Assembly (NCBI GenBank): GCA_025361935.1
Contig: JANYJB010000065.1
Coordinates: 30,278-94,277, forward strand
Reading direction: 5' to 3'
DNA length: 64,000 nucleotides
DNA from: Verrucomicrobiota bacterium
GTDB lineage: Bacteria > Verrucomicrobiota > Verrucomicrobiia > Opitutales > Opitutaceae
This document shows positions 1-64,000 of this stretch, in pieces; within the stretch, counting starts at the first letter, position 1; every line of letters starts with the position of its first letter. Made by a program: the position numbers and the translations under genes. The notes below the pieces were generated by a model. It searched no databases. It saw only the letters and a list, made by a program, of their open reading frames with translations, and was not told where the DNA came from.

Positions 1-143
1 TCGAGGCGCTGCAACTTATGGCGGTCGGCTCCAAGTGGAAGCTCTTCATCCCTGCCGAACTCGGCTACGGCAACCGCGCGCAGGGAGCGATTCCCGCCGG
101 CTCCGTGCTGATCTTCGAGGTCGAACTGATCGGCATCGAGTAA
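1..143 (+). CDS. FKBP-type peptidyl-prolyl cis-trans isomerase, C-terminal part (truncated by window start)
   Basis: Reads ...[46 protein letters not shown], a typical FKBP C-terminus. Confidence 0.85.
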
Positions 144-174
144 GGCCTCAGATTGAGGAGGCGATCTACTAAAC

Positions 175-214
175 AACTACTAATTTAAGTTAAATTAGTA
201 ATAAATTAGTAGTT
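175..214. promoter_or_regulatory. Operator-like inverted/direct repeat immediately upstream of the Fic gene
   Basis: AACTACTAATTTA (175-187) and TAAATTAGTAGTT (202-214) form a 13-nt perfect inverted repeat; TAAATTAGTA is also directly repeated at 191-200 and 202-211; ATG at 217. Confidence 0.6.
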
Positions 215-216
215 TT

Positions 217-1614
217 ATGAAAATCCCGCAGTCCCCCAAGTCCTTCTTAGAGTTATTTAATATTATTGGAGTAGAGCGTTTTCAGACGATTATTTCGCGC
301 TCATCGGAAATTGGACTGAAAGGTGATTATTTACATTGGAACGATCTCCGGCGGCGTCCGGCTCCAGAAGATATTACTCATGACGAGTGGTGGCTTTTGA
401 TCAAGATGGCGCGCGAGGCCAAGCTGCGTGCCATACCGCTCAAGGATAAAATCGGGCAGCCGTTTAAATATGCGCTGCCGGATCGGCTGTTGGAGCAGTT
501 GCACACTATTGATCGCGGTTTGGGTTCGGCCTGGAACTTGCCTGAGGCGGTAACCAATCCCGCGACTCGCAACGAATACGTCGTCAGTTCGCTGATTCAG
601 GAATCAATCACTTCAAGCCAGCTTGAAGGTGCGGTGACCACGCGCGAAGTGGCCAAGGAAATGTTGCGAAGCGGTCGGCCACCACTCGACACGAGCGAGC
701 GCATGATTCTGAACAATTATCGGACCATGCAACGCATCATGGATCTGCGCGACCAACCGCTAAGTCCTGAACTGCTGTTTGAACTCCACCTCCGGGTAAC
801 CGAAAACACCTTGGAGAAACCGGATGCGGCCGGACGTTTTCGAAGGGCCGATGAGATCATCCGTGTCATGGATTTGGAGGGCCCGGTGTATCACGAACCG
901 CCGGCGGCCGCCGAGTTGCCGGAGCGACTTGCAGCCATGTGCGCCTTCGCTAATGGCAACACGCCCGACTTCTTCATCCATCCCGTCATCCGGGCCATCA
1001 TCCTTCATTTCTGGCTGGCCTACGATCATCCGTTTGTGGATGGCAACGGGCGCACGGCGCGGGCGCTTTTCTACTGGGCGATGCTGCACCGGGGATTTCG
1101 CCTGTTTGAGTTCATCTCGATCTCCCAGATTTTGCTGAAGGCGCCTTCGCAATACGCGCTGAGCTTTCTGCATACCGAGACTGACGGCAACGATCTCACT
1201 TATTTCATCGTGCATCAGGCGGAGGTTATTCAGCGCGCCGTTGGGGCACTTCATGACTACGTCGATCAAAAGACGGCCAGCCTCAAAGCCGTCGAAAAAT
1301 ACCTGCGCGGGTTGTCCGATCTCAATCACCGCCAGCAATCCTTGCTGGCGCACGCGCTCCGGCATCCCGACACACGCTACACCATCGAAGGCCACAAGAG
1401 CAGTAACGGCGTAGCTTATCAGACCGCGCGCACCGATCTCTTAGATTTGGCCGAGAGGGGGCTGCTTGTCACGAGTAAGACCGGGAAGGCATTGGTCTTT
1501 CGCACCGTATCGGATTTGCAGGAAAAATTGTCCGGCTTGGCCACCTTGCCTGTTCAACTGGGCGAAGATACCGCGACTCTTCCCCTTGGACTGAAGGTAA
1601 CGTCCAAAGGATAA
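217..1614 (+). CDS. Fic family protein (Fic domain plus C-terminal winged-helix-like region)
   Basis: Fic motif HPFVDGNGRTARALFYW; SSQLEGA-type N-terminal segment; HTH-like C-terminus. Confidence 0.93.
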   Translation: MKIPQSPKSFLELFNIIGVERFQTIISRSSEIGLKGDYLHWNDLRRRPAPEDITHDEWWLLIKMAREAKLRAIPLKDKIGQPFKYALPDRLLEQLHTIDRGLGSAWNLPEAVTNPATRNEYVVSSLIQESITSSQLEGAVTTREVAKEMLRSGRPPLDTSERMILNNYRTMQRIMDLRDQPLSPELLFELHLRVTENTLEKPDAAGRFRRADEIIRVMDLEGPVYHEPPAAAELPERLAAMCAFANGNTPDFFIHPVIRAIILHFWLAYDHPFVDGNGRTARALFYWAMLHRGFRLFEFISISQILLKAPSQYALSFLHTETDGNDLTYFIVHQAEVIQRAVGALHDYVDQKTASLKAVEKYLRGLSDLNHRQQSLLAHALRHPDTRYTIEGHKSSNGVAYQTARTDLLDLAERGLLVTSKTGKALVFRTVSDLQEKLSGLATLPVQLGEDTATLPLGLKVTSKG

Positions 1615-1615
1615 T

Positions 1616-4471
1616 TCAATCCAAGCTCACTCCCTCGACGATCAGGCGCAGGCTGTCGAGGCGGAGGCGGGCGGTTTCGATGGCGGTGCGGACTTGGAGG
1701 ACCTGTTTTTTCGCGAGGTCGATCTCCTCGGGGCGCACGTTGTCGTTCAACTTGCCGAGATCAACGAGGCGCTGGAGATCGGCGGTGAGCACGGCGGCGG
1801 CGCGTTCGCGGGCGGTTTTTTTCAAGGTCAACGTGTGCGCGGTCGCCCGCTCCGTGGCGGCTTCGACGAGGTTTTTAAGCAACGTGCCGTTGAAGCCCGG
1901 TCGTTCGAGGAAGCGCGGGAGCGGGGCGTCTTCCACGTCGTCCGTCAGGCGGGAATAGTTGGTGTCGTCGGTCAGTTCCTGGCCGTGGATGTCCACCAGC
2001 ACGCGGATCGGCGTGGGCGCGAGGAACTGGTCCACGTGCCACTTCGCGTCGGCGACGGTTTCGAGGACGAAGACGGCTTCGAGGAGGAGGTTGGGTTTGT
2101 CGGCTTCGAGCACGCAAAACGACGTGGTGCCGGCGGGCGAATCGACGAGCAGATCAATGCTGTCCTGCACGAGAGGATGGTCGGCGGAGAGAAACGAAAT
2201 GTCTTCGCGGGCGATGGCGCGTTTGCGGTCGTAGGTCGCCAGCATCCCGTCGTGCGGGATCGAGGGAAAGCCCTCGACGTAGGCGTGGGCGGAGTCGAGG
2301 TTCACATCGCCGTCCTCGTGCTCGCTGACGCGCACGCCGAAGTGATCGAGGATGTCGGTGAGGATTTTTTTGGGAAGCGGATCGGCGTCGGCGGCGCGCA
2401 CGCGGGCGATGACGGCTTGCGCGACCTCGGGGTTGAAGGAGTTGAGTTCGAGCAGGCGGTCGCGGCCTTTTTTCATTTTCTGGTTCAGAGCTTCGCGGAA
2501 GGTTTCGGTTTCGGCAATGAACGCGTCGAGTTGCTTGCGCGCGCCTTTCTTGAGTTTGCCTTCGCCGTAGGCGGTGGCGAGTTCGAGCAGGCGCAGGCGG
2601 AAGGCGTCGGCATAATCGTTGCCGCCGTGGAGCGGAGCCTCGAAGGCGTCGAGTCCGCGGTGATACCACTCGGCGACGGCTTCGTCGGCGCCGCCGGCGA
2701 GGACGGGCACGTGGATGCGGATGGTCTCCGTCTGCCCGATGCGGTCGAGGCGACCGATGCGTTGTTCGACGAGACCGGGATTAAGCGGCAGGTCGATGAG
2801 CACGAGGTGGTGGGCGAACTGGAAGTTGCGGCCCTCGCTGCCGATCTCGGAGCAGAGGAGCAACTGCGCGCCCGCAGGCTCGGCAAACCAAGCGGCCTGG
2901 CGGTCGCGCTGCACGAGCGGCAGTCCCTCGTGGAAGAGGCCGATGTTGAGGTTGAGCTTTTCTTTGATGGCGGCCTCGAGGGCGAGGACCTTGCGCTCGG
3001 AGCGGCAGATGAGGAGCACCTTGGCGGGCGCGGTTTTTTTCAGGAAGCCGACGAGCCAGTCGAGGCGCGGATCGTCTTTGAAGGAAAAACGCAGGGTGGC
3101 GATGTCGCCGGTTTCTTCGGCGGTGAGCTCGCGGGCGACGCGGACGAGCAGCGTCGGCGAGACGTCGGGAATCGTGACGGGGCAATACTGGCGCTTCGGA
3201 AAGCCGGTCATGACGGCGCGGGTGTTGCGAAACACGACGCGGCCGGTGCCGTGCTGGTCGAGCAGCGTGCGCAGGAGGGCGTCGCGCGCGCCGGCCTTGC
3301 CCGCATCGAGCGCGGCGAGGCGTGTGGCGAGCGTCTCGGGATCGCGGTCGAATATCTTGCGCAAGGTGGCGTGGTCTTTGGGCGCGAGGGGTTTGGCTTC
3401 GGTTATTTTTTCGGCGATCGCGGCGACAGTGCCGAACTGGTCGGCCTCGTTGATGAACGTCTGATAATCGTCGTAGCGATGCGGATCGAGGAGGCGGAGG
3501 CGCGCGAAGTGCCCGGCGAGACCGAGCTGCGTGGGCGTGGCGGTGAGGAGGAACAGACCGGGCGACTTGCGAGCGAGCTGTTCGACGAACTGGTATTCGG
3601 GAGTGGCGGCCTCGGGCGTCCAGCCGAGGTGATGGGCCTCGTCCACGATGACGATGTCCCAGCCGGCCTCGACGATCTGCGCACGGCGATTGGCCAGCGA
3701 ACCGAGGAAGGTGTAACTGGCGAGACCGAGCTGGCTGGAGAGAAACGGATTTTTACCCGGCTCGCTGCCTTCGACATCGGCGCAGCGGGGTTCGTCAAAA
3801 ATTGTGAACCACAAGTTGAAACGGCGAAGCAGCTCGACGAACCACTGGTGAACGAGCGACTCGGGCACGAGGATGAGCGCGCGCTTGGCGCGGCCGGTGG
3901 CGAGGAGGCGCTGAAGGATGAGACAGGCCTCGATGGTTTTGCCCAGGCCGACCTCGTCAGCGAGAAGCACGCGGGGAATCTGGCGGCTGGAAACTTCGTT
4001 GAGGATGTAGAACTGGTGCGGGATGAGATCGATGCGCCCGCCAAGAAAGCCGCGCACGTCGGACTGGCGAAAGCGGTTGCGGGCCTGAAGCGCGCGGAGG
4101 CGCAGATCGAAAACCTCGGTCGGATCGGCCTGCCCGGCCATGAGACGCTCGGCGGGCGAACTGACGCTGGTGAGATCGGAGATGGCGTCCTCGCGCACGC
4201 GTTGGCCCTCGGGGCCGACGTAGGTGAGGATGCCCTTGTCTTCCTCGACGGACGCGACGGTGAACTTATCACCGGTGCGCGCGGCGACGGTTTCACCGGC
4301 GGCGAACTGCACGCGCTTCAGAACGGGCGTGCCGCGGGCGTAGATGCGTTTCTCGCGCGTGGCGGGGAACTCGATCGTGATGCGGGTGCGGTCAAGCTCC
4401 ACGACCAGGCCGAGGCCCAGCTCGGGTTCGCGTTCGCTCAGGCAACGTTGTCCGACAAAACCAAGAGACAT
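1616..4471 (-). CDS. rapA: SNF2/RapA-like helicase (RNA polymerase-associated ATPase)
   Basis: LLADEVGLGKTIEACLIL, IVDEAHHLGW, LLTATPTQLG and SEIGSEGRNFQFAHHLVLIDLPLNPGLVEQRIGRLDRIGQ motifs. Confidence 0.88.
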   Translation of the reverse strand: MSLGFVGQRCLSEREPELGLGLVVELDRTRITIEFPATREKRIYARGTPVLKRVQFAAGETVAARTGDKFTVASVEEDKGILTYVGPEGQRVREDAISDLTSVSSPAERLMAGQADPTEVFDLRLRALQARNRFRQSDVRGFLGGRIDLIPHQFYILNEVSSRQIPRVLLADEVGLGKTIEACLILQRLLATGRAKRALILVPESLVHQWFVELLRRFNLWFTIFDEPRCADVEGSEPGKNPFLSSQLGLASYTFLGSLANRRAQIVEAGWDIVIVDEAHHLGWTPEAATPEYQFVEQLARKSPGLFLLTATPTQLGLAGHFARLRLLDPHRYDDYQTFINEADQFGTVAAIAEKITEAKPLAPKDHATLRKIFDRDPETLATRLAALDAGKAGARDALLRTLLDQHGTGRVVFRNTRAVMTGFPKRQYCPVTIPDVSPTLLVRVARELTAEETGDIATLRFSFKDDPRLDWLVGFLKKTAPAKVLLICRSERKVLALEAAIKEKLNLNIGLFHEGLPLVQRDRQAAWFAEPAGAQLLLCSEIGSEGRNFQFAHHLVLIDLPLNPGLVEQRIGRLDRIGQTETIRIHVPVLAGGADEAVAEWYHRGLDAFEAPLHGGNDYADAFRLRLLELATAYGEGKLKKGARKQLDAFIAETETFREALNQKMKKGRDRLLELNSFNPEVAQAVIARVRAADADPLPKKILTDILDHFGVRVSEHEDGDVNLDSAHAYVEGFPSIPHDGMLATYDRKRAIAREDISFLSADHPLVQDSIDLLVDSPAGTTSFCVLEADKPNLLLEAVFVLETVADAKWHVDQFLAPTPIRVLVDIHGQELTDDTNYSRLTDDVEDAPLPRFLERPGFNGTLLKNLVEAATERATAHTLTLKKTARERAAAVLTADLQRLVDLGKLNDNVRPEEIDLAKKQVLQVRTAIETARLRLDSLRLIVEGVSLD

Positions 4472-4591
4472 AGCAAATGATGAAACCCGTCCGTGCGCGG
4501 TATTTCAAACGCGTTCTGCGCATTCGCCGAAAAGCCCAGATGGACGCCCCGCAACTTGGGGTGGCGTTTCCCGTGCAAATCTGCGAGATTC

Positions 4592-5389
4592 ATGACCTGC
4601 ATGAAGTCCGTCCTCGATTTCAAGGCCCGCAAAGGCGGAGCCACGATCAGCATGGTTTCCGCCTACACGCACTGGGAGGCGCGCTTCCTCGCGACCTCGC
4701 CCGTGGACTGCGTGCTCGTGGGCGACAGCCTCGCCGTCGTGCTTGATGGCGAGCCAACCACCTTCGCCGCCACGCCCGAGATCATGGCACGCCACACCGC
4801 CGCCGTCGCCCGCGGACTGGGCGGACATAAGCTCTTGGTCGCTGATTTCCCTTTCCTCGCCGCGCGCAAAGGCATCGCCGCTGCCGTTGATTGCGCCGCC
4901 GCCCTGATGCGTGCCGGCGCCAACGCCGTGAAAATCGAAGGCATCGACGGCCATGCCGACGTCATCGCCCATCTCGTGCAATCCGGCGTGCCCGTCATGG
5001 GACACCTCGGCCTCACCCCGCAGTCCGTCCACGCCGTCGGCGGTTACAAGGTTCAAGGCCGCTCCGACGCCGACGCCGCCTCGCTCATCCGCCAGGCCCG
5101 CGCCGTAGAAACCGCCGGAGCTTTCGGACTCGTCCTGGAATGCGTGCCGTCCGCGCTCGCCCGCGAAATCACCTCGGCGCTCTCGATTCCCGTCATCGGC
5201 ATCGGCGCCGGTCCGCACACCGACGGTCAGGTTCTGGTGTTTCACGATCTCCTCGGCCTCAATCCCGGCTTCAACGCGAAGTTTGTGCGCGCGTTCGCCG
5301 ACGGGAATAAAACCGTGGGCGACGGACTCGCATCTTTCGCCGCCGCCGTCGCCAACGGCAGCTTCCCCTCCAAAAAAGAAAGCTACTGA
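4592..5389 (+). CDS. panB: 3-methyl-2-oxobutanoate hydroxymethyltransferase (start taken downstream of the ORF-track start)
   Basis: KGGATISMVSAYTHWEARFL, VLVGDSLAVVLDG, IPVIGIGAGPHTDGQVLVFHDLLGL. Confidence 0.95.
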   Translation: MTCMKSVLDFKARKGGATISMVSAYTHWEARFLATSPVDCVLVGDSLAVVLDGEPTTFAATPEIMARHTAAVARGLGGHKLLVADFPFLAARKGIAAAVDCAAALMRAGANAVKIEGIDGHADVIAHLVQSGVPVMGHLGLTPQSVHAVGGYKVQGRSDADAASLIRQARAVETAGAFGLVLECVPSALAREITSALSIPVIGIGAGPHTDGQVLVFHDLLGLNPGFNAKFVRAFADGNKTVGDGLASFAAAVANGSFPSKKESY

Positions 5390-5397
5390 ACCGCGCC

Positions 5398-5964
5398 ATG
5401 CCCACCGCCACCCGCAAGCCCCGCCTCCTCTTTCTCCTCAGCGGCTCCATCGCCTGCTACAAGGCCTGCTTCGCCATCTCCAAACTCGTGCAGGCCGGCA
5501 TCGAAGTGCGCACCGTGGCGACACCTTCCGCGCTCCAGTTCATCGGCAAAGCCACGCTAGAAGGCCTCACCGGCCAGCCCGTCGCCAGCGACCTGTGGGA
5601 ATCCGGCAAGGCGATGGATCACATCAACCTCGCCCGCTGGGCCGACCTCGCGCTCGTCGCCCCCGCTACCGCCAACATGCTCAACCGCCTTTCCGCCGGT
5701 CTGGCCGACGACTTGGTCGGCAGCCTCTTCCTCGCCTGGGAAATCCAGAAGAAACCCTGGTGGGTCGCCCCCGCGATGAACGTCGCGATGTTCAACCACC
5801 CGCTCACGCAAGCCTCGCTGCAAAAACTCTCCGGCCTAGGCGTGCGCGTGCTCCCCACCGGCGAAGGTGCCCTCGCGTGCGGCGAGGAAGGCGCGGGTCG
5901 CCTGCTCGAACCCGAGCAGCTCGTGATGCATGTTCTGGCCGAGCTGGGCCCGAAGATCGCGTGA
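5398..5964 (+). CDS. coaC: Flavoprotein, phosphopantothenoylcysteine decarboxylase (CoaC half of CoaBC)
   Basis: LLSGSIACYKACFAISKLVQAG; WWVAPAMNVAMFNHP; HFCD flavoprotein pattern. Confidence 0.88.
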   Translation: MPTATRKPRLLFLLSGSIACYKACFAISKLVQAGIEVRTVATPSALQFIGKATLEGLTGQPVASDLWESGKAMDHINLARWADLALVAPATANMLNRLSAGLADDLVGSLFLAWEIQKKPWWVAPAMNVAMFNHPLTQASLQKLSGLGVRVLPTGEGALACGEEGAGRLLEPEQLVMHVLAELGPKIA

Positions 5965-5969
5965 ACATT

Positions 5970-6056
5970 TCTTTCTCTTTCCTCTTTATCTTAATCTTTC
6001 TCTCGCGTTGCCGGATTTCCTGACGAAAGAGAACGATTAAGAGAAAGAAGAAAGAG
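5970..6056. repeat. Family-1 palindromic Y/R repeat (copy A)
   Basis: TCTTTCTCTTTCCTCTTTATCTTAATCTTTCTC...CGAAAGAGAACGATTAAGAGAAAGAAGAAAGAG; 5970-6002 is a 33-nt exact reverse-complement match to 10735-10767. Confidence 0.85.
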
Positions 6057-6073
6057 CCGAGCCTTCCACTTCG

Positions 6074-6748
6074 ATGCGCATCCTCATCACTTCCGGCGCG
6101 ACCCGCGAATACCTCGACGACGTCCGCTTCCTCACCAACGTCAGCACCGGCGGCACCGGCGCAAAACTCGCCGACGCCCTCGCCGCCCGCGGACACACCG
6201 TCACCCTTCTGCGCGGCGAAGGCGCTGTCCTCCCGCAAACCCTGCCCGCCTCCGCCGTGCAGGTGTTTTCCTCCACGGAAAATCTCCAGTCCCACCTCAA
6301 GCGCCTCCTCGGCCCCGGCGAATTCGACGCCGTGCTCCAATGCGCCGCCGTCTCCGACTACCGCCCCGCCGAAGTCCGCGCAGGCAAGATGACCTCCTAC
6401 GCGCCCGAGCTCACGCTGCGTCTCGTGCCCACGCCGAAGCTCCTCCCCGAACTCAAATCCTACGCTCCCGCCGCCCGCCGCCCGCTCGTCATCGGCTTCA
6501 AGCTCACCTCCGGGGCCGACGCCGAGGTCCGCCTGCTCGCCGTCTCCAAACTCTTCGCCGCCGACACCGTGGACGCCGCGATCCACAACGACATGGCCGA
6601 CCTCGCCGCGGGCGACGCCCGCCCCTTCCTCGCCTACCGCTCCGTTCACCAACCGCCCGTCGAACTCGCCGGCCTGCCCGCGCTCGTGGACTGGCTGCAC
6701 GCGCTGCTTTCAACAAGCGGGCTTGCGCCGACGGCGTCGAAGCATTGA
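6074..6748 (+). CDS. coaB: Phosphopantothenate--cysteine ligase-type protein (CoaB half)
   Basis: ILITSGATREYLDDVRFLTNVSTGGTGAKLADALAARGHTVTLLRG; follows coaC. Confidence 0.85.
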   Translation: MRILITSGATREYLDDVRFLTNVSTGGTGAKLADALAARGHTVTLLRGEGAVLPQTLPASAVQVFSSTENLQSHLKRLLGPGEFDAVLQCAAVSDYRPAEVRAGKMTSYAPELTLRLVPTPKLLPELKSYAPAARRPLVIGFKLTSGADAEVRLLAVSKLFAADTVDAAIHNDMADLAAGDARPFLAYRSVHQPPVELAGLPALVDWLHALLSTSGLAPTASKH

Positions 6749-6766
6749 ACATCCGCCCTCACGCCC

Positions 6767-7138
6767 GTGTATCGCACCTTTCTTAAAACCAAGCTTCACC
6801 GCGCAACCATCACTGCGGCCGATCCCGATTACGAGGGCTCGGTCACGATCGACCGCGAACTCTGCCGAGCCGCCGGCCTGCTGGAGTTTGAACAGGTGGA
6901 TGTCCTCGACATCACCAACGGCGCGCGCTTCACGACCTACGTGATCTACGGCGCCGCCGGCGAGATTCAGGTCAACGGCGCCGCCGCCCGCCTGGTGACG
7001 CCCGGCGACCTCGCCATCATCATCGCCTACTGCCGCCTGCCCGAGGACAAGATCGCTGGCCACGCGCCCCGCGTCGTCCTGCTCGGACCGGGCAACAAAA
7101 TCACCGGCACGCAGGAGCACCCGATCCACGCTCCGTAA
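6767..7138 (+). CDS. panD: Aspartate 1-decarboxylase (GTG start in track)
   Basis: [56 protein letters not shown], with the Gly-Ser self-cleavage site. Confidence 0.95.
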
Positions 7139-7263
7139 GCGTGGCTTCCACCGGAGCAAGCGCTCGCAAGGACGCGTTTGAGGTTGTGCCGGGTGCCACT
7201 TGATCCGATACGAAAGTCTCCCTAGACGCGCCCGCATTTCCGCAGGTTGCCCCCCCCCTTCCC

Positions 7264-8208
7264 ATGATTTCCGTAACCCTCTTCGGTTTGATCCTCGGCG
7301 TCGGATTCGCGGCGCTCCTCACGCTGCTTTTCGGCGTTTACACCATCGGCCCCACCGAACGCGGCGTGCTCACCACCTTCGGACGCGCCCCGCGCATCGC
7401 GGGCACCATCGCCGACGATCCTCAGCTCGGCGCATTGCTCAACCCCGAGGAAAAACCCCGCTACAGTTACCCGAATATTCGCGTCATCCCGCCCGGCGGA
7501 CCCTACTTCAAGTGGCCCTGGCAACGGCTCTACAAAGTGGACATGACCATCCAGACCGTGGACATCACCTGGGATCCGGATGTCAGCCAAGAATCCATCG
7601 AAGCCGTCACCAAGGACAACCTCACCGTCCAGATCTCCGGCCAGATCCGCTGGAAGCCCTGCGAGCGAAATCTTTACGCCTATCTCTTCGGCATCTCGCA
7701 ACCCGCCGCCCACGTCGTCGGTTACTTTATCTCGGTCCTGCGCGACCGCATCGCAACCTTCCACGGCGAAGCGGCGGAAGGCGCCGTCGAAGGCGTTTCC
7801 ATCAACGACCTCCGCCGCAATCTTTCCCTCATCAACAGCTTCATGGAGGATGCCTGCCGCAAGACCGCCGCGCGCTACGGTATCGACCTCGACGCCGCCC
7901 TCATCACCAACATCGACCCGCCTTCCGACGTGGACGAAGCCCTCGCCTCCATCAACACCACGCAAAACCAGGTCGCCGCCTCGATCAGCCAGGCCAAGGC
8001 CGACGCCGACCAAAAACTCAAGATGGCCGAGCAAGCCGTGCAGATCGCCGAAAACCGCGCCCAAGCCGAGGGTGCTCCCATCCTCGAACTCGGAAAGATT
8101 CTCGCCGCGATGCACGCCGAAGGAGGCAAGGCCGCGCTCGACAGCTACCTCCGCAACGCGAGCCTCCCGCTCCGCGAAAAAGCCGCCCAGACGATCCTCA
8201 AACTTTAA
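7264..8208 (+). CDS. SPFH/band-7 (stomatin/prohibitin-like) membrane protein
   Basis: N-terminal TM; PTERGVLTTFGRAPR; VDMTIQTVDITWDPDVSQESIEAVTKDNLTVQI. Confidence 0.85.
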   Translation: MISVTLFGLILGVGFAALLTLLFGVYTIGPTERGVLTTFGRAPRIAGTIADDPQLGALLNPEEKPRYSYPNIRVIPPGGPYFKWPWQRLYKVDMTIQTVDITWDPDVSQESIEAVTKDNLTVQISGQIRWKPCERNLYAYLFGISQPAAHVVGYFISVLRDRIATFHGEAAEGAVEGVSINDLRRNLSLINSFMEDACRKTAARYGIDLDAALITNIDPPSDVDEALASINTTQNQVAASISQAKADADQKLKMAEQAVQIAENRAQAEGAPILELGKILAAMHAEGGKAALDSYLRNASLPLREKAAQTILKL

Positions 8209-8220
8209 CCCATCACCGTC

Positions 8221-9093
8221 ATGGATTTTTTCGTCTCCCTCGTCATCGGCGCCGCCGCCACCTTCTTCGCCACCGGCATCCTCATCGTCCTCGGGCGCAT
8301 CTTCCAACTCTGGCGCGTGCTGCCCGAGCGCACCGTGATCGTTTACACCTTCTTCGGCAAAGTCGTCGGCCAGGTGGACGAACCCGGCCTCTTTTTCCCC
8401 TTGGTTCACTTTGGCCCCAAGGCGCTGCTCTTCCCGCTTTTCGGCAAAGCCTACACCGTGAGCACCGTCATCCACCAAGCCTACCTGCGCAACCAACTCG
8501 TCAACTCCGAAGAAGGCGCGCCCATGGGCGTGGGCATCTGGTTCGAGATGTTCGTCCACGACCCCAAAGCCTACCTCTTTCAAAATTCCGACCCCATCGG
8601 CTCGCTCAAGGCCAACGTCGCCACCGCCGTCGTGAAGCAGCTCTCCAATCTCCGCCTCGAAGTCCTCCTTGAAAACCGCGACGCCCTCTCGCGCAAAGTC
8701 CGCGAAGAAGTCTCGCCCACTTCCTCGCAGTGGGGCTTCAGCCTAGGCTCGACCTACATCCGCAAGGTCGCCTTCCGCGACAAAGGCATGATTACCGAGA
8801 TCCAGCGCAAAGTCGTAAACCGCCTCCGCCAGGTAACCGCCGCCATGCGCCAAGCCGGCGAGAACGAGGTCGCCATCATTCACTCCGAAGCCGACCGTAA
8901 AGCATCCCAACGCCTCGGCCAGGCCCAAGCCGTGCGCCCCCAGGTGGTCGGCCGCGCCCTCGCCGAAATCCAACGCGTGCCCGAGGTCGCCGATGCGCTT
9001 TTCACCCTGCTCGACATTCAAGCGACCTTGAAAAGCCCCGGCAAAATCATCCTGGCCTCCGGTGAATCAACCGGCCTGCTGCTGAACAGCTAA
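8221..9093 (+). CDS. SPFH/band-7 domain protein, second paralogue
   Basis: N-terminal TM, PERTVIVYTFFGKVVGQVDEPGLFFPL; adjacent to the first SPFH gene. Confidence 0.8.
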   Translation: MDFFVSLVIGAAATFFATGILIVLGRIFQLWRVLPERTVIVYTFFGKVVGQVDEPGLFFPLVHFGPKALLFPLFGKAYTVSTVIHQAYLRNQLVNSEEGAPMGVGIWFEMFVHDPKAYLFQNSDPIGSLKANVATAVVKQLSNLRLEVLLENRDALSRKVREEVSPTSSQWGFSLGSTYIRKVAFRDKGMITEIQRKVVNRLRQVTAAMRQAGENEVAIIHSEADRKASQRLGQAQAVRPQVVGRALAEIQRVPEVADALFTLLDIQATLKSPGKIILASGESTGLLLNS

Positions 9094-9103
9094 GGCGTCG
9101 GCA

Positions 9104-9715
9104 TCAGCCCTGCCCCGCCCGCGCCTGCACCTGCCGCCAGATGGCGAGCAGCGCCTGGAAATCCCCCTCCTTGTCGCGGCTCTCGACCACGAAGTCGAAC
9201 TTCCCGATCTCCTTCAGCTCGCGCTCGGCCGTCTCCATGCGGTGCGCGATCTCGGCCTCGGTCTCGCCGCGCCCACCCAGGCGCGCGCGCAGCTCGGGTA
9301 TGGGGACATTGATGAAAACCGTGCCCATACGCCGCGCGAGCAGCGGATTGCCCGCCGCCGCATGGCGGAAGTTTTCCACGCCCTGCACATCCACGTTGAT
9401 GATTAGGCTGCGTCCCGCCGCGAGCGGACCGATCACCGACGAGGCGAGCGTGCCGTAGCGGTTTTTCTTGTGGACCCACGCCCACTCCAAAAACGCACCC
9501 GCCACGACCTTTGCGTCAAACTCCTCAGGCGAGAAAAAATGGTAGTGGACGCCGTTGATCTCACCCGGCCGCGGCGCGCGCGTGGTCGCGGTGACAACGC
9601 GCTCGAAGCCCGGCACCTCAGCGACCATGCGCTCGCACAGCGTGGTCTTGCCCGAACCGGCGGGACCGGCGAGCACCAGCAAAACGGGAGGCGTGGCAGC
9701 GGCGGCAGTCGTCAC
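9104..9715 (-). CDS. gmk: Guanylate kinase
   Basis: LAGPAGSGKTTLCERMV; TTRAPRPGEINGVHYHFFSPEEFD; VDVQGVENFR. Confidence 0.94.
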   Translation of the reverse strand: MTTAAAATPPVLLVLAGPAGSGKTTLCERMVAEVPGFERVVTATTRAPRPGEINGVHYHFFSPEEFDAKVVAGAFLEWAWVHKKNRYGTLASSVIGPLAAGRSLIINVDVQGVENFRHAAAGNPLLARRMGTVFINVPIPELRARLGGRGETEAEIAHRMETAERELKEIGKFDFVVESRDKEGDFQALLAIWRQVQARAGQG

Positions 9716-9727
9716 GTTGAAAAAAGT

Positions 9728-10267
9728 TTAGTAGGTAAACGCCACCCCGACGAGCAGCAGCCCGTAGGCGGCGAGCACGCCGCCAAGAATCTTCCCGCGC
9801 ACCGGAACACGGTAGAGCCACTCAAAAAAGTCGCGCAGGCGGAAAGGCGACGCGCCGAGATAAATGGCCAGCGAGATGGCGATATAGACGGCCGTCACCA
9901 TGAAGAGGCGCTGAGGCTTGTCGTATTCCATGTAGGCGGAGTAAAGGAGTGGCGACGCACCGAGCAGCACGAGCGTGCTCAGACCGCGCACCGCGAGGAA
10001 GTCGGGCACCAGCTTGAACGAAAACACCGCCACCACGGCGAAGCCGACCGTGAGCTGAACGTGATACTCGCCGAAGTCGGCGTTCGAGAGATTCCAGACG
10101 TTGTAAAGAAACCAGAGCGCACCCGTGCCGAAGAACGCATACGCGGCGACCCGTGAACGCGGCAGTGCTTTAAACATCGCCGTGATCGCCGAGTTGCCGA
10201 TCAGGAAAAGCGTCCCCACCGCGAGAAGCAGCAGGCCGGGGATGAGGGTGGCGAGTTGAAGTGACAT
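9728..10267 (-). CDS. Hypothetical multi-spanning membrane protein (start taken as MSLQLATL)
   Basis: Several hydrophobic segments; residues upstream of MSLQL in the track derive from the family-1 repeat. Confidence 0.7.
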   Translation of the reverse strand: MSLQLATLIPGLLLLAVGTLFLIGNSAITAMFKALPRSRVAAYAFFGTGALWFLYNVWNLSNADFGEYHVQLTVGFAVVAVFSFKLVPDFLAVRGLSTLVLLGASPLLYSAYMEYDKPQRLFMVTAVYIAISLAIYLGASPFRLRDFFEWLYRVPVRGKILGGVLAAYGLLLVGVAFTY

Positions 10268-10271
10268 GGTA

Positions 10272-10767
10272 AATTCTTTCTCTTTATTCTTTATCTTAAT
10301 CTTTCTCTTCCGTGTCGGTAATATCCTCCAGACCATAAACAGCCTGCTCCTCCTCAATCGCCCCCGTCGAAACTTCACGCGAGAAACGAGCAATCAACCC
10401 GGCCGTCATGGAAACAACTTCCCGCAGGATCATCTTCCCCATTTCGGCCTCGGTCGCAGTCATCTTTTTCTTGGCGACGAGCACATCCAAACAAGCCGCG
10501 CATTCAACCGTCGATCCGCGAGCAATATCAAAATAACGGCAACGGTCTGGGTAGGACCGCTTACCGTTCCCCTCCGCCAAGTTTAGGGCAATACTTGTCG
10601 ATGCACGGTCCAACTGATCGCGGGCTGAAAGCTTCGCAGGGAGATCGTCTATAAAGGGTGAAGCCCAGACACTAAACCTCAAAGCCTCCTGATAAACCTT
10701 GAGTCGCTCATGATCAAATTGGACGGCCATACAGGAGAAAGATTAAGATAAAGAGGAAAGAGAAAGA
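10272..10767 (-). mobile_element. Putative IVS-like element: family-1 arms enclosing a four-helix-bundle ORF (copy B)
   Basis: Left arm AATTCTTTCTCTTTATTCTTTATCTTAATCTTTCTCTTCC and right arm GAGAAAGATTAAGATAAAGAGGAAAGAGAAAGA are imperfect inverted repeats; same arms occur without an ORF at copies A, C, D, E. Confidence 0.65.
10296..10730 (-). CDS. Four-helix-bundle protein (S23/23S rRNA intervening-sequence protein family, Avd-related)
   Basis: FDHERLKVYQEALRF...SARDQLDRASTSIALNLAEGNGKRSYPDRCRYFDIARGSTVECAACLDVL; ends TEEKD* inside the repeat arm. Confidence 0.93.
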   Translation of the reverse strand: MAVQFDHERLKVYQEALRFSVWASPFIDDLPAKLSARDQLDRASTSIALNLAEGNGKRSYPDRCRYFDIARGSTVECAACLDVLVAKKKMTATEAEMGKMILREVVSMTAGLIARFSREVSTGAIEEEQAVYGLEDITDTEEKD

Positions 10768-10769
10768 TA

Positions 10770-12152
10770 TCAGGTCACGCCGCTCAGCACGAGTTCGCCG
10801 TAAAGCGTGCTCACGCTGGCGCGGTCGATTTTCAGCGGCACGAGCTGGCCGACAAGGCGCGGATCGGCGTCGAAGATCGTCACGCGGTTGCCGCGCGTGC
10901 GGCCGGTGAAACGCCGGCCGGTCTTATCCGGTCCCTCGACGAGCACTTCCTCGACGGTGCCGAGCAGCGCGGCGTTGCGGCGCTCGGAGTTCTTGCGGAG
11001 AATGTCTAGTAGCACGGCGTTGCGGTGTTCCTTCACTTCGTCGGGAATCTGGTCGCCGAGTTCCGCCGCCGGCGTGCCGCTGCGGATGGAATACTTGAAA
11101 ATGTAAGCCATGTCGTAGTTGCACGCCTCGAAGAGCTCGCGTGTCTGTTCGAACTCCTCGTCGGTCTCGCCGGGGAAACCCACGATGATGTCGGTCGAGA
11201 AATACATGTCGGGCCGCACGGTGCGCAGGGCATCCACGATCTCCTTGTAGCGCTCGCGCGAGTAGGGGCGGTTCATCGCCTTCAGGATGCGGTTGCTGCC
11301 GCTCTGCATCGGGAGATGGACGTATTCGCAGAGTTTAGGGAGGCGTCCGTAGGCTTCGACGAGATCTTCCTTGAACCCACGCGGATGCGGCGAGGTGAAG
11401 CGGATGCGCTCGATGCCGTCGATGGCGTGGACCTTTTCGATCAACTGCACGAACGGCGACACGCCGCCGGTGTGCGCGTAGTCGCGGCGACCGTAACTGG
11501 TGACGATCTGCCCGAGAAGCGTGATCTCCTTCACGCCGCGCTTCGCGAGGCCCTCGCACTCGGCCACGATGTCTTCCATCGGGCGGGAGCGTTCGTCGCC
11601 GCGCGTTTTGGGAACGATGCAAAAATGGCAGTCCATGTTGCAGCCCTGCTGGATCGAGACGAAGGCGTTGACCTGCGGCGGAGCGGCTCCGTTCGCATCA
11701 ACCTCGGGCGCAAGGTGATCTTTGATGGTGTTCTGCGAACCGGCTTCCTCGGCGATGTCGATGATGGTTTCGCCGATGGGCACGCCGGCCTCGCGGGCGG
11801 CGCGGAGGTTGTCGAGGTAGTCAGGAACCTGGTGGAATTTCTGGGTGCCGACGATCAGGTCCACGTCGGGCAACTGGTCGAGGAGCGCGGCACCGCGGTT
11901 CTGCGCCATGCAACCAAGGATGCCGAGGACGAAGTCGGGCTGGTGCTTCTTACGATGCGAGACGTAACCTGCCTTGCCAATCGCCTTCTGCTCGGCGGCG
12001 TCGCGCACGGAGCAGGTGTTGAGCAGCATGATGTCGCAGGCGTTCTCGTCGTGGACGATGCGGTAGCCGCGGGCGCGAAGCATCGCCGCGACGGCATCGC
12101 TGTCGCGCTCGTTCATCTGGCACCCGTAGGTTTTGATATAGACCCGATTCAT
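10770..12152 (-). CDS. miaB: tRNA-2-methylthio-N6-dimethylallyladenosine synthase
   Basis: MNRVYIKTYGCQMNERDSDAV; radical-SAM CNMDCHFCIVPKTRGDERSRP; C-terminal TRAM-like region. Confidence 0.94.
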   Translation of the reverse strand: MNRVYIKTYGCQMNERDSDAVAAMLRARGYRIVHDENACDIMLLNTCSVRDAAEQKAIGKAGYVSHRKKHQPDFVLGILGCMAQNRGAALLDQLPDVDLIVGTQKFHQVPDYLDNLRAAREAGVPIGETIIDIAEEAGSQNTIKDHLAPEVDANGAAPPQVNAFVSIQQGCNMDCHFCIVPKTRGDERSRPMEDIVAECEGLAKRGVKEITLLGQIVTSYGRRDYAHTGGVSPFVQLIEKVHAIDGIERIRFTSPHPRGFKEDLVEAYGRLPKLCEYVHLPMQSGSNRILKAMNRPYSRERYKEIVDALRTVRPDMYFSTDIIVGFPGETDEEFEQTRELFEACNYDMAYIFKYSIRSGTPAAELGDQIPDEVKEHRNAVLLDILRKNSERRNAALLGTVEEVLVEGPDKTGRRFTGRTRGNRVTIFDADPRLVGQLVPLKIDRASVSTLYGELVLSGVT

Positions 12153-12262
12153 CCGAGGGAGGGTTTTAACTAAGCGGCCCCGAGGGAGGGTCAAACGGGA
12201 AAGCAGTCCCGGCTCGCCTACGGACGCACAACCAATAACCTGCGAGCAAGTCCCATAAGCGT

Positions 12263-13222
12263 GTGAACACCCCTGCCCGCACCTTCCTCCGCCTCGCGCC
12301 GCTGCTGGCCGCCGTCACGGCCTTTGCCGAAACGCCCTCATCCGCCAAACCAACGGCTTCGGACGAGGACATATTCGACGCCGGCAAAGCCCTCTTTGAT
12401 GCCCTCGCCCCGGCGGAGATCAAAGATCAGTTCGAATTTCCCACACGGGAGAAGTGGGATGAGTTTTTCGCCCGCCTGGAAAAGACCCGCGAGACCGGTT
12501 CGCTCGCCGAACTCGCCGCCTTTGAGCCGGAAGCCAAGGCGGCGCTCACCGCCCTGCGCGCCATGCCGGAATACCAGGATTACGCCGACTGGCTGGCCGA
12601 GCGGATTGATGAAATCGAGGCGGCCAAGGAAGCGGAAAAAATCACCCGCACGCCGCCACCGACACCAAAACCGACACCTTCGCCCTCCCCAACTCCGACG
12701 ACAGCGCAGGTTGACCCCCAAGTCCCGCTCTACGATCTCTGGGTCGGCCGTATGCGCGACCGCCCGCGTCCCGCTCGCGCGGATGAGTTTTTGCCGGAAT
12801 TGAAAAAGGCATTCGTCGCCGAAGGGGTGCCGCCCGAGCTGGCGTGGCTCGCGGAAACCGAATCGATGTTCAACCCCAACGCACGCAGTCCTGCCGGAGC
12901 GCGCGGCCTGTTCCAACTCATGCCGGACACCGCCCGCGCCCAGGGCCTGAGTTTGTTTCCCTTCGATACGCGCACCGATCCCTCCAAGAGCGCGCACGCC
13001 AGCGCGAAACTGCTGCGCGGGCTGCACGCACGCTTCGATTCCTGGCCGCTCGCCCTCGCCGCCTACAACGCCGGCGAAGGCCGCGTCGGACGGATGCTGA
13101 AAAAACAAAACGCCAAAACCTTCGCGGAAATCGCCGACTCGTTGCCCACCGAGACACGCCTCTACGTCCCCAAGGTCTTCGCCACCCTCAAAGTGCGCGA
13201 GGGCGTGACGCCTTCACCCTGA
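12263..13222 (+). CDS. Lytic transglycosylase (SLT domain) with Pro/Thr/Ser-rich linker
   Basis: PPELAWLAETESMFNPNARSPAGARGLFQLMPDTARAQGL...ALAAYNAGEGRVGRML; signal-peptide-like N-terminus. Confidence 0.9.
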   Translation: MNTPARTFLRLAPLLAAVTAFAETPSSAKPTASDEDIFDAGKALFDALAPAEIKDQFEFPTREKWDEFFARLEKTRETGSLAELAAFEPEAKAALTALRAMPEYQDYADWLAERIDEIEAAKEAEKITRTPPPTPKPTPSPSPTPTTAQVDPQVPLYDLWVGRMRDRPRPARADEFLPELKKAFVAEGVPPELAWLAETESMFNPNARSPAGARGLFQLMPDTARAQGLSLFPFDTRTDPSKSAHASAKLLRGLHARFDSWPLALAAYNAGEGRVGRMLKKQNAKTFAEIADSLPTETRLYVPKVFATLKVREGVTPSP

Positions 13223-14308
13223 CACCGCGAGTTGGCCGCAGCCCGCGCCGATGTCGATGCCGCGCCGCTGGCGCACCGTGCTGGGTAGGCCGTAGTCCGC
13301 GAGAATATCCTGGAATTTCCGCGCCGCCACCTGGTGGCTGGGCGCACCGCCGTAACCGGCGGTGGGGTTGAGCGGGATTAGGTTCACCTGCGCCGGCATC
13401 TCGCGCAGAAGCGCGCCCACCGCGTGCGCGTGATCGGGGCCGTCGTTTTTACCCTCGATGAGCGTCCACTCGAAAAAAATCCGCCGACCCAGCTTCGTCG
13501 TATAGTAACGGCAGGCGTCCATGAGCATGTCCAGCGGCCACGCGCGCGCGGCGGGAACGAGCGCCAGACGCTCGGCCTGCGTCGCACCGTGCAGCGACAC
13601 GGCGAGGTGAACGGCGCGGTTTTCGTCGGCCATGCGGATGATGGCGGGCGCGACGCCGACGGTGCTGATGCAGATTTTTTTCGCGCCGAGCGCCATGCCG
13701 GAAGGATCACGCAGGATGTCGATGGCCTTCATGACGGCGTCGTAGTTGTGCAACGGCTCGCCCATGCCCATGAGCACGATGTTGCGCAGTCGCTCGTGCC
13801 GGTGATGCGGTGATTCGTGCCCCGTCTCGGCCAGCGCGGGCGTCTCGGCGGCGGTGGCGCACAACACACGGTCCACATGCACCGCCTGCGCGACGATCTC
13901 GCCCGTGGTCAGATGCCGCGTGTAGCCCATCTGCCCCGTGGCGCAAAACACACAGCCCATCGCGCAGCCCACCTGCGAACTCACGCACGCGGTCGTGCGC
14001 CCCGTGTAGCGCATGAGCACGGTCTCGATGCGGTGGCCGTCGGCGAGCGCGAGCAGGTATTTGCGCGTGAAACCATCTGAGGAATGCGTCTCGCGCGCGA
14101 CCGGCAGGCGGCCGAGCGTGGTCTCCGCCTCCAGCCTCGTGCGTAGGCGCACCGGCAGGTCGGTCATCGCGGCGATGTTGTCCTCGCGTTCGTAATACAG
14201 GTAGTTCCACAGCCGCGCGGCATGAACCGGACTCAAATCCCACGCGTTCACGAGCGCGACCAGTTCGGCGCGGGTGAAATCATGGAGGTTGAGCGCGTGG
14301 GATGACAT
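13214..14308 (-). CDS. rlmN: 23S rRNA (adenine2503-C2)-methyltransferase
   Basis: TTACVSSQVGCAMGCVFCATGQMGYTRHLTTGEIVAQ; NIVLMGMGEPLHNYD; SLHGATQAERLALVP. Confidence 0.95.
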   Translation of the reverse strand: MSSHALNLHDFTRAELVALVNAWDLSPVHAARLWNYLYYEREDNIAAMTDLPVRLRTRLEAETTLGRLPVARETHSSDGFTRKYLLALADGHRIETVLMRYTGRTTACVSSQVGCAMGCVFCATGQMGYTRHLTTGEIVAQAVHVDRVLCATAAETPALAETGHESPHHRHERLRNIVLMGMGEPLHNYDAVMKAIDILRDPSGMALGAKKICISTVGVAPAIIRMADENRAVHLAVSLHGATQAERLALVPAARAWPLDMLMDACRYYTTKLGRRIFFEWTLIEGKNDGPDHAHAVGALLREMPAQVNLIPLNPTAGYGGAPSHQVAARKFQDILADYGLPSTVRQRRGIDIGAGCGQLAVSG

Positions 14309-14335
14309 GGGCCGATCAAAGGCGTTTTTCGGAGG

Positions 14336-15154
14336 CTATTGGAGCGAGGCCAGCGCCTTGGCGATGGGAATCTCGCGGCGTTTTCGCTCCAGAAAATAGC
14401 TCACTTTTTTGTAGCCGGCCTCCAGCAAGAGGTTCAACGCGGTCTCGTAACCATCTCCGACGCGCTGCGGTATGTGCGCGTCGGCGCCCACGACGACGGG
14501 GATGCCGCGTTCGCGCATCAACACGAGCTGCGCCAGACTGGGATTCATCTCCGGCAGCGCCTTGTTCACGCCGCTGGTATTGAGCTCCATCGCCACGCCG
14601 ATCGCCGCGATCCGGTCCAGCGCGCGCACGATGTAGGGCTTGATCTGCGCGAAATCCCATTCCGCCGACGACTCGTTCTTCACGAGATCGGGATGCGCCA
14701 GCGTGTCGAAAAGCCCCGTCTCGGCCGATTGCGCGAGGTGCTCGAAATAAACGCGCTGGTAGGCGAACTGGTTGCCCTTGAAAAACCGCTCCTTGTAAAA
14801 CGACATCTGCATGTGCACCGAACCGAGCACGTGATGCAGCGGCGCGCAGGCGTGAAGCTGCTTTAACCAAGGCTCCACCCCGGGATAAAAATCGCTCTCC
14901 AGCCCGAGCCGCACATCGACGCGCCCGGCAAACTGACGGCGCGCCCGCGCCACCATAGCCACATAGGTGTCCCACTCTTCCGGCTTCATGCGGACATTGG
15001 CCGACAATCCGTCGGGAAGCGGCGCGTGGCAGGTGAAGATGATGCCCTTGAAACCGCGCTTCTCGGCCATCGCCGCGTAATCCTCGGGCTCGCCATAAGC
15101 GTGCCCGCAGAGCGGCGTGTGACAGTGGGATTCGTAAAGCAGAGGCGCAGTCAT
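14336..15154 (-). CDS. PHP-domain phosphatase (histidinol-phosphatase HisK-like)
   Basis: LLYESHCHTPLCGHAYGEPEDYAAMAEKRGFKGIIFTCHAPLPDG; VHMQMSFYK; AHPDLVKN; VGADAHIPQRVG. Confidence 0.82.
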   Translation of the reverse strand: MTAPLLYESHCHTPLCGHAYGEPEDYAAMAEKRGFKGIIFTCHAPLPDGLSANVRMKPEEWDTYVAMVARARRQFAGRVDVRLGLESDFYPGVEPWLKQLHACAPLHHVLGSVHMQMSFYKERFFKGNQFAYQRVYFEHLAQSAETGLFDTLAHPDLVKNESSAEWDFAQIKPYIVRALDRIAAIGVAMELNTSGVNKALPEMNPSLAQLVLMRERGIPVVVGADAHIPQRVGDGYETALNLLLEAGYKKVSYFLERKRREIPIAKALASLQ

Positions 15155-15263
15155 GAAAGCCCCGAGGTTGCGCATGAGCGAAGCGGAGAACGAGAATGAT
15201 TTTGATAACGTCCCCTCCTCCTTGCGACTCCACAAAACATGCGCACAGTGCTAACTTCACCCA

Positions 15264-16868
15264 ATGCTGGTCTTTTTAGACATCGTTTCGTGGCTGCTGG
15301 TCGCAATTCTTGCCGTCCTGCTTTTCCAGAGCAGGCGCGAACAACGGCGCGCACTCCGCGAAACCAACGTTACCCTCGCGCGCATCCGGCAGGCGGTCGA
15401 AAGCGCCTCCGACGCCATCGGCATCGGCGACTTCGAGGGCAACTCCGTCTATCACAACCGCGCCCACCTCGCCCTCTTCGGATATACCGTGGATGAACTC
15501 AACACCGTGCCCGAGGCCGGCCCGCTCTTCGCCGACAAGACCATCGCCGCCGAGATCCACGCCAGCATCCGCGACGGTCGCTCTTGGAGCGGCGAAACCG
15601 ACATAAAAACCAAGGACGGCCGCATCTTTCCCGCTTTCGTCCGCGCCGACATTATCCGCGACGGCCAAAACCAACCCGTCGGCATTTTCGGCGTGTTCAC
15701 CGACATCACTGAGCGCCGCCGCACCGCCAGCCTCCTCGCCGAGGAGAGCCAGCGCCTCGAACTCACCCTCCAAAGCATCGGCGACGCCGTCATCGCCACC
15801 GACGCCTTCGGACGCGTTTCCCTAATGAATCCCGCCGCCGAACAACTTCTCGGCACGACCGGCCGCGAAGCCGCCGGCCGCCGCATCTCCGAGCTGATTT
15901 CCCCGCTCGACGAACGCACCCGCTCTCCCCGCGATCTTCCCGTTATCGCCCTTCTCAAAACCGCCTCCTCCGACCGCTCCATCGACGCCTATCGCCTGCT
16001 TGTTCCCGACGGGAGCGAACGCCTGATCGCCGAAATCGCCGTCCTCATCCGCACGCCCTCCGGCGTCGTCGGCGCGGTGCTCGCTTTGCGCGACGTAACC
16101 AAGGAGCGCAAACGCGCCGACGAAACCGCACGGGCCTCCAAACTCGAATCCCTCGGGATGCTCGCCGGCGGCATCGCCCACGATTTCGGCAACCTTCTCA
16201 CCGCCCTGATCGGCCAGGTGGGCATTGCGCAACTCACGCCCGCCCTTCCGCCCGAGACCGGCGCCCGTCTCGCCGAAATCGAGCGCATCGCCTGGCGCGC
16301 CAACGACCTCACGCGCCAACTCGTGACATTTGCCCGCGACGGCGCTCCCATTAAAAAAAACTTCTCCCTCGCCGCTCTGCTCCGAGACGCCGCCGCCGTT
16401 GCCCAAGGTTCCGCCGGCCTGGAAAAAACACTGTCTATCGCCGCCGATCTATGGCCGATCGAGGCCGACGAAGCCCAGATCATGCAGGTTTTCCAAAACC
16501 TCGCCGTCAACGCCGCGCAGGCCATGCCGTCCGGCGGCACGCTCACCATCGCCGCCGAAAATTATCAGCCCGCCACAAGCGCCACACTTTTCAGCGGGGA
16601 TATCCGCCAAGTGCGCGTTATCGTGACCGACACCGGCACCGGAATCCGTCCGGAGCACCTTAACAATATCTTCGACCCTTTTTTCACCACCAAGAAAAGC
16701 GGCACCGGGCTCGGCTTGGCCACCACCTACTCCATCGTGAAAAAACACGGCGGCTCCATCCGCGTGGAGTCGGTTGTGGGCCGCGGCACCACGTTCGAGA
16801 TCCTTCTGCCCGCCGCCAAGGCAACCGCCCCCCTGCGGCCGGCCGCCCCCGTTCAAATGATCGGCTGA
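15264..16868 (+). CDS. PAS-domain sensor histidine kinase
   Basis: Two PAS regions; LGMLAGGIAHDFGNLLTALIGQ H-box; DTGTGIRPEHLNNIFDPFFTTKKSGTGLGLATTYSIVKKHGG. Confidence 0.92.
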   Translation: MLVFLDIVSWLLVAILAVLLFQSRREQRRALRETNVTLARIRQAVESASDAIGIGDFEGNSVYHNRAHLALFGYTVDELNTVPEAGPLFADKTIAAEIHASIRDGRSWSGETDIKTKDGRIFPAFVRADIIRDGQNQPVGIFGVFTDITERRRTASLLAEESQRLELTLQSIGDAVIATDAFGRVSLMNPAAEQLLGTTGREAAGRRISELISPLDERTRSPRDLPVIALLKTASSDRSIDAYRLLVPDGSERLIAEIAVLIRTPSGVVGAVLALRDVTKERKRADETARASKLESLGMLAGGIAHDFGNLLTALIGQVGIAQLTPALPPETGARLAEIERIAWRANDLTRQLVTFARDGAPIKKNFSLAALLRDAAAVAQGSAGLEKTLSIAADLWPIEADEAQIMQVFQNLAVNAAQAMPSGGTLTIAAENYQPATSATLFSGDIRQVRVIVTDTGTGIRPEHLNNIFDPFFTTKKSGTGLGLATTYSIVKKHGGSIRVESVVGRGTTFEILLPAAKATAPLRPAAPVQMIG

Positions 16869-16909
16869 GCCAACCTTGCGAAAACGGGGCCAACAGGACA
16901 CGCTTCCCC

Positions 16910-17491
16910 ATGCCTCTCTGGGCCGAACACTTTCTCAAGGCCTTCATCCCGCTCTTCGTCGCGAGCGACCCCATAGGGCTCGCGGCGATTTTTCTAGCGA
17001 TGAGTGCGGGTGTCCCCGCCGCCGCGCGCCGCCGAGTCGCCCGGCAGGCAACTCTCACCGGAGGCGTCGTGGCTTTGGCATTTTTGTTTCTCGGCCGGAG
17101 TATCTTCTCGGCCATCGGCATCACCGTGAGTGATTTTCAAGTGGCGGGAGGACTTATCCTCCTCGTGCTGGCTTCGCGCGAACTGGTGCTCCCCGCATCG
17201 ACGGAATCATCCAGAAACACCGACGATTTCGGCGTGGTGCCCCTCGGCATGCCGCTCATCGCCGGCCCGGCATTGATCACCACGCTGCTCGTGCTCGTGG
17301 ACAGCGTAGGGCTAGGTATCACGCTCCTCGCACTCGCCGCCAATCTAGGCCTGCTCGTCGCCGCGCTTTTCAACGCCGACAGGCTCGGCGCATGGCTCGG
17401 CGCCACCGGTCTGCGCGCCATCTCGAAAATCGTCGCCCTGCTGCTCGCGGCAATCGCTGTTGCCATGATCCGCCGCGGTTGGGCAGGCTGA
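16910..17491 (+). CDS. MarC-family membrane protein
   Basis: FIPLFVASDPIGLAAIFLAM; FGVVPLGMPLIAGPALITTLLVL. Confidence 0.85.
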   Translation: MPLWAEHFLKAFIPLFVASDPIGLAAIFLAMSAGVPAAARRRVARQATLTGGVVALAFLFLGRSIFSAIGITVSDFQVAGGLILLVLASRELVLPASTESSRNTDDFGVVPLGMPLIAGPALITTLLVLVDSVGLGITLLALAANLGLLVAALFNADRLGAWLGATGLRAISKIVALLLAAIAVAMIRRGWAG

Positions 17492-17498
17492 CACACTC

Positions 17499-17939
17499 AT
17501 GAAAGTTTGGTGGATCATTATCTTGGCCTTCGGACTAGTCGGAGCGGCCACCTTCATTCCCTTCGTCAAAACAACCGGAGGGATGACCACCGTCACCGGC
17601 ACAACCCTCACCACTGAAGCCTGGCTGGGGTTGCCATCCGTTTCCGAAACAAAGGCGAGCCCGCTCGCCGATTGGTGCCAAGCGCACGGCGTGACAGTGA
17701 CCGAAGAGACGGTGGTTTTTTCCAAGATCACGAAAAATGTCTGGGGAATCGTATGGGGGCGCAGATCGAGCCAGCCGCCGGCATGCTACGATTTCAAAGC
17801 GTCCATGCAGAAAGCGTGGCTCGCCCGCACACCCGAAAAGGAAGTTCGCCGCTTCATCGAAGCAATGATGTCAACCGGCGAGGTCGGACGGTCGCGGCTC
17901 ATCGAAGCGGCCGTCGCGCAAGCGCAGGATGGCAACTGA
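17499..17939 (+). CDS. Hypothetical protein with N-terminal TM
   Basis: ORF with consistent codon usage between marC-like and M20 genes. Confidence 0.55.
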   Translation: MKVWWIIILAFGLVGAATFIPFVKTTGGMTTVTGTTLTTEAWLGLPSVSETKASPLADWCQAHGVTVTEETVVFSKITKNVWGIVWGRRSSQPPACYDFKASMQKAWLARTPEKEVRRFIEAMMSTGEVGRSRLIEAAVAQAQDGN

Positions 17940-17942
17940 GCC

Positions 17943-19184
17943 TCACCCCGCGAAGGTCGTGAGCAGCTCCGCGTAGATCTTCGCGCTGGCAACCAGTTCC
18001 TTCACCGACGCGCGTTCGTCCACGGCGTGGCAATCCGCGCCGCCGGGACCGTAGCCGAGCGTGGGAATCCCGAGTTCCTCCGCAAAAAAATATATGTCGT
18101 TGAAACCCTCCGACACGCGGAAGGATGTTTTCTCGCCTCGCACGCGCGTGACGCAACCGGCCGCCGCAGCGAAAAATGGATGCGCGGGCGGATTGAATGT
18201 CGGATGGTTGTGCGACACTTTTTCGACCGTGATGCGGCACTGCGGGATTTTTTTCGCGGCCGCCGCGAGGAACGCGCACAGTTCGCGCTCGGCCGCCGGC
18301 ACCGTCTCGACGGCGGTCACGCGCCGGTCGATGGAAAAGCTCGCGAGCGCAGGCACGGTGTTGATCTTGCCGCCTTCGCCGGAGGCAAACACGCCGCCGA
18401 TGTTGAGCGTGGGGCGCATGACCTTCCCGTCCGGCGCGGTGAACGCGCGCTTCGCAAGGCGCTTCTTATAGCCGTCGAGGGCGAGCACGAGGGCGGACAT
18501 TTTTTCGAGGGCGTTCACCCCCTCGTGCGGCGTGCTACCGTGAGCGGCGCGGCCATGCACGGTGACGTTGAGCCAGACGACGCCATTGTGCCCGCAGCAA
18601 ATCCGGTTGCCCTCGCCGCCCTCCATGACGACGGCGTAGTCGGGTTTGATGGGCGCGTGCTTCACGAGCCACCCCGCGCCGAGCGCAGAGTCGGTTTCCT
18701 CGTCGGCGGTGAACGAAACCTCGACGTTTATCTTGGGCGCCGTGCCGGTCGCGTGAAGAGCGCGCAGCGCCATCAGCAGCGACGCGTGCGATCCTTTCAT
18801 GTCGGCGGTGCCGCGCCCGAAGATCCAGCCTCCGTCAACCTTGCCGGAAAACGCACTGCCGTGCCGCCATTTCCCGGAGACGGGCACGACATCGTAGTGC
18901 GCGTTGAAATGGATGGTCTTCTTGGCTCCGTGCGCAGCAAGTCTGCCGAGCACGTTGTAACGCGGGAAAGTGTGTTGCTCCGCAGGAAGCGTTTTCCTGA
19001 GCAAGGCGACCGGCACGGGAAAACGTTTCGCCACCAATCCCGCGAGCGTGAGCTCGTCGGCGAGGAGCGCGGTGATCGCGGCGTAGTTGTTGCCGGGAGG
19101 GTTGACCGTGTCGGTGCGCACCAACCGCTGGAGCAGGGCGACGAGGTCGGTCGCGTGGGCGTCGATGTAGGCGGCGGGAGACAT
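17943..19184 (-). CDS. M20-family peptidase (ArgE/DapE/ACY1-like)
   Basis: IHFNAHYDVVPVSG; GRGTADMKGSHASLLMAL; SFTADEETDSALGAGWL; GYGPGGADCHAVDERASV. Confidence 0.9.
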   Translation of the reverse strand: MSPAAYIDAHATDLVALLQRLVRTDTVNPPGNNYAAITALLADELTLAGLVAKRFPVPVALLRKTLPAEQHTFPRYNVLGRLAAHGAKKTIHFNAHYDVVPVSGKWRHGSAFSGKVDGGWIFGRGTADMKGSHASLLMALRALHATGTAPKINVEVSFTADEETDSALGAGWLVKHAPIKPDYAVVMEGGEGNRICCGHNGVVWLNVTVHGRAAHGSTPHEGVNALEKMSALVLALDGYKKRLAKRAFTAPDGKVMRPTLNIGGVFASGEGGKINTVPALASFSIDRRVTAVETVPAAERELCAFLAAAAKKIPQCRITVEKVSHNHPTFNPPAHPFFAAAAGCVTRVRGEKTSFRVSEGFNDIYFFAEELGIPTLGYGPGGADCHAVDERASVKELVASAKIYAELLTTFAG

Positions 19185-19238
19185 CACGGCAAAACGTAGA
19201 CGGATTGCCATGCCGCGCGAGGCGATAAAACTCTCCGC

Positions 19239-19715
19239 ATGACCGCCGCCGAACTCATCGCCGCCCTGCAACTCGAACCGCTGCCCGGGGAGGGCGGTTT
19301 TTTCCGCCAGACATATGCGAGCAAGCAGCGCCTGCCCGATGGCCGAGCGATGGGAACGGCGATTTATTTTTTGCTCACGCCGGACGGATTTTCGGCGCTA
19401 CACCGGCTGGAAACCGAAGAGCTTTGGCACTTTTACGCAGGCGACGCCGTGGAGCATCTCATCCTCGATCCGGCCACCAACGAAGGTTGGAAAACACGGC
19501 TGGGAAACAAGTTCGCCATCAGCCAGGTGCCTCAGCTCGTCGTTCCGGGCGGCCTCTGGCAAGGTGCCCGACTGGCCGAGGGCGGCGCATGGGCACTGGT
19601 CGGATGCACGATGTCGCCGGGTTGGGAAGAGCGAGAGTTTACCCTTGGCGACCGCGCCGACCTCACCGCGCGCTTCCCGGCACGGGCAGCGGATATACGA
19701 GCGTTTACGAGATGA
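19239..19715 (+). CDS. Cupin (DUF985-type) protein
   Basis: LEPLPGEGGFFRQTYAS; IYFLLTPDGFSALHRLETEELWHFYAGDAVEHLIL; GCTMSPGWEEREF. Confidence 0.87.
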   Translation: MTAAELIAALQLEPLPGEGGFFRQTYASKQRLPDGRAMGTAIYFLLTPDGFSALHRLETEELWHFYAGDAVEHLILDPATNEGWKTRLGNKFAISQVPQLVVPGGLWQGARLAEGGAWALVGCTMSPGWEEREFTLGDRADLTARFPARAADIRAFTR

Positions 19716-19760
19716 TTTTTGACAGTCCGCCCTCCACGGCACACGGTGCATCCACACTTC

Positions 19761-20399
19761 ATGTCTCTCGCCGATCTCCGCAAAGAATACAGCCTGGCCG
19801 GTCTCCTTGAAAAAGATCTGACCCGCGACCCCTTCCGCCAATTTGACAAGTGGTTCCAGGAAGCGGAGGCCGCCAAAATCCCAGAGCCCAACGCCATGAC
19901 GCTCTCCACCGCGACCCGCGAGGGCCGCCCTTCCTCGCGCACCGTCCTGCTCAAGGGCCTCGACGGACGCGGCTTCGTTTTCTACTCCAACTACGAGAGC
20001 CGCAAGGGCCGCGACCTCGCCGAAAATCCCCGCGCCTCCCTCCTGTTTCCCTGGATCGCGCTGGAGCGCCAGGTCATCGTCGAGGGCCCCATCGCCCGCC
20101 TCACCCGCGAAGAAAGCGAAGCCTATTTCCACTCCCGTCCACGCGCCAGCCAGCTAGGTGCCTGGGTCTCGCAACAAAGCTCCATCATCAACAGCCGCGC
20201 CGTCCTCGAGGACGCGATGAAAGCCCTCGATAAAAAATACGCCGGCGTCGAAGTGCCCGCCCCGCCCAACTGGGGCGGCTACCGCGTTAACCCTGAAACC
20301 GTCGAGTTCTGGCAGGGCCGCCGCAGCCGCCTGCACGACCGCCTGCGCTACCGCCGCGAGAAATCCGGCGATTGGATCATCGAACGCCTCGCTCCCTGA
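19761..20399 (+). CDS. pdxH: Pyridoxamine 5'-phosphate oxidase
   Basis: [81 protein letters not shown]. Confidence 0.96.
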
Positions 20400-22006
20400 G
20401 CCGCCCACCCGCCTTGAAAACGGAACGTCCAGTCGCGAAGCCGCGCGGGCCGAGTCTCCCCCGCCCCTCCGCCGGCCTGCTGGCCAGCGCCCTCGGCACT
20501 CTGGGCGAAGGCGTGCTCATCGCCGACCGCCGCTGGACGCGCGACGGCCTGCGCATTCTCTTCGCCAACCAGAGCCTTTGCGCCATGACCAACCGCCCCG
20601 TGCGAAAACTCCACGGCCGCGCCCACGGCGAACTTCACGCTGACCGTGATCACTTCCCTGATTTAAAAAAATGGCTGGGCCACCTCACTCCGGGCCTCGC
20701 GCTGAGCGGCGAAGGCTACCTTGTTTGCGGCCCCGGACAGCGCCTCTACACCACGTGGATTTACAGCCCGGTCGCCGACGCCCGCGGACGCGTGACGCAC
20801 ATTTCCATCACCTACCGCGACATGACGGCCAAGCGCCGCCTGCAGGAGGATCTCATCCACGCCCAGCGCCTCGACGCGGTCGGGCGGCTCGCCGGCGGCG
20901 TCGCCCACGATTTCAACAACCTCCTCTCCGTCATCAACGGCTACTGTGAGATTCTCCGCAGCAAGCCCGCCGTCGTCCGCCACGCCTCGCGCGAGATCGG
21001 CGAGATCCACCGCGCCGGTCTCCACGCCGCCGGCCTCGTGCGCCAGCTCCTCGCATTCAGCCGGCGCCAGTCCCTCGATCCCAAGGTCGTCAGCCTCAAC
21101 CAGCTCGTGCAGGAAAACTCCGACATCCTCGAAAAACTCCTCCAGCCCGACAAAAGCCTCACCCTCTCGCTACAAGCCTCGCCCGACCGCGTCCGCGTTG
21201 ACCCGATGCAGATCCAGCAAGTCCTGCTCAACCTCACCATCAACGCCCGCGACGCCCTCGCCCCCGACGGACGCGTCGCCATCCGCACCGACTTCCGTGA
21301 AATCAAAGCCGGCCGCAACCGCCGCGCCACCGACATGCCCGCAGGACGGTATGTGCTGCTCACCGTCAGCGACAATGGCACCGGCATGGACACCGAGGCC
21401 AAGGCCCACCTCTTCGAACCGTTTTTCACCACCAAGGAAGAAGGCAAAGGCACCGGCCTCGGCCTCTCGCTCGTCTATGGCATCGTGCAGCAAAGCGGCG
21501 GCCATATCTTCGTGCAAAGTGCGCCCGGCACCGGCTCCACGTTCGAGATTTATCTTCCCGCCGTGCATGATCCTGTCAGCACCGAGCCGGTCGCGCCGCT
21601 CACCCTGCCCTCCACCCGTGGTCGCGAGGCGGTGGTGCTCGTCGAGGGAGATCCGGTCGTTTCCAAGATGATCGCCGGCATTCTCACCTCCGACGGTTAC
21701 CGTGTCCTCGCTGCGGAAAACGCCGCCAAAGCCCGCCTGCTCGTCCGCCGCCATCGCAAACCCGTTGACCTGCTCATCATCGACTCAAGCCGCGCCGGCA
21801 CCGTCGGCCATAAATTCATCCGCGAGCTTCACGCCGACCATCCCAAGCTCCGCCTGCTCCACACCAGCAGCGCCGAAATATCCCCGCTTTCCGGCTTTGC
21901 TCCCGAATATCAAGGCACCCTCACCAAGCCCTACGCCCTCAGCACGCTCCTGCGCGCCGTCCGCTCCCTGCTCGACGGCAGAGGTGTTGCCGTCGCCCCG
22001 CGCTGA
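20372..22006 (+). CDS. PAS hybrid sensor histidine kinase with C-terminal receiver-like domain (start uncertain)
   Basis: [71 protein letters not shown]; receiver-like C-terminus. Confidence 0.9.
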
Positions 22007-22015
22007 CCGCCCGAC

Positions 22016-22519
22016 ATGCGCCTCTACCTGATCCGCCACGCGCACGCCCTCTCGGAGGAGGAAAACCCCTCCCGCCCGCTCAGTCCCCGCGGACGCCTCG
22101 ACACCGCTCGCATCGCCGCCTGGTTCAAGGCCAACCGCGCGCTCGATCCCGCCCACCTCTGGCACAGCCCGCTCGAACGCGCCCGCGAAACCGCCTTCAT
22201 TCTCGCGCACAGCCTCGACCTCGACGCCGTGATCCTGGAAACCTCCGGCCTCCTTCCCGAGGACGACCCCGCCGAAATCGCCGAACGTCTCGAAACGTTT
22301 CCGCCCTCCGCCAATCTCGCCCTCGTCGGCCACGAACCGCACCTCAGTGCGCTCGCCACCCTGCTCGTGCGCGGCAAACGCAAGCCCGCCGCCTTCGAAC
22401 TCCAAAAATCCTCCGTCCTCGCCCTCGCCCCCAGCGGAGACTCGCACAAACGCACCGGCCGCCCCCGCTGGCACGCCTGCTGGCACGTCTCGCCCGAACT
22501 CATCCCGCCCGTGATCTGA
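22016..22519 (+). CDS. sixA: Phosphohistidine phosphatase SixA-like
   Basis: MRLYLIRHAHALSEEENPSRPLSPRGRLDTARIA; LVGHEPHLSALATLLV. Confidence 0.88.
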   Translation: MRLYLIRHAHALSEEENPSRPLSPRGRLDTARIAAWFKANRALDPAHLWHSPLERARETAFILAHSLDLDAVILETSGLLPEDDPAEIAERLETFPPSANLALVGHEPHLSALATLLVRGKRKPAAFELQKSSVLALAPSGDSHKRTGRPRWHACWHVSPELIPPVI

Positions 22520-22520
22520 A

Positions 22521-22627
22521 CTCTTTCTTCTTTCTCTTAATCTTTCTCTTTCTCCGCCTTCTTCGCCTTCTCCGCCCCAACTGAATCGATCCGAGAAAGA
22601 TAAAGATTAAGAATAAAGAGAAAGAAT
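22521..22627. repeat. Family-1 palindromic Y/R repeat (copy C)
   Basis: CTCTTTCTTCTTTCTCTTAATCTTTCTCTTTCTCC...GAATCGATCCGAGAAAGATAAAGATTAAGAATAAAGAGAAAGAA; shares 22 nt (CTCTTTCTTCTTTCTCTTAATC) with the reverse complement of copy A right arm. Confidence 0.85.
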
Positions 22628-22645
22628 CCGCATCCCCTCCGCCCC

Positions 22646-23575
22646 ATGAAATTCTTCCTCACCGGTGCATCCGGCCTCGTCGGCAGCGCCTTCGCCCAAG
22701 CCGCCGCCCGCCGCGGCCACCACGTCACCGGCATCGTCGGTTCCTTCGTCGGCCCGCTCCCCGGCGTGAACGTCAAACGCCCCCTCGATCTCACCGATGA
22801 CGCCGCGCTCACCGCCACCGTCCTAGACGCCTTCCCCGACGCCATCGTCAACTGCGCCGCCGTCGCCGAGCCCGCCCAATGTGACGCCGACCCCGCCCGC
22901 GCCCAAGCCCTCAACGTCACCCTCCCCGCCGCCCTCGCCCGCCTCGCCCACCACCTCAGCGCGAAGTTCATCCACCTCTCCTCCGAACAGGTCTTCGACG
23001 GCGCCAGCGCCTCCCCCTACTCGCTCCAAAGCACCCCCAAACCCATCAACCTCTACGGGCGCCAGAAACTCGAAAGCGAACGCCTCGTCCACACCGCCGC
23101 CCCCGAGTTTGCTATCACCCTCCGCGCCCCGCTCCTCACCGGCAACAGCCTCGCCGGCACCCGCAGCCTCCACGAACGCCTCTTCGCCGACTGGTCCGCC
23201 GGCAAAACCCCGCGCGTCTTCTCCGACGAAATCCGCCAGCCCTGCACCGCATCCAACCTCGCCGACCTCATGCTCGAACTCCTCGAACGCAACGATACCC
23301 GCGGCATCTACCACTGGGCCGGCGCCGATGCCCTCTCCCGCCACGAACTCGCCCGCCGCATCCGCGCCCATTTCAAACTTTCAGAAACTGCCGCGCCCAT
23401 CGAAACCGTCACCCGCGCCGCCGATCCGCGCGCCGCGTCGAAGCGCCAGGCCACACTTACGCTCGACCTCAAGCCCCTCGCCGGAAAAGTGAAGACGCCC
23501 ATCGAGACATTCGAAGCCCAGCTCGACCAACTCGTCATCCCTGTTCCCTTTCAGGCTTGGTATCACCAAGCCTGA
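22646..23575 (+). CDS. dTDP-4-dehydrorhamnose reductase-like (RmlD) SDR protein
   Basis: MKFFLTGASGLVGSAFAQAAARRGH; IHLSSEQVFDG; YGRQKLESERLV. Confidence 0.87.
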   Translation: MKFFLTGASGLVGSAFAQAAARRGHHVTGIVGSFVGPLPGVNVKRPLDLTDDAALTATVLDAFPDAIVNCAAVAEPAQCDADPARAQALNVTLPAALARLAHHLSAKFIHLSSEQVFDGASASPYSLQSTPKPINLYGRQKLESERLVHTAAPEFAITLRAPLLTGNSLAGTRSLHERLFADWSAGKTPRVFSDEIRQPCTASNLADLMLELLERNDTRGIYHWAGADALSRHELARRIRAHFKLSETAAPIETVTRAADPRAASKRQATLTLDLKPLAGKVKTPIETFEAQLDQLVIPVPFQAWYHQA

Positions 23576-23577
23576 AA
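23549..23577. other. Perfect 13-bp hairpin spanning the stop codon of the RmlD-like gene
   Basis: TTTCAGGCTTGGT-ATC-ACCAAGCCTGAAA. Confidence 0.75.
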
Positions 23578-23579
23578 AA

Positions 23580-23686
23580 TCGTTCTCGTTCTCTTAATCT
23601 TTCTCTTTCTCCTCTGCCTCCGCCTCCACCTCCGCGCCCCGAATCGATCCGAGAAAGAGAATGATAAAGAATAAAGAGAAAGATTA
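23580..23686. repeat. Family-1 palindromic Y/R repeat (copy D)
   Basis: TCGTTCTCGTTCTCTTAATCTTTCTCTTTCTCC...GAATCGATCCGAGAAAGAGAATGATAAAGAATAAAGAGAAAGATTA; shares GAATCGATCCGAGAAAGA with copy C; 26-nt exact reverse-complement match to 38959-38984. Confidence 0.85.
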
Positions 23687-23691
23687 AACCC

Positions 23692-24522
23692 ATGCAGCTC
23701 GACCTCCTACCCCATCGCACCGGTGGCGCCGCCGAGAACATGGCGACGGACTTTCTCCTGCTGCAACGCTACCCCGAAGCCGCGCAAACCCACGCCCGCT
23801 TCCGCCACTACGACTGGCGCGCGCCCGCCTTCACCTTCGGCTACTCCCAGAAAATCGCCTACGTCCGCGAACAACTCGCCAACCTCCTCTCCTCCGAGGT
23901 GGAGCGCGTTGACCCCAACGCGCTTTCCGTGGACCTCACCCGCCGCCCCACCGGCGGCGGCGTGGTGGATCACCGCGAAGACTGGACCTACACGCTCGTC
24001 GTCCCTCGGGGGCACCCGCTCTACGACGCCCGCGCCACCGAAAGCTACCGCCTCGTCCACGCCACCCTCGTCGAATCCCTCTGCGCGCAAGCCCAGCCCG
24101 TCGTCCTAAAACAACGCTGCGACTCCGATTGTAGGAGCCTGCTTGCAGGCGATACCCCCGACGAACCCCCAACGTCTCCCGAATCGCCTGCAAGCAGGCT
24201 CCTACGCAAAACCCCGGCCGGCCCCACCGTCTGCTTCATCCGCCCCGAACTCTACGACGTGCTCCACGAAACTACGGGGGAAAAGGTCGCCGGTGCCGCC
24301 CAGAAACGCACGAAGCACGGCCTCCTCTTCCAAGGTTCCCTCTGGAAACCCACCGTCTCCGCCACCATGGATTGGGACGCCTTCGAAACCGATTTCACCG
24401 CCCGCCTCGCCAAACTCCTCAACGCCGACGCGGTCGAAACCCCGTGGCCCGATTTCGCCGAAGGCGAACTCGACGGCCTCACCGACCAATACTCGTCCCC
24501 CGAGTGGGTCGAGTATCGATGA
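23692..24522 (+). CDS. Lipoate--protein ligase A / BPL_LplA_LipB-family protein with an in-frame repeat insertion
   Basis: ATDFLLLQRYPEAA; WRAPAFTFGYSQ; DLTRRPTGGGVVDHREDWTYTLVVP. Confidence 0.85.
   Translation: MQLDLLPHRTGGAAENMATDFLLLQRYPEAAQTHARFRHYDWRAPAFTFGYSQKIAYVREQLANLLSSEVERVDPNALSVDLTRRPTGGGVVDHREDWTYTLVVPRGHPLYDARATESYRLVHATLVESLCAQAQPVVLKQRCDSDCRSLLAGDTPDEPPTSPESPASRLLRKTPAGPTVCFIRPELYDVLHETTGEKVAGAAQKRTKHGLLFQGSLWKPTVSATMDWDAFETDFTARLAKLLNADAVETPWPDFAEGELDGLTDQYSSPEWVEYR
24131..24205. repeat. REPIN-like inverted pair of REP elements inside a CDS
   Basis: GTAGGAGCCTGCTTGCAGGCGAT (24131-24153) and its exact reverse complement (24183-24205); each arm has an inner CCTGC-TTGCAGG-type palindrome; total 75 nt. 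Confidence 0.88.
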
Positions 24523-24538
24523 GGGAAAACGCGTCGTC

Positions 24539-25105
24539 TTAATATTTAACTCCGGCGAAGAAAACCATATCGTCTTCGGGACGGATAAAAATCAACTCCG
24601 CCGCTGTCGGTCGTGAGCCGTGCAGGTAGATGGTATAGACCCAAATATAATAGCGGGCAGACAACAGTTCGGCCTCAGCAGGAAACCAGCGCAACCCGTC
24701 GGTATCTGTAAATCCCGTCACCATTTTTACGGCATCACGAACTACAGGATTAGCCCTATCGCCCCGCACCCACCCCTCGCCCGAAGGTGATGGCGGCTCA
24801 TCTAACTGGGCCGTATTAACCGGCTTAATCTTGATCGCATAGGCATCGACATGATCCCCGTTGAACGAAGGTGCTGACTCGTAGCTTTGAACCACCTTTT
24901 CGGTTTTTGCGTCCCCGAGCTGGCACCAATTCAGAACATATCGGACATCTTGGGCAGTCGCCTTATCTTTTTTAGTTCTAGCCTCGGCGAAACCCAACAT
25001 GCCAGCGTTGTAGGCAAACATCAGCGCCATAATGCAGATCGTCACTAACGAGACCGCTCCCCATATCAGCAGCAGCCACTTTAAAATCGTGCCCAGCTTG
25101 GTCAT
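24539..25105 (-). CDS. Hypothetical protein, N-terminal TM
   Basis: MTKLGTILKWLLLIWGAVSLVTICIMALMFAYNAG; ORF between lipoate ligase and RlmD-like genes. Confidence 0.6.
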   Translation of the reverse strand: MTKLGTILKWLLLIWGAVSLVTICIMALMFAYNAGMLGFAEARTKKDKATAQDVRYVLNWCQLGDAKTEKVVQSYESAPSFNGDHVDAYAIKIKPVNTAQLDEPPSPSGEGWVRGDRANPVVRDAVKMVTGFTDTDGLRWFPAEAELLSARYYIWVYTIYLHGSRPTAAELIFIRPEDDMVFFAGVKY

Positions 25106-25108
25106 TTC

Positions 25109-26374
25109 TTAAGTGATTTTTCTCAGCGTGATCACGCACTCCAGGTGGCGCGTCTGCGGGAAGAGGTCGAAAGGCTGCACGGCCGCCAGCTCGTAGCCGG
25201 CGGCGAGAAACGACTTCAAGTCACGCATCTGCGTCGCCGGGTCGCACGAGACGTAAACGACCGCACGCGGGCCGTAGGCGAAGAGCTGTTTCAGGAACGT
25301 TTCGTCGCACCCTTTGCGCGGCGGGTCGATGAGGACGACCGTCTCGGCAGCGGGAAACGTGAGTCCGGCGAAAATCGCCGCCGCATCACCTGCCTGAAAC
25401 GTCACATTCGCCAGATTGTTGGCCGCCGCGTTCTGCTTTGCGAAGATGATGCTGCTCTCGCTGATCTCGATGCCCGCAACTTTCTCGAAGGCCGGCGCGG
25501 CCGTCAGCGCGAAGAGGCCGCTCCCGCAGTAGGCATCCACCATGAACCGCGCCCCGCTCGCCGCCGCCTGGTCGCGGGCGTAGCCGGTGAACGCCGGCAG
25601 GATGAACGGATTGTTCTGAAAAAAATCACGCGCCAGAAACTTCAGTTTCAAGTCGCCCACTGTCTCGGTGACGATCTCGTCGTAGTTGGTCGTGACATGC
25701 CCCGATGCATCGCGCAGGAGCAACGTGCCGCCGCGCTGATAATCGCCGTTGGCTGCCTTGGCGCGCACGTTGGCGCGGGACTCGGCGAGACGGGCGTTGA
25801 TCGGCGCAGTCGCGATCTCGCAGCGCGGCACATCAATGATGTCGAAACGTGTGCCTTGGCGCAGAAACCCAATGGGCAGTTCCGAGCCATCGCCGCGCGG
25901 CGCGTTGAAATGCGGCGTGATCTTCGAGCGGTAGCCGTATTCTACGGGCGAACCGATCACGGGCGACACGTGAAATTCGATTCCCGCCATGTATTTTAGA
26001 AGTTCCTCGACCTGGCGGCGCTTCCACAGGAGTTGCTCATCGTAGGCGAGGTTCTGATATTGGCAGCCGCCGCAGCGGGCAAAGAGCGGGCACGGCGGGG
26101 CGATGCGCTTGAGCGACGGCGTGAGCACGGTCACGAGGTCAGCCTCGGAGAAATTCTTGTGGTTGCGAAAGACGCGGGCCTTCACGCGCTCGCCGGGCAA
26201 GGTGAACGGCACCATCACGACCCACTTGGCGGCGGGGTCGTCGGGATGAGGCACGCGACCGAGGCCCACCCCGAGATTCGTGAGCGTGGCGATCTCCAGC
26301 TCGAGCTCGTAATGATAGGCGAAGGGACGGTCGTTTGGTTTTTTGTTTCTACCCACAGAACACACGGAATACAC
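25109..26374 (-). CDS. 23S rRNA (uracil-5-)-methyltransferase, RlmD/TrmA family (N-terminus in track probably overextended)
   Basis: CPLFARCGGCQYQNLAYDEQLLWKRRQVEELL; FFQNNPFILPAFTGYA; VLIDPPRKGCDETFLKQL; VYVSCDPATQMRDL. Confidence 0.92.
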   Translation of the reverse strand: MYSVCSVGRNKKPNDRPFAYHYELELEIATLTNLGVGLGRVPHPDDPAAKWVVMVPFTLPGERVKARVFRNHKNFSEADLVTVLTPSLKRIAPPCPLFARCGGCQYQNLAYDEQLLWKRRQVEELLKYMAGIEFHVSPVIGSPVEYGYRSKITPHFNAPRGDGSELPIGFLRQGTRFDIIDVPRCEIATAPINARLAESRANVRAKAANGDYQRGGTLLLRDASGHVTTNYDEIVTETVGDLKLKFLARDFFQNNPFILPAFTGYARDQAAASGARFMVDAYCGSGLFALTAAPAFEKVAGIEISESSIIFAKQNAAANNLANVTFQAGDAAAIFAGLTFPAAETVVLIDPPRKGCDETFLKQLFAYGPRAVVYVSCDPATQMRDLKSFLAAGYELAAVQPFDLFPQTRHLECVITLRKIT

Positions 26375-26445
26375 GGAAAGGCGGACGGCGAGGAAAAGGA
26401 TTTTGTCTTTTCGGATCTTTAGGTGTGTTTCGTGTGTTCCGTGGG
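26352..26445. repeat. Family-2 imperfect hairpin repeat (CCCACRGAACACACGRAAYACAC) in the divergent intergenic region
   Basis: CCCACAGAACACACGGAATACACGG ... GGTGTGTTTCGTGTGTTCCGTGGG. Confidence 0.75.
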
Positions 26446-27262
26446 CACACTTCCCGAAAAAATCACCAGTCTCCAGAATCCGCGCGTCAAACAGCTCGTG
26501 AAGCTGCGTGATCGGCGTCCGCGCGACGAAGCGGGCGTGTTTCTCGTCGAAGGCTACCGCCAGATCCGTCGCGCCCTGGAAAAAAACATCTCGCTCACGG
26601 ATCTCTATTTCTCGCCCGAGTGGTATCTCGGTGAAAACGAACCCGCCCTCATCGCCCAGGCTGAGGCCGCCGGGGCCAAGCTCTTCGAACTGACCAAGGA
26701 GGCGTTTGCCAAAGTCGCCTACCGCGAGCGTCCCGACGGCCTGCTTGCCGTCGCCCCGCAGTGGCGGCGTTCGCTCACCGACCTCGACGCGCTTCTCGCG
26801 AAAAAAACCTCAGCGCCTTTTCTTCTGGTGGTCGAGGCCATCGAGAAGCCGGGCAATCTCGGCACGATCCTGCGCAGCGCGGACGCGGCTGGCGTGGACG
26901 CGCTCATCGTGTGCGACCCGGTGACGGACCTTTTTAATCCGAACGTCGTGCGCGCCTCGACCGGCGTGGTGTTTTCCGTGCCCGTGATCATTGCGAGCAG
27001 CGAAGAGGTGAACCACTGGTTGCGCGCCAAAGCGATCCGCTCGGTGGCCACCACGCCGTCGGCGACCGATCTTTACACCAACACCGACCTGCGCGGCGCG
27101 TTGGCGATCGTCATGGGCAGCGAGCAATACGGCTTGAGCGACTACTGGCTGAAGGAGGCCGACACCCGCGTGGTCATCCCAATGGCGGGCCAGGCGGATT
27201 CGCTCAACGTGGCGATGGCGACCATCATCACTCTCTTCGAAGCGGTGCGGCAGCGCGCCTGA
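26423..27262 (+). CDS. SpoU/TrmH-family RNA methyltransferase (true start may be a GTG downstream)
   Basis: KITSLQNPRVKQLVKLRDRRPRDEAGVFLVEGYRQIRRAL; EKPGNLGTILRSADAAGVDALIV; IVMGSEQYGLSDYWL; IPMAGQADSLNVAMATII. Confidence 0.93.
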   Translation: MCFVCSVGTLPEKITSLQNPRVKQLVKLRDRRPRDEAGVFLVEGYRQIRRALEKNISLTDLYFSPEWYLGENEPALIAQAEAAGAKLFELTKEAFAKVAYRERPDGLLAVAPQWRRSLTDLDALLAKKTSAPFLLVVEAIEKPGNLGTILRSADAAGVDALIVCDPVTDLFNPNVVRASTGVVFSVPVIIASSEEVNHWLRAKAIRSVATTPSATDLYTNTDLRGALAIVMGSEQYGLSDYWLKEADTRVVIPMAGQADSLNVAMATIITLFEAVRQRA

Positions 27263-27278
27263 TGCGGACACAAAAAAA

Positions 27279-27305
27279 GGGAGGAAGCCTTTCGGCATCC
27301 CTCCC
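27279..27305. terminator. Bidirectional intrinsic terminator between convergent genes
   Basis: GGGAGGAAGCC-TTTC-GGCATCCCTCCC, with an A-run upstream (CAAAAAAA) and a T-rich tract downstream (TGTATTTTGTTT). Confidence 0.75.
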
Positions 27306-27327
27306 TGTATTTTGTTTCGAGACCTTA

Positions 27328-30300
27328 TTAGAAGCCGAACGCTGTGCTGATGTAGAACGAATTTGACGCCTTCGCATCCGCAGCGACCGCGCCTTGGTAG
27401 GAAGCGCCAACCGTCCAGGCGGAGGTGAGGCTGTAGTTCACACCCAGACCGAGGTTGAACTCGGTGTCGCCCATGCCCGGAGCCTTCACGGCGAAGGACT
27501 TGGTTTCCGAGACCACATTGGCCGAGACTTCGCGGGCAGCGTCCGAGAAGTTGTGGCTCACGCCGAGGCGGGCGTTGAAGCTCAACTTCGAGGTGGCGAG
27601 GTAGCGGCCGTTGACTGCGGCCTCGGTGGTGAAGCTCGTGTCGCTCTGGCTGTGGACGTTCAGGGCTTGCAGGGGCTTCAAGGCGTTGGTCTCGGTGAAG
27701 CCGTCGGTCTTGGCCGAGACGTAGGTCAGGCGAAGCTCGGGCTCGATGACGACCGTGCGGCGTTCGAGCGCGCGGTAGCGGAGACCGATCGCCGCGAGAT
27801 TTGCGGAGGAATCAGCACCGTGGAAGCTAGACGTGCCGGTCGCGGTGTTGCGGGTGCCGTCGCTGCTGTAGGTGGCCGTGCTCAGGCTCGTGGTGATGGA
27901 GAGGCGGCGGTTCTGGCCGGCGACGTATTCGCCGAAGAGGCCGTAAACATTGCCCTTCACGGTGGAGCGGAGGTAGGTGGAATCCACCGAGCCGGAATCA
28001 AAGCCGGCGAACAAACCAGCCGTGAGGCGCTTGTTAAGCACGATACGGGCACCGGCGACGGCACCGTTGCTCTTCAGGTCGTAGTCGGCCTGATTCTGCG
28101 AGCTGGATGAACCGGTGTCCAAGTTCGAGTAACCGGCGAAGACCGAATACTTGCCGGTGTCCACGAGCGGCGTGAGGTTGACGGCTTTGTCGGTGTAGCT
28201 GCGGGTGACACGGTCGGCGTAGTCGGTGAAGCCGGCGTAAGCTTCGGGCGAGGCTTTGTTGGCGATCACGGCCACTTGAGCAGGCGTGAGGCCCGCACCA
28301 AGCAACAGAGGCAGGAGGTCGCCGCCAACATATTGGTGGTCGCCCACCTTGAGGTTCGTGATCATCGCCTGGAGGTTGCCGCTGGCGCCCGTAAAGGCGT
28401 TGAGCAGGTTGCCGCCAGTGGTGGCGGTCAGCAGGCCGGTGCCGATCAACTGGCCGGTGCTGAGATTCAGAATAACGTCGCTGGTGAAGTTGTTCGTGAA
28501 CGTGGCGAAGTGCCCGCTGATGGTGCCAGGGGCGCCGTTGATGATCGTGAACGTCTGGCCCTTGGCGGGCTGGAACGCGGCGATGGCGATGGCGTTGGCC
28601 ATGTAGGTGGGGGTGGCCTGCTCGAGGAGCGTGTAGGAGGGCGTGCCGATTGTGAGGACGCTGGTGAGCGGGTTGAGGACGGTGTTGCCGCCCACGGCAA
28701 CCTGGTCGTAGCCGAGGATATTGTCGGTGCTCGGGCCGGAAGCGTCGGCCAGCTCGATGGCGAGCGTGCCGTTTTCGGTGTAGTTGCCGGCAATCGTTAG
28801 CACGCCGGGCGAACTGCCCGGAGCCGTGTTACCATTGCCGGTGTAATCGCCGTTGACGGTGCCGGTGCCCATAAAGGTGCCGTTGTTGGTGACATTGCTG
28901 TTGACGACGCCGTTATCGACGAAGGTAGAGCCATCGTTCACCGTGGTGTTTCCGGTGTTGAGCGTGCCGGTGGAGTCGATGACAACGGTGCCGCCATCAA
29001 CCATGGTATTGGTGTTCGTGTTGTTACCCGAGAGGTTCAGCGTGCCGTTGCCGCTCTTGATGAAATCACCGGTATTGGTCGTGGTGCCGGCATAGGTGCC
29101 GCCGTCGGTCACGTTCAGGTTGTTGCCGTTCAGGGTGAGCGTGCCGTCGCCATTAAGCGTGTTGATGGTCTGATCACCGTGCAGGAGCTTCAGCTCGGCG
29201 GCGGTGGAAAGATTCACCGTCGCGCCGTGCGCGAGAAGATCGGCGCCGTCGATGGTGAGAAGGCCGGTTTGCACATTGATGGTGGTGGCGGCGACGCCGG
29301 CGGTAAACGTGACGTTGCCGTTGGAGTTGACCGTCGATCCGCCGATAGCCTCGCCGAGTTTACCATTGATCTGGGTGCCGTTGTTGAGGTCGTAAGTCGG
29401 GGCCGTGAGGGTGTGGCTTCCGGAAACGGTGCCACCGTTGCTGGTGAGCGAGGCGACGGTGTTGTTGCTGTTTACCTCTAGCTCCGCGCCGGAGGAAATC
29501 GTCACGGCCGTCGAAGTGGAAAGGTTTGCGGCGGGGCCGGCGAGGACGAGCTTGCCTGCATTGACGTTGGTGGCGCCCGTGTAGGTGTTGGCGTTGTTCA
29601 GAGTCACCGTGCCGGACGTCGTCTTGTTCAGCTTGATGCCGGATCCCGCGAGGATCACATCGACCGTGCCGTCCTTAAGTTCAAAGCTGCCGGTGCTCGT
29701 CAGTGTGCCCGTGCCGCTGATCTTGGCTCCGTGGTCGAGGGTGACTGTGCCGACCGTGTCGCTGTGGCCGCCTAGCGCGAGTTCGGCGGTCGAGCCGTCG
29801 ATCTTGATGTTGCCGCTGGCGATGGCGTTGTCGGTGCCGTAAACCAATTTGCCCGCGCTCACCGTGGTATCGCCCGTGTAAGTGTTCTGCTCGTTGAGCG
29901 TCACCGTGCCCTCTGTGGTCTTATTCAACGGGATGCCGCTGCCGCCGAGCACCACGTTCACGGTGCCTTCTTTCATCTCAAACGTGCCGGTCGAGGTCAG
30001 CACGCTGTCGCTGCCACCGTTGATAGTGGCATTGCCGGAGAGCGTGACCGTGCCGACCGTGTCGCTGTAACCGTCCATGTCCAAAACCGCGGTCGCTCCG
30101 TCCACCGTCACGTTGCCGCTGGCGATTGCATTGTTCGTGCCGTAGAGCAGCGTGCCCGCGCTCACCGTCGTTAGGCCGGTGTAGGTGTTTTGCTCGTTGA
30201 GCGTGACCGTGCCGGAAGTCGTCTTGTTCAACACGATGCCTTCGCCTCCAAGAACTGCGTTCACCGTGCCGGACTTCATTTCAAACGTGCCGGTCGAGGT

Positions 30301-33300
30301 CAGCACGCTGTCACTCCCGCCGTTGATCGTGCCATTGCCGGAGAGCGTCACGGTGCCGACCGTGTCGCTGTAACCGTCCATGTCCAAAACCGCGGTCTCG
30401 CCGTCGATCGTCACATTGCCCGACGCGATGGCGTCGTTGGTCCCGTAGAGCAACTTGCCCTCGGTGATCTTGGTGAGACCAGTGTAGGTGTTCTTGTTGT
30501 TCAGGGTGACCGTGCCCGAGGTGGTCTTGTTCAGGGCGATATCTTCGCCGGCGAGGATGGCGTTCACGGTGCCGTCCTTCATCTCGAAGCTGCCGGTGCT
30601 GGTGAGCGTGCCGCTGCCGTCGATCTTGCCGCCGTGGTCCAAGGTGACGGTGCCGACCGTGTCCGTGTAGGTGCTGATATCAAGGATCGCGGTCGCGCCG
30701 TCGATCGTCACGTTGCCCGAGGCGATGGCGTCGTTCGTGCCATAGAGCAACTTGCCCTCGGTGATTTTCGTAAGACCGGTGTAAGTATTCTTTTGCTGGA
30801 GGGTGACCGTGCCAGAAGTCGTTTTGTTCAGCGGGATGCCGCTGCCGCCGAGCACCACGTTCACGGTGCCGCTCTTCATCTCAAACGTGCCGGTGCTCGT
30901 CAGCGTCGAGTTGCCGCCGCCGTCGATCTTGCCGCCGTCGTCGAGCGTGACCGTGCCGACCGTGTCGCTGTAGCCATCCATATCCAAAATCGCCGTCGCG
31001 CCGTCGATCGTCACGTTGCCGCTGGCGAGCGCGTCGCTCGTGCCAAACTTCAACGTGCCATCGGTGATCTTTGTCAGACCCGTGTAGGTGTTCTTTTCGT
31101 TGAGCGTGACTGTGCCGGAGGTCGTCTTGTTCAGCGCGATGCCGCTGCCGCCGAGCACCACGTTCACCGTGCCGGACTTCATCTCAAAGCTGCCGGTGCT
31201 CGTGAGCGTCGAGTTGCCACCGCCGTTGATCGTGCCATTGCCGGAGAGCGTGACGGTGCCGACCGTGTCGCTGTAGCCATCCATATCCAAAATCGCCGTC
31301 GCGCCGTCGATCGTCACGTTGCCGCTGGCGAGCGCGTCGTCGGTGCCGTAAACCAGCTTGCCGGCGCTTACCGTGGTGAGACCCGTGTAAGTGTTCTTGG
31401 CGTTGAGTGTCACAGTTCCGTTGCCCGTTTTGTTCAGCGCGATGCCGCTGCCGCCCAGGATGGCATTCACGGTGCCGTCCTTCATCTCAAACGTGCCGCC
31501 GCTGGTGAGAGTGGAATTGCCACTGCCGTCGATCGTGCCGCCATGATCCAGCGTGACGGTGCCGACGGTGTCGCTGTGGTTGGCACCGAGATCAAAGACC
31601 GCAGTGGAGCCGTCGATGGTGAGCACGCCGCTGTCGGCCAGAGAGCCGTTGGCGCTTTCGCGGACGATGCCGCCATTGATGGTGGTGCCGCCGGTGTAGG
31701 TGTTGGCAGCGTTGAGGACGATGGTGCCGGTATGCGTGGAGTCGCCAAACGTGACTGAGCCGTTGGAGATCACGCCGCTCAGGATGACCTGGTTTTCGAT
31801 GGGGTTGTCCTCGGAATCCAGAACGTCGGTCGCGGTGTTAAGAATGGTGCGCGCGCCGCCGTTGAGATTAATGGCATTTTTAAAGATGACGTTGGAGTCC
31901 GCCGTGTCTGAACCAAAAAGCAATTTGGCGCCGGTGGGGACGAAGTTGCCGGTGCCCCAAGTCAGGGCGGCACCGTTGCTCAGGCGAACCGTAAGATCGC
32001 CGCCTTGGGCCGAGAAACCGCCGTCGTTGGTCCACTGGATGCGCGTGCTGGAAGTTCCGACGAAGCGGTTGAAGAGCCCGTTGGACTGGAACACGCCGCC
32101 GGCGAGATTGATATTGCTGTTGGTGAACACGCCTTCGCCATCAATGGCCTGGAGGGTGCCGCCTTCGATCTTGGTCTGGCCGCTGTAGGTGTTGGCGGCG
32201 TTGAAAATAACCGTGCCGCTTTTGATGACCAAGCCGGCGCCGCTGCCGGCGGCGTAGTCGGATGCGCCGATGGAGGCGAGGGAATCGTCGGCGATGCCGC
32301 CGTTAAAAACGATGGTGTGCCCCTTGCCAGCGTCGAGGTTGACGGTCGCGCCCTTCATGATGAAGAGATCCGTGCCAACACCCGCACCGCTGCCGCCAGC
32401 CTCGTAGCCGTCGCCGCCTTGAGTGGCGTTCTGGGTGAACTCAGCGTCGCCCTTGATTGTCAAAATGCCGCCATCACGCACAAAAATCGCGCCGCCGTAT
32501 CCCGAACCGCCGATGCCGCCGGGACCGCCGCCGGTGCCGCCATTGCCGCCGCCGAAGCCGCTAACGCCGCCCGCGCCGCCGCCGCCATCCGTGCCGGGTT
32601 CGGCGAAAGCAGATTTGCCACCAATACCGGCGGTGCCGCCAGCGCCACCGCCGCCACCGAAGCCGCCGATGCCGCCAGCGCCACCGTTGCCGCCAGGACC
32701 ACCGGCCGCCGCCGATGCGGAAACCGCATCGCCACCATTACCGCCATTGCCGCCCGCTCCACCACCAAAGCCAAAGCTGGCATTACCGCCATTGCCGGCA
32801 TTGCCACCGGTGCCACCGTTGCCGGCTGTGCCCACAGCCAGATTCGTCACGGTGATAGCCGCTAGATAGGCTCCGTCGAAAACCGCTTTAGCAAGGTCTT
32901 TGGTAAGCGTTGCGCCACCTTTCTCAGCGGCAATTTCCGTATAGCTAGCCGCCAAGGCGGCAAGGGGAACGCCCAATTCCGAGATGACAGGAAATCCATC
33001 CGCCGCCACTTGAGTTTCGGCCAACGCCGCCGCTGAAGTAAACGAGGCGGCAATCGCCGTAAAGACGGTGGTATCAATAGTATCTTCGCCTGATGTGACG
33101 ATATCGTAAGTGACATCCAGACCGGCCTTGATCGTGTCCGCCGTAACCGCCGCACCAACAGAACCATTGCCGCCATTGCCGCCTTTGCCGCCAAAACCGT
33201 TGGTGCCATTGGTGCCGGATGCGCCATTGTAGCCCGTGCCGCCGTTGCCACCGTTAACATAGGCCGCGCCACTATCGGCGTTAGCACCGTTGTCACCGTT

Positions 33301-33723
33301 GGTGCCATTAGAAGAAGGGGTGAAAATACCATTCAGAACGCCGCCCAAGCTAGAAGAGTTGGCGTTGCCGCCCTTGACCGTGTTACCGACAAAATTCACG
33401 TTGTTGAGCGTGACCGTAGCACCGGAGTTGACAAAAATAGCACCACCCAAACCCGCGCCGCCACCGCTGCCATCGCCACCCGCAGTGCTGAAGTTCTGCA
33501 AGGTCGCGTTGCTGATCGTGAGACTGCCGCCCTTCACAAAGTAACCGGAGCCGCTGTTGCCGTCGATGATGCCGCCGTCACCGTCAACCGAATGCGCGCC
33601 ACTGGTTTGGACTGTCGGCGGCGTCGCCAACGTCTGATCGGCGCGAACGGTCGTCAAGAGAGCCAAACTGCTCAATAACGCGTTGTAAAACCGAGCGGAA
33701 TACAGAAAGGAGGCAGTCTTCAT
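27328..33723 (-). CDS. Autotransporter adhesin-like protein with autotransporter-associated beta-strand repeats and C-terminal beta-barrel
   Basis: Signal-like N-terminus; NTYTGLTxxxxGxL repeats; C-terminal barrel ending ...VAADAKASNSFYISTAFGF with terminal Phe. Confidence 0.92.
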   Translation of the reverse strand: MKTASFLYSARFYNALLSSLALLTTVRADQTLATPPTVQTSGAHSVDGDGGIIDGNSGSGYFVKGGSLTISNATLQNFSTAGGDGSGGGAGLGGAIFVNSGATVTLNNVNFVGNTVKGGNANSSSLGGVLNGIFTPSSNGTNGDNGANADSGAAYVNGGNGGTGYNGASGTNGTNGFGGKGGNGGNGSVGAAVTADTIKAGLDVTYDIVTSGEDTIDTTVFTAIAASFTSAAALAETQVAADGFPVISELGVPLAALAASYTEIAAEKGGATLTKDLAKAVFDGAYLAAITVTNLAVGTAGNGGTGGNAGNGGNASFGFGGGAGGNGGNGGDAVSASAAAGGPGGNGGAGGIGGFGGGGGAGGTAGIGGKSAFAEPGTDGGGGAGGVSGFGGGNGGTGGGPGGIGGSGYGGAIFVRDGGILTIKGDAEFTQNATQGGDGYEAGGSGAGVGTDLFIMKGATVNLDAGKGHTIVFNGGIADDSLASIGASDYAAGSGAGLVIKSGTVIFNAANTYSGQTKIEGGTLQAIDGEGVFTNSNINLAGGVFQSNGLFNRFVGTSSTRIQWTNDGGFSAQGGDLTVRLSNGAALTWGTGNFVPTGAKLLFGSDTADSNVIFKNAINLNGGARTILNTATDVLDSEDNPIENQVILSGVISNGSVTFGDSTHTGTIVLNAANTYTGGTTINGGIVRESANGSLADSGVLTIDGSTAVFDLGANHSDTVGTVTLDHGGTIDGSGNSTLTSGGTFEMKDGTVNAILGGSGIALNKTGNGTVTLNAKNTYTGLTTVSAGKLVYGTDDALASGNVTIDGATAILDMDGYSDTVGTVTLSGNGTINGGGNSTLTSTGSFEMKSGTVNVVLGGSGIALNKTTSGTVTLNEKNTYTGLTKITDGTLKFGTSDALASGNVTIDGATAILDMDGYSDTVGTVTLDDGGKIDGGGNSTLTSTGTFEMKSGTVNVVLGGSGIPLNKTTSGTVTLQQKNTYTGLTKITEGKLLYGTNDAIASGNVTIDGATAILDISTYTDTVGTVTLDHGGKIDGSGTLTSTGSFEMKDGTVNAILAGEDIALNKTTSGTVTLNNKNTYTGLTKITEGKLLYGTNDAIASGNVTIDGETAVLDMDGYSDTVGTVTLSGNGTINGGSDSVLTSTGTFEMKSGTVNAVLGGEGIVLNKTTSGTVTLNEQNTYTGLTTVSAGTLLYGTNNAIASGNVTVDGATAVLDMDGYSDTVGTVTLSGNATINGGSDSVLTSTGTFEMKEGTVNVVLGGSGIPLNKTTEGTVTLNEQNTYTGDTTVSAGKLVYGTDNAIASGNIKIDGSTAELALGGHSDTVGTVTLDHGAKISGTGTLTSTGSFELKDGTVDVILAGSGIKLNKTTSGTVTLNNANTYTGATNVNAGKLVLAGPAANLSTSTAVTISSGAELEVNSNNTVASLTSNGGTVSGSHTLTAPTYDLNNGTQINGKLGEAIGGSTVNSNGNVTFTAGVAATTINVQTGLLTIDGADLLAHGATVNLSTAAELKLLHGDQTINTLNGDGTLTLNGNNLNVTDGGTYAGTTTNTGDFIKSGNGTLNLSGNNTNTNTMVDGGTVVIDSTGTLNTGNTTVNDGSTFVDNGVVNSNVTNNGTFMGTGTVNGDYTGNGNTAPGSSPGVLTIAGNYTENGTLAIELADASGPSTDNILGYDQVAVGGNTVLNPLTSVLTIGTPSYTLLEQATPTYMANAIAIAAFQPAKGQTFTIINGAPGTISGHFATFTNNFTSDVILNLSTGQLIGTGLLTATTGGNLLNAFTGASGNLQAMITNLKVGDHQYVGGDLLPLLLGAGLTPAQVAVIANKASPEAYAGFTDYADRVTRSYTDKAVNLTPLVDTGKYSVFAGYSNLDTGSSSSQNQADYDLKSNGAVAGARIVLNKRLTAGLFAGFDSGSVDSTYLRSTVKGNVYGLFGEYVAGQNRRLSITTSLSTATYSSDGTRNTATGTSSFHGADSSANLAAIGLRYRALERRTVVIEPELRLTYVSAKTDGFTETNALKPLQALNVHSQSDTSFTTEAAVNGRYLATSKLSFNARLGVSHNFSDAAREVSANVVSETKSFAVKAPGMGDTEFNLGLGVNYSLTSAWTVGASYQGAVAADAKASNSFYISTAFGF
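29579..31693 (-). repeat. Seven tandem 297-309-nt coding repeats in the autotransporter passenger
   Basis: NTYTG-coding segment recurs at ~29579, 29876, 30179, 30482, 30779, 31082, 31385, 31694 (+ strand coordinates). Confidence 0.88.
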
Positions 33724-33902
33724 AATGTAAAAAATTTATGAAACAGAGTCAGCTTATTGACACTTGGTCAACTAGGTAAAAGACCCTAATAAAAATCGTC
33801 TTATAGACGCAAAACTCAATACCGAGCTTAAGTGGACCGCCACACCCTCCTTACTCACGCATATACAAAAGCTATCAATGCATGAAATCGCCTCTGCGTC
33901 GC

Positions 33903-34913
33903 CTATATACGCCGGAGACCGTTTTTCAGCGCCGCCACCAGATCGTTCGTGCCCTCCGCCATGTTCACGCGAGGCGCGTAACCGAGATCGCGACGGGCAG
34001 CCTCGATTGAAAACCAGTGGTCCTTGGCCAGCTCGGCGGCGACAAACCGCGTCATCGGCGGCTCGCCCTTGAGCGGCAGCGCGCGCCACGCGGCCTCGCA
34101 CAACACGCCGGCGGCCGAAGCCGCGCCGAGGGAAATATGCTTCGTCACCGGCGGCTCGCCGAGCGCGGCAAGGAGCCCATTGATCCAATCCCAAAGCACC
34201 ACCGGCGCGCCGTCGGTGATAAAATACGCACGCCCCGCCGCAGCGCCGGAAAGCGCGGCTTCGGCGGCGAGATGCGCATCGGCGGCGTTTTCCACGTGGA
34301 CCATGTCCACGCGGTTGCGGCCTTCGCCCACGATGCGCAGGCGTCCGGCGCGGGCTCGATCCAGGATGCGTGGCACGAGGTGCGGATCGCCCGCACCCCA
34401 GATGAGGTGCGGACGCAACGCCACCGTGCGCAGCGTCGCAGAGTTGGCCGCCAGCACCTCGCGCTCGGCGATGGCTTTGGTTAATGGATACGGGCTCGGG
34501 CAGTCGGTCGTGAGCGGGAGCGACTCGTCGGCGCCGGAGAGGTCGCGGCCATTGTAAACCACGCTGGGCGTGCTCGTGTAAACGAGCCGCGCCACGCCGT
34601 GCTCGCGGCAGCCGGCGAGAATCGCACGCGTGCCGAGCACGTTGGCGCGGAAAAAGTCTTCGTAGCGTCCCCACACGCCGACTTTGGCGGCAACATGGAA
34701 AACCGTTTCGATCCCGCGGCAGGCCGCGCGCACCGCCGTCTCGTCGTCGAGCGCGGCGCGCACGAAACGCACTCCGCGCGCCTCCAGGTCGGGCGCGGGC
34801 GTGCGCGCGAGCACGGTGACAGGACGGCCTTGCGCGAGCTGGCGGTCAACGATGCGCCGCCCGAGAAAGCCGGTTCCGCCGGTGACGAGGACAGGAGAAT
34901 TTGCCTGAGTCAT
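33903..34913 (-). CDS. oleD: NAD(P)-dependent epimerase / 3-beta-HSD family reductase, OleD-like
   Basis: NSPVLVTGGTGFLGRRIVDRQLAQGRPVTVLART; VYTSTPSVVYNGRDLSGADESLPL; directly downstream of OleC-like gene. Confidence 0.75.
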   Translation of the reverse strand: MTQANSPVLVTGGTGFLGRRIVDRQLAQGRPVTVLARTPAPDLEARGVRFVRAALDDETAVRAACRGIETVFHVAAKVGVWGRYEDFFRANVLGTRAILAGCREHGVARLVYTSTPSVVYNGRDLSGADESLPLTTDCPSPYPLTKAIAEREVLAANSATLRTVALRPHLIWGAGDPHLVPRILDRARAGRLRIVGEGRNRVDMVHVENAADAHLAAEAALSGAAAGRAYFITDGAPVVLWDWINGLLAALGEPPVTKHISLGAASAAGVLCEAAWRALPLKGEPPMTRFVAAELAKDHWFSIEAARRDLGYAPRVNMAEGTNDLVAALKNGLRRI

Positions 34914-34915
34914 GG

Positions 34916-36589
34916 TCAGCGTTTCGGATCGGATTCGTAGCCGATGTCGTCCGCGGCCCAGCGCGCCAGGGCGAGGCGGTGGATCTTGGCATTGTGGCGC
35001 ACGTCCACGGGAAATTTTTTGTGAAAATAGAAGAGCCGGATCCCGGCCGCATGCGGATGCCGCAGCGCGATGATCCGCAACTCGCGCGCGAACCGACGGC
35101 AATCGGAGCTGGAAAAAATGGAGTCCTTGGAGACGGCCTCGACGACGAGCGCCTCGCGCTGGCGGCCGCGCACGCCGAGGCCGATGAGCGCGACGCGGTT
35201 CACCTCGGGATGGGACGTGAAGAGCGGCTCGATCTGCTCGGTGTAAAGCGTGCCGTCACGGGTCTCAACGCGCTCGGCCTTGCGTCCGCAAAACCACAGG
35301 CGGCCTTCCGCGTCGAGGTAGCCGGCATCGCCCATGCGGTGCCAAACGGCGTCGGCAGGGCCGGTGATCTTCGCGGCGGCGGTGGCTTCGGGAAGCGCGT
35401 CGTATTCGCGGGTGACGGTGAGACCGCGCACGATAATTTCGCCGATTTCGCCAACGGGGAGTTCATGGGCGTCGGTCAGCGCGGCGATGGGGCCGTCGGT
35501 GATGGCGATGATTTTGACTTCGTTGGCGGGCAGGACGCGGCCGACGCAGGTGCCCGCGCCCCGGCTGGTGGCGATGGCGGGGCCGGCGATGACTTCGGGT
35601 GCGCTGATGGTGCTGACGGGCAGGGCTTCAGTTGCACCGTAAGGGCTGTGCACCGTGCCGTGCGGCAGCACGGGGGCCATGAGTTGCCAAAGATCGGGCG
35701 GCACGGGGGCGCCGGCGCAGAGCACGCGTTTCATGGTGGGCAACGTGATGTCGTGCGCGTGGCAGTGGACGGCGATCTTGCGCCAGAGCGTGGGCGAGCC
35801 GAAGGAGCTGGTGACTTTTTCCTGGCGGATGGCCTGGAGGATTTTTTCGGGGTCAACGTTCGCGGGGCGGCTTGGGTCAATCTCGGGGACGATGGTCGTC
35901 ATGCCGAGGGCAGGGTTGAAGAGCGCGAAAACCGGAAGCATCGGCAGGTCGATCTCGCCGGGCTGGATGTCGTAGGCGGCGCGGATGAGTTCGACCTGGG
36001 CGGCAAACATGCCGTGGGTGTAGCACACACCCTTGGGTGCGCCGGTGGAGCCGCTGGTGAAAAGCACGGCGGCGGGGTCAGCGGCGGCGCTGTTCACTAT
36101 TTCAGATTTGGAATTTTGGATCTCGGATTTCGCAGCAATGCGCGCGGTGGGGGAGCCGCTGACGCGGATGCGAACTTCGACGCCACGGAAGGGTTTGCGG
36201 AAAACGCGGCTCACGATTTGCGCGAGCGGGATGCCAAGGAGCACGCGGGGGCGCGAGCAGGCGACGCAGGCGAGGAAGCTTTTCAAGCCCATGCCGGGGT
36301 CGATCACCACGGGCACGGCGCCGAGGCCGAAAAGGGCGAAGACGGCGGCAATGAGCGGGAGCCCGGGCTTCACCATGACAAGCACACGATCGCCTCGGCG
36401 GACGCCACGGGCGGACAAGTCGCCGCGCCAGGCAGCGACCTCGGCGTCGAGTTCGGCAAAGGTGAGCGCGAGGTAGTCGATGTCACCGGCGCGGGTGCGA
36501 CCGCGCGGCACCTTGAGGGCGGCGGTGTGCGGCTGGCGGGCCGCCATAAGCGAGAGGTGGCGCGCGATGTTGGCGTTATCCGGTGACAC
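34916..36589 (-). CDS. oleC: AMP-dependent synthetase/ligase, OleC-like (beta-lactone synthetase family)
   Basis: NIARHLSLMAARQPHTAALKVPRG; VVIDPGMGLKSFLACVACSRP; VLFTSGSTGAPKGVCYTHGMF; RMGDAGYLDAEGRLWFCGRKAERV. Confidence 0.8.
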   Translation of the reverse strand: MSPDNANIARHLSLMAARQPHTAALKVPRGRTRAGDIDYLALTFAELDAEVAAWRGDLSARGVRRGDRVLVMVKPGLPLIAAVFALFGLGAVPVVIDPGMGLKSFLACVACSRPRVLLGIPLAQIVSRVFRKPFRGVEVRIRVSGSPTARIAAKSEIQNSKSEIVNSAAADPAAVLFTSGSTGAPKGVCYTHGMFAAQVELIRAAYDIQPGEIDLPMLPVFALFNPALGMTTIVPEIDPSRPANVDPEKILQAIRQEKVTSSFGSPTLWRKIAVHCHAHDITLPTMKRVLCAGAPVPPDLWQLMAPVLPHGTVHSPYGATEALPVSTISAPEVIAGPAIATSRGAGTCVGRVLPANEVKIIAITDGPIAALTDAHELPVGEIGEIIVRGLTVTREYDALPEATAAAKITGPADAVWHRMGDAGYLDAEGRLWFCGRKAERVETRDGTLYTEQIEPLFTSHPEVNRVALIGLGVRGRQREALVVEAVSKDSIFSSSDCRRFARELRIIALRHPHAAGIRLFYFHKKFPVDVRHNAKIHRLALARWAADDIGYESDPKR

Positions 36590-36626
36590 AGGTGAGGGAA
36601 CGCTCGCGGAACAGCCCTCGTTGGCA

Positions 36627-36665
36627 AAGAAAAACCCCGCGCGGCACGGGGCCGGACGCGGGGTT
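36627..36665 (-). terminator. Intrinsic terminator downstream of the small lipoprotein gene
   Basis: On the minus strand AACCCCGCG...CGCGGGGTT followed by TTTCTTT. Confidence 0.75.
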
Positions 36666-36688
36666 GAAAGGGTTTAGGCTGAAAACGA

Positions 36689-36946
36689 TCAGTAGTCGGT
36701 GTAGGTGATCGCTCCCCAGAGCAGCTTGACCTGATCGCCGGAGGGATTGACGCGGCCGAGGAACTGCGTGCCGTCCAGAGGGATGGTGATGGGACCGGAG
36801 GGCATGTAGTTACCGGTGTTCACCTCGGCGAGGCCGCCGAAGAAGGTGTTGTTGCGACCGGTGCGGGTCTTTTGGGTGGCGCAGCCGGAGAAAACCGAGG
36901 CGGCCAACGCACAGAGTCCAATGGCAAGAAGAGTCTTCGAATTCAT
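36689..36946 (-). CDS. Small putative lipoprotein
   Basis: MNSKTLLAIGLCALAASVFSGCATQKTRTGRNNTFFGGLAEVNTGNYMPSG; lipobox FSGC. Confidence 0.75.
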   Translation of the reverse strand: MNSKTLLAIGLCALAASVFSGCATQKTRTGRNNTFFGGLAEVNTGNYMPSGPITIPLDGTQFLGRVNPSGDQVKLLWGAITYTDY

Positions 36947-37018
36947 AGGGTAGATAGGGAAGTTGTCGGTCGGCGGGCGGCTTGGCAAGTGGGGAAATGG
37001 CGAATTCCGCAAGGGGGT

Positions 37019-38188
37019 TCAGGCGGGGTTGAGCGAGGGCTCGCCGCGAAGCAAACCGGCCTGCCACGGGAGGAGAATCTCGTCGAGCTTGCCGGGGGCG
37101 CGGGCGATCTGGGCGAGCTGGGAGCGGTTGGCAATGAGGGTGGACTCGATCTCCAGGCGGGCGGCGACGCAGTCGCGGTCGGCCTTGATGCGGTCTTGAA
37201 GGGCAACTTCGTGCGGCGTGAGCGGGGCGTGCTCGGCGCGGCGGCGGCGGGGGAGCGTCTGCGGGTCGCGGCCGAGGCCGAGGCGGAGCGCGGCGGCGAG
37301 CGTGGCGGCGAGGCGGTCGTGGCGTTTGCCAAGGTTGACCTTGGACATGATGGTCGCCTCGGATTCTCCGTCTTCGGCAGCGTAGGCGATGTCGAGAAGT
37401 AGGTCGCCGCTACACACTTTGAAAGGGGGAACGTCGAGCTTCTGCGCCCAGTCCTGCCGCCAGTGCCAGATGGCGTGGAGCACACCGAGACCGCGGCCGC
37501 GCAGGCGCTCGGAACGGCCGATGCGCCAGTCGTTTTCTTCGGGCTCGGGGAAACCCGTGAGGCCGGTCTCGATCTGCCGGCGACATTGCTGGTCGAGCCA
37601 GTCGATGCGGTCGAGGCGAACGAGTTCGCGGGTGAGGATGTCGCGCAGGGCGGGCAGATGCCAGACGTCGAGTGCGGCGTAATCGAGGAGCTTTTTCGTG
37701 ATCGGGCGGCGGGACCAGTTGGCCTTCTGGCCTTCCTTGTCGAGGACGACGCCAAAGTGCTGCTCCAGCAGACCGGCGAGGCCGATGCGCGAGTGGTTGA
37801 GGAGCTGCGCCGCCAGCATGGTGTCGAACAGGCTCTTCGGGCGGAATTGGCACAAGTCCCACAGCAGGCGGATGTCGAAGTCGCTGCCGTGCATGAGCAG
37901 GTGCTTGTCCGCGAGTTTTTCCCAGAGCGAGGCGAGCGGGAGCGGGGCGAGCACGTCCACGAGGAAGATTTTGCCCGCCACCAGAAACTGCAGCAGGCAC
38001 ACCCGCGTGCGGTAGTGGAACATGTTATCCGCCTCCGTATCGAGCGCCACTTCGTCAACCGCGTCGAGGGCGGCCAGCAGGGGGGCCAGTTGGTCGGGCT
38101 GGTCGATGAGGGTGTAGGCGGGAAGATTCGCGTTCAACTGCGGCAAACAAACGGCCAACCGCCGCCGGACGGAAGCGCGAAATGTCAA
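37019..38188 (-). CDS. rnd: Ribonuclease D
   Basis: EVALDTEADNMFHYRTRVCLLQFLVAGKIFLVD; DFDIRLLWDLCQFRPKSLFDTMLAAQLL; YAALDVWHLPALRDIL. Confidence 0.92.
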   Translation of the reverse strand: MTFRASVRRRLAVCLPQLNANLPAYTLIDQPDQLAPLLAALDAVDEVALDTEADNMFHYRTRVCLLQFLVAGKIFLVDVLAPLPLASLWEKLADKHLLMHGSDFDIRLLWDLCQFRPKSLFDTMLAAQLLNHSRIGLAGLLEQHFGVVLDKEGQKANWSRRPITKKLLDYAALDVWHLPALRDILTRELVRLDRIDWLDQQCRRQIETGLTGFPEPEENDWRIGRSERLRGRGLGVLHAIWHWRQDWAQKLDVPPFKVCSGDLLLDIAYAAEDGESEATIMSKVNLGKRHDRLAATLAAALRLGLGRDPQTLPRRRRAEHAPLTPHEVALQDRIKADRDCVAARLEIESTLIANRSQLAQIARAPGKLDEILLPWQAGLLRGEPSLNPA

Positions 38189-38267
38189 AAGCCGCCTGCG
38201 CCGCCCAAAAAACTTCGCGCGGATTCGCTTTGCGCTTTGGGGCGCAGTTTGCCGCCATCACGGGGAC

Positions 38268-38969
38268 ATGAAGGTTGTCGTGCTCTGTTCCGGCGGGATG
38301 GATTCGGTGACCGCGCTCCACTGGGCGCGGGCGCACCACACCGTCGCGGCCGCGTTGAGCTTCGACTACGGCGCGAAGCACAACGCCCGCGAGCTGCCCT
38401 TCGCCGCCGAGCACGCCGACCGTCTCGGCATCCGCCACGAGATCGTGAAGCTCGATTTCGTGAACCGCCTCTTCGCCTCCGACCTGCTCACCTCGGGCGG
38501 TGACATCCCCGAGGGCCACTACGAAGCGGCCAACATGAAGCAGACGGTCGTCCCCTTCCGCAACGCCGTGATGCTCTCCATCGCCACCGGCTTTGCCGAG
38601 AGCGCGGGCGCCGAGGGCCTCGTCATCGCCGCGCACGGCGGCGACCACGCGATCTACCCGGATTGCCGCGAGGCGTTCATGCAGGCGATGGGCGACGCCA
38701 TGCGGCTCGGCACCTACGCTGAGATCGCGCTGCTGCGGCCTTTCATCACCTTCACCAAGGGCGGCATCGTCGCCGAGGGCGCGAAGCTCGGCGTGAATTT
38801 CGCCCGCACCTGGTCCTGCTACAAGGGCGCCGCCATCCACTGCGGCAAATGCGGCACCTGTGTGGAGCGCCGCGAGGCGTTCATCGAGGCCGGCGTGCCC
38901 GACCCCACCGCCTACGAGAGCACCGGCCCCCTGCCGCTCAAACCAACAAAGGAGAACGAGAAAGATTAA
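38268..38969 (+). CDS. queC: 7-cyano-7-deazaguanine synthase (last codons overlap a family-1 repeat arm)
   Basis: VVLCSGGMDSVTALHWARAHH; LSFDYGAKHNARELPFA; SCYKGAAIHCGKCGTCVERREAF. Confidence 0.95.
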   Translation: MKVVVLCSGGMDSVTALHWARAHHTVAAALSFDYGAKHNARELPFAAEHADRLGIRHEIVKLDFVNRLFASDLLTSGGDIPEGHYEAANMKQTVVPFRNAVMLSIATGFAESAGAEGLVIAAHGGDHAIYPDCREAFMQAMGDAMRLGTYAEIALLRPFITFTKGGIVAEGAKLGVNFARTWSCYKGAAIHCGKCGTCVERREAFIEAGVPDPTAYESTGPLPLKPTKENEKD

Positions 38970-39024
38970 GAGAACGAGAACGACGCGACATTTGTATCGT
39001 TCTCGTTCTTCGTTCTCGTTCTCC
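38952..39024. repeat. Family-1 palindromic repeat (copy E, arm order reversed)
   Basis: GGAGAACGAGAAAGATTAAGAGAACGAGAACGA...TCGTTCTCGTTCTTCGTTCTCGTTCTCC; contains the queC stop codon. Confidence 0.82.
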
Positions 39025-39038
39025 CCTCCGCCTCTCCG

Positions 39039-39731
39039 ATGTTCATCTCCGAAACCTTCTACTCGCTCCAAGGCGAGGGCGAGCTCACCGGCGTGCCTTC
39101 GGTCTTCATCCGCACCTCCGGCTGCAACCTTCGCTGTAACTGGTGCGACACGCCCTACGCCTCGTGGAATCCCGAGGGCACCGAACGCTCCGTGGACGAT
39201 CTTGTCGCCGAGGTCCGCCGCCACCCCGCCCGCCACGTCGTGCTCACCGGCGGCGAGCCGATGATCGCCAAAAATATCCGCGAGCTCGCCGCCGCGCTGC
39301 GCACCGACGGACGCCATATCACCATCGAAACCGCCGCCACCGTCGCGCCCGACGGCATCGCCTGCGACCTCGCCTCGCTCTCACCGAAGCTCCGCAACTC
39401 CCTCCCCGACGACCGCCTGCCCGCCGCCTGGCGCGAGCGCCACGAAGCCACCAGTTGGAATCCCGACGCAGTCCGCGCCTGGGTGGACGCCTACGCCTAC
39501 CAGTTTAAGTTCGTCGTCTCCACCCCCGCCGACGTCGAGGAGTTGGAGACGTTGCTCGCCTCGCTCGGCCGCGACATCCCGCGCCACAAAATCCTCCTCA
39601 TGCCCGAGGCGATCTCCCTCGACCGTCTGCGCGAACGCTCCGCCTGGCTCGGCGAACTTTGCAAGACCCGCGGCTACCGGTATGCCCACCGCCTGCATAT
39701 CGAACTTTATGGCAACAAACGCGGCACCTGA
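39039..39731 (+). CDS. queE: 7-carboxy-7-deazaguanine synthase
   Basis: MFISETFYSLQGEGELTGVPSVFIRTSGCNLRCNWCDTPYASW; VVLTGGEPMI. Confidence 0.95.
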   Translation: MFISETFYSLQGEGELTGVPSVFIRTSGCNLRCNWCDTPYASWNPEGTERSVDDLVAEVRRHPARHVVLTGGEPMIAKNIRELAAALRTDGRHITIETAATVAPDGIACDLASLSPKLRNSLPDDRLPAAWRERHEATSWNPDAVRAWVDAYAYQFKFVVSTPADVEELETLLASLGRDIPRHKILLMPEAISLDRLRERSAWLGELCKTRGYRYAHRLHIELYGNKRGT

Positions 39732-40374
39732 GTCCTCCGTCCGCGAAGCGGATGCGCCGGCCGCCCCTCCTCCCCGCACGCGCAAGCTCTCCGAAGAGCT
39801 CGCGGCTATCATGGCCGACGGCGAGATCACGCTGCGCGAGGTCATCGTCGTGCTTCAAGGCCGCGCCTACAACCTGCTCATGCTGCTGCTGGCGCTGCCG
39901 TTCCTGCTGCCCGTCCCGTTGCCCGGTCTTTCCACCGTGCTCGGGCTGGTCATCGCCCTCATCGCCGCCCGCCTCACCCTCGGCCAAAAACCCTGGCTGC
40001 CCGCCCGCCTGCTCGACAAAAAACTCCCGCGAAAGTTTTTCCCCACCGTGATCGGCGGCGCCCGCCGCTTCCTGCGTTTTTTGGAGGTCATGCTGCGCCC
40101 GCGCCTGCTCTGGCTCACGTCTCCCCTGCTTGTCCAACTGCACTCGTTCATCATCTTTCTGGCCGCGTGCGTGCTGCTCCTGCCGCTCCCGCCGGGCACC
40201 AATTTCCCTCCGGCGGTCTGCATCGTCGTCATGGCGGTCGGCCTGCTCGAACGCGACGGACTCTTCATCCTCGCCGGCTACGTGGCCGGCATTCTCAACG
40301 GCGTGTTCTTCACCTATTTCGTCGCTTACGCCAACAAGCTCCTGCATGCCCTCTGGCACTGGATCACGGGCTGA
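39709..40374 (+). CDS. Exopolysaccharide synthesis ExoD-like membrane protein
   Basis: LSEELAAIMADGEITLREVIVVLQGRAYNLLMLLLALPFLLPVPLPGLSTVLGLVIALIAARL. Confidence 0.85.
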   Translation: MATNAAPESSVREADAPAAPPPRTRKLSEELAAIMADGEITLREVIVVLQGRAYNLLMLLLALPFLLPVPLPGLSTVLGLVIALIAARLTLGQKPWLPARLLDKKLPRKFFPTVIGGARRFLRFLEVMLRPRLLWLTSPLLVQLHSFIIFLAACVLLLPLPPGTNFPPAVCIVVMAVGLLERDGLFILAGYVAGILNGVFFTYFVAYANKLLHALWHWITG

Positions 40375-40507
40375 GCTTTTACCGGCCAACGTCTTTGTTT
40401 TTCAAGCCAAGGATGCGCGAACCTTTGCAATTCCCGCATCGTTCCGGCTCGGGGTTTGCTTTAGTCTTATCACGAGCACTTCGCTCGCGACCTCCTCTCG
40501 CCTCACA

Positions 40508-43500
40508 ATGGACACCTCAACGCCCTCCGCCGAACATCTCCGTCACGCCATCAATCTCCGGCTCGCCCTTATCGGTTGCCAGCCGGTTGAGGACGATCAA
40601 TCAGCCTCCTGGGCCGGCATCGCCGCCCCGATCTTCGCCCAGCAGCGCGAGATCACCCGCCGCCTCTCGCAAGGTCTCCCGCCCGTTGACGAACGCATCC
40701 AGACTTTCCTCAACACCTACCTGAGCGACACCGGCCCCGCGCCCCGCCTGCCTTCGCGCACCTTCGTCCTAGACCAGCCGGGCATCGCCCGCGTCCTCTC
40801 GCTTCCCGCCAACGGCGACGTTGTTGAGTCGCCCCTCCTCAAAAGCTTCCGCCTCCACAACGGCGTCCTGCACAACCCCGCCAAGGACCGCCGCACCACG
40901 CAGGGTGTTTTCCACATCGCCGAGGGTGGCCTGCCTGTCCCCGACGACAAACTCTCCGTGCCGAAGATCACTTTCTCGCGCATGTTGGGCCTCGCCCTGC
41001 GCCATCCGCACGACCTCCTCCGCCTGCCCTACACCGCCGGTCGCCCGCAGGAAGCCGAGTGCCTCGTCTCGCTCATGCTGCGCCCGCTCGTCGTGCCCGC
41101 CGTCCCCGGCTTCATCGGCGAGAAGCGCATGGAGATCCGCTTCTTCGCGCCCGGCTCGCTCGTTTCCAACCTCGATTTCGTCGAGTCTATCTTCGGCAAC
41201 GCCGGCGATCCCTACCTCCCCGAAAACAACGCCGGCCTCGATGTGGACGGCTGGTCCGGCCACACCGGTTGCGTCATCCTCGCCCCGCACCTCATCGGCG
41301 TTCGCAAGCACCTCGTCGGCCTGCCCCACTACGATCTCGCCACGCCCCGCCAGCGCCGCGACGGCATGTGCTGGAAAAACGAGGACGAGCTCTACAACGG
41401 GGGCAGCGCCTTCAAACTCTGCGCCCGCGACGCCAGCGGCACCATGGTCACCCTCATCGCCGACAACTACTACGGCTACTGCAAGAAAGAGGTGAAGACC
41501 CAGATCAGTTTCGCGAGCAATCTCTACGGCCTCGGCGAGGAAGAGCACGCCGGCGGCGCCCTCGTGTTCCCGAGTTACGACCTCGGCGACGACTTCTCTG
41601 GCTACGCCGATGCCGACACGAGCTACACCGTCGATGCCGTCGTCGCCCGCGATCCAAAACGCTTTGTCCTCCAGCCCGAGGGCCACGCCTTCGACAACGT
41701 TGACCCGTCCATCGTGCTCGTGCCCGAGCTCACCCACTTCAACCTGCGCACCCAGAGCATCACTTGGAAAACCGCCGCCGGCACCGATTTCAAACTCAAG
41801 CTCCTTGCCGGCAAATCCTACGTCCGCCCCAGCGGCTACCATGTCCACATGGAGCAGGTCCGCGGTCAGCGCGGCCAGTGGCGCCTCGTCGGCACCGTCG
41901 CCGAGGGCTTCATCTGCCACAAGCCCTGCACCGTTTCCGGCGGCGGCAAGTCCGAGATCTCCAAAGCCATCTCCGACGCCATCCTCCCCGGCCACGTCTT
42001 CATCGCCGACATCGAGAAAGACTTCGACGCCGTCACCACCCTCCTCGCCCGCGACTGCTCCGCCCGTTTCAAGGACCCGGCCCGCATCAGCTCCGACCAC
42101 CGCCCCATCCTCAGCGAGAAACGCTCGCTCGGCTCCGTCATCAAGCTCCTCACGCCCTCCCGCAACGACTACACTGACGAGCACAACGCCTGGCTGCGCG
42201 CCATCCCGCAGCACATCAAGGAACTCGTTTTCGTCATCAAGCGTTACTACAAACCCGAGTGGGGCGCCGACTGGCGCAGCCACTTCTCCGTGGACATCAT
42301 CAACGGCTTCCCCGGCAACGAACTGAAGCTCGAAGGCCGCAAGCTCATCGTGAACACCCTCCGCGTCGGCTACGAAGAGGACGGCTCCTGGCGCGTCTTC
42401 GGCCTCCGCCACGACTTCCACCCCGCCGCCAAGGTCCAGCGCGAGGACGACATCACCGCCTCCGTCGTAGCCCCCGCCAGCTCAGTCAAAGTAGCGGGGA
42501 GCGTGAGCGACCCGTCCTCCGCCCCCTCCCTCAAATTCGTCGAAAACTGCGAGGCTCTCCTCTTCCAACGCCCCGACGACGCCATCCATCGCGGCTACGA
42601 CAAACAAGCCGAAGCCGACATGGCCTCGCCGTCCACCTTCATCTCCAACTACGAGCCGCTTACCGCCGAAAACGCCCGCGCCCTCATCGAGGACGCCGTC
42701 GGCTTCTCCGCCTACACCGAGCCGATGCAGCAGCTCATCCGCAAGGCCGCCTCCGGTGCCGCGCCCGCCTACTTCGTCTCCTCCGCCCACCCGCGCATCG
42801 TGGACGGCAAGCCCACCAAAAACCCGCGCTACCTCCAGGTCCGCCCCGACGTTGCCAACCCGCGCGCCACCGCCCTCGCCGCCCTCGGCCAGCGCCTCCA
42901 CCGCCGCCTCGCGCCCGACGCCCCGCTGCACACGCCCGTGGACATCGTCGTCCCCGGCCGCCGCAACAACCCGCCCGAGCCCGGCGTCCGCCCGCTCTGC
43001 GTTTTCAACCCCATCCACTACCTGGAACTGCCCGAGCTCTTCATGGAGTTCATCAGCTCGATGACCGGCAAGTCGCCCTCCACCACCGGTGCCGGCTCCG
43101 AGGGCGCGCTCACCAAGGGCCCCTTCAACGCGCTCCCGGCCATCATCGACCTCAACGCCACCCTCGTCGGCCTCATCCTCACCGGCCACGACGTGTTTGT
43201 CTCCGCCGCCGGCTGCGTCGGGCCCAAGGTCCGCGTTGATCACGACGTCTCGCTCCTCATCCCCGAGGTCTTCTCCCGCATGACGCCCGCCGAGCGCAGC
43301 GCCAAGGCCCTCATCTCCCAAGGCTGCCTCGAACGCTGCGCCGACCTCGAGCACGACGGCAAAAAAGTCCTCTCCAGCCGCCTCGGCTACCGCATCACCT
43401 CGCGCTTCGTCCGCATCTACTTCGCCCGCGTCTTCACCCACCCCCACGTCGTCTTCACCGACGAAATGCTCCGCCCCGAGCTCCAGGACGCCGCCGTTTT

Positions 43501-43924
43501 CGCCGAAGGCATGGACACCATGGTGACGACCCACAAACGCGTCGCCGAAAGTTATTTTGCCGACGGCGGTATCCACCTCGCGTGCCCACCCCTCAAGGCG
43601 CTCCTCTCCATCATGGCTAACGGCGACTACAAGGGCCGCGGCCTCGATTCGCCCGAAGTGCGCGCTCTCTTCACCCGTGATGCCCTCTTGGAAAGCGAAT
43701 GGTATCGCGCCCGCCTCGAAGCGAAGCAGGCAGGCGAAACGAAACTCTGGCAGCGCCACGTCAAGACGCTCGAATCGCTCCTCGACGAACCGGTTTACGC
43801 CGACGTCGTCGCGCGCATGGGCCTCAAGCCCCGCCTCGCGCACGCGAAGGCCGAGCTCGCCCGCGTGCAAAGCCCGGCCTACCTCGCGAGCCTCGACGGC
43901 ACCATCGGCGCCCAGCCGCTGTAA
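40508..43924 (+). CDS. Large conserved protein (~1138 aa); candidate PPi-type phosphoenolpyruvate carboxykinase
   Basis: Start MDTSTPSAEHLRHAINLRLALIGCQPV; P-loop-like CHKPCTVSGGGKSEISKAISDAIL; size and motif suggest, but do not prove, PPi-PEPCK. Confidence 0.5.
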   Translation: MDTSTPSAEHLRHAINLRLALIGCQPVEDDQSASWAGIAAPIFAQQREITRRLSQGLPPVDERIQTFLNTYLSDTGPAPRLPSRTFVLDQPGIARVLSLPANGDVVESPLLKSFRLHNGVLHNPAKDRRTTQGVFHIAEGGLPVPDDKLSVPKITFSRMLGLALRHPHDLLRLPYTAGRPQEAECLVSLMLRPLVVPAVPGFIGEKRMEIRFFAPGSLVSNLDFVESIFGNAGDPYLPENNAGLDVDGWSGHTGCVILAPHLIGVRKHLVGLPHYDLATPRQRRDGMCWKNEDELYNGGSAFKLCARDASGTMVTLIADNYYGYCKKEVKTQISFASNLYGLGEEEHAGGALVFPSYDLGDDFSGYADADTSYTVDAVVARDPKRFVLQPEGHAFDNVDPSIVLVPELTHFNLRTQSITWKTAAGTDFKLKLLAGKSYVRPSGYHVHMEQVRGQRGQWRLVGTVAEGFICHKPCTVSGGGKSEISKAISDAILPGHVFIADIEKDFDAVTTLLARDCSARFKDPARISSDHRPILSEKRSLGSVIKLLTPSRNDYTDEHNAWLRAIPQHIKELVFVIKRYYKPEWGADWRSHFSVDIINGFPGNELKLEGRKLIVNTLRVGYEEDGSWRVFGLRHDFHPAAKVQREDDITASVVAPASSVKVAGSVSDPSSAPSLKFVENCEALLFQRPDDAIHRGYDKQAEADMASPSTFISNYEPLTAENARALIEDAVGFSAYTEPMQQLIRKAASGAAPAYFVSSAHPRIVDGKPTKNPRYLQVRPDVANPRATALAALGQRLHRRLAPDAPLHTPVDIVVPGRRNNPPEPGVRPLCVFNPIHYLELPELFMEFISSMTGKSPSTTGAGSEGALTKGPFNALPAIIDLNATLVGLILTGHDVFVSAAGCVGPKVRVDHDVSLLIPEVFSRMTPAERSAKALISQGCLERCADLEHDGKKVLSSRLGYRITSRFVRIYFARVFTHPHVVFTDEMLRPELQDAAVFAEGMDTMVTTHKRVAESYFADGGIHLACPPLKALLSIMANGDYKGRGLDSPEVRALFTRDALLESEWYRARLEAKQAGETKLWQRHVKTLESLLDEPVYADVVARMGLKPRLAHAKAELARVQSPAYLASLDGTIGAQPL

Positions 43925-43990
43925 ACGCCGCGCCGGTGCGCTTGCACCGCTCTTACACTTCTGCCCGTATAGAGCGAACCTCGGTCCTCC

Positions 43991-44989
43991 ATGTCCACAC
44001 CGCTTCCACTGCGCCTGCCTCGTGTGGCCTACGATGAAAACTTGGACATCTTCAGCCTGCAGCTGGCTGAGCATGCACGAATTTCCGGCCCTCTGCTCGC
44101 GCTCGATTTCCAAGATGTGGAGTTTTATACACCGGGTCCGTTGACCGCCCTTGTCTCCTTTGTTCGCCACCAGCAAAATGCGGGGCGGACGCTCGAACTA
44201 CTAAATCTCCAACACGCTCCCGCACGCTCCTATTTACAGCGCATAGATTTTATCCGGCATTGCGGCATCACCTTGCCGGAAAATTTCCGCCGTCTCGATC
44301 CGGCGGGGCGTTTTGTTCCGATTCGCCGAATTGACGCCTCGCTCGTAGGCCAAGTGGATAAAGTCGCCGGCGAGGTGGCCGACTGCCTTTTTCCCGAGCA
44401 AGCCGCCATCACCGATTATCCGGAGCAAACGGGACCCTATGATCTGGTTGTCTATGCGGCGACAGAACTCATCAACAACGTGCTGCAACACGCACGCGCC
44501 GAAGGATTCCTTCTCGCACAGACCTACCCCAAACAGGGCATCGTGCGCCTTGCGATCGCCGACGCGGGAATCGGCATTCGAGGCAGCTTTCAGGAAACCA
44601 AGCCGGACTTCTGGGATCCCGCGATGAACGATCTCGATGCCGTGCGCCTCGCCCTGAAGCCAAGAGTGTCGTCCAAACTCAACGTGGCCTCGGCATGGGG
44701 TGCCGGAGTAAACGCCGGTGTCGGCTTGTCCATCCTCAAGGAACTGGCTCATGATACCGACGGTATTTTCAGTCTCGTAAGTCACGCCGGCTTCTTTCAG
44801 TTTAATCACATCGCGCAGCACGAATACCCCTCCGAGCTGCTTTTGTCCGCCCCTTGGCTAGGCACGCTATGTGCAGTGCAAGTTGCTCAGCCCAAATTAA
44901 TAGACCACCAACGCCTCCTGCGAACCGTGAAACATCGCTTGCGCCTGCTGGACGATTCGCCTCTTTTCGACGATCTTTTCGAACCATGA
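43991..44989 (+). CDS. STAS-like N-terminal region fused to GHKL/HATPase domain
   Basis: N-terminal LLALDFQDVEFYTPGPLTALVSFVRHQQ; YAATELINNVLQHARAEGF (N-box) and IADAGIGIRGSF (G1 box). Confidence 0.75.
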   Translation: MSTPLPLRLPRVAYDENLDIFSLQLAEHARISGPLLALDFQDVEFYTPGPLTALVSFVRHQQNAGRTLELLNLQHAPARSYLQRIDFIRHCGITLPENFRRLDPAGRFVPIRRIDASLVGQVDKVAGEVADCLFPEQAAITDYPEQTGPYDLVVYAATELINNVLQHARAEGFLLAQTYPKQGIVRLAIADAGIGIRGSFQETKPDFWDPAMNDLDAVRLALKPRVSSKLNVASAWGAGVNAGVGLSILKELAHDTDGIFSLVSHAGFFQFNHIAQHEYPSELLLSAPWLGTLCAVQVAQPKLIDHQRLLRTVKHRLRLLDDSPLFDDLFEP

Positions 44990-45306
44990 AACACGAACTC
45001 ATTCTCGCATCCGACCTCGGCACCTATCTGGCCGAAGGTGCCCGCGCGGCCGAGTATCGTCTGCGCCACATCGAACCGGTGTTCTCGGTTTACGAGACCA
45101 TCGTTCTTGATTTCACCGGCGTGCGCGGTGTGAACAGCTCCTTCGCCAACGCCCTCGTAGTTCCGCTTTTCGTCCAGCACGGCCTCGAAGCCCGAGGCAA
45201 ATTACGTTTCCGCGGATGCAACCCCGTGGTGAAGCTCATGCTGGAAAGTGCCCTCACCTTGGGCATGGAAGCCGCGCAAGGCCAAGGCGGCCACGCCTAC
45301 GCCTAA
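44986..45306 (+). CDS. STAS-like (DUF4325-type) protein, 4-nt ATGA overlap with upstream ATPase gene
   Basis: ETIVLDFTGVRGVNSSFANALVVPLFVQHG. Confidence 0.75.
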   Translation: MKHELILASDLGTYLAEGARAAEYRLRHIEPVFSVYETIVLDFTGVRGVNSSFANALVVPLFVQHGLEARGKLRFRGCNPVVKLMLESALTLGMEAAQGQGGHAYA

Positions 45307-45638
45307 ATTACCCCCGCCCGGCGCAGACGCGCCAGCAGACGCCGCCCGTTCTCCTTCCTCAACTCGTGTTCCCATATCCGCAACACGCGCCAGCCGGCGC
45401 GGCGGAGGGTGCGGGTGACGAGCCGGTCGCGGGCTTGGTTGCGAGTAATCTTGGTCTGCCAGAATTTCCGATTGGTCTTCGGCTGCGTGCCGTGGAGCGG
45501 ACACCCGTGCCAGAAACACCCGTCCACGAAGACCGCGAATTTGAGCTTCGGAAAAATAAAGTCCGGCTTGCCGAAGACCGCCGCCTTCCGCCGCCAGCCG
45601 GTGATGCCTTGGCTTTTGAAGACGCCGATCAACCGCAA
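45303..45638 (-). pseudogene. vsr: Very short patch repair endonuclease (Vsr), apparently 5'-truncated
   Basis: GITGWRRKAAVFGKPDFIFPKLKFAVFVDGCFWHGCPLHGTQPKTNRKFWQTKITRNQARDRLVTRTLRRAGWRVLRIWEHELR; family-typical GNKTTEL immediately follows an in-frame stop. Confidence 0.75.
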
Positions 45639-45656
45639 CTCCGTGGTTTTGTTGCC

Positions 45657-45944
45657 TTACGGCCCTTTGCCAAATCGCCGACCATATTCGTCCACCACCG
45701 AGCCGTCGGAAAGCACTGTGATATGCACAATATATTCTTTGATCGTGATCGCATCATCGAAGTCTCGTTCGCCCTCCATGAATTGCTGAAGTCGAATGAT
45801 CAGATCATCGGCAATCTCACGCTGGGCATTTATCTCGTCAGAATATACGAGGGGCATGCCTTTTTCGTCACGCCACAATGGAATTTCTCCCTCGCAAACA
45901 GAGTTTATAAAAATGCAGAAACCCTTTCGTGGTGTCGCGCTCAT
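45657..45944 (-). CDS. Hypothetical protein
   Basis: MSATPRKGFCIFINSVCEGEIPLWRDEKGMPLVYSDEINAQREIADDLI; ATGA-type overlap with upstream ORF. Confidence 0.6.
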   Translation of the reverse strand: MSATPRKGFCIFINSVCEGEIPLWRDEKGMPLVYSDEINAQREIADDLIIRLQQFMEGERDFDDAITIKEYIVHITVLSDGSVVDEYGRRFGKGP

Positions 45945-46186
45945 GCCGATTCCTCCTGTGATTTCATCTGCGCTTTGATGGTCGCGATGATGCGGTCATA
46001 ATCTTTTGCGATGGCCCGCGCCTCTTCAGCGTCGCTACATTCTTCAATCACGAAGTCGTCGTGCGGCGTAACACCGGATTCCAGATACTCCGTCGTTCCG
46101 TGCCATGCCTCGGACCGACTTTGCAGGCCGTCGAGAAGTTGCCCAAGATCGTTTCGTTCCAGCCGAAGCGTGTAGATTGTGCCCAT
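45941..46186 (-). CDS. Hypothetical protein, translationally coupled to the previous ORF
   Basis: MGTIYTLRLERNDLGQLLDGLQSRSEAWHGTTEYLESG. Confidence 0.6.
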   Translation of the reverse strand: MGTIYTLRLERNDLGQLLDGLQSRSEAWHGTTEYLESGVTPHDDFVIEECSDAEEARAIAKDYDRIIATIKAQMKSQEESA

Positions 46187-46255
46187 TATGGACTAACTCA
46201 CCTGGCCAGGTTTTAGCCTTTCGAGAAGTCCAAATCTAAAAAACCTAAGCTTCGC

Positions 46256-47095
46256 ATGGGAGCAGTGATTCGCCAACGTTACGCAATGACGAAAGAACCC
46301 AACGTTCCGTGGACACGCACCCACACTCTAATTGCACTGAACCTTTATTGTAAGTTGCCGTTCGGAAAACTGCATAAGACTAACCCTCTCATCAAAGAGG
46401 TAGCAGCAAAAATGGGCCGGAAGCCGGGCAGTCTATCCATGAAGCTTTGTAATTTTGCCTCTCTTGATCCTGTGCTAGCTGCTCGTGGGATAAAGGGGCT
46501 AAAAGGTGCGTCAAAACAGGATAGGGAGATGTGGAGGGAGTTTTACGGTAATGTCGGTATTCTGGCTCCAGAAAGTGAGGCGCTGCTTCACAATCTCTTC
46601 ACCGCAGATGAAACAAAGGAGGTTGATTTCCTTCAACGTGACCGCGTGCGGCTGGAGCCCAGCGTTCGCACGATTCCAACGGGCCCGACTGAAAAACTGA
46701 GCACGGTGAAGTTGCGTCGAGGGCAGCAATTCTTCCGTCAGTCGGTGCTAAACGCTTACGGCGTGCGCTGCTGCATCACCGGCATCTCGGTGCCGCGTCT
46801 TTTGATCGCGAGCCACATCCGTCCGTGGAGTGACTTTCCCGCTGATCGGCTGAATCCATCCAACGGACTTTGCCTATCGAACCTCCATGACGCCGCTTTC
46901 GACTCGGGCTTAATCACCTTGGACGGCGACAGTCGCCTTGTGCTCAGCAAACGGCTCAAAAAGCATCTTCCGTCACCCGCGCTCGAACAGAATTTCGTAG
47001 CTTATGAAGGTAAGCCGATTCGTAAACCCGAGCAGCTTTCAGAACCACTGCCTGAGTTTCTGGAATATCACCGTGAGAATATTTTTAAGGACTGA
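46256..47095 (+). CDS. HNH endonuclease
   Basis: QFFRQSVLNAYGVRCCITGISVPRLLIASHIRPWSDFPADRLNPSNGLCLSNLHDAAFDSGLITLD. Confidence 0.88.
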   Translation: MGAVIRQRYAMTKEPNVPWTRTHTLIALNLYCKLPFGKLHKTNPLIKEVAAKMGRKPGSLSMKLCNFASLDPVLAARGIKGLKGASKQDREMWREFYGNVGILAPESEALLHNLFTADETKEVDFLQRDRVRLEPSVRTIPTGPTEKLSTVKLRRGQQFFRQSVLNAYGVRCCITGISVPRLLIASHIRPWSDFPADRLNPSNGLCLSNLHDAAFDSGLITLDGDSRLVLSKRLKKHLPSPALEQNFVAYEGKPIRKPEQLSEPLPEFLEYHRENIFKD

Positions 47096-47104
47096 GTGCC
47101 ACCA

Positions 47105-47440
47105 TCAACACGGCACTAGCAAACCTTGGTGAGCGATCAACGACTTCACGGACGTTCGTGGACAAGGGCATGCAGTCGTCTGCTCTGATCGGACATAGAG
47201 ATCGCGAAACGTTCCCTTTGGCGTCTCGTAGTTACCCTCCTTGTTTGTGCAGATGAAATACCAGTCTCCGTCACAGACGAATTGGACTCGAAGAGTTGCA
47301 CCCATTTCTACGGCGTAAGCCTTAACGCACGTAGATTTGTCCAAAACCGTGTCGGTAAATTCAAGAAACAGAGCAGCGCGACGCGCACGAACGGTTACTC
47401 CAAATTGTTTCACGATGTTCCTGTCCTTCTTGGGTGGCAT
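47105..47440 (-). CDS. Hypothetical protein (N-terminus resembles the start of an XRE-HTH regulator)
   Basis: MPPKKDRNIVKQFGVTVRARRAAL... Confidence 0.45.
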   Translation of the reverse strand: MPPKKDRNIVKQFGVTVRARRAALFLEFTDTVLDKSTCVKAYAVEMGATLRVQFVCDGDWYFICTNKEGNYETPKGTFRDLYVRSEQTTACPCPRTSVKSLIAHQGLLVPC

Positions 47441-47589
47441 CCGTCAGACGCTAATGAATAGCCGACTATCATACCACGGACTATGAGTATCATTTCGGCC
47501 CGTTGCTCCTGCGTCCACTCCCGCTCTTCGCGGCGTTTTCTTACATTTTCCCCGAGCCGGACGAGCTCCGGCGCTTTGGCTTTTGGCAT
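47410..47589 (-). pseudogene. Fragment of an XRE-type HTH regulator
   Basis: Manual translation MPKAKAPELVRLGENVRKRREEREWTQEQRAE... stops after ~59 aa. Confidence 0.4.
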
Positions 47590-47836
47590 CCGACCACTCT
47601 ACCGGATTTATGACTTAACCCGGATGCCGCATCCGTCGTTTCCCGCGCTACGGCGGGAACGAGCGACATGTCGCGGTTAACGCCGACTCCGTCGGCCCTC
47701 CGGGCGCTTCGCGGGTTAAAAGTTAACAGGCGATGAGTCATAAATGCGCCCTCGCGGAGGTTTGCTTTTATGACCCGTAGCAGGTTGTGCTCGCACCTTC
47801 CCGCGCAAGGCCCGAAAAGAGCGGGAAGCCTTTCAT

Positions 47837-47862
47837 GGCCCCGCCCCGCTCGGGGCGGGGCC
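47837..47862 (+). promoter_or_regulatory. Strong GC hairpin in the leader of the COG4705-like gene
   Basis: GGCCCCGCCCCG-CT-CGGGGCGGGGCC, about 27 nt before the ATG at 47890. Confidence 0.6.
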
Positions 47863-47889
47863 CAATTCCATCCCACGGAGACCGAAAAA

Positions 47890-48651
47890 ATGACGACCCC
47901 CACCAACCCGGCGATTCCCAGCAAGGTGCCGGAAGTCACCCTGCTCTTCTGGATCATAAAGATTTTCGCCACGACACTGGGGGAAACTGCGGGGGACGCC
48001 CTGTCGATGTCCATGAACCTCGGCTATCTGGTGAGCACCGGCGTCTTCGCGGCTTTGTTTGCCGTCGCGGTGGCCGTCCAGATCAGGGCAAAGGCGTTTC
48101 ATCCCGTCATTTATTGGCTGACGATCATCGCCACGACCACGGTGGGGACGACGCTGGCAGATTTCGCGGACCGCTCGCTGGGCATCGGCTACGCGGGAGG
48201 AACCACCATCCTGCTGCTGGCGTTGCTGGCATCCCTGTTTGTCTGGCATCGGGCGCTCGGGTCGATCGACGTGACCACGGTGGTGTCGGCAAAATCCGAG
48301 GCGTTTTATTGGACGACGATCATGTTCTCGCAGACGCTGGGCACGGCGCTGGGTGACTGGACGGCGGATTCGGCGGGCATGGGCTATCTCGGCAGTGCGT
48401 TGGTCTTTGGCGGGATGCTGGCGGTGCTCGCGGCGCTGTATTACCGCACGAAGGTTTCGCGCACGGCGTTGTTTTGGGCGGCGTTCATCCTCACGCGTCC
48501 CCTGGGCGCGGTGGTGGGCGACTTTCTGGACAAGCCTTTAGGGAAGGGAGGGCTGGAGTTGAGCCGCTACTCCGCGTCGGCGACGTTGATCGTGCTGATC
48601 GCGGTGTGCCTCTTTGCTTTCAAGCACAAGGCGGCCGAGCGGGCGCACTAG
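47890..48651 (+). CDS. COG4705-like multi-spanning membrane protein
   Basis: VPEVTLLFWIIKIFATTLGETAGDALSMSMNLGY; internal repeats of the (T)xxETxGD / TLGTALGDWTADS type. Confidence 0.8.
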   Translation: MTTPTNPAIPSKVPEVTLLFWIIKIFATTLGETAGDALSMSMNLGYLVSTGVFAALFAVAVAVQIRAKAFHPVIYWLTIIATTTVGTTLADFADRSLGIGYAGGTTILLLALLASLFVWHRALGSIDVTTVVSAKSEAFYWTTIMFSQTLGTALGDWTADSAGMGYLGSALVFGGMLAVLAALYYRTKVSRTALFWAAFILTRPLGAVVGDFLDKPLGKGGLELSRYSASATLIVLIAVCLFAFKHKAAERAH

Positions 48652-48707
48652 AGACAAGATGCCGGATACAGAGAGCGTTGGAAAAGGGAATCCCGAGTCA
48701 AAGGGAG

Positions 48708-48747
48708 CTTCGCGCCCTTCGTGTCCTTCGTGGTTAAACCCGCCTTG
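48708..48747. repeat. Direct repeat, left of vapBC
   Basis: CTTCGCGCCCTTCGTGTCCTTCGTGGTTAAACCCGCCTTG. Confidence 0.8.
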
Positions 48748-48768
48748 GTTTCGCCAACCGCACCCGCA

Positions 48769-49182
48769 TCAGCCTTTGGCGGTCAGCCAGAGGATTTTGA
48801 TTTCTTTCTCCAGCGGCTTGAACTCGGGGTCGCCGGTTACGAGCTCGGCCTTCTTTTCTTTCGCCAGCGCGGCGGCAAAGGCGTCGGCCAAGCTTATCCG
48901 ATAGGCGGCTTTGTAGATGGCGGCAAGATCGGCCAGTTCGCGTGTCGCGGGGTGAAACCTGATGGGAAGCGTGGGCAGTGCGTGCTCAATCTCCATCCAG
49001 CGGTCGGCGCCTTCCTTTCGCAGCACAGAGTATTTCACCTCGGCATAGTTCACCTCGGTCATGTGCAAGGGCGCATCCTGCGAGTTTGCTTTTTCAAGCA
49101 GGGCCGCAACCTGGGCCTCGCCCGCCTCCCCGTAGAGAAAAGCGAGCAGAGCAAAACTATCGAGCACCGGGGCGGCGGGCAT
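48769..49182 (-). CDS. PIN-domain toxin (VapC-like)
   Basis: PVLDSFALLAFLYGEAGEAQVAALLEKA; MTEVNYAEVKYSVLRKEG; ISLADAFAAALAKEKKAELVTGDPEFKPLEKEIKILWL. Confidence 0.92.
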   Translation of the reverse strand: MPAAPVLDSFALLAFLYGEAGEAQVAALLEKANSQDAPLHMTEVNYAEVKYSVLRKEGADRWMEIEHALPTLPIRFHPATRELADLAAIYKAAYRISLADAFAAALAKEKKAELVTGDPEFKPLEKEIKILWLTAKG

Positions 49183-49444
49183 GTTTGGCTTCCTCGATTT
49201 CGCGTTCTTCGCGTTTGTGCGCAGCCCATTGTTCGGCGAACGCCGGTTCGCCGGGTTTGCGTTTCAACAATCCGCGCAACCGTCCGATAGACTGGCTTGT
49301 GATAGGCCTGAGCAGGATGCCCTCGGGGGTGATGGTAACCGATGCCTTGGTGCCATCCTGAATCTGAAGCTCCCTGCGAAAACGGGCCGGAATGACGATC
49401 TGGCCTTTGGTTGTGAACTGAACTGTCTCAGCTTGGGAAGTCAT
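49157..49444 (-). CDS. AbrB/SpoVT-type antitoxin (VapB-like)
   Basis: VQFTTKGQIVIPARFRRELQIQDGTKASVTITPEGILLRPI; overlaps vapC start. Confidence 0.9.
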   Translation of the reverse strand: MTSQAETVQFTTKGQIVIPARFRRELQIQDGTKASVTITPEGILLRPITSQSIGRLRGLLKRKPGEPAFAEQWAAHKREEREIEEAKHARRPGAR

Positions 49445-49553
49445 AGCCATGCTTCAAAGCAGGATTGGTATTAAAAAGTAAGTCAATTTTAGAAAAGTAA
49501 GAATTTTAATAAAATGACTACTAATCGTTTTCAAACGGCCGGTTTGCCCGACC

Positions 49554-49593
49554 CTTCGCGCCCTTTGTGTCCTTCGTGGTTAAACCCGTCTTG
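49554..49593. repeat. Direct repeat, right of vapBC
   Basis: CTTCGCGCCCTTTGTGTCCTTCGTGGTTAAACCCGTCTTG, 38/40 identical to 48708-48747. Confidence 0.8.
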
Positions 49594-49597
49594 ATCA

Positions 49598-49644
49598 GCC
49601 CTACTTCTTCCATCCGGCCTTAAACTTGTCCGTCGGGCAGCCGC
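49598..49644. repeat. Duplicated 3' end of the FeoB-associated gene (copy 1)
   Basis: GCCCTACTTCTTCCATCCGGCCTTAAACTTGTCCGTCGGGCAGCCGC, 2 mismatches to 50231-50277. Confidence 0.88.
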
Positions 49645-49698
49645 CTAGGGCGACACGCCGCGCTTGCGCTGACGCCTTGAAGTTTCAAGGGTTGCACC

Positions 49699-49914
49699 AT
49701 GCCTCCCGCCGTTCTCTCCGATTTGCTCCGCCTGCCCAAGCGCAAGCGTCTCGAAATCGCCGAGCGGCTGTGGTTGTCCGCCACCAACGAGGCATCCATG
49801 CCGGTGCCGGACTCGCACAAACGTGTGCTCAAAAAACGGCTGGCCGACTACAAATCCGGGACCAGCAAGCCGGTTTCCCACGCAGAGTTAATGCGGCGGG
49901 TGCGTTCGGCGTGA
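49699..49914 (+). CDS. Addiction-module antitoxin component (TIGR02574-like)
   Basis: LSDLLRLPKRKRLEIAERLWLSATNEASMPVPDSHKRVLKKRLADYKSG. Confidence 0.85.
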   Translation: MPPAVLSDLLRLPKRKRLEIAERLWLSATNEASMPVPDSHKRVLKKRLADYKSGTSKPVSHAELMRRVRSA

Positions 49915-50228
49915 ACAGCAAGCCTGTCGAAGCCCTGCCGGAAGTGGCCGATGATTTGATCGCCGCGATCCTGCATTATCAATCGTGGCGCTCCGACGGG
50001 CGGGAGCATCTCCTGCAAAAATACGAGGAGACGGTAAGCTGGATCGCGTGGAACCCTGATTTGTTTCCACACAAGTTCGGAGCGGTTCAGCGGGTCGTGC
50101 TCAAGCAGTCCTACTACATCGTCTATTTCGTGCAGGAAGCTGCGCGCAGCGTGGTGGTCGCCGTGCTCGACGGACGGGACGATCCGGTCAAACGCAGCAG
50201 GCTCATCCGGCAGAGGCACCGGGCCTAG
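49911..50228 (+). CDS. RelE/ParE-type toxin (GTG start, GTGA overlap with antitoxin)
   Basis: LPEVADDLIAAILHYQSWRSDGREHLLQKYEETVSWIAWNPDLFPHKFGAVQRVVLKQSYYIVYFVQEAARSVVVAVLDGRDDP. Confidence 0.85.
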   Translation: MNSKPVEALPEVADDLIAAILHYQSWRSDGREHLLQKYEETVSWIAWNPDLFPHKFGAVQRVVLKQSYYIVYFVQEAARSVVVAVLDGRDDPVKRSRLIRQRHRA

Positions 50229-50233
50229 GCGCC

Positions 50234-50389
50234 CTACTTCTTCAGTCCGGCCTTAAACTTGTCCGTCGGGCAGCCGCATCCGCCGCCGCAGCCGGGGGTT
50301 TTGCGCTTCCGGAGTGCGCCGCGCAGGATCAACCCCGCAGCGACGAGCACCACGAGGAGGGCGAGCGGGGTCTGCCAGTTGGAAGTCAT
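50234..50389 (-). CDS. FeoB-associated Cys-rich small membrane protein (51 aa)
   Basis: Manual translation MTSNWQTPLALLVVLVAAGLILRGALRKRKTPGCGGGCGCPTDKFKAGLKK*. Confidence 0.82.
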   Translation of the reverse strand: MTSNWQTPLALLVVLVAAGLILRGALRKRKTPGCGGGCGCPTDKFKAGLKK

Positions 50390-50435
50390 GGTCAAAGCTT
50401 GGCCGGTCGGCGGCGGAAGGCAAACGCCGGAGTTT

Positions 50436-50786
50436 TTTACCGCGGATTGCGCAGATGGTCGCGGATTACGGCAAACGGGATGTGATTTACCACGAAGACA
50501 CGAAGGCGAAAAGGTCGGAACCGACGGCTTGGCTAGGATTTATCGGAGGGTAGTTTTGTCCGCGCATTACACGCCCCGCCTCCTCAGTTATCCGTGCTTA
50601 TCCACGTCATCCGCGAAAAAACCCGATTTCAACACCCCAGCGCGCTACCGACCTAGTGGATGAGCAGGCACACGAACCAACATACGACGGAATTTTTAAC
50701 CGCGGATCACGCGGATTTATTAAGACAGGGATGCCCGAGGGTATTCCATCTGCGTTCATCCGCGTAATCCGCGGGAAACCCCGGCT
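50436..50786. repeat. Family-3 hairpin repeats (CCGCGGATnACGCGGAT type), two tandem units separated by a feoB 3'-end copy
   Basis: ACCGCGGATTGCGCAGATGGTCGCGGATTACGG...TTATCCGTGCTTATCCACGTCATCCGCG and AACCGCGGATCACGCGGAT...TTCATCCGCGTAATCCGCGG; feoB-end copy 50628-50679 vs 50786-50837 (48/52 identical). Confidence 0.75.
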
Positions 50787-52901
50787 TCAATACCCCAGCG
50801 CGCGACCGATCTGGTGGATGAGCAGGCACACGAACCACGCGGTGCCGGTCATGTAGGCGATCTGGAAGAGCGGCCAGCGCCAGGAATTGGTCTCGCGGCG
50901 CACGACGGCGATCGTGCTCATGCACTGCATCGCGAAAACATAAAACACCATGAGCGTGATGCACACGAGCGGGGTGAAGAGGAGGCGTCCGTCGGGCCAC
51001 TTGGCGGCGAGCAGGGCGTCGCGCAGCGGGGCGGTGTTCCCCTCGCCGCTCTGGGCGTTGAAAATCACGCCCATCGAGCTCACGAAAACCTCGCGGGCGG
51101 CGAACGACGTGATGAGGCCGATGCCGATCTGCCAGTCGAAGCCGAGGGGTTTGATGACGGGCTCGAGCGCGTGTCCGGCCATGCCGGCGTAGCTTTGCGC
51201 GATCTGCTGCGCGTCGGTCGCGCCGACGGGAGCCTTCGGGTAGGCGGTGAGCGCCCAGAGGAGGATGGAGATGCCGAGGATGATGGTGCCGGCGCGCTTG
51301 AGAAACAGCCACGCGCGCTCAACCATGTGGAGCGCGACGTCGCGGATCTTGGGCAGGCGGTAGGGCGGCAGCTCCATGATCATGAGCGGCGGCTCGCCCT
51401 TGAGCAGGGTGCGTTTGAAGAGCCACGCGAAGCCGAACGCGCCGAGCGTGCCGAGCGCATACATGGAGATCATGATGCCGACCTTCGCCGCCACCGGCAC
51501 GGTCGCCACGGGGAAGAGCGCGGCGATCATGAGCAGATAGACCGGCAGGCGGGCCGAGCAGCTCATGAGCGGGGCGACCAGGATGGTTACGAGGCGGTCC
51601 TTCGTGTCCTCGATGGTGCGCGTCGCCATGATGCCGGGGATGGCGCACGCGTAGGAGCTGAGCATGGGGATGAAGGATTTGCCGTTGAGCCCGACGCGGC
51701 TCATGAGCCGGTCCATGATGAAGGCGGCGCGCGCCATGTAGCCGGTGCTTTCCAGCAGGCCGATGAAGAAAAACAGGATGAGAATCTGCGGGAGGAAAAT
51801 CACCACGCCCCCCACCCCGCCAATCGCGCCGTCGGTGATCAGGTCGCGCAGGTCGCCGGCGGGCATGGCGTGTTTCACGGCGTCGGCGAGGGACGCCATG
51901 TGTTCGCTGATCCAGTCCATCGGAAACTGGGCGAGCGTGAAGATGCTCAGGAAAAGCGCCGACATGATGGCGCCGAGGACAACCCAGCCCCACACGGGAT
52001 GGGTGACCACGGCGTCGATGCGGTCGGAGACGCTGGCACCGGTTTTCATGCCGCCGCGCTCGATCACGTGGGTGCAGAGCTCGGTGATGGCGTCGTAGCG
52101 GGAGTTGACGAGTGCGCCGGCCCAGTCGGTGCCCTGCGCCGCCCAGCGTTTTTCCCAGGAGCGGAGTATTTCCACGGTGCGCTCGCTGAGCGGGCGCGAC
52201 CCGGCGACGCGCACGCTGTCCTGGTCGGTGAGGAGAAGCAGCGCCTCGGCGCGGGCGATGAGCGGGGGGCGGCGGTCGTTTTCGGAGAGGGACGCGGCGA
52301 TCTCGGAAACGGCGGGCGCGATGGGCGCGGGGATGGCCCACGAGTGGCGGGAGAGCGGCAGGTCGTGGCGGCTCATGGCGAGCTTCAGCTCGACGAGGCC
52401 TTTGCCGTTGATCGCCTCGCAGGCGATGACGGGGATGCCGAGTTCCTTTTCCATGCGGGCGGCGCGGACGACGAGGCCGGCGCGCTCGGCGACATCCATC
52501 ATGTTAAGAACGAGGATGACAGGGCGACCGAGATCGAGGATCTGGTGGACGAGGTATAGGTTGCGCTCGAGGTTGGTCGCATCGGCGATGCACACGATGC
52601 GGTCAGGGATGGGCGTATCGGCGCGGCGGCCGAGGAGCACGTCGCGGAGGACGGCCTCGTCGGGCGAGCGCGCCGCGAGCGAGTAGGCGCCGGGCAGGTC
52701 GATGATCGTGAGCGGGTGGCCGTGCTGCGAATAGGCGGTGCCGATCTTCTTCTCGACGGTGACGCCGGGATAGTTGCCGATCTTCTGTTTGAGGCCGGTG
52801 AGGGCGTTGAAAAGCGTGGACTTGCCGCAGTTAGGATTGCCGACGAGAGCGTAAACGGGCGTGCGCGAAGGCGCGGCGGGCTTGGCGGTGTCGGCGGGCA
52901 T
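50787..52901 (-). CDS. feoB: Ferrous iron transport protein B
   Basis: YALVGNPNCGKSTLFNALTGLKQKIGNYPGVTVEKK; DLPGAYSLAARSPDEAVLRDVLLG; two Gate/nucleoside-recognition regions. Confidence 0.97.
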   Translation of the reverse strand: MPADTAKPAAPSRTPVYALVGNPNCGKSTLFNALTGLKQKIGNYPGVTVEKKIGTAYSQHGHPLTIIDLPGAYSLAARSPDEAVLRDVLLGRRADTPIPDRIVCIADATNLERNLYLVHQILDLGRPVILVLNMMDVAERAGLVVRAARMEKELGIPVIACEAINGKGLVELKLAMSRHDLPLSRHSWAIPAPIAPAVSEIAASLSENDRRPPLIARAEALLLLTDQDSVRVAGSRPLSERTVEILRSWEKRWAAQGTDWAGALVNSRYDAITELCTHVIERGGMKTGASVSDRIDAVVTHPVWGWVVLGAIMSALFLSIFTLAQFPMDWISEHMASLADAVKHAMPAGDLRDLITDGAIGGVGGVVIFLPQILILFFFIGLLESTGYMARAAFIMDRLMSRVGLNGKSFIPMLSSYACAIPGIMATRTIEDTKDRLVTILVAPLMSCSARLPVYLLMIAALFPVATVPVAAKVGIMISMYALGTLGAFGFAWLFKRTLLKGEPPLMIMELPPYRLPKIRDVALHMVERAWLFLKRAGTIILGISILLWALTAYPKAPVGATDAQQIAQSYAGMAGHALEPVIKPLGFDWQIGIGLITSFAAREVFVSSMGVIFNAQSGEGNTAPLRDALLAAKWPDGRLLFTPLVCITLMVFYVFAMQCMSTIAVVRRETNSWRWPLFQIAYMTGTAWFVCLLIHQIGRALGY

Positions 52902-52910
52902 CGCGGCGGC

Positions 52911-53159
52911 TCAGGTTGAGGGCTTCAGCGCCTCGACGAGCACGTGCTCGGCCTCGGTCTTGCGCAGGGTGAGGTTGTAGCCGCGGACTTTGATTTCAAG
53001 CGGATCGCCGAGGGGTGCGGTGCGGATGAGCGTGACCGTGGTGCCGGGCAGCACACCCATCTCGCGGAGGCGCAGGAAGGCGTTGCCCTGCTTAGGATAT
53101 TCCCGGACGACGGCGCTGGCGCCGATGGCAAGGGAGGAAAGTTTGATGGTCTCGGCCAT
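52911..53159 (-). CDS. feoA: FeoA-domain protein
   Basis: FLRLREMGVLPGTTVTLIRTAPLGDPLEIKVRGYNLTLRKTEAEHVLVE. Confidence 0.93.
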   Translation of the reverse strand: MAETIKLSSLAIGASAVVREYPKQGNAFLRLREMGVLPGTTVTLIRTAPLGDPLEIKVRGYNLTLRKTEAEHVLVEALKPST

Positions 53160-53177
53160 GAACGGAGCGCGGGCGGT

Positions 53178-53441
53178 TCAGACGCCGCCGCGGATAAGCT
53201 CGACCACGATATGCTGCGCCGCGCGGTCGCTCAGGGCGATGCGCGTGCCGCAAAGCTGGCAGAGCAGCGTGCGCTCACCGGAGACCTTCTCGATGACGGC
53301 GGATTCGCAAAACCCCATCTCACGAAGACGTTGGCAAAGAGCCGCCTCGCCGTCCAAGGCGCACACGCGGCCGGTCGCCCCCACCGGAAGCTCGGTGAGC
53401 GGCATACGCGGGCGGGGCTGGCGGAATTCGGCGGTCATCAT
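53178..53441 (-). CDS. Second FeoA-domain protein
   Basis: LTELPVGATGRVCALDGEAALCQRLREMGFCESAVIEKVSGERTLLCQLCGTRIALSDRAAQHIVVE. Confidence 0.88.
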   Translation of the reverse strand: MMTAEFRQPRPRMPLTELPVGATGRVCALDGEAALCQRLREMGFCESAVIEKVSGERTLLCQLCGTRIALSDRAAQHIVVELIRGGV

Positions 53442-53458
53442 GACAAAGAGCAGTCAAC

Positions 53459-53473
53459 TGAGACTCAGTTTCA
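53459..53473. promoter_or_regulatory. Fur-box-like 7-1-7 palindrome upstream of feoA-feoA-feoB
   Basis: TGAGACT-C-AGTTTCA; matches the TGAnAnT-n-AnTnTCA framework of the Fur consensus. Confidence 0.55.
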
Positions 53474-54208
53474 ATGTCAACGGGGGGACGGGCCTAAAGT
53501 TGACTATTTATTGTCAGGAAAGCCGCACGCGTTGGCCGAAAGGAAGGCCGCGCGAACGGCGGCGCCAAACACAGCAACGAAACCATGCGATCAGTCCGCG
53601 GAATTTCGCACGCATCCGGAAATGTGCGCGGCAAAATTTTGCGGCGGAATTACGCACGCATCCGGTTTCAAACCGGAAATTTTGCGAAAAATGAAACCGC
53701 ACCGGAATCACAACGACATGAAAATGCGCGCCGGACTTACGCAAGGCTTCGCATTTTTGCGGCGCGGATCCGGCGGATGATTTTGGTTCCCGCGAAGCGC
53801 GCGAAGGCGACGGATTGGATGCGAACATCCGCCGCGATTTTAATTATGCCATGCGCGTCATCGGCGAAAAATCCGCGCGGAAGGCGCGCAACGGCGCATT
53901 TTTTCACGCACAAAAGCGTCATTCGCGCATTTTTTTTGGCGCCCGTCATCCGGGACTTCCTCTCCGCCGCCAAAAGCCTCCGAATGGATTTCTCCTCTTA
54001 AAAACGCTGTTTTTTTATATCCTTTTATTCGATACAAAGATATTTTCACGGCCGCCCAGGTTCAAAACACAAGCAACCGCTCATTGGGCACTTGCAATTC
54101 TTCGCGGCTTATTGATGCTGACGATGCGCGGCGCACAGTGCGCCAAACGTCCGGCGCTAATACCTCCGGGCGTCATACCAGAACCAAACATCCATCAAGG
54201 AATACATC

Positions 54209-54289
54209 ATGGCCAAAGCCAAAAAGAAAGTTGTCGCGACGAAGAAGCCTGCTGCCAAAAAGAAGCCAGCCGCGAAGAAGAAGAAGTAA
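54209..54289 (+). CDS. 26-aa Lys/Ala-rich histone H1-like mini-protein
   Basis: MAKAKKKVVATKKPAAKKKPAAKKKK*; purine-rich upstream sequence; followed by an intrinsic terminator. Confidence 0.65.
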   Translation: MAKAKKKVVATKKPAAKKKPAAKKKK

Positions 54290-54320
54290 CGGAAAGCACT
54301 CGTTGCTTATCCTTCCCAAA

Positions 54321-54355
54321 CAGCCGTCCGGTTTCCGGGCGGCTGTTTTCTTTTG
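54321..54355 (+). terminator. Intrinsic terminator after the Lys-rich mini-gene
   Basis: CAGCCGTCCGG-TTTC-CGGGCGGCTG followed by TTTTCTTTT. Confidence 0.82.
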
Positions 54356-54476
54356 TGCATTTGGGGGCATGCAAGGTGGAGTGTGTTGACCCAACGCGCT
54401 GGTCGGAAAAGGCGGCTTCACTTCAACGCGTTGAGGTCAACGCGTTCCACCCGCCGCACAAGCCGGCGACCGCGTT

Positions 54477-54830
54477 TCAATTCATCCAATAGCCGCCTTT
54501 TTCCGCGCCTGCGCCGATCAGTTCGCCGACTTCCTCTTCTTCGTCAGGATGCTCCTCAAGCGGGGCGAAACGCTCAGATGAAAACCCAAGTTCCTGATTT
54601 CCAGTATGAAAGGGGTCTTGCGGGTTGGTCAACTCGACCAATAACAGTCCCACCGTCGCGGAATCGCCGCCTTTCACGACCTTCTCGCGGCCCAGGAAGA
54701 CCTCGCGGATCGTATAGGTGTTACCTTTTACCGGCAGCTGCTTGTAGATGGCGCGGATGACGGTGGTGAAGGTGTCGTTTATGCAGACGACTTTCTGGCC
54801 TTTGATCATGGGAGGGAAAATGTAAGTCAA
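54477..54830 (-). CDS. Hypothetical protein
   Basis: MTYIFPPMIKGQKVVCINDTFTTVIRAIYKQLPVKGNTYTIREVFLGREKVV. Confidence 0.65.
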   Translation of the reverse strand: MTYIFPPMIKGQKVVCINDTFTTVIRAIYKQLPVKGNTYTIREVFLGREKVVKGGDSATVGLLLVELTNPQDPFHTGNQELGFSSERFAPLEEHPDEEEEVGELIGAGAEKGGYWMN

Positions 54831-54892
54831 AAATCTTGAATCTGGAACTCAGGAAATGAAGAAAATGCGGTGCCTGGTTTTACAAACCCAAA

Positions 54893-55005
54893 CCTTCCGC
54901 AGATTACGCGGATGGCGCGGATGAAAAATAAACCCAACACATAGGAAGGTTGGCGGGGGTCTTCGGGTTTTATCCGCGTTGATCCGTGTTATCCGCGGAA
55001 AAATG
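54893..55005. repeat. Family-3 hairpin repeat (third copy)
   Basis: TTCCGCAGATTACGCGGATGGCGCGGATGAAAAATAAACCC ... GGGTTTTATCCGCGTTGATCCGTGTTATCCGCGGAA. Confidence 0.75.
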
Positions 55006-55011
55006 TTTTTC

Positions 55012-55473
55012 TTATTCGATGCGGCCCTCGTCGAAATCAATGAGGTCGGGGACACTGATGATCTGCTCGGCGCGGTCGGCGCAGCCCATGGCGGTGAGCG
55101 CCTCTTTAAGAAACTCGCGACCGGCGGGCGTCATGCCCTTCTGAACGAGTTCGCGGTTCCATTTGGCGGCGCGGACGTCGCCGGGCAGGAGGGTTTTGAG
55201 TTTCGTCTCGATTTCCTCGGAGGTGGACGACTCGAAGACGATTTTCTCGACGGCGGCGGGATCGATGCCGAGGTGCAAGGAGAGGAAGCGATCGAGCCCG
55301 CGCTTGTAGTTCTTCGCATAGCTGGGCGGGAGCGCGCCGTGGGCCTTCACGTAGGCGCACTTGGCGAGGAAGCGCGGGAAATACAGCAGCCCCGTGGCCG
55401 GATGAGGCACGTAAGGGGACGGTAGGCAGATGAGCACGTCGCCGGTGGAACCGGGAATGGGTTTGGACAACAT
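55012..55473 (-). CDS. DUF5069-like protein
   Basis: LLYFPRFLAKCAYVKAHGALPPSYAKNYKRGLDRFLSLHLGIDPAAVEKIV. Confidence 0.7.
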   Translation of the reverse strand: MLSKPIPGSTGDVLICLPSPYVPHPATGLLYFPRFLAKCAYVKAHGALPPSYAKNYKRGLDRFLSLHLGIDPAAVEKIVFESSTSEEIETKLKTLLPGDVRAAKWNRELVQKGMTPAGREFLKEALTAMGCADRAEQIISVPDLIDFDEGRIE

Positions 55474-55545
55474 GGCTATCACTGCACCCGAGCGGAGGGC
55501 GGATGAAAACATATTTCACGCCGGCCGGGTCAGGGAACACGGACA

Positions 55546-55579
55546 CAAAAACGCCGCACCCGTTTTGGGGTGCGGCGTT
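55546..55579 (-). terminator. Intrinsic terminator downstream of gltB
   Basis: Minus strand ACGCCGCACCC-CAAAAC-GGGTGCGGCGT followed by a T-rich tract. Confidence 0.8.
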
Positions 55580-55602
55580 GGAAAGGGCGGTATTGAGATC
55601 GC

Positions 55603-58600
55603 TCAGACCGCGACGGGGATATTGGCAGCGTTGAAGCTGTAAACGGGCTTCGGGGCATCGGGAGTCGGCGGAAAGGGCACGACTTTCCAGAACTTGGCCA
55701 CGGTCGCGTCCCAGTTCTCCACCAAAGCCTGCGCGTGCGGGCTGGCGGTGAGCTTGAAGTGGGCCTGGATGAGCTTCTTCAGACTCGCGATTTCGTCCGG
55801 CAGGGAGAGGCGTTCGAGGCCGATCATCGCCGGGTTGATCCGCTCGGGGAACTCGTCCTTCGCGTCATACACGAAGGCGAGGCCGCCGCTCATGCCGGCA
55901 CCGAAGTTGGTGCCAGTCGGCCCGAGGATGACGACGAGGCCGCCGGTCATGTATTCGAGTCCGTGGTCGCCCACGCCCTCGACGACGGCGGTGGCGCCGG
56001 AGTTGCGCACGCCGAAGCGTTCGCCCGCGCGACCCGCCGCGAAGAGCGTGCCGCCGGTCGCGCCGTAGAGGCAGGTGTTGCCCAGGATGGACTGCGCGTG
56101 CCAAGGGAACGTCTCGGAGGGCTTGGGGCGGATGATGATCTCGCCGCCGTTGATGCCTTTGCCAACGTAGTCGTTGGCCTCGCCGATGAGGGTGAGACGG
56201 ACGCCGTTGACGAGGAACGTGCCGAACGACTGGCCGGCCGAACCGGTGAACGTGAGGTCGAACGTGCCGGAGGGCAGGCCTTCGTCTCCGCGCACGTAGG
56301 CGATCTGGCCGGAGAGCTGCGTGCCGACGTCGCGGTTGACGTTGGTGATCTTGTAGCGGCGCGTGAGGCTCTTGGACTCGCCGATGATGACGTCGCGCGC
56401 CTCCTGGAGGATGGCTTCGTCGAGGGAGCCTTCGCCGCCGAAACGCTCGTTGCGCTCACGGGTGTGGTAGCGGTCGAGTTCGCCGGTGGGATCAGGATTA
56501 TGGAGGAGGCCGCCAAGGTTGAGTAACTTGGTCTTCGGGTTGGCGGGGTCGTCGATCTGCTCGAGGAGGTCCACGCGGCCGATGATCTCGTTGATGGTGC
56601 GCGCGCCGAGCTTGGACAGGTAATGGCGGACGTCCTCGGCGACGGCGTTGAAGAAGTTGATGATATTCTCGGGCTTGCCACGGAACTTGGCGCGGAGGTC
56701 TTCGCGCTGCGTGGCGACACCCACAGGGCAGGTGTTGAGATGGCAGACGCGGAACATCGCGCAACCGCCGGCGATGAGGGCGGCGGTGCCGAAGTTGAAC
56801 TCCTCGGCGCCGAGCAGGGCGGCGATAACAATGTCACGGCCGGTCTTCATGCCGCCGTCGGTGCGGAGGGTGACGCGTCCGCGGAGCTGGTTCATCATCA
56901 GAACCTGGTGGGCTTCGGCGACGCCAATTTCCCACGCGGAGCCGGCGTTCTTGATGGAGGCGAGCGGCGAGGCGCCGGTGCCGCCATCGTGGCCGGAGAC
57001 GAGGATAACGTCGGCGTAGGCCTTGGCGACGCCGGCGGCGACGGTGCCGACGCCGGAGGACGAGACGAGCTTCACGCAGACCTTGGCGCGCGGGTTGACC
57101 TCCTTCAGGTCGAAGATGAGCTGCGCCAAATCCTCGATGGAGTAGATGTCGTGGTGCGGAGGCGGCGAGATGAGCATGACGCCGGGCACCGAGTAGCGGA
57201 GCTTGGCGATGAGCGGGGTGACCTTGGCGCCGGGGAGCTGGCCGCCTTCGCCGGGCTTCGCGCCCTGGGCCATCTTGATCTCGATTTCCTTGGCGGAGGA
57301 GAGATACGCGGCGGTGACACCGAAGCGGCCGGAGGCGACCTGCTTGATGGCGGAGTTGGCGTTGTCGCCGTTGGCGCGGACGTTGAAGCGGTCGGGGTCT
57401 TCGCCGCCTTCGCCGGAGTTGGACTTGCCGCCGATGCGGTTCATCGCGATAGCGAGGGCTTCGTGCATCTCGGGCGAGAGCGCGCCGAGGGACATGCCGG
57501 CGGTGGTGAAACGCTTGCGGATGTCCTCGATGGTCTCGACCTCATCGAGGGGAACGGCGGGCTTGGTGCCGAAGCGGATTTTGAGAAGATCCTTGAGCGC
57601 GACGGGCTGGTGCTCGTCGCCCTGGGTCTTCCACTCCTGGTAGCCAGCGAAGTCGCCGGCCTTGATGAACTTGTTCATCGAGGCGACGACCTTGGGGTTC
57701 CAACCGTGGAATTCGCCTTCACCGCGCTTGTTGACGCGGTAGTAACCCTCGGGCTGGAGGGCGGGCGGCGTCTCCGGCGCGACGGCGGGGAAGGCGCGGG
57801 CGTGGCGCACGAGGGCCTCCTCGGCGATTTGGAGATAGTCAATGCCGCCGATGGGCGAGGCGGTGCCGGTGAAACACTCGGAGACGACCTTCGTCGAAAC
57901 GCCGATGGCCTCGAAGATTTGTGCGCCGCGGTAGGACGCGAGGGTGCTGATGCCCATTTTCGCCATGATCTTGTAGAGACCGGCGTTGATGGCTTCGCGG
58001 TAGTTGGCGATGGCCTGGGCGGGCTCGACGGGCTTGGAGGTTTTGCCGGCGGCGGCGAGCTGGGCGACGGTGCAGAGCGCGAGCGTCGGGTAAATGGCGT
58101 TGGCACCAAAGCCGAGGAGCGTGGCGATCTGGTGAACCTCGCGGGCCTCGCCCGTCATGGCGACGAGGTCGGCCTGGAGGCGGAGACCGGCGCGCACGAG
58201 CTGCTGGTGCACCGCGCCGACGGCGAGGAGCATGGGAATCGCGGCCTGCTGGGCGGTGACGCCGCAATCGGAGATGACGACGATCTTCGCGCCGTCGCGG
58301 ACGGCCTTTTCGGCGGAAGCGGAGAGGGCCTTGAGCGTGGGCTCGAGAGCCTTCGCGCCGGCGGTGGCGGAGAAGTGCGCGGGCAGCGTGACAACGCGGT
58401 CCTTCAGCGCGGGGACGCTGGAGAGCGCGGCAAACTCGTGGTGCAGGAGGATCGGCGACTCAAGTTCAACGAGGCCGGTGCTGACGGGAAATTCCTCGAA
58501 GAGACCGAGACGGCCGCCGAGCAGCATGTGCAGCGACATGACCGCCTTTTCGCGGACGGAATCGATCGGGGGATTGGTGACCTGCGCGAAGAGCTGCTTG

Positions 58601-60144
58601 AAATAAGTGTAGAGCAGGCGCGGGCGGCGGGAGAGGACGGCGAGCGGCGTGTCGTCGCCCATGGAGCCGGTGGGCTCGGCGCCCTCGGCGAGAGGGGCGA
58701 GGACCATTTCCATCTCGTCGGACTCGTAGCCGAAGGCGAGCTGGCCGGGGAGCAGAATTTCGGGCGCCTCGGCGGCGGGCGCGGGGGTGGACCCGGCGAG
58801 GGTGTGGAGGTTGACGAGATGCCCGTCGCACCACTGGCGGTAGTGGGGATCGGCGGTGACGGCGGCCTTCACCTCGGTATCGCGGAGAAATTTTTGCGCG
58901 GCGAAATCCACCACGACCATGCGGCCCGGACCGAGACGGCCGGACTCGACAACCTTGCCGGGGAAGTCGTGCACGAGGCCGGCTTCGGAGGCGAGGATGA
59001 CGTAGCCGTCGTCGAAAATCTTGTAGCGCGCGGGGCGCAGGCCGTTGCGGTCGAGCGAGGCGCCGACGATCTTGCCATCGGTGAACACCACGGCGGCGGG
59101 GCCGTCCCAAGGCTCCATCATGCAGGCGTGGTAGCGGAAAAACGCCTTGGTTTCGGAGGGCAGCTTCTTGTCCTTCTCCCAGGCGGGCGGCATCATCATC
59201 ATGGCCGCGTGCTGGGGGTTGCGTCCGCCGAGCGTGAGGAGCTGGAGCGCGTTGTCGAAGCTGGCCGAGTCCGACATGGACGGCTGCACGAGAGGCTTCA
59301 GATCCCCGAAGCGGTCGCCCCACACGCCGTGGGCGGCGGAGTTTTCGCGGGCGCGCATGAGGTTGCGGTTGCCGCGGATGGTGTTGATCTCGCCGTTGTG
59401 CGCCATCATCCGGAACGGATGCGCGAGGTGCCACGTGGGAAACGTGTTGGTCGAGTAGCGCTGGTGGAAAATCGCGAACGCGGTGGTGAACTTCGGCGAC
59501 TTGAGGTCGACGAAATATTTGCGGAGCTGCGAGGGCGTGAGGAGGCCCTTGTAAACGATGGTGCGCGAGGAGAACGAGCACACGTAGAAGCCCTCGATCT
59601 TGGCCTCGATGGCTTGGCGCTGCGCGGAGCCCTGCGCGAGAAAGAGCTTACGCTCGAATTCGTCGTCGGTGATCTCTTCCTTGCGGGCGACGAGCGCCTG
59701 CACGATGAGCGGCTGGGTCTCGAGGGCCTTGCGGCCGAGGCAGGTGGAATCGGTGGGGACGTCGCGCCAGCCGAGCCAGGCGAGACCCTCGGCCTTGACG
59801 GCGGCCTCGATGATTTTTTTGGCGTGGGCCTGGGCGTATTCGTCGGCGCGCGGGAGGAAAATCATGCCGACACCGAGATCCTGATCGCGGAAAAGCGGCT
59901 GCTTTTTGGAGGCCAGATAGTCCTTGAAGAGCTCGACCGGTATCTGCGTGAGCAGGCCCGCGCCGTCGCCCGTCACCGCATCGGCGTCGATCGCGCCACG
60001 ATGGGCCAAGGCTTTAAGAGCCGTGAGCGCGCGGTTGAGAACGTCCGAGGAACGTTCGCCGGTCAGCTTGGCAATGAACCCGACGCCACAGGCATCATGT
60101 TCTTGTTCAGGTGTATAGAGCGGTGACGGTATGATCTTGGCCAT
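55603..60144 (-). CDS. gltB: Glutamate synthase, large subunit
   Basis: EHDACGVGFIAKL; NTFPTWHLAHPFRMMAHNGEINTIRGN; CHLNTCPVGVATQREDLRAKF; GxxGG C-terminal repeats. Confidence 0.97.
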   Translation of the reverse strand: MAKIIPSPLYTPEQEHDACGVGFIAKLTGERSSDVLNRALTALKALAHRGAIDADAVTGDGAGLLTQIPVELFKDYLASKKQPLFRDQDLGVGMIFLPRADEYAQAHAKKIIEAAVKAEGLAWLGWRDVPTDSTCLGRKALETQPLIVQALVARKEEITDDEFERKLFLAQGSAQRQAIEAKIEGFYVCSFSSRTIVYKGLLTPSQLRKYFVDLKSPKFTTAFAIFHQRYSTNTFPTWHLAHPFRMMAHNGEINTIRGNRNLMRARENSAAHGVWGDRFGDLKPLVQPSMSDSASFDNALQLLTLGGRNPQHAAMMMMPPAWEKDKKLPSETKAFFRYHACMMEPWDGPAAVVFTDGKIVGASLDRNGLRPARYKIFDDGYVILASEAGLVHDFPGKVVESGRLGPGRMVVVDFAAQKFLRDTEVKAAVTADPHYRQWCDGHLVNLHTLAGSTPAPAAEAPEILLPGQLAFGYESDEMEMVLAPLAEGAEPTGSMGDDTPLAVLSRRPRLLYTYFKQLFAQVTNPPIDSVREKAVMSLHMLLGGRLGLFEEFPVSTGLVELESPILLHHEFAALSSVPALKDRVVTLPAHFSATAGAKALEPTLKALSASAEKAVRDGAKIVVISDCGVTAQQAAIPMLLAVGAVHQQLVRAGLRLQADLVAMTGEAREVHQIATLLGFGANAIYPTLALCTVAQLAAAGKTSKPVEPAQAIANYREAINAGLYKIMAKMGISTLASYRGAQIFEAIGVSTKVVSECFTGTASPIGGIDYLQIAEEALVRHARAFPAVAPETPPALQPEGYYRVNKRGEGEFHGWNPKVVASMNKFIKAGDFAGYQEWKTQGDEHQPVALKDLLKIRFGTKPAVPLDEVETIEDIRKRFTTAGMSLGALSPEMHEALAIAMNRIGGKSNSGEGGEDPDRFNVRANGDNANSAIKQVASGRFGVTAAYLSSAKEIEIKMAQGAKPGEGGQLPGAKVTPLIAKLRYSVPGVMLISPPPHHDIYSIEDLAQLIFDLKEVNPRAKVCVKLVSSSGVGTVAAGVAKAYADVILVSGHDGGTGASPLASIKNAGSAWEIGVAEAHQVLMMNQLRGRVTLRTDGGMKTGRDIVIAALLGAEEFNFGTAALIAGGCAMFRVCHLNTCPVGVATQREDLRAKFRGKPENIINFFNAVAEDVRHYLSKLGARTINEIIGRVDLLEQIDDPANPKTKLLNLGGLLHNPDPTGELDRYHTRERNERFGGEGSLDEAILQEARDVIIGESKSLTRRYKITNVNRDVGTQLSGQIAYVRGDEGLPSGTFDLTFTGSAGQSFGTFLVNGVRLTLIGEANDYVGKGINGGEIIIRPKPSETFPWHAQSILGNTCLYGATGGTLFAAGRAGERFGVRNSGATAVVEGVGDHGLEYMTGGLVVILGPTGTNFGAGMSGGLAFVYDAKDEFPERINPAMIGLERLSLPDEIASLKKLIQAHFKLTASPHAQALVENWDATVAKFWKVVPFPPTPDAPKPVYSFNAANIPVAV

Positions 60145-60338
60145 GTAAACGAAAAGGGAAAGGGGGTCGGGTTAATCGACCTATAATGCACGAATCGGGC
60201 CGCTTACGCGGAAGATAAACGCACGGAATTGCCCGCGATTAGTTAATCCGCGCAACCGGTGCGCAAGCGTAATTTAGCAGGCGGGCGGCGGAGGGCGCCG
60301 CGAGGCAGTGAGCCGCCGTATCGCCGCTCGCGATATTC

Positions 60339-63300
60339 CTAGGGCGCGGACCGCACGCTCCGGGTGCTCATGTCCGCGACGGTGATCAGGTAGATGCTGG
60401 CCGGGGCGCTGGCTTTGGTGATTTGGAGCCTCAACTTTTCCGCGGTTGTTTTCCGGTCGAAATGGATGATTTTCGCGGCGCCTATTTCCGTTCCTTGGTA
60501 AATCGTTTTCCAGGCGCCACCCTCAAAGGCGTCGAGGGTGAACTCCTGGACGCGAAACTTCCGTTCCTTGGAAAAGCCGTCCCCGAGGTCTTTCATGTCG
60601 GCGTATTCATGGATGGAAACGCGGTCGAAGACGAAGGGCTTGGCGGGAGACAACGTGAGGCTGGCAACGCTGTCTTTGGCGGCCCAGCGGGTGCGTTCGA
60701 GGCTGCCGTCCACCGCTTTGGAGGCGTCGTATTGCGGCGAAACAACACTGTCTGACTCGGCGGGAACGCCGGCGGCCTGATTGACGGGGGCGGCGGGCAA
60801 AGGAGTGCTTCCACCGCGGATGCCGAGCTGGTCGGCGGTTTTCAAAATCGCGGCGCGCTCGTTCTCGCGGATGCGGCCGGTCTGATCGGGCGGCAGGTTG
60901 ACCAGCAGGACGTTGTCGTTGGCGGTGCACCAGTAGAACAACTCCTCGAGTTCGTCGGGCGTGCGGGCGGGCACGATGTTCTTTTTCTGAAACCAGTTCC
61001 AACGGTCGGAAATACAGATGGTGTGCTCAAACGGCAGGTAGTGCAGCGCGCCGTCGGGCCCGGTGTATGCCTTGGGATCGTCGGCCCGCACGAGGTTCGG
61101 ATCCTTGGTGCGGAAGTCCACCGGCCAGAAGCGGATCGGGTCGCCCCGGACGTAATCCTCCGGCTCCCGGATCTTGCGTGGTTTTCCGGGAATGTTGATG
61201 GTGTGATTGACGCTCATCTGGCAGTTCGGCTGGAGCTTCTTGATGAGCGCGTAGATCTCGGGGATGCGCCAGTCCTCATCCGGCTTGCCCCATCCGCCGT
61301 CAAACCACAGCTCGCAGATGTCGCCATAATTAGTGAGGAGCTCGGTGAGCTGGTTTTTCATGTAGGCGACATACTTCGCGGGGTCCTTGTCGCCGTGCGC
61401 GGGTTCGTGGCGATCCCACAGCGAGTAGTAGAGGCCCAGCTTGACGCCGTATTTGCGGCAGGCCTTGGCGACCTCGGCGACGATGTCGGTTTTCACGGGC
61501 GCGGAGCCCACGTCGTAGTCGGTGTATTTCGAATCCCAGAGGCAGAAACCGTCGTGGTGTTTGGTGTTGAGGATGACGTGGCGGAATCCGGCCTCCTTGG
61601 CGGTCTGGATCCACTGGTCGCAGTCCAGGCGGGTCGGATTGAAACTGGCGGCGGGCAACTTGCCGTCGGACCACTCGACCTCGTTAAACGTATTCAGCCC
61701 AAAGTGAATGAACATGCCGTAGCCGCGCTCGATCAACTGGCGTTGGCCGGCGTCGGGTTGCAACGCCCGCCCCAGGGGAGCGGTCACCACGGCGGCGGGC
61801 GCGGGCACCGGGGTAAGCCAGAGGTGGCGGAGGCTCAGCCCTTTCAAGCCCTCTTTGCCGCCCTTGAGCTCGAACATGGTTTCGCCGGCCTTAAGCTCGA
61901 TCACGCCGAGCTCGACGGTCTTCCACGCCAGACCGGGACCGGTGGCGGCGACGGCGGCGGGCGTCACGACCTTGTCCACGGAGAGCAGGAGTTGGACGGG
62001 CTCGGGGGCGGCGACCTCGGCGCTGACGGTCCACTTGGCGACGGCAGGGGTCTTGAGCTTGTATTCGAGACTCCACTGCGGGTTTTTCCAATCGGTGAGA
62101 TAAGCGTTGGGACCGGCGTCGCGGAGCTGGATGTTGCCGTCCCAGGAGCCGTTCGCATCGGCGTCCTGCGCGGAAAACTCCACGCGGCCGTCGGCGCCCG
62201 GCGTGTTAAACGGCTCCTGCGTGACCACGACCGGCCTGGCGAAATCCAGACGAACGACGGAGACATCGGCATCGGTGGCGGCACCGGGAAGGCTCACGAC
62301 CAGGCCTTCGGGCGAAATCGCGGTGGTGACCGGAGCGCCGCCGGCGAGCAGGCGGCCGGCGGCGGCGAGCTGCGTGACGGTGGGCAGGAGCAGTTTGCCA
62401 TCGGCGGGCCATTCCCAGACGTGCAGATAGAGCGTGGTCGCTCCGTCAGCGGCGCGTTTTTGGGTAACTCGGCCCCAAGGCAGGCGGCGGGAAAACGGAC
62501 CGGCATCGGTGGCGTAGATGGCCTCGGAGTTAATTTTCATCCAGCGGCCGACGGCTTGTAGGCGCTCGATGCTGACGGCGGGGATGCGTCCGTCGGGGGT
62601 GGGGCCGACGTTGAGGAGGAAGTTGCCGCCCTTGCTGGAGATGTCGGAGAGGTTGCGGAGAATCTGGCGCACGCTCTTCCAATTGGTGTCGTTTTTCTTG
62701 AAGCCCCAAGTGTCGTTCATCGTCATGCACACCTCGAACAACTCGCCCGGATAGCCGCGCGGCGGGATGTGCTGCTCGGGGGTCTTGGTGTCGCCGGGGA
62801 CGCTCTTGGCGAGGCGGTTGTTTGTCAGGATATCCGGATGGGTCGCGAGCACATCAACGAAGGGCTTCGCGCGCTCGGGCGTCATGTTGACGGGAGTGTC
62901 CCACCAGATGAACGAAGGATTGTAGCGCTCGATGATCTCGCGGACCTGCGGCAGGGCGACGTTTTGAAGATATTTGTCGTAGTCGCCATCCTGGGCGGAG
63001 TCCCAGCCTTTACCGCGGGCCTTCGCGCCGCCGGGGTTGATCCAGTCCTGCGCCTGCGAATAGTAGCACCCGAACTTCAGGCCCTCGGCGCGGACGGCGG
63101 CGGCGAGCGGCGCGAGCAGATCGCGGCCGGCACCGGAGGCTTTGACGGCGTTCCAATCACTCGCGGTGGAATCGTAGAGAGCAAAGCCGTCGTGGTGCTT
63201 GGCGGTGATGACCACGTATTTCATGCCGGCGTCGTGCGCGAGACGCGCCCACGACTGCGGATCGTAGTTGGCGGCGGTGAAGTCTTTCGCGAACGCACGG

Positions 63301-63530
63301 TAGTCGGCCACGGGGATCTGGCGGTTGCTCATGATCCATTCGCCGATGCCTTTGACAGGCTGGCCCTGCCACTCCCCGGCGGGCACGGAATAAACGCCCC
63401 AGTGGATGAACATGCCGAAGCGGGCCTCGCGGAACCATTGGGTGCGGTCGGGCGCGGCGGATGAATCGACCGGCGACCAAAGTCCGGCAACCGAGGCGAG
63501 GATAAAGGGGGCAAAACGAAAGCAACTCAT
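60339..63530 (-). CDS. Secreted protein with two GH29 (alpha-L-fucosidase) catalytic domains and a C-terminal discoidin-like region
   Basis: First domain: FREARFGMFIHWGVYSVPAGEW, YVVITAKHHDGFALYDS, FIWWDTPVN; second domain: IERGYGMFIHFGLNTFNEVEW, HVILNTKHHDGFCLWDSKYTDYDV, ICELWFDGGWG. Confidence 0.9.
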   Translation of the reverse strand: MSCFRFAPFILASVAGLWSPVDSSAAPDRTQWFREARFGMFIHWGVYSVPAGEWQGQPVKGIGEWIMSNRQIPVADYRAFAKDFTAANYDPQSWARLAHDAGMKYVVITAKHHDGFALYDSTASDWNAVKASGAGRDLLAPLAAAVRAEGLKFGCYYSQAQDWINPGGAKARGKGWDSAQDGDYDKYLQNVALPQVREIIERYNPSFIWWDTPVNMTPERAKPFVDVLATHPDILTNNRLAKSVPGDTKTPEQHIPPRGYPGELFEVCMTMNDTWGFKKNDTNWKSVRQILRNLSDISSKGGNFLLNVGPTPDGRIPAVSIERLQAVGRWMKINSEAIYATDAGPFSRRLPWGRVTQKRAADGATTLYLHVWEWPADGKLLLPTVTQLAAAGRLLAGGAPVTTAISPEGLVVSLPGAATDADVSVVRLDFARPVVVTQEPFNTPGADGRVEFSAQDADANGSWDGNIQLRDAGPNAYLTDWKNPQWSLEYKLKTPAVAKWTVSAEVAAPEPVQLLLSVDKVVTPAAVAATGPGLAWKTVELGVIELKAGETMFELKGGKEGLKGLSLRHLWLTPVPAPAAVVTAPLGRALQPDAGQRQLIERGYGMFIHFGLNTFNEVEWSDGKLPAASFNPTRLDCDQWIQTAKEAGFRHVILNTKHHDGFCLWDSKYTDYDVGSAPVKTDIVAEVAKACRKYGVKLGLYYSLWDRHEPAHGDKDPAKYVAYMKNQLTELLTNYGDICELWFDGGWGKPDEDWRIPEIYALIKKLQPNCQMSVNHTINIPGKPRKIREPEDYVRGDPIRFWPVDFRTKDPNLVRADDPKAYTGPDGALHYLPFEHTICISDRWNWFQKKNIVPARTPDELEELFYWCTANDNVLLVNLPPDQTGRIRENERAAILKTADQLGIRGGSTPLPAAPVNQAAGVPAESDSVVSPQYDASKAVDGSLERTRWAAKDSVASLTLSPAKPFVFDRVSIHEYADMKDLGDGFSKERKFRVQEFTLDAFEGGAWKTIYQGTEIGAAKIIHFDRKTTAEKLRLQITKASAPASIYLITVADMSTRSVRSAP

Positions 63531-63920
63531 GGGATTGGGGGGATTAAAATTTCAATGGGCTTATGGGGTAAGGGTAAGGCGCCCATTGCACTTCAATCAC
63601 GTGTTAAGAATGAATGCAGACCGCCAGGCAAACATCGAATAGTTATGCCCATGAAGCCACCGCTTCAATCAACTGTGTGAACCTCCACCTCGAGCAATCT
63701 TATCTACGACTCGGAGGCACCCAAAAAAAAACACCAGAACCCTGTCTCGACTACCTAATCCACCTCGAGCAAGTGTCATTTATGTCTCCGGACTGTTTGT
63801 AACCTGGGTCTGGATCATGCCACCTGAGCAAGGCCAAGTTGAAAAAATAACAAAACTCACCCTGGGGTTGCCCCGAATTGACGGACAGGAGGAAAGGGTC
63901 AAAAGCGAAAGGAAACCCAA

Positions 63921-64000
63921 ATGAAGACCCAGATGGAAAGGCCGGCGGGAAGTCGGCAGAAATACAGCAAGGAATACCAGGAGGAAGCGTTGGCGTTGTG
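63921..64000 (+). mobile_element. Start of an IS3/IS911-type transposase OrfA (truncated by window end)
   Basis: MKTQMERPAGSRQKYSKEYQEEALAL..., matching the K(R)YSxEYxEEA start of IS3-family OrfA. Confidence 0.65.

Follow-up and report, generated by a model that had tools for sequence, protein, structure and literature searches.

A single-copy S23p/IVP-family gene between inverted short-repeat arms next to miaB in Opitutaceae: a candidate gene-carrying member of a small hairpin system

Genes for small helix-bundle proteins of the S23p/IVP family are common in genomes, and we know of no function established for them. One such gene lies immediately downstream of miaB in an Opitutaceae bacterium (Verrucomicrobiota), within the 64,000-nt stretch of DNA analysed here (the window), which comes from an incomplete assembly (2.48 Mb, 88% complete). 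A first-pass annotation, made from the sequence alone, had proposed that this gene fills the loop of a hairpin that also exists in an empty form, and had seen in the two forms a possible autonomous/non-autonomous pair of mobile elements acting between mRNA genes instead of in rRNA. The locus raises the question of what a gene of this family is doing between inverted repeats outside rRNA, and of whether gene and repeats move.

The 144-aa product of the gene exceeds the curated cut-offs of both family profiles, PF05635 (68 bits against a cut-off of 33.8) and TIGR02436 (59 bits against 24), and is modelled by AlphaFold2 (pLDDT 88.9) as a four-helix fold for which the top Foldseek matches are 2gsc and 2rld, followed by the DGR Avd structures 4dwl and 8ub7. 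Profiles and modelled fold thus agree with the original assignment to an S23/IVP-type family related to DGR Avd. The likeness to Avd is one of fold; no reverse transcriptase was found among the genes neighbouring the ORF, and template/variable repeats were not seen. The ORF is under purifying selection, with a median dN/dS of about 0.15 among the orthologues compared, a rough figure because dS is high. Its neighbours are miaB, a 179-aa protein gene that matched neither Pfam nor PHROG, and a gene that is kinase-like by sequence. A search for a defence or toxin role returned zero PADLOC model matches, and the candidate of a phage gene was rejected, the PHROG search being negative and the relative 2gsc unmatched among 50,697 phage records. 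A search of the open-access literature, in which relevant work may be missed, yielded no paper on TIGR02436. The same genome encodes a second PF05635 protein (L017), of another subtype, the gene of which lies between inverted CCGGAAA heptamers.

On the minus strand, the miaB stop codon is followed by a pyrimidine-rich arm, the ATG of the ORF, a purine-rich arm and the next gene (Table 1). The stop codon of the ORF (TAA, 10298-10296) falls within the 3′ arm, so that the C-terminal tail ..EEKD is arm-encoded. The imperfect inverted repeats that had been noticed at first reading could be mapped to 10767-10735 and 10307-10273, and the exact 33-nt match that had been remarked for the right flank was located at 5970-6002, in a hairpin without an ORF. 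A 20-nt arm core, GAGAAAGATTAAGATAAAGA, has 11 matches in the window at up to three mismatches, against 0 expected from shuffles. The repeat period of the window arms is a mixed 6-7 nt, and is a clean 7 nt in most relatives. Compared with dinucleotide shuffles, better folds are obtained for the ORF-containing element and for all four of the ORF-less window hairpins, with z values from -3.0 to -5.2. A stem-loop that encloses the ORF of a PF05635 protein in its loop is likewise the anatomy of the intervening sequences (IVSs) in the 23S rRNA of Leptospira and Coxiella, and in the Coxiella IVS tandem heptamers (GACAGAT) are found just upstream of the S23p start (PMC4990558). An rRNA location was rejected for the window element, which lies between miaB and the next gene; no Rfam match was obtained within window positions 1-45000, and a 16S/23S rRNA signature was found in the flanks of none of 139 PF05635 loci. 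Besides its position outside rRNA, the window system differs from the 23S rRNA IVSs in having dispersed ORF-less copies, in the tie between repeat type and protein, and in the exchange of the cassette at an mRNA gene junction.

Table 1. Positions of the element, its neighbours and related hairpins in the window
Feature	Coordinates	Strand	Remarks
ORF-less hairpin between two CoaBC-type genes	5969..6058	plus	arm identical to the 5′ arm of the window element
Downstream gene, 179 aa	9728..10267	minus	bounds the orthologous site on the other side
3′ arm, purine-rich, with last ORF codons and stop	10273..10307	minus	
Four-helix-bundle protein gene, 144 aa	10296..10730	minus	PF05635 / TIGR02436; S23p/IVP/Avd fold
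5′ arm, pyrimidine-rich on the coding strand, TCTTTCTCTTTCCTCTTTATCTTAATCTTTCTC	10735..10767	minus	identical to the arm at 5970-6002
miaB (by sequence)	10770..12194	minus	upstream of the element; served as host marker
ORF-less hairpin, same family as the window element	22521..22625	plus	fold z -4.9
ORF-less hairpin, same family as the window element	23582..23680	plus	fold z -3.0
ORF-less hairpin with GAGAACGA-type arms	38950..39010	plus	fold z -4.6

Besides these four, the rest of the genome contains about ten further hairpins that lack the ORF but have related arms. A genome-wide search for the arm, which the first-pass annotation had suggested, detected GAGAAAGATTAAGA 15 times in the 2.48-Mb genome (reversed control, 0), and most of these copies are the paired arms of intergenic ORF-less hairpins; the two forms do have arms in common. 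At the orthologous site of the hairpin at 5969-6058, relatives contain a different hairpin, no hairpin, or overlapping genes. These comparisons show hairpins with the same or related arms to be scattered in the genome, the one tested occupying a site that in relatives is empty or filled differently. The number of dispersed arms is also associated with the gene, the figure being 4.6 for genomes that carry the ORF and 0.95 for those lacking it (Fisher test, 2e-7; genus-stratified permutation, p 5e-5). Carriers in the genus of the window hold 15, 25 and 15 dispersed copies and non-carriers 0-1, while in genus g27 the number was not associated with ORF presence, and many dispersed arms were detected in three genomes despite the absence of the window ORF subtype (23 in G027, 16 in G040 and 14 in G160). 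In many ORF-less hairpins (that at 5969-6058 and those of L001, L009 and L011-L014) a shared loop motif close to CTGACGAAAG adjoins the purine arm, and a near-perfect palindrome, TTCAGGCTTGGTATCACCAAGCCTGAA, abuts an ORF-less hairpin at window positions 23550-23580.

A single-copy gene located beside its own repeats, together with dispersed gene-less inverted-repeat hairpins and a tie between each repeat family and its protein, is the arrangement described for REPIN/RAYT systems (PMC3116915). The window system is unlike these in that its protein is a PF05635 helix bundle with no known catalytic domain, rather than a Y1 transposase, and in that its repeat is a degenerate heptamer array of mixed 6-7-nt period, rather than a REP. 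Conceivably, the hairpins owe their movement to a different enzyme, for instance a Y1 (RAYT/IS200-type) transposase, and the helix-bundle gene is a passenger; Y1_Tnp genes are indeed present in 12 of 12 genomes checked, the window genome having one. However, no GA arms lie within about 1 kb of that gene, which bears a palindrome of a different kind (G000:C21, L321; an 18-nt perfect inverted repeat downstream), and the repeat type tracks the helix-bundle protein; a Y1 mover is therefore considered very unlikely.

Mobility would predict empty orthologous sites, and such sites can be detected. Of 30 orthologous miaB junctions seven carry the ORF element. Many, those of two congeners (L178 and L180) among them, are empty, the genes lying 7-26 nt apart; some junctions are occupied by ORF-less hairpins of other sequence (L179, L185 and L190). 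Of the 252 family genomes, 52 have the window subtype, with few exceptions as one copy and with few exceptions adjoining miaB, and in about 45 genomes it is single-copy at one conserved site. Neither of the two conditions that the first-pass annotation had named as arguing against mobility applies, since sites without the element exist and arms are found at other four-helix-bundle loci (see below). The earlier idea of an autonomous/non-autonomous pair is thus supported in its essentials and needs amending in one respect: the arms are common to the ORF-bearing and ORF-less forms, but the ORF copy is site-bound and the ORF-less hairpins are the part that disperses. As a single-copy gene hardly ever found away from miaB, the ORF copy is better likened to a RAYT gene, likewise single-copy, than to an autonomous transposon. 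No target-site duplication was recognised at the sites compared (the miaB junctions and the 5969-6058 site), where inverted arms are present.

Two arm types, A (GAGAAAGA) and C (GAGAACGA), were followed on a protein tree built without the arm-encoded tail and on a tree of the host MiaB proteins; the window protein is of type A, those of L234 and L227 are of type C. Arm type changes twice on the protein tree, as low a number being reached in 0 of 500 shuffles, and nine times on the MiaB tree, as if it were distributed at random (429 of 500 shuffles as low); an AU test on the MiaB data rejected holding the protein clade together (p 5e-46). These trees show that arm repeat type goes with the protein and not with the host. 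In one species pair (L211 and L234) the flanks on both sides are 93-100% identical, whereas identity drops to 61-82% in the block that runs from one arm to the other, a cassette swap bounded by the arms; no clean case of a sharply bounded swap was found among six more pairs, which are too diverged to tell. The comparisons show that the gene forms a single unit with both of its inverted short-repeat arms, and that species have exchanged this unit at a fixed site. The bounded swap and the restriction to one copy, at a conserved site, in about 45 genomes would also be expected of passive allelic exchange, in which a diverse locus is swapped by homologous recombination and the arms provide short homology, with neither active mobility nor repeat recognition. 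Such exchange leaves unexplained the dispersal of ORF-less hairpins, the association of these hairpins with the gene when genus is controlled for, the same architecture with other repeats in unrelated places and phyla, and the insertions within genes described below, and it seems improbable as a full account of the locus.

The architecture recurs around other members of the protein family; a lack of arms at other four-helix-bundle loci would, according to the first-pass annotation, have argued against mobility. PF05635 loci were picked as best matches, not randomly. In the Opitutaceae set (n=32; the 30 best PF05635 loci of the family and the two of the window genome) most loci show inverted arms hugging the ORF, each locus having its own repeat: the inverted-arm score is at least 12 at 21 of 32 loci, against 0.3% of positional controls, and at least 10 at 27 of 32, against 3%. 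Autocorrelation at lag 7 is 0.43-0.44 on both flanks, compared with about 0.22-0.30 at other lags that are not multiples of seven; in the Opitutaceae set, other lags and the controls lie at about 0.25. Inverted arms are similarly found across Verrucomicrobiota, and a score of at least 12 was reached by 36 of 78 further, multi-phylum loci (Bacteroidota, Chloroflexota, Acidobacteriota, Planctomycetota, Proteobacteria, Nitrospirota, Cyanobacteria, candidate phyla and Methanophagales), against 0.2% of controls. Degenerate heptamer arrays flank the gene on both sides at 87 of 136 PF05635 loci (null, 3% per side), about a third of the 136 being without clear arrays on both sides, and an arm is typically 28-35 nt long, or about five heptamers. 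Chance or low complexity was ruled out by positional, mismatched and direct-orientation controls. Although the window arms are repetitive and GA-rich, as low-complexity purine-rich slippage arrays lying by coincidence beside a small gene would be, the inverted symmetry, two-sided heptamer periodicity and locus-specific matching are far outside the positional and mismatched controls, leaving coincidence with hardly any credibility. An anatomy of a 7-nt locus-specific repeat in arms of ∼30-35 nt is thus shown, by comparison of flanking sequences, to recur around the protein family in many phyla. This recurrence suggests that tiny mobile elements of a mostly undescribed kind are widespread.

Repeat and protein also appear to belong together beyond the miaB site. 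The left arm of a locus is a better fit to the right arm of that locus than to about 99% of the right arms found at others, and protein identity is correlated with heptamer similarity across phyla (r 0.34; within-phylum permutation, p<1/3000), a correlation that could partly reflect transfer of whole elements with no binding specificity. Among 16 near-complete genomes, matches to a TCAGC pattern number 58 in G020 and 52 in G040, both of which are TCAGC-armed, and matches to a TAAGC pattern number 18 in the TAAGC-armed G071; G040 is an exception, with 23 TAAGC matches and no TAAGC-armed gene among those checked. Such natural protein/repeat pairs, differing by one base per unit, offer material for decoding specificity. 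From the co-segregation of repeat and protein we infer that the arms are recognised by the protein.

The locus probably belongs to a small selfish hairpin system resembling REPIN/RAYT, as the member that carries the gene; in this system a single-copy arm-recognising protein is accompanied by dispersed hairpins. The protein would bind the units repeated in its own arms, the ligand being RNA or single-stranded DNA. Relatives are pentamers that form rings (PMC4990558), and with ∼five units per arm it may be speculated that about one heptamer unit is bound per protein subunit. Binding to the arms would help both the element and the hairpins that lack the ORF to be copied, to insert or to be exchanged. 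A host enzyme may be borrowed for this, as the helix-bundle protein has no known catalytic domain. The system would then provide a model for the spread of tiny hairpins with a small protein of this kind, and the link between S23p/IVP genes and heptamer repeats offers them a testable function, repeat recognition.

Some relatives of the element are found inside genes. Elements L018, L068, L070 and L072 are located in DNA methylase genes, at least some of the PglX type, and L092 in a gene that is Mfd-like by sequence. In each the host frame is open across the entire element, the ORF overlaps it in one fixed relative frame, and the remaining third frame has several stops; the frame that corresponds to the open host frame is stop-free at eight loci, against 1.1 expected from synonymous shuffling. 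The joined pglX flanks of L070 matched 303 plasmid records, and in 301 of these the match covers at least 80% of the query. Among the best matches listed, most bear a BREX PglX annotation and have no insert of this kind. The linker that harbours the elements of L018 and L070 is occupied, in a pglX-like gene of a Planktothrix agardhii plasmid (L276; AP017995.1), by a shorter, four-copy in-frame repeat insert. Rickettsia palindromic elements are palindromes inserted in frame in protein genes, comparable in this to the insertions in the L068 methylase gene and in Planktothrix pglX. They have, to our knowledge, no partner protein gene, unlike the elements described here, of which ORF-bearing forms exist with the host frame kept open.

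That the hairpins fold well as RNA and are mostly intergenic, that the protein is under purifying selection, and that fold relatives act in RNA-protein complexes (the DGR RNP is among the Foldseek matches) might instead point to a host-serving RNA regulon, with the protein binding mRNA hairpins, the scattered copies serving as regulatory targets (stability, attenuation) and the arms as a means of autoregulation. However, the patchy occupancy of the orthologous site, with congeners empty, and the insertions of relatives within pglX-type and Mfd-like genes look selfish and not regulatory, the element tree conflicts with the host tree, and differing hairpins are found at one gene junction. A regulon is accordingly regarded as unlikely, if worth keeping in mind, and a selfish hairpin system is preferred.

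The heptamer repeats of cyanobacteria and other bacteria have been noted for decades without an owner. Most of 11 PF05635 loci on cyanobacterial plasmids have the same anatomy as the window element; their arrays, for example GGGAGTA, GGGAACA and TCAGAAG, are similar to heptamer repeats long known in cyanobacteria. The relevant passages of published reports describe heptamer repeat classes that have been repeatedly replaced, against phylogeny, in the P6b region of the Nostoc trnL intron (PMC4476775), GGGAATC heptamer arrays in Xanthomonas (PMC4692102), and GGGACCG and MTYCTGA heptamer elements in Geobacter (PMC2700814). These repeats and the cyanobacterial STRR are, like the arms studied here, degenerate 7-nt arrays, often forming hairpins and both inter- and intragenic; in the passages concerned they are tied to no protein, unlike the arrays of cyanobacterial plasmids between which a PF05635 gene is found. 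The protein of L095, which has GGGAATC arms, matches 2gsc, an indirect hint of a possible link between XCC0516 and the Xanthomonas GGGAATC arrays. Heptamer-armed elements may also account for orphan 7-base repeats. A wider proposal, offered tentatively and somewhat more apt to fail than to hold, is that hairpins with arms of about five degenerate heptamers constitute an unrecognised class of mobile elements in many bacterial phyla and at least some archaea, and that a protein-repeat code allows each family to be read by an S23p/Avd-like pentamer of its own. Elements of this class would exist in ORF-bearing and ORF-less forms and insert between genes or, in frame, within them (their own gene overlapping the open host frame), and the 23S rRNA IVSs and the cyanobacterial, Xanthomonas and Geobacter heptamers would be special cases.

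The PF05635 family has been listed in cas loci (PMC3936711). This listing may reflect insertions instead of a CRISPR function, and PF05635 genes in cas operons would then perhaps not be CRISPR components. In plasmids of Anabaena sp. 90 and Picosynechococcus (L311 and L312), a PF05635 gene with inverted arms is located between cas6/cas4 and cas10/cmr3.
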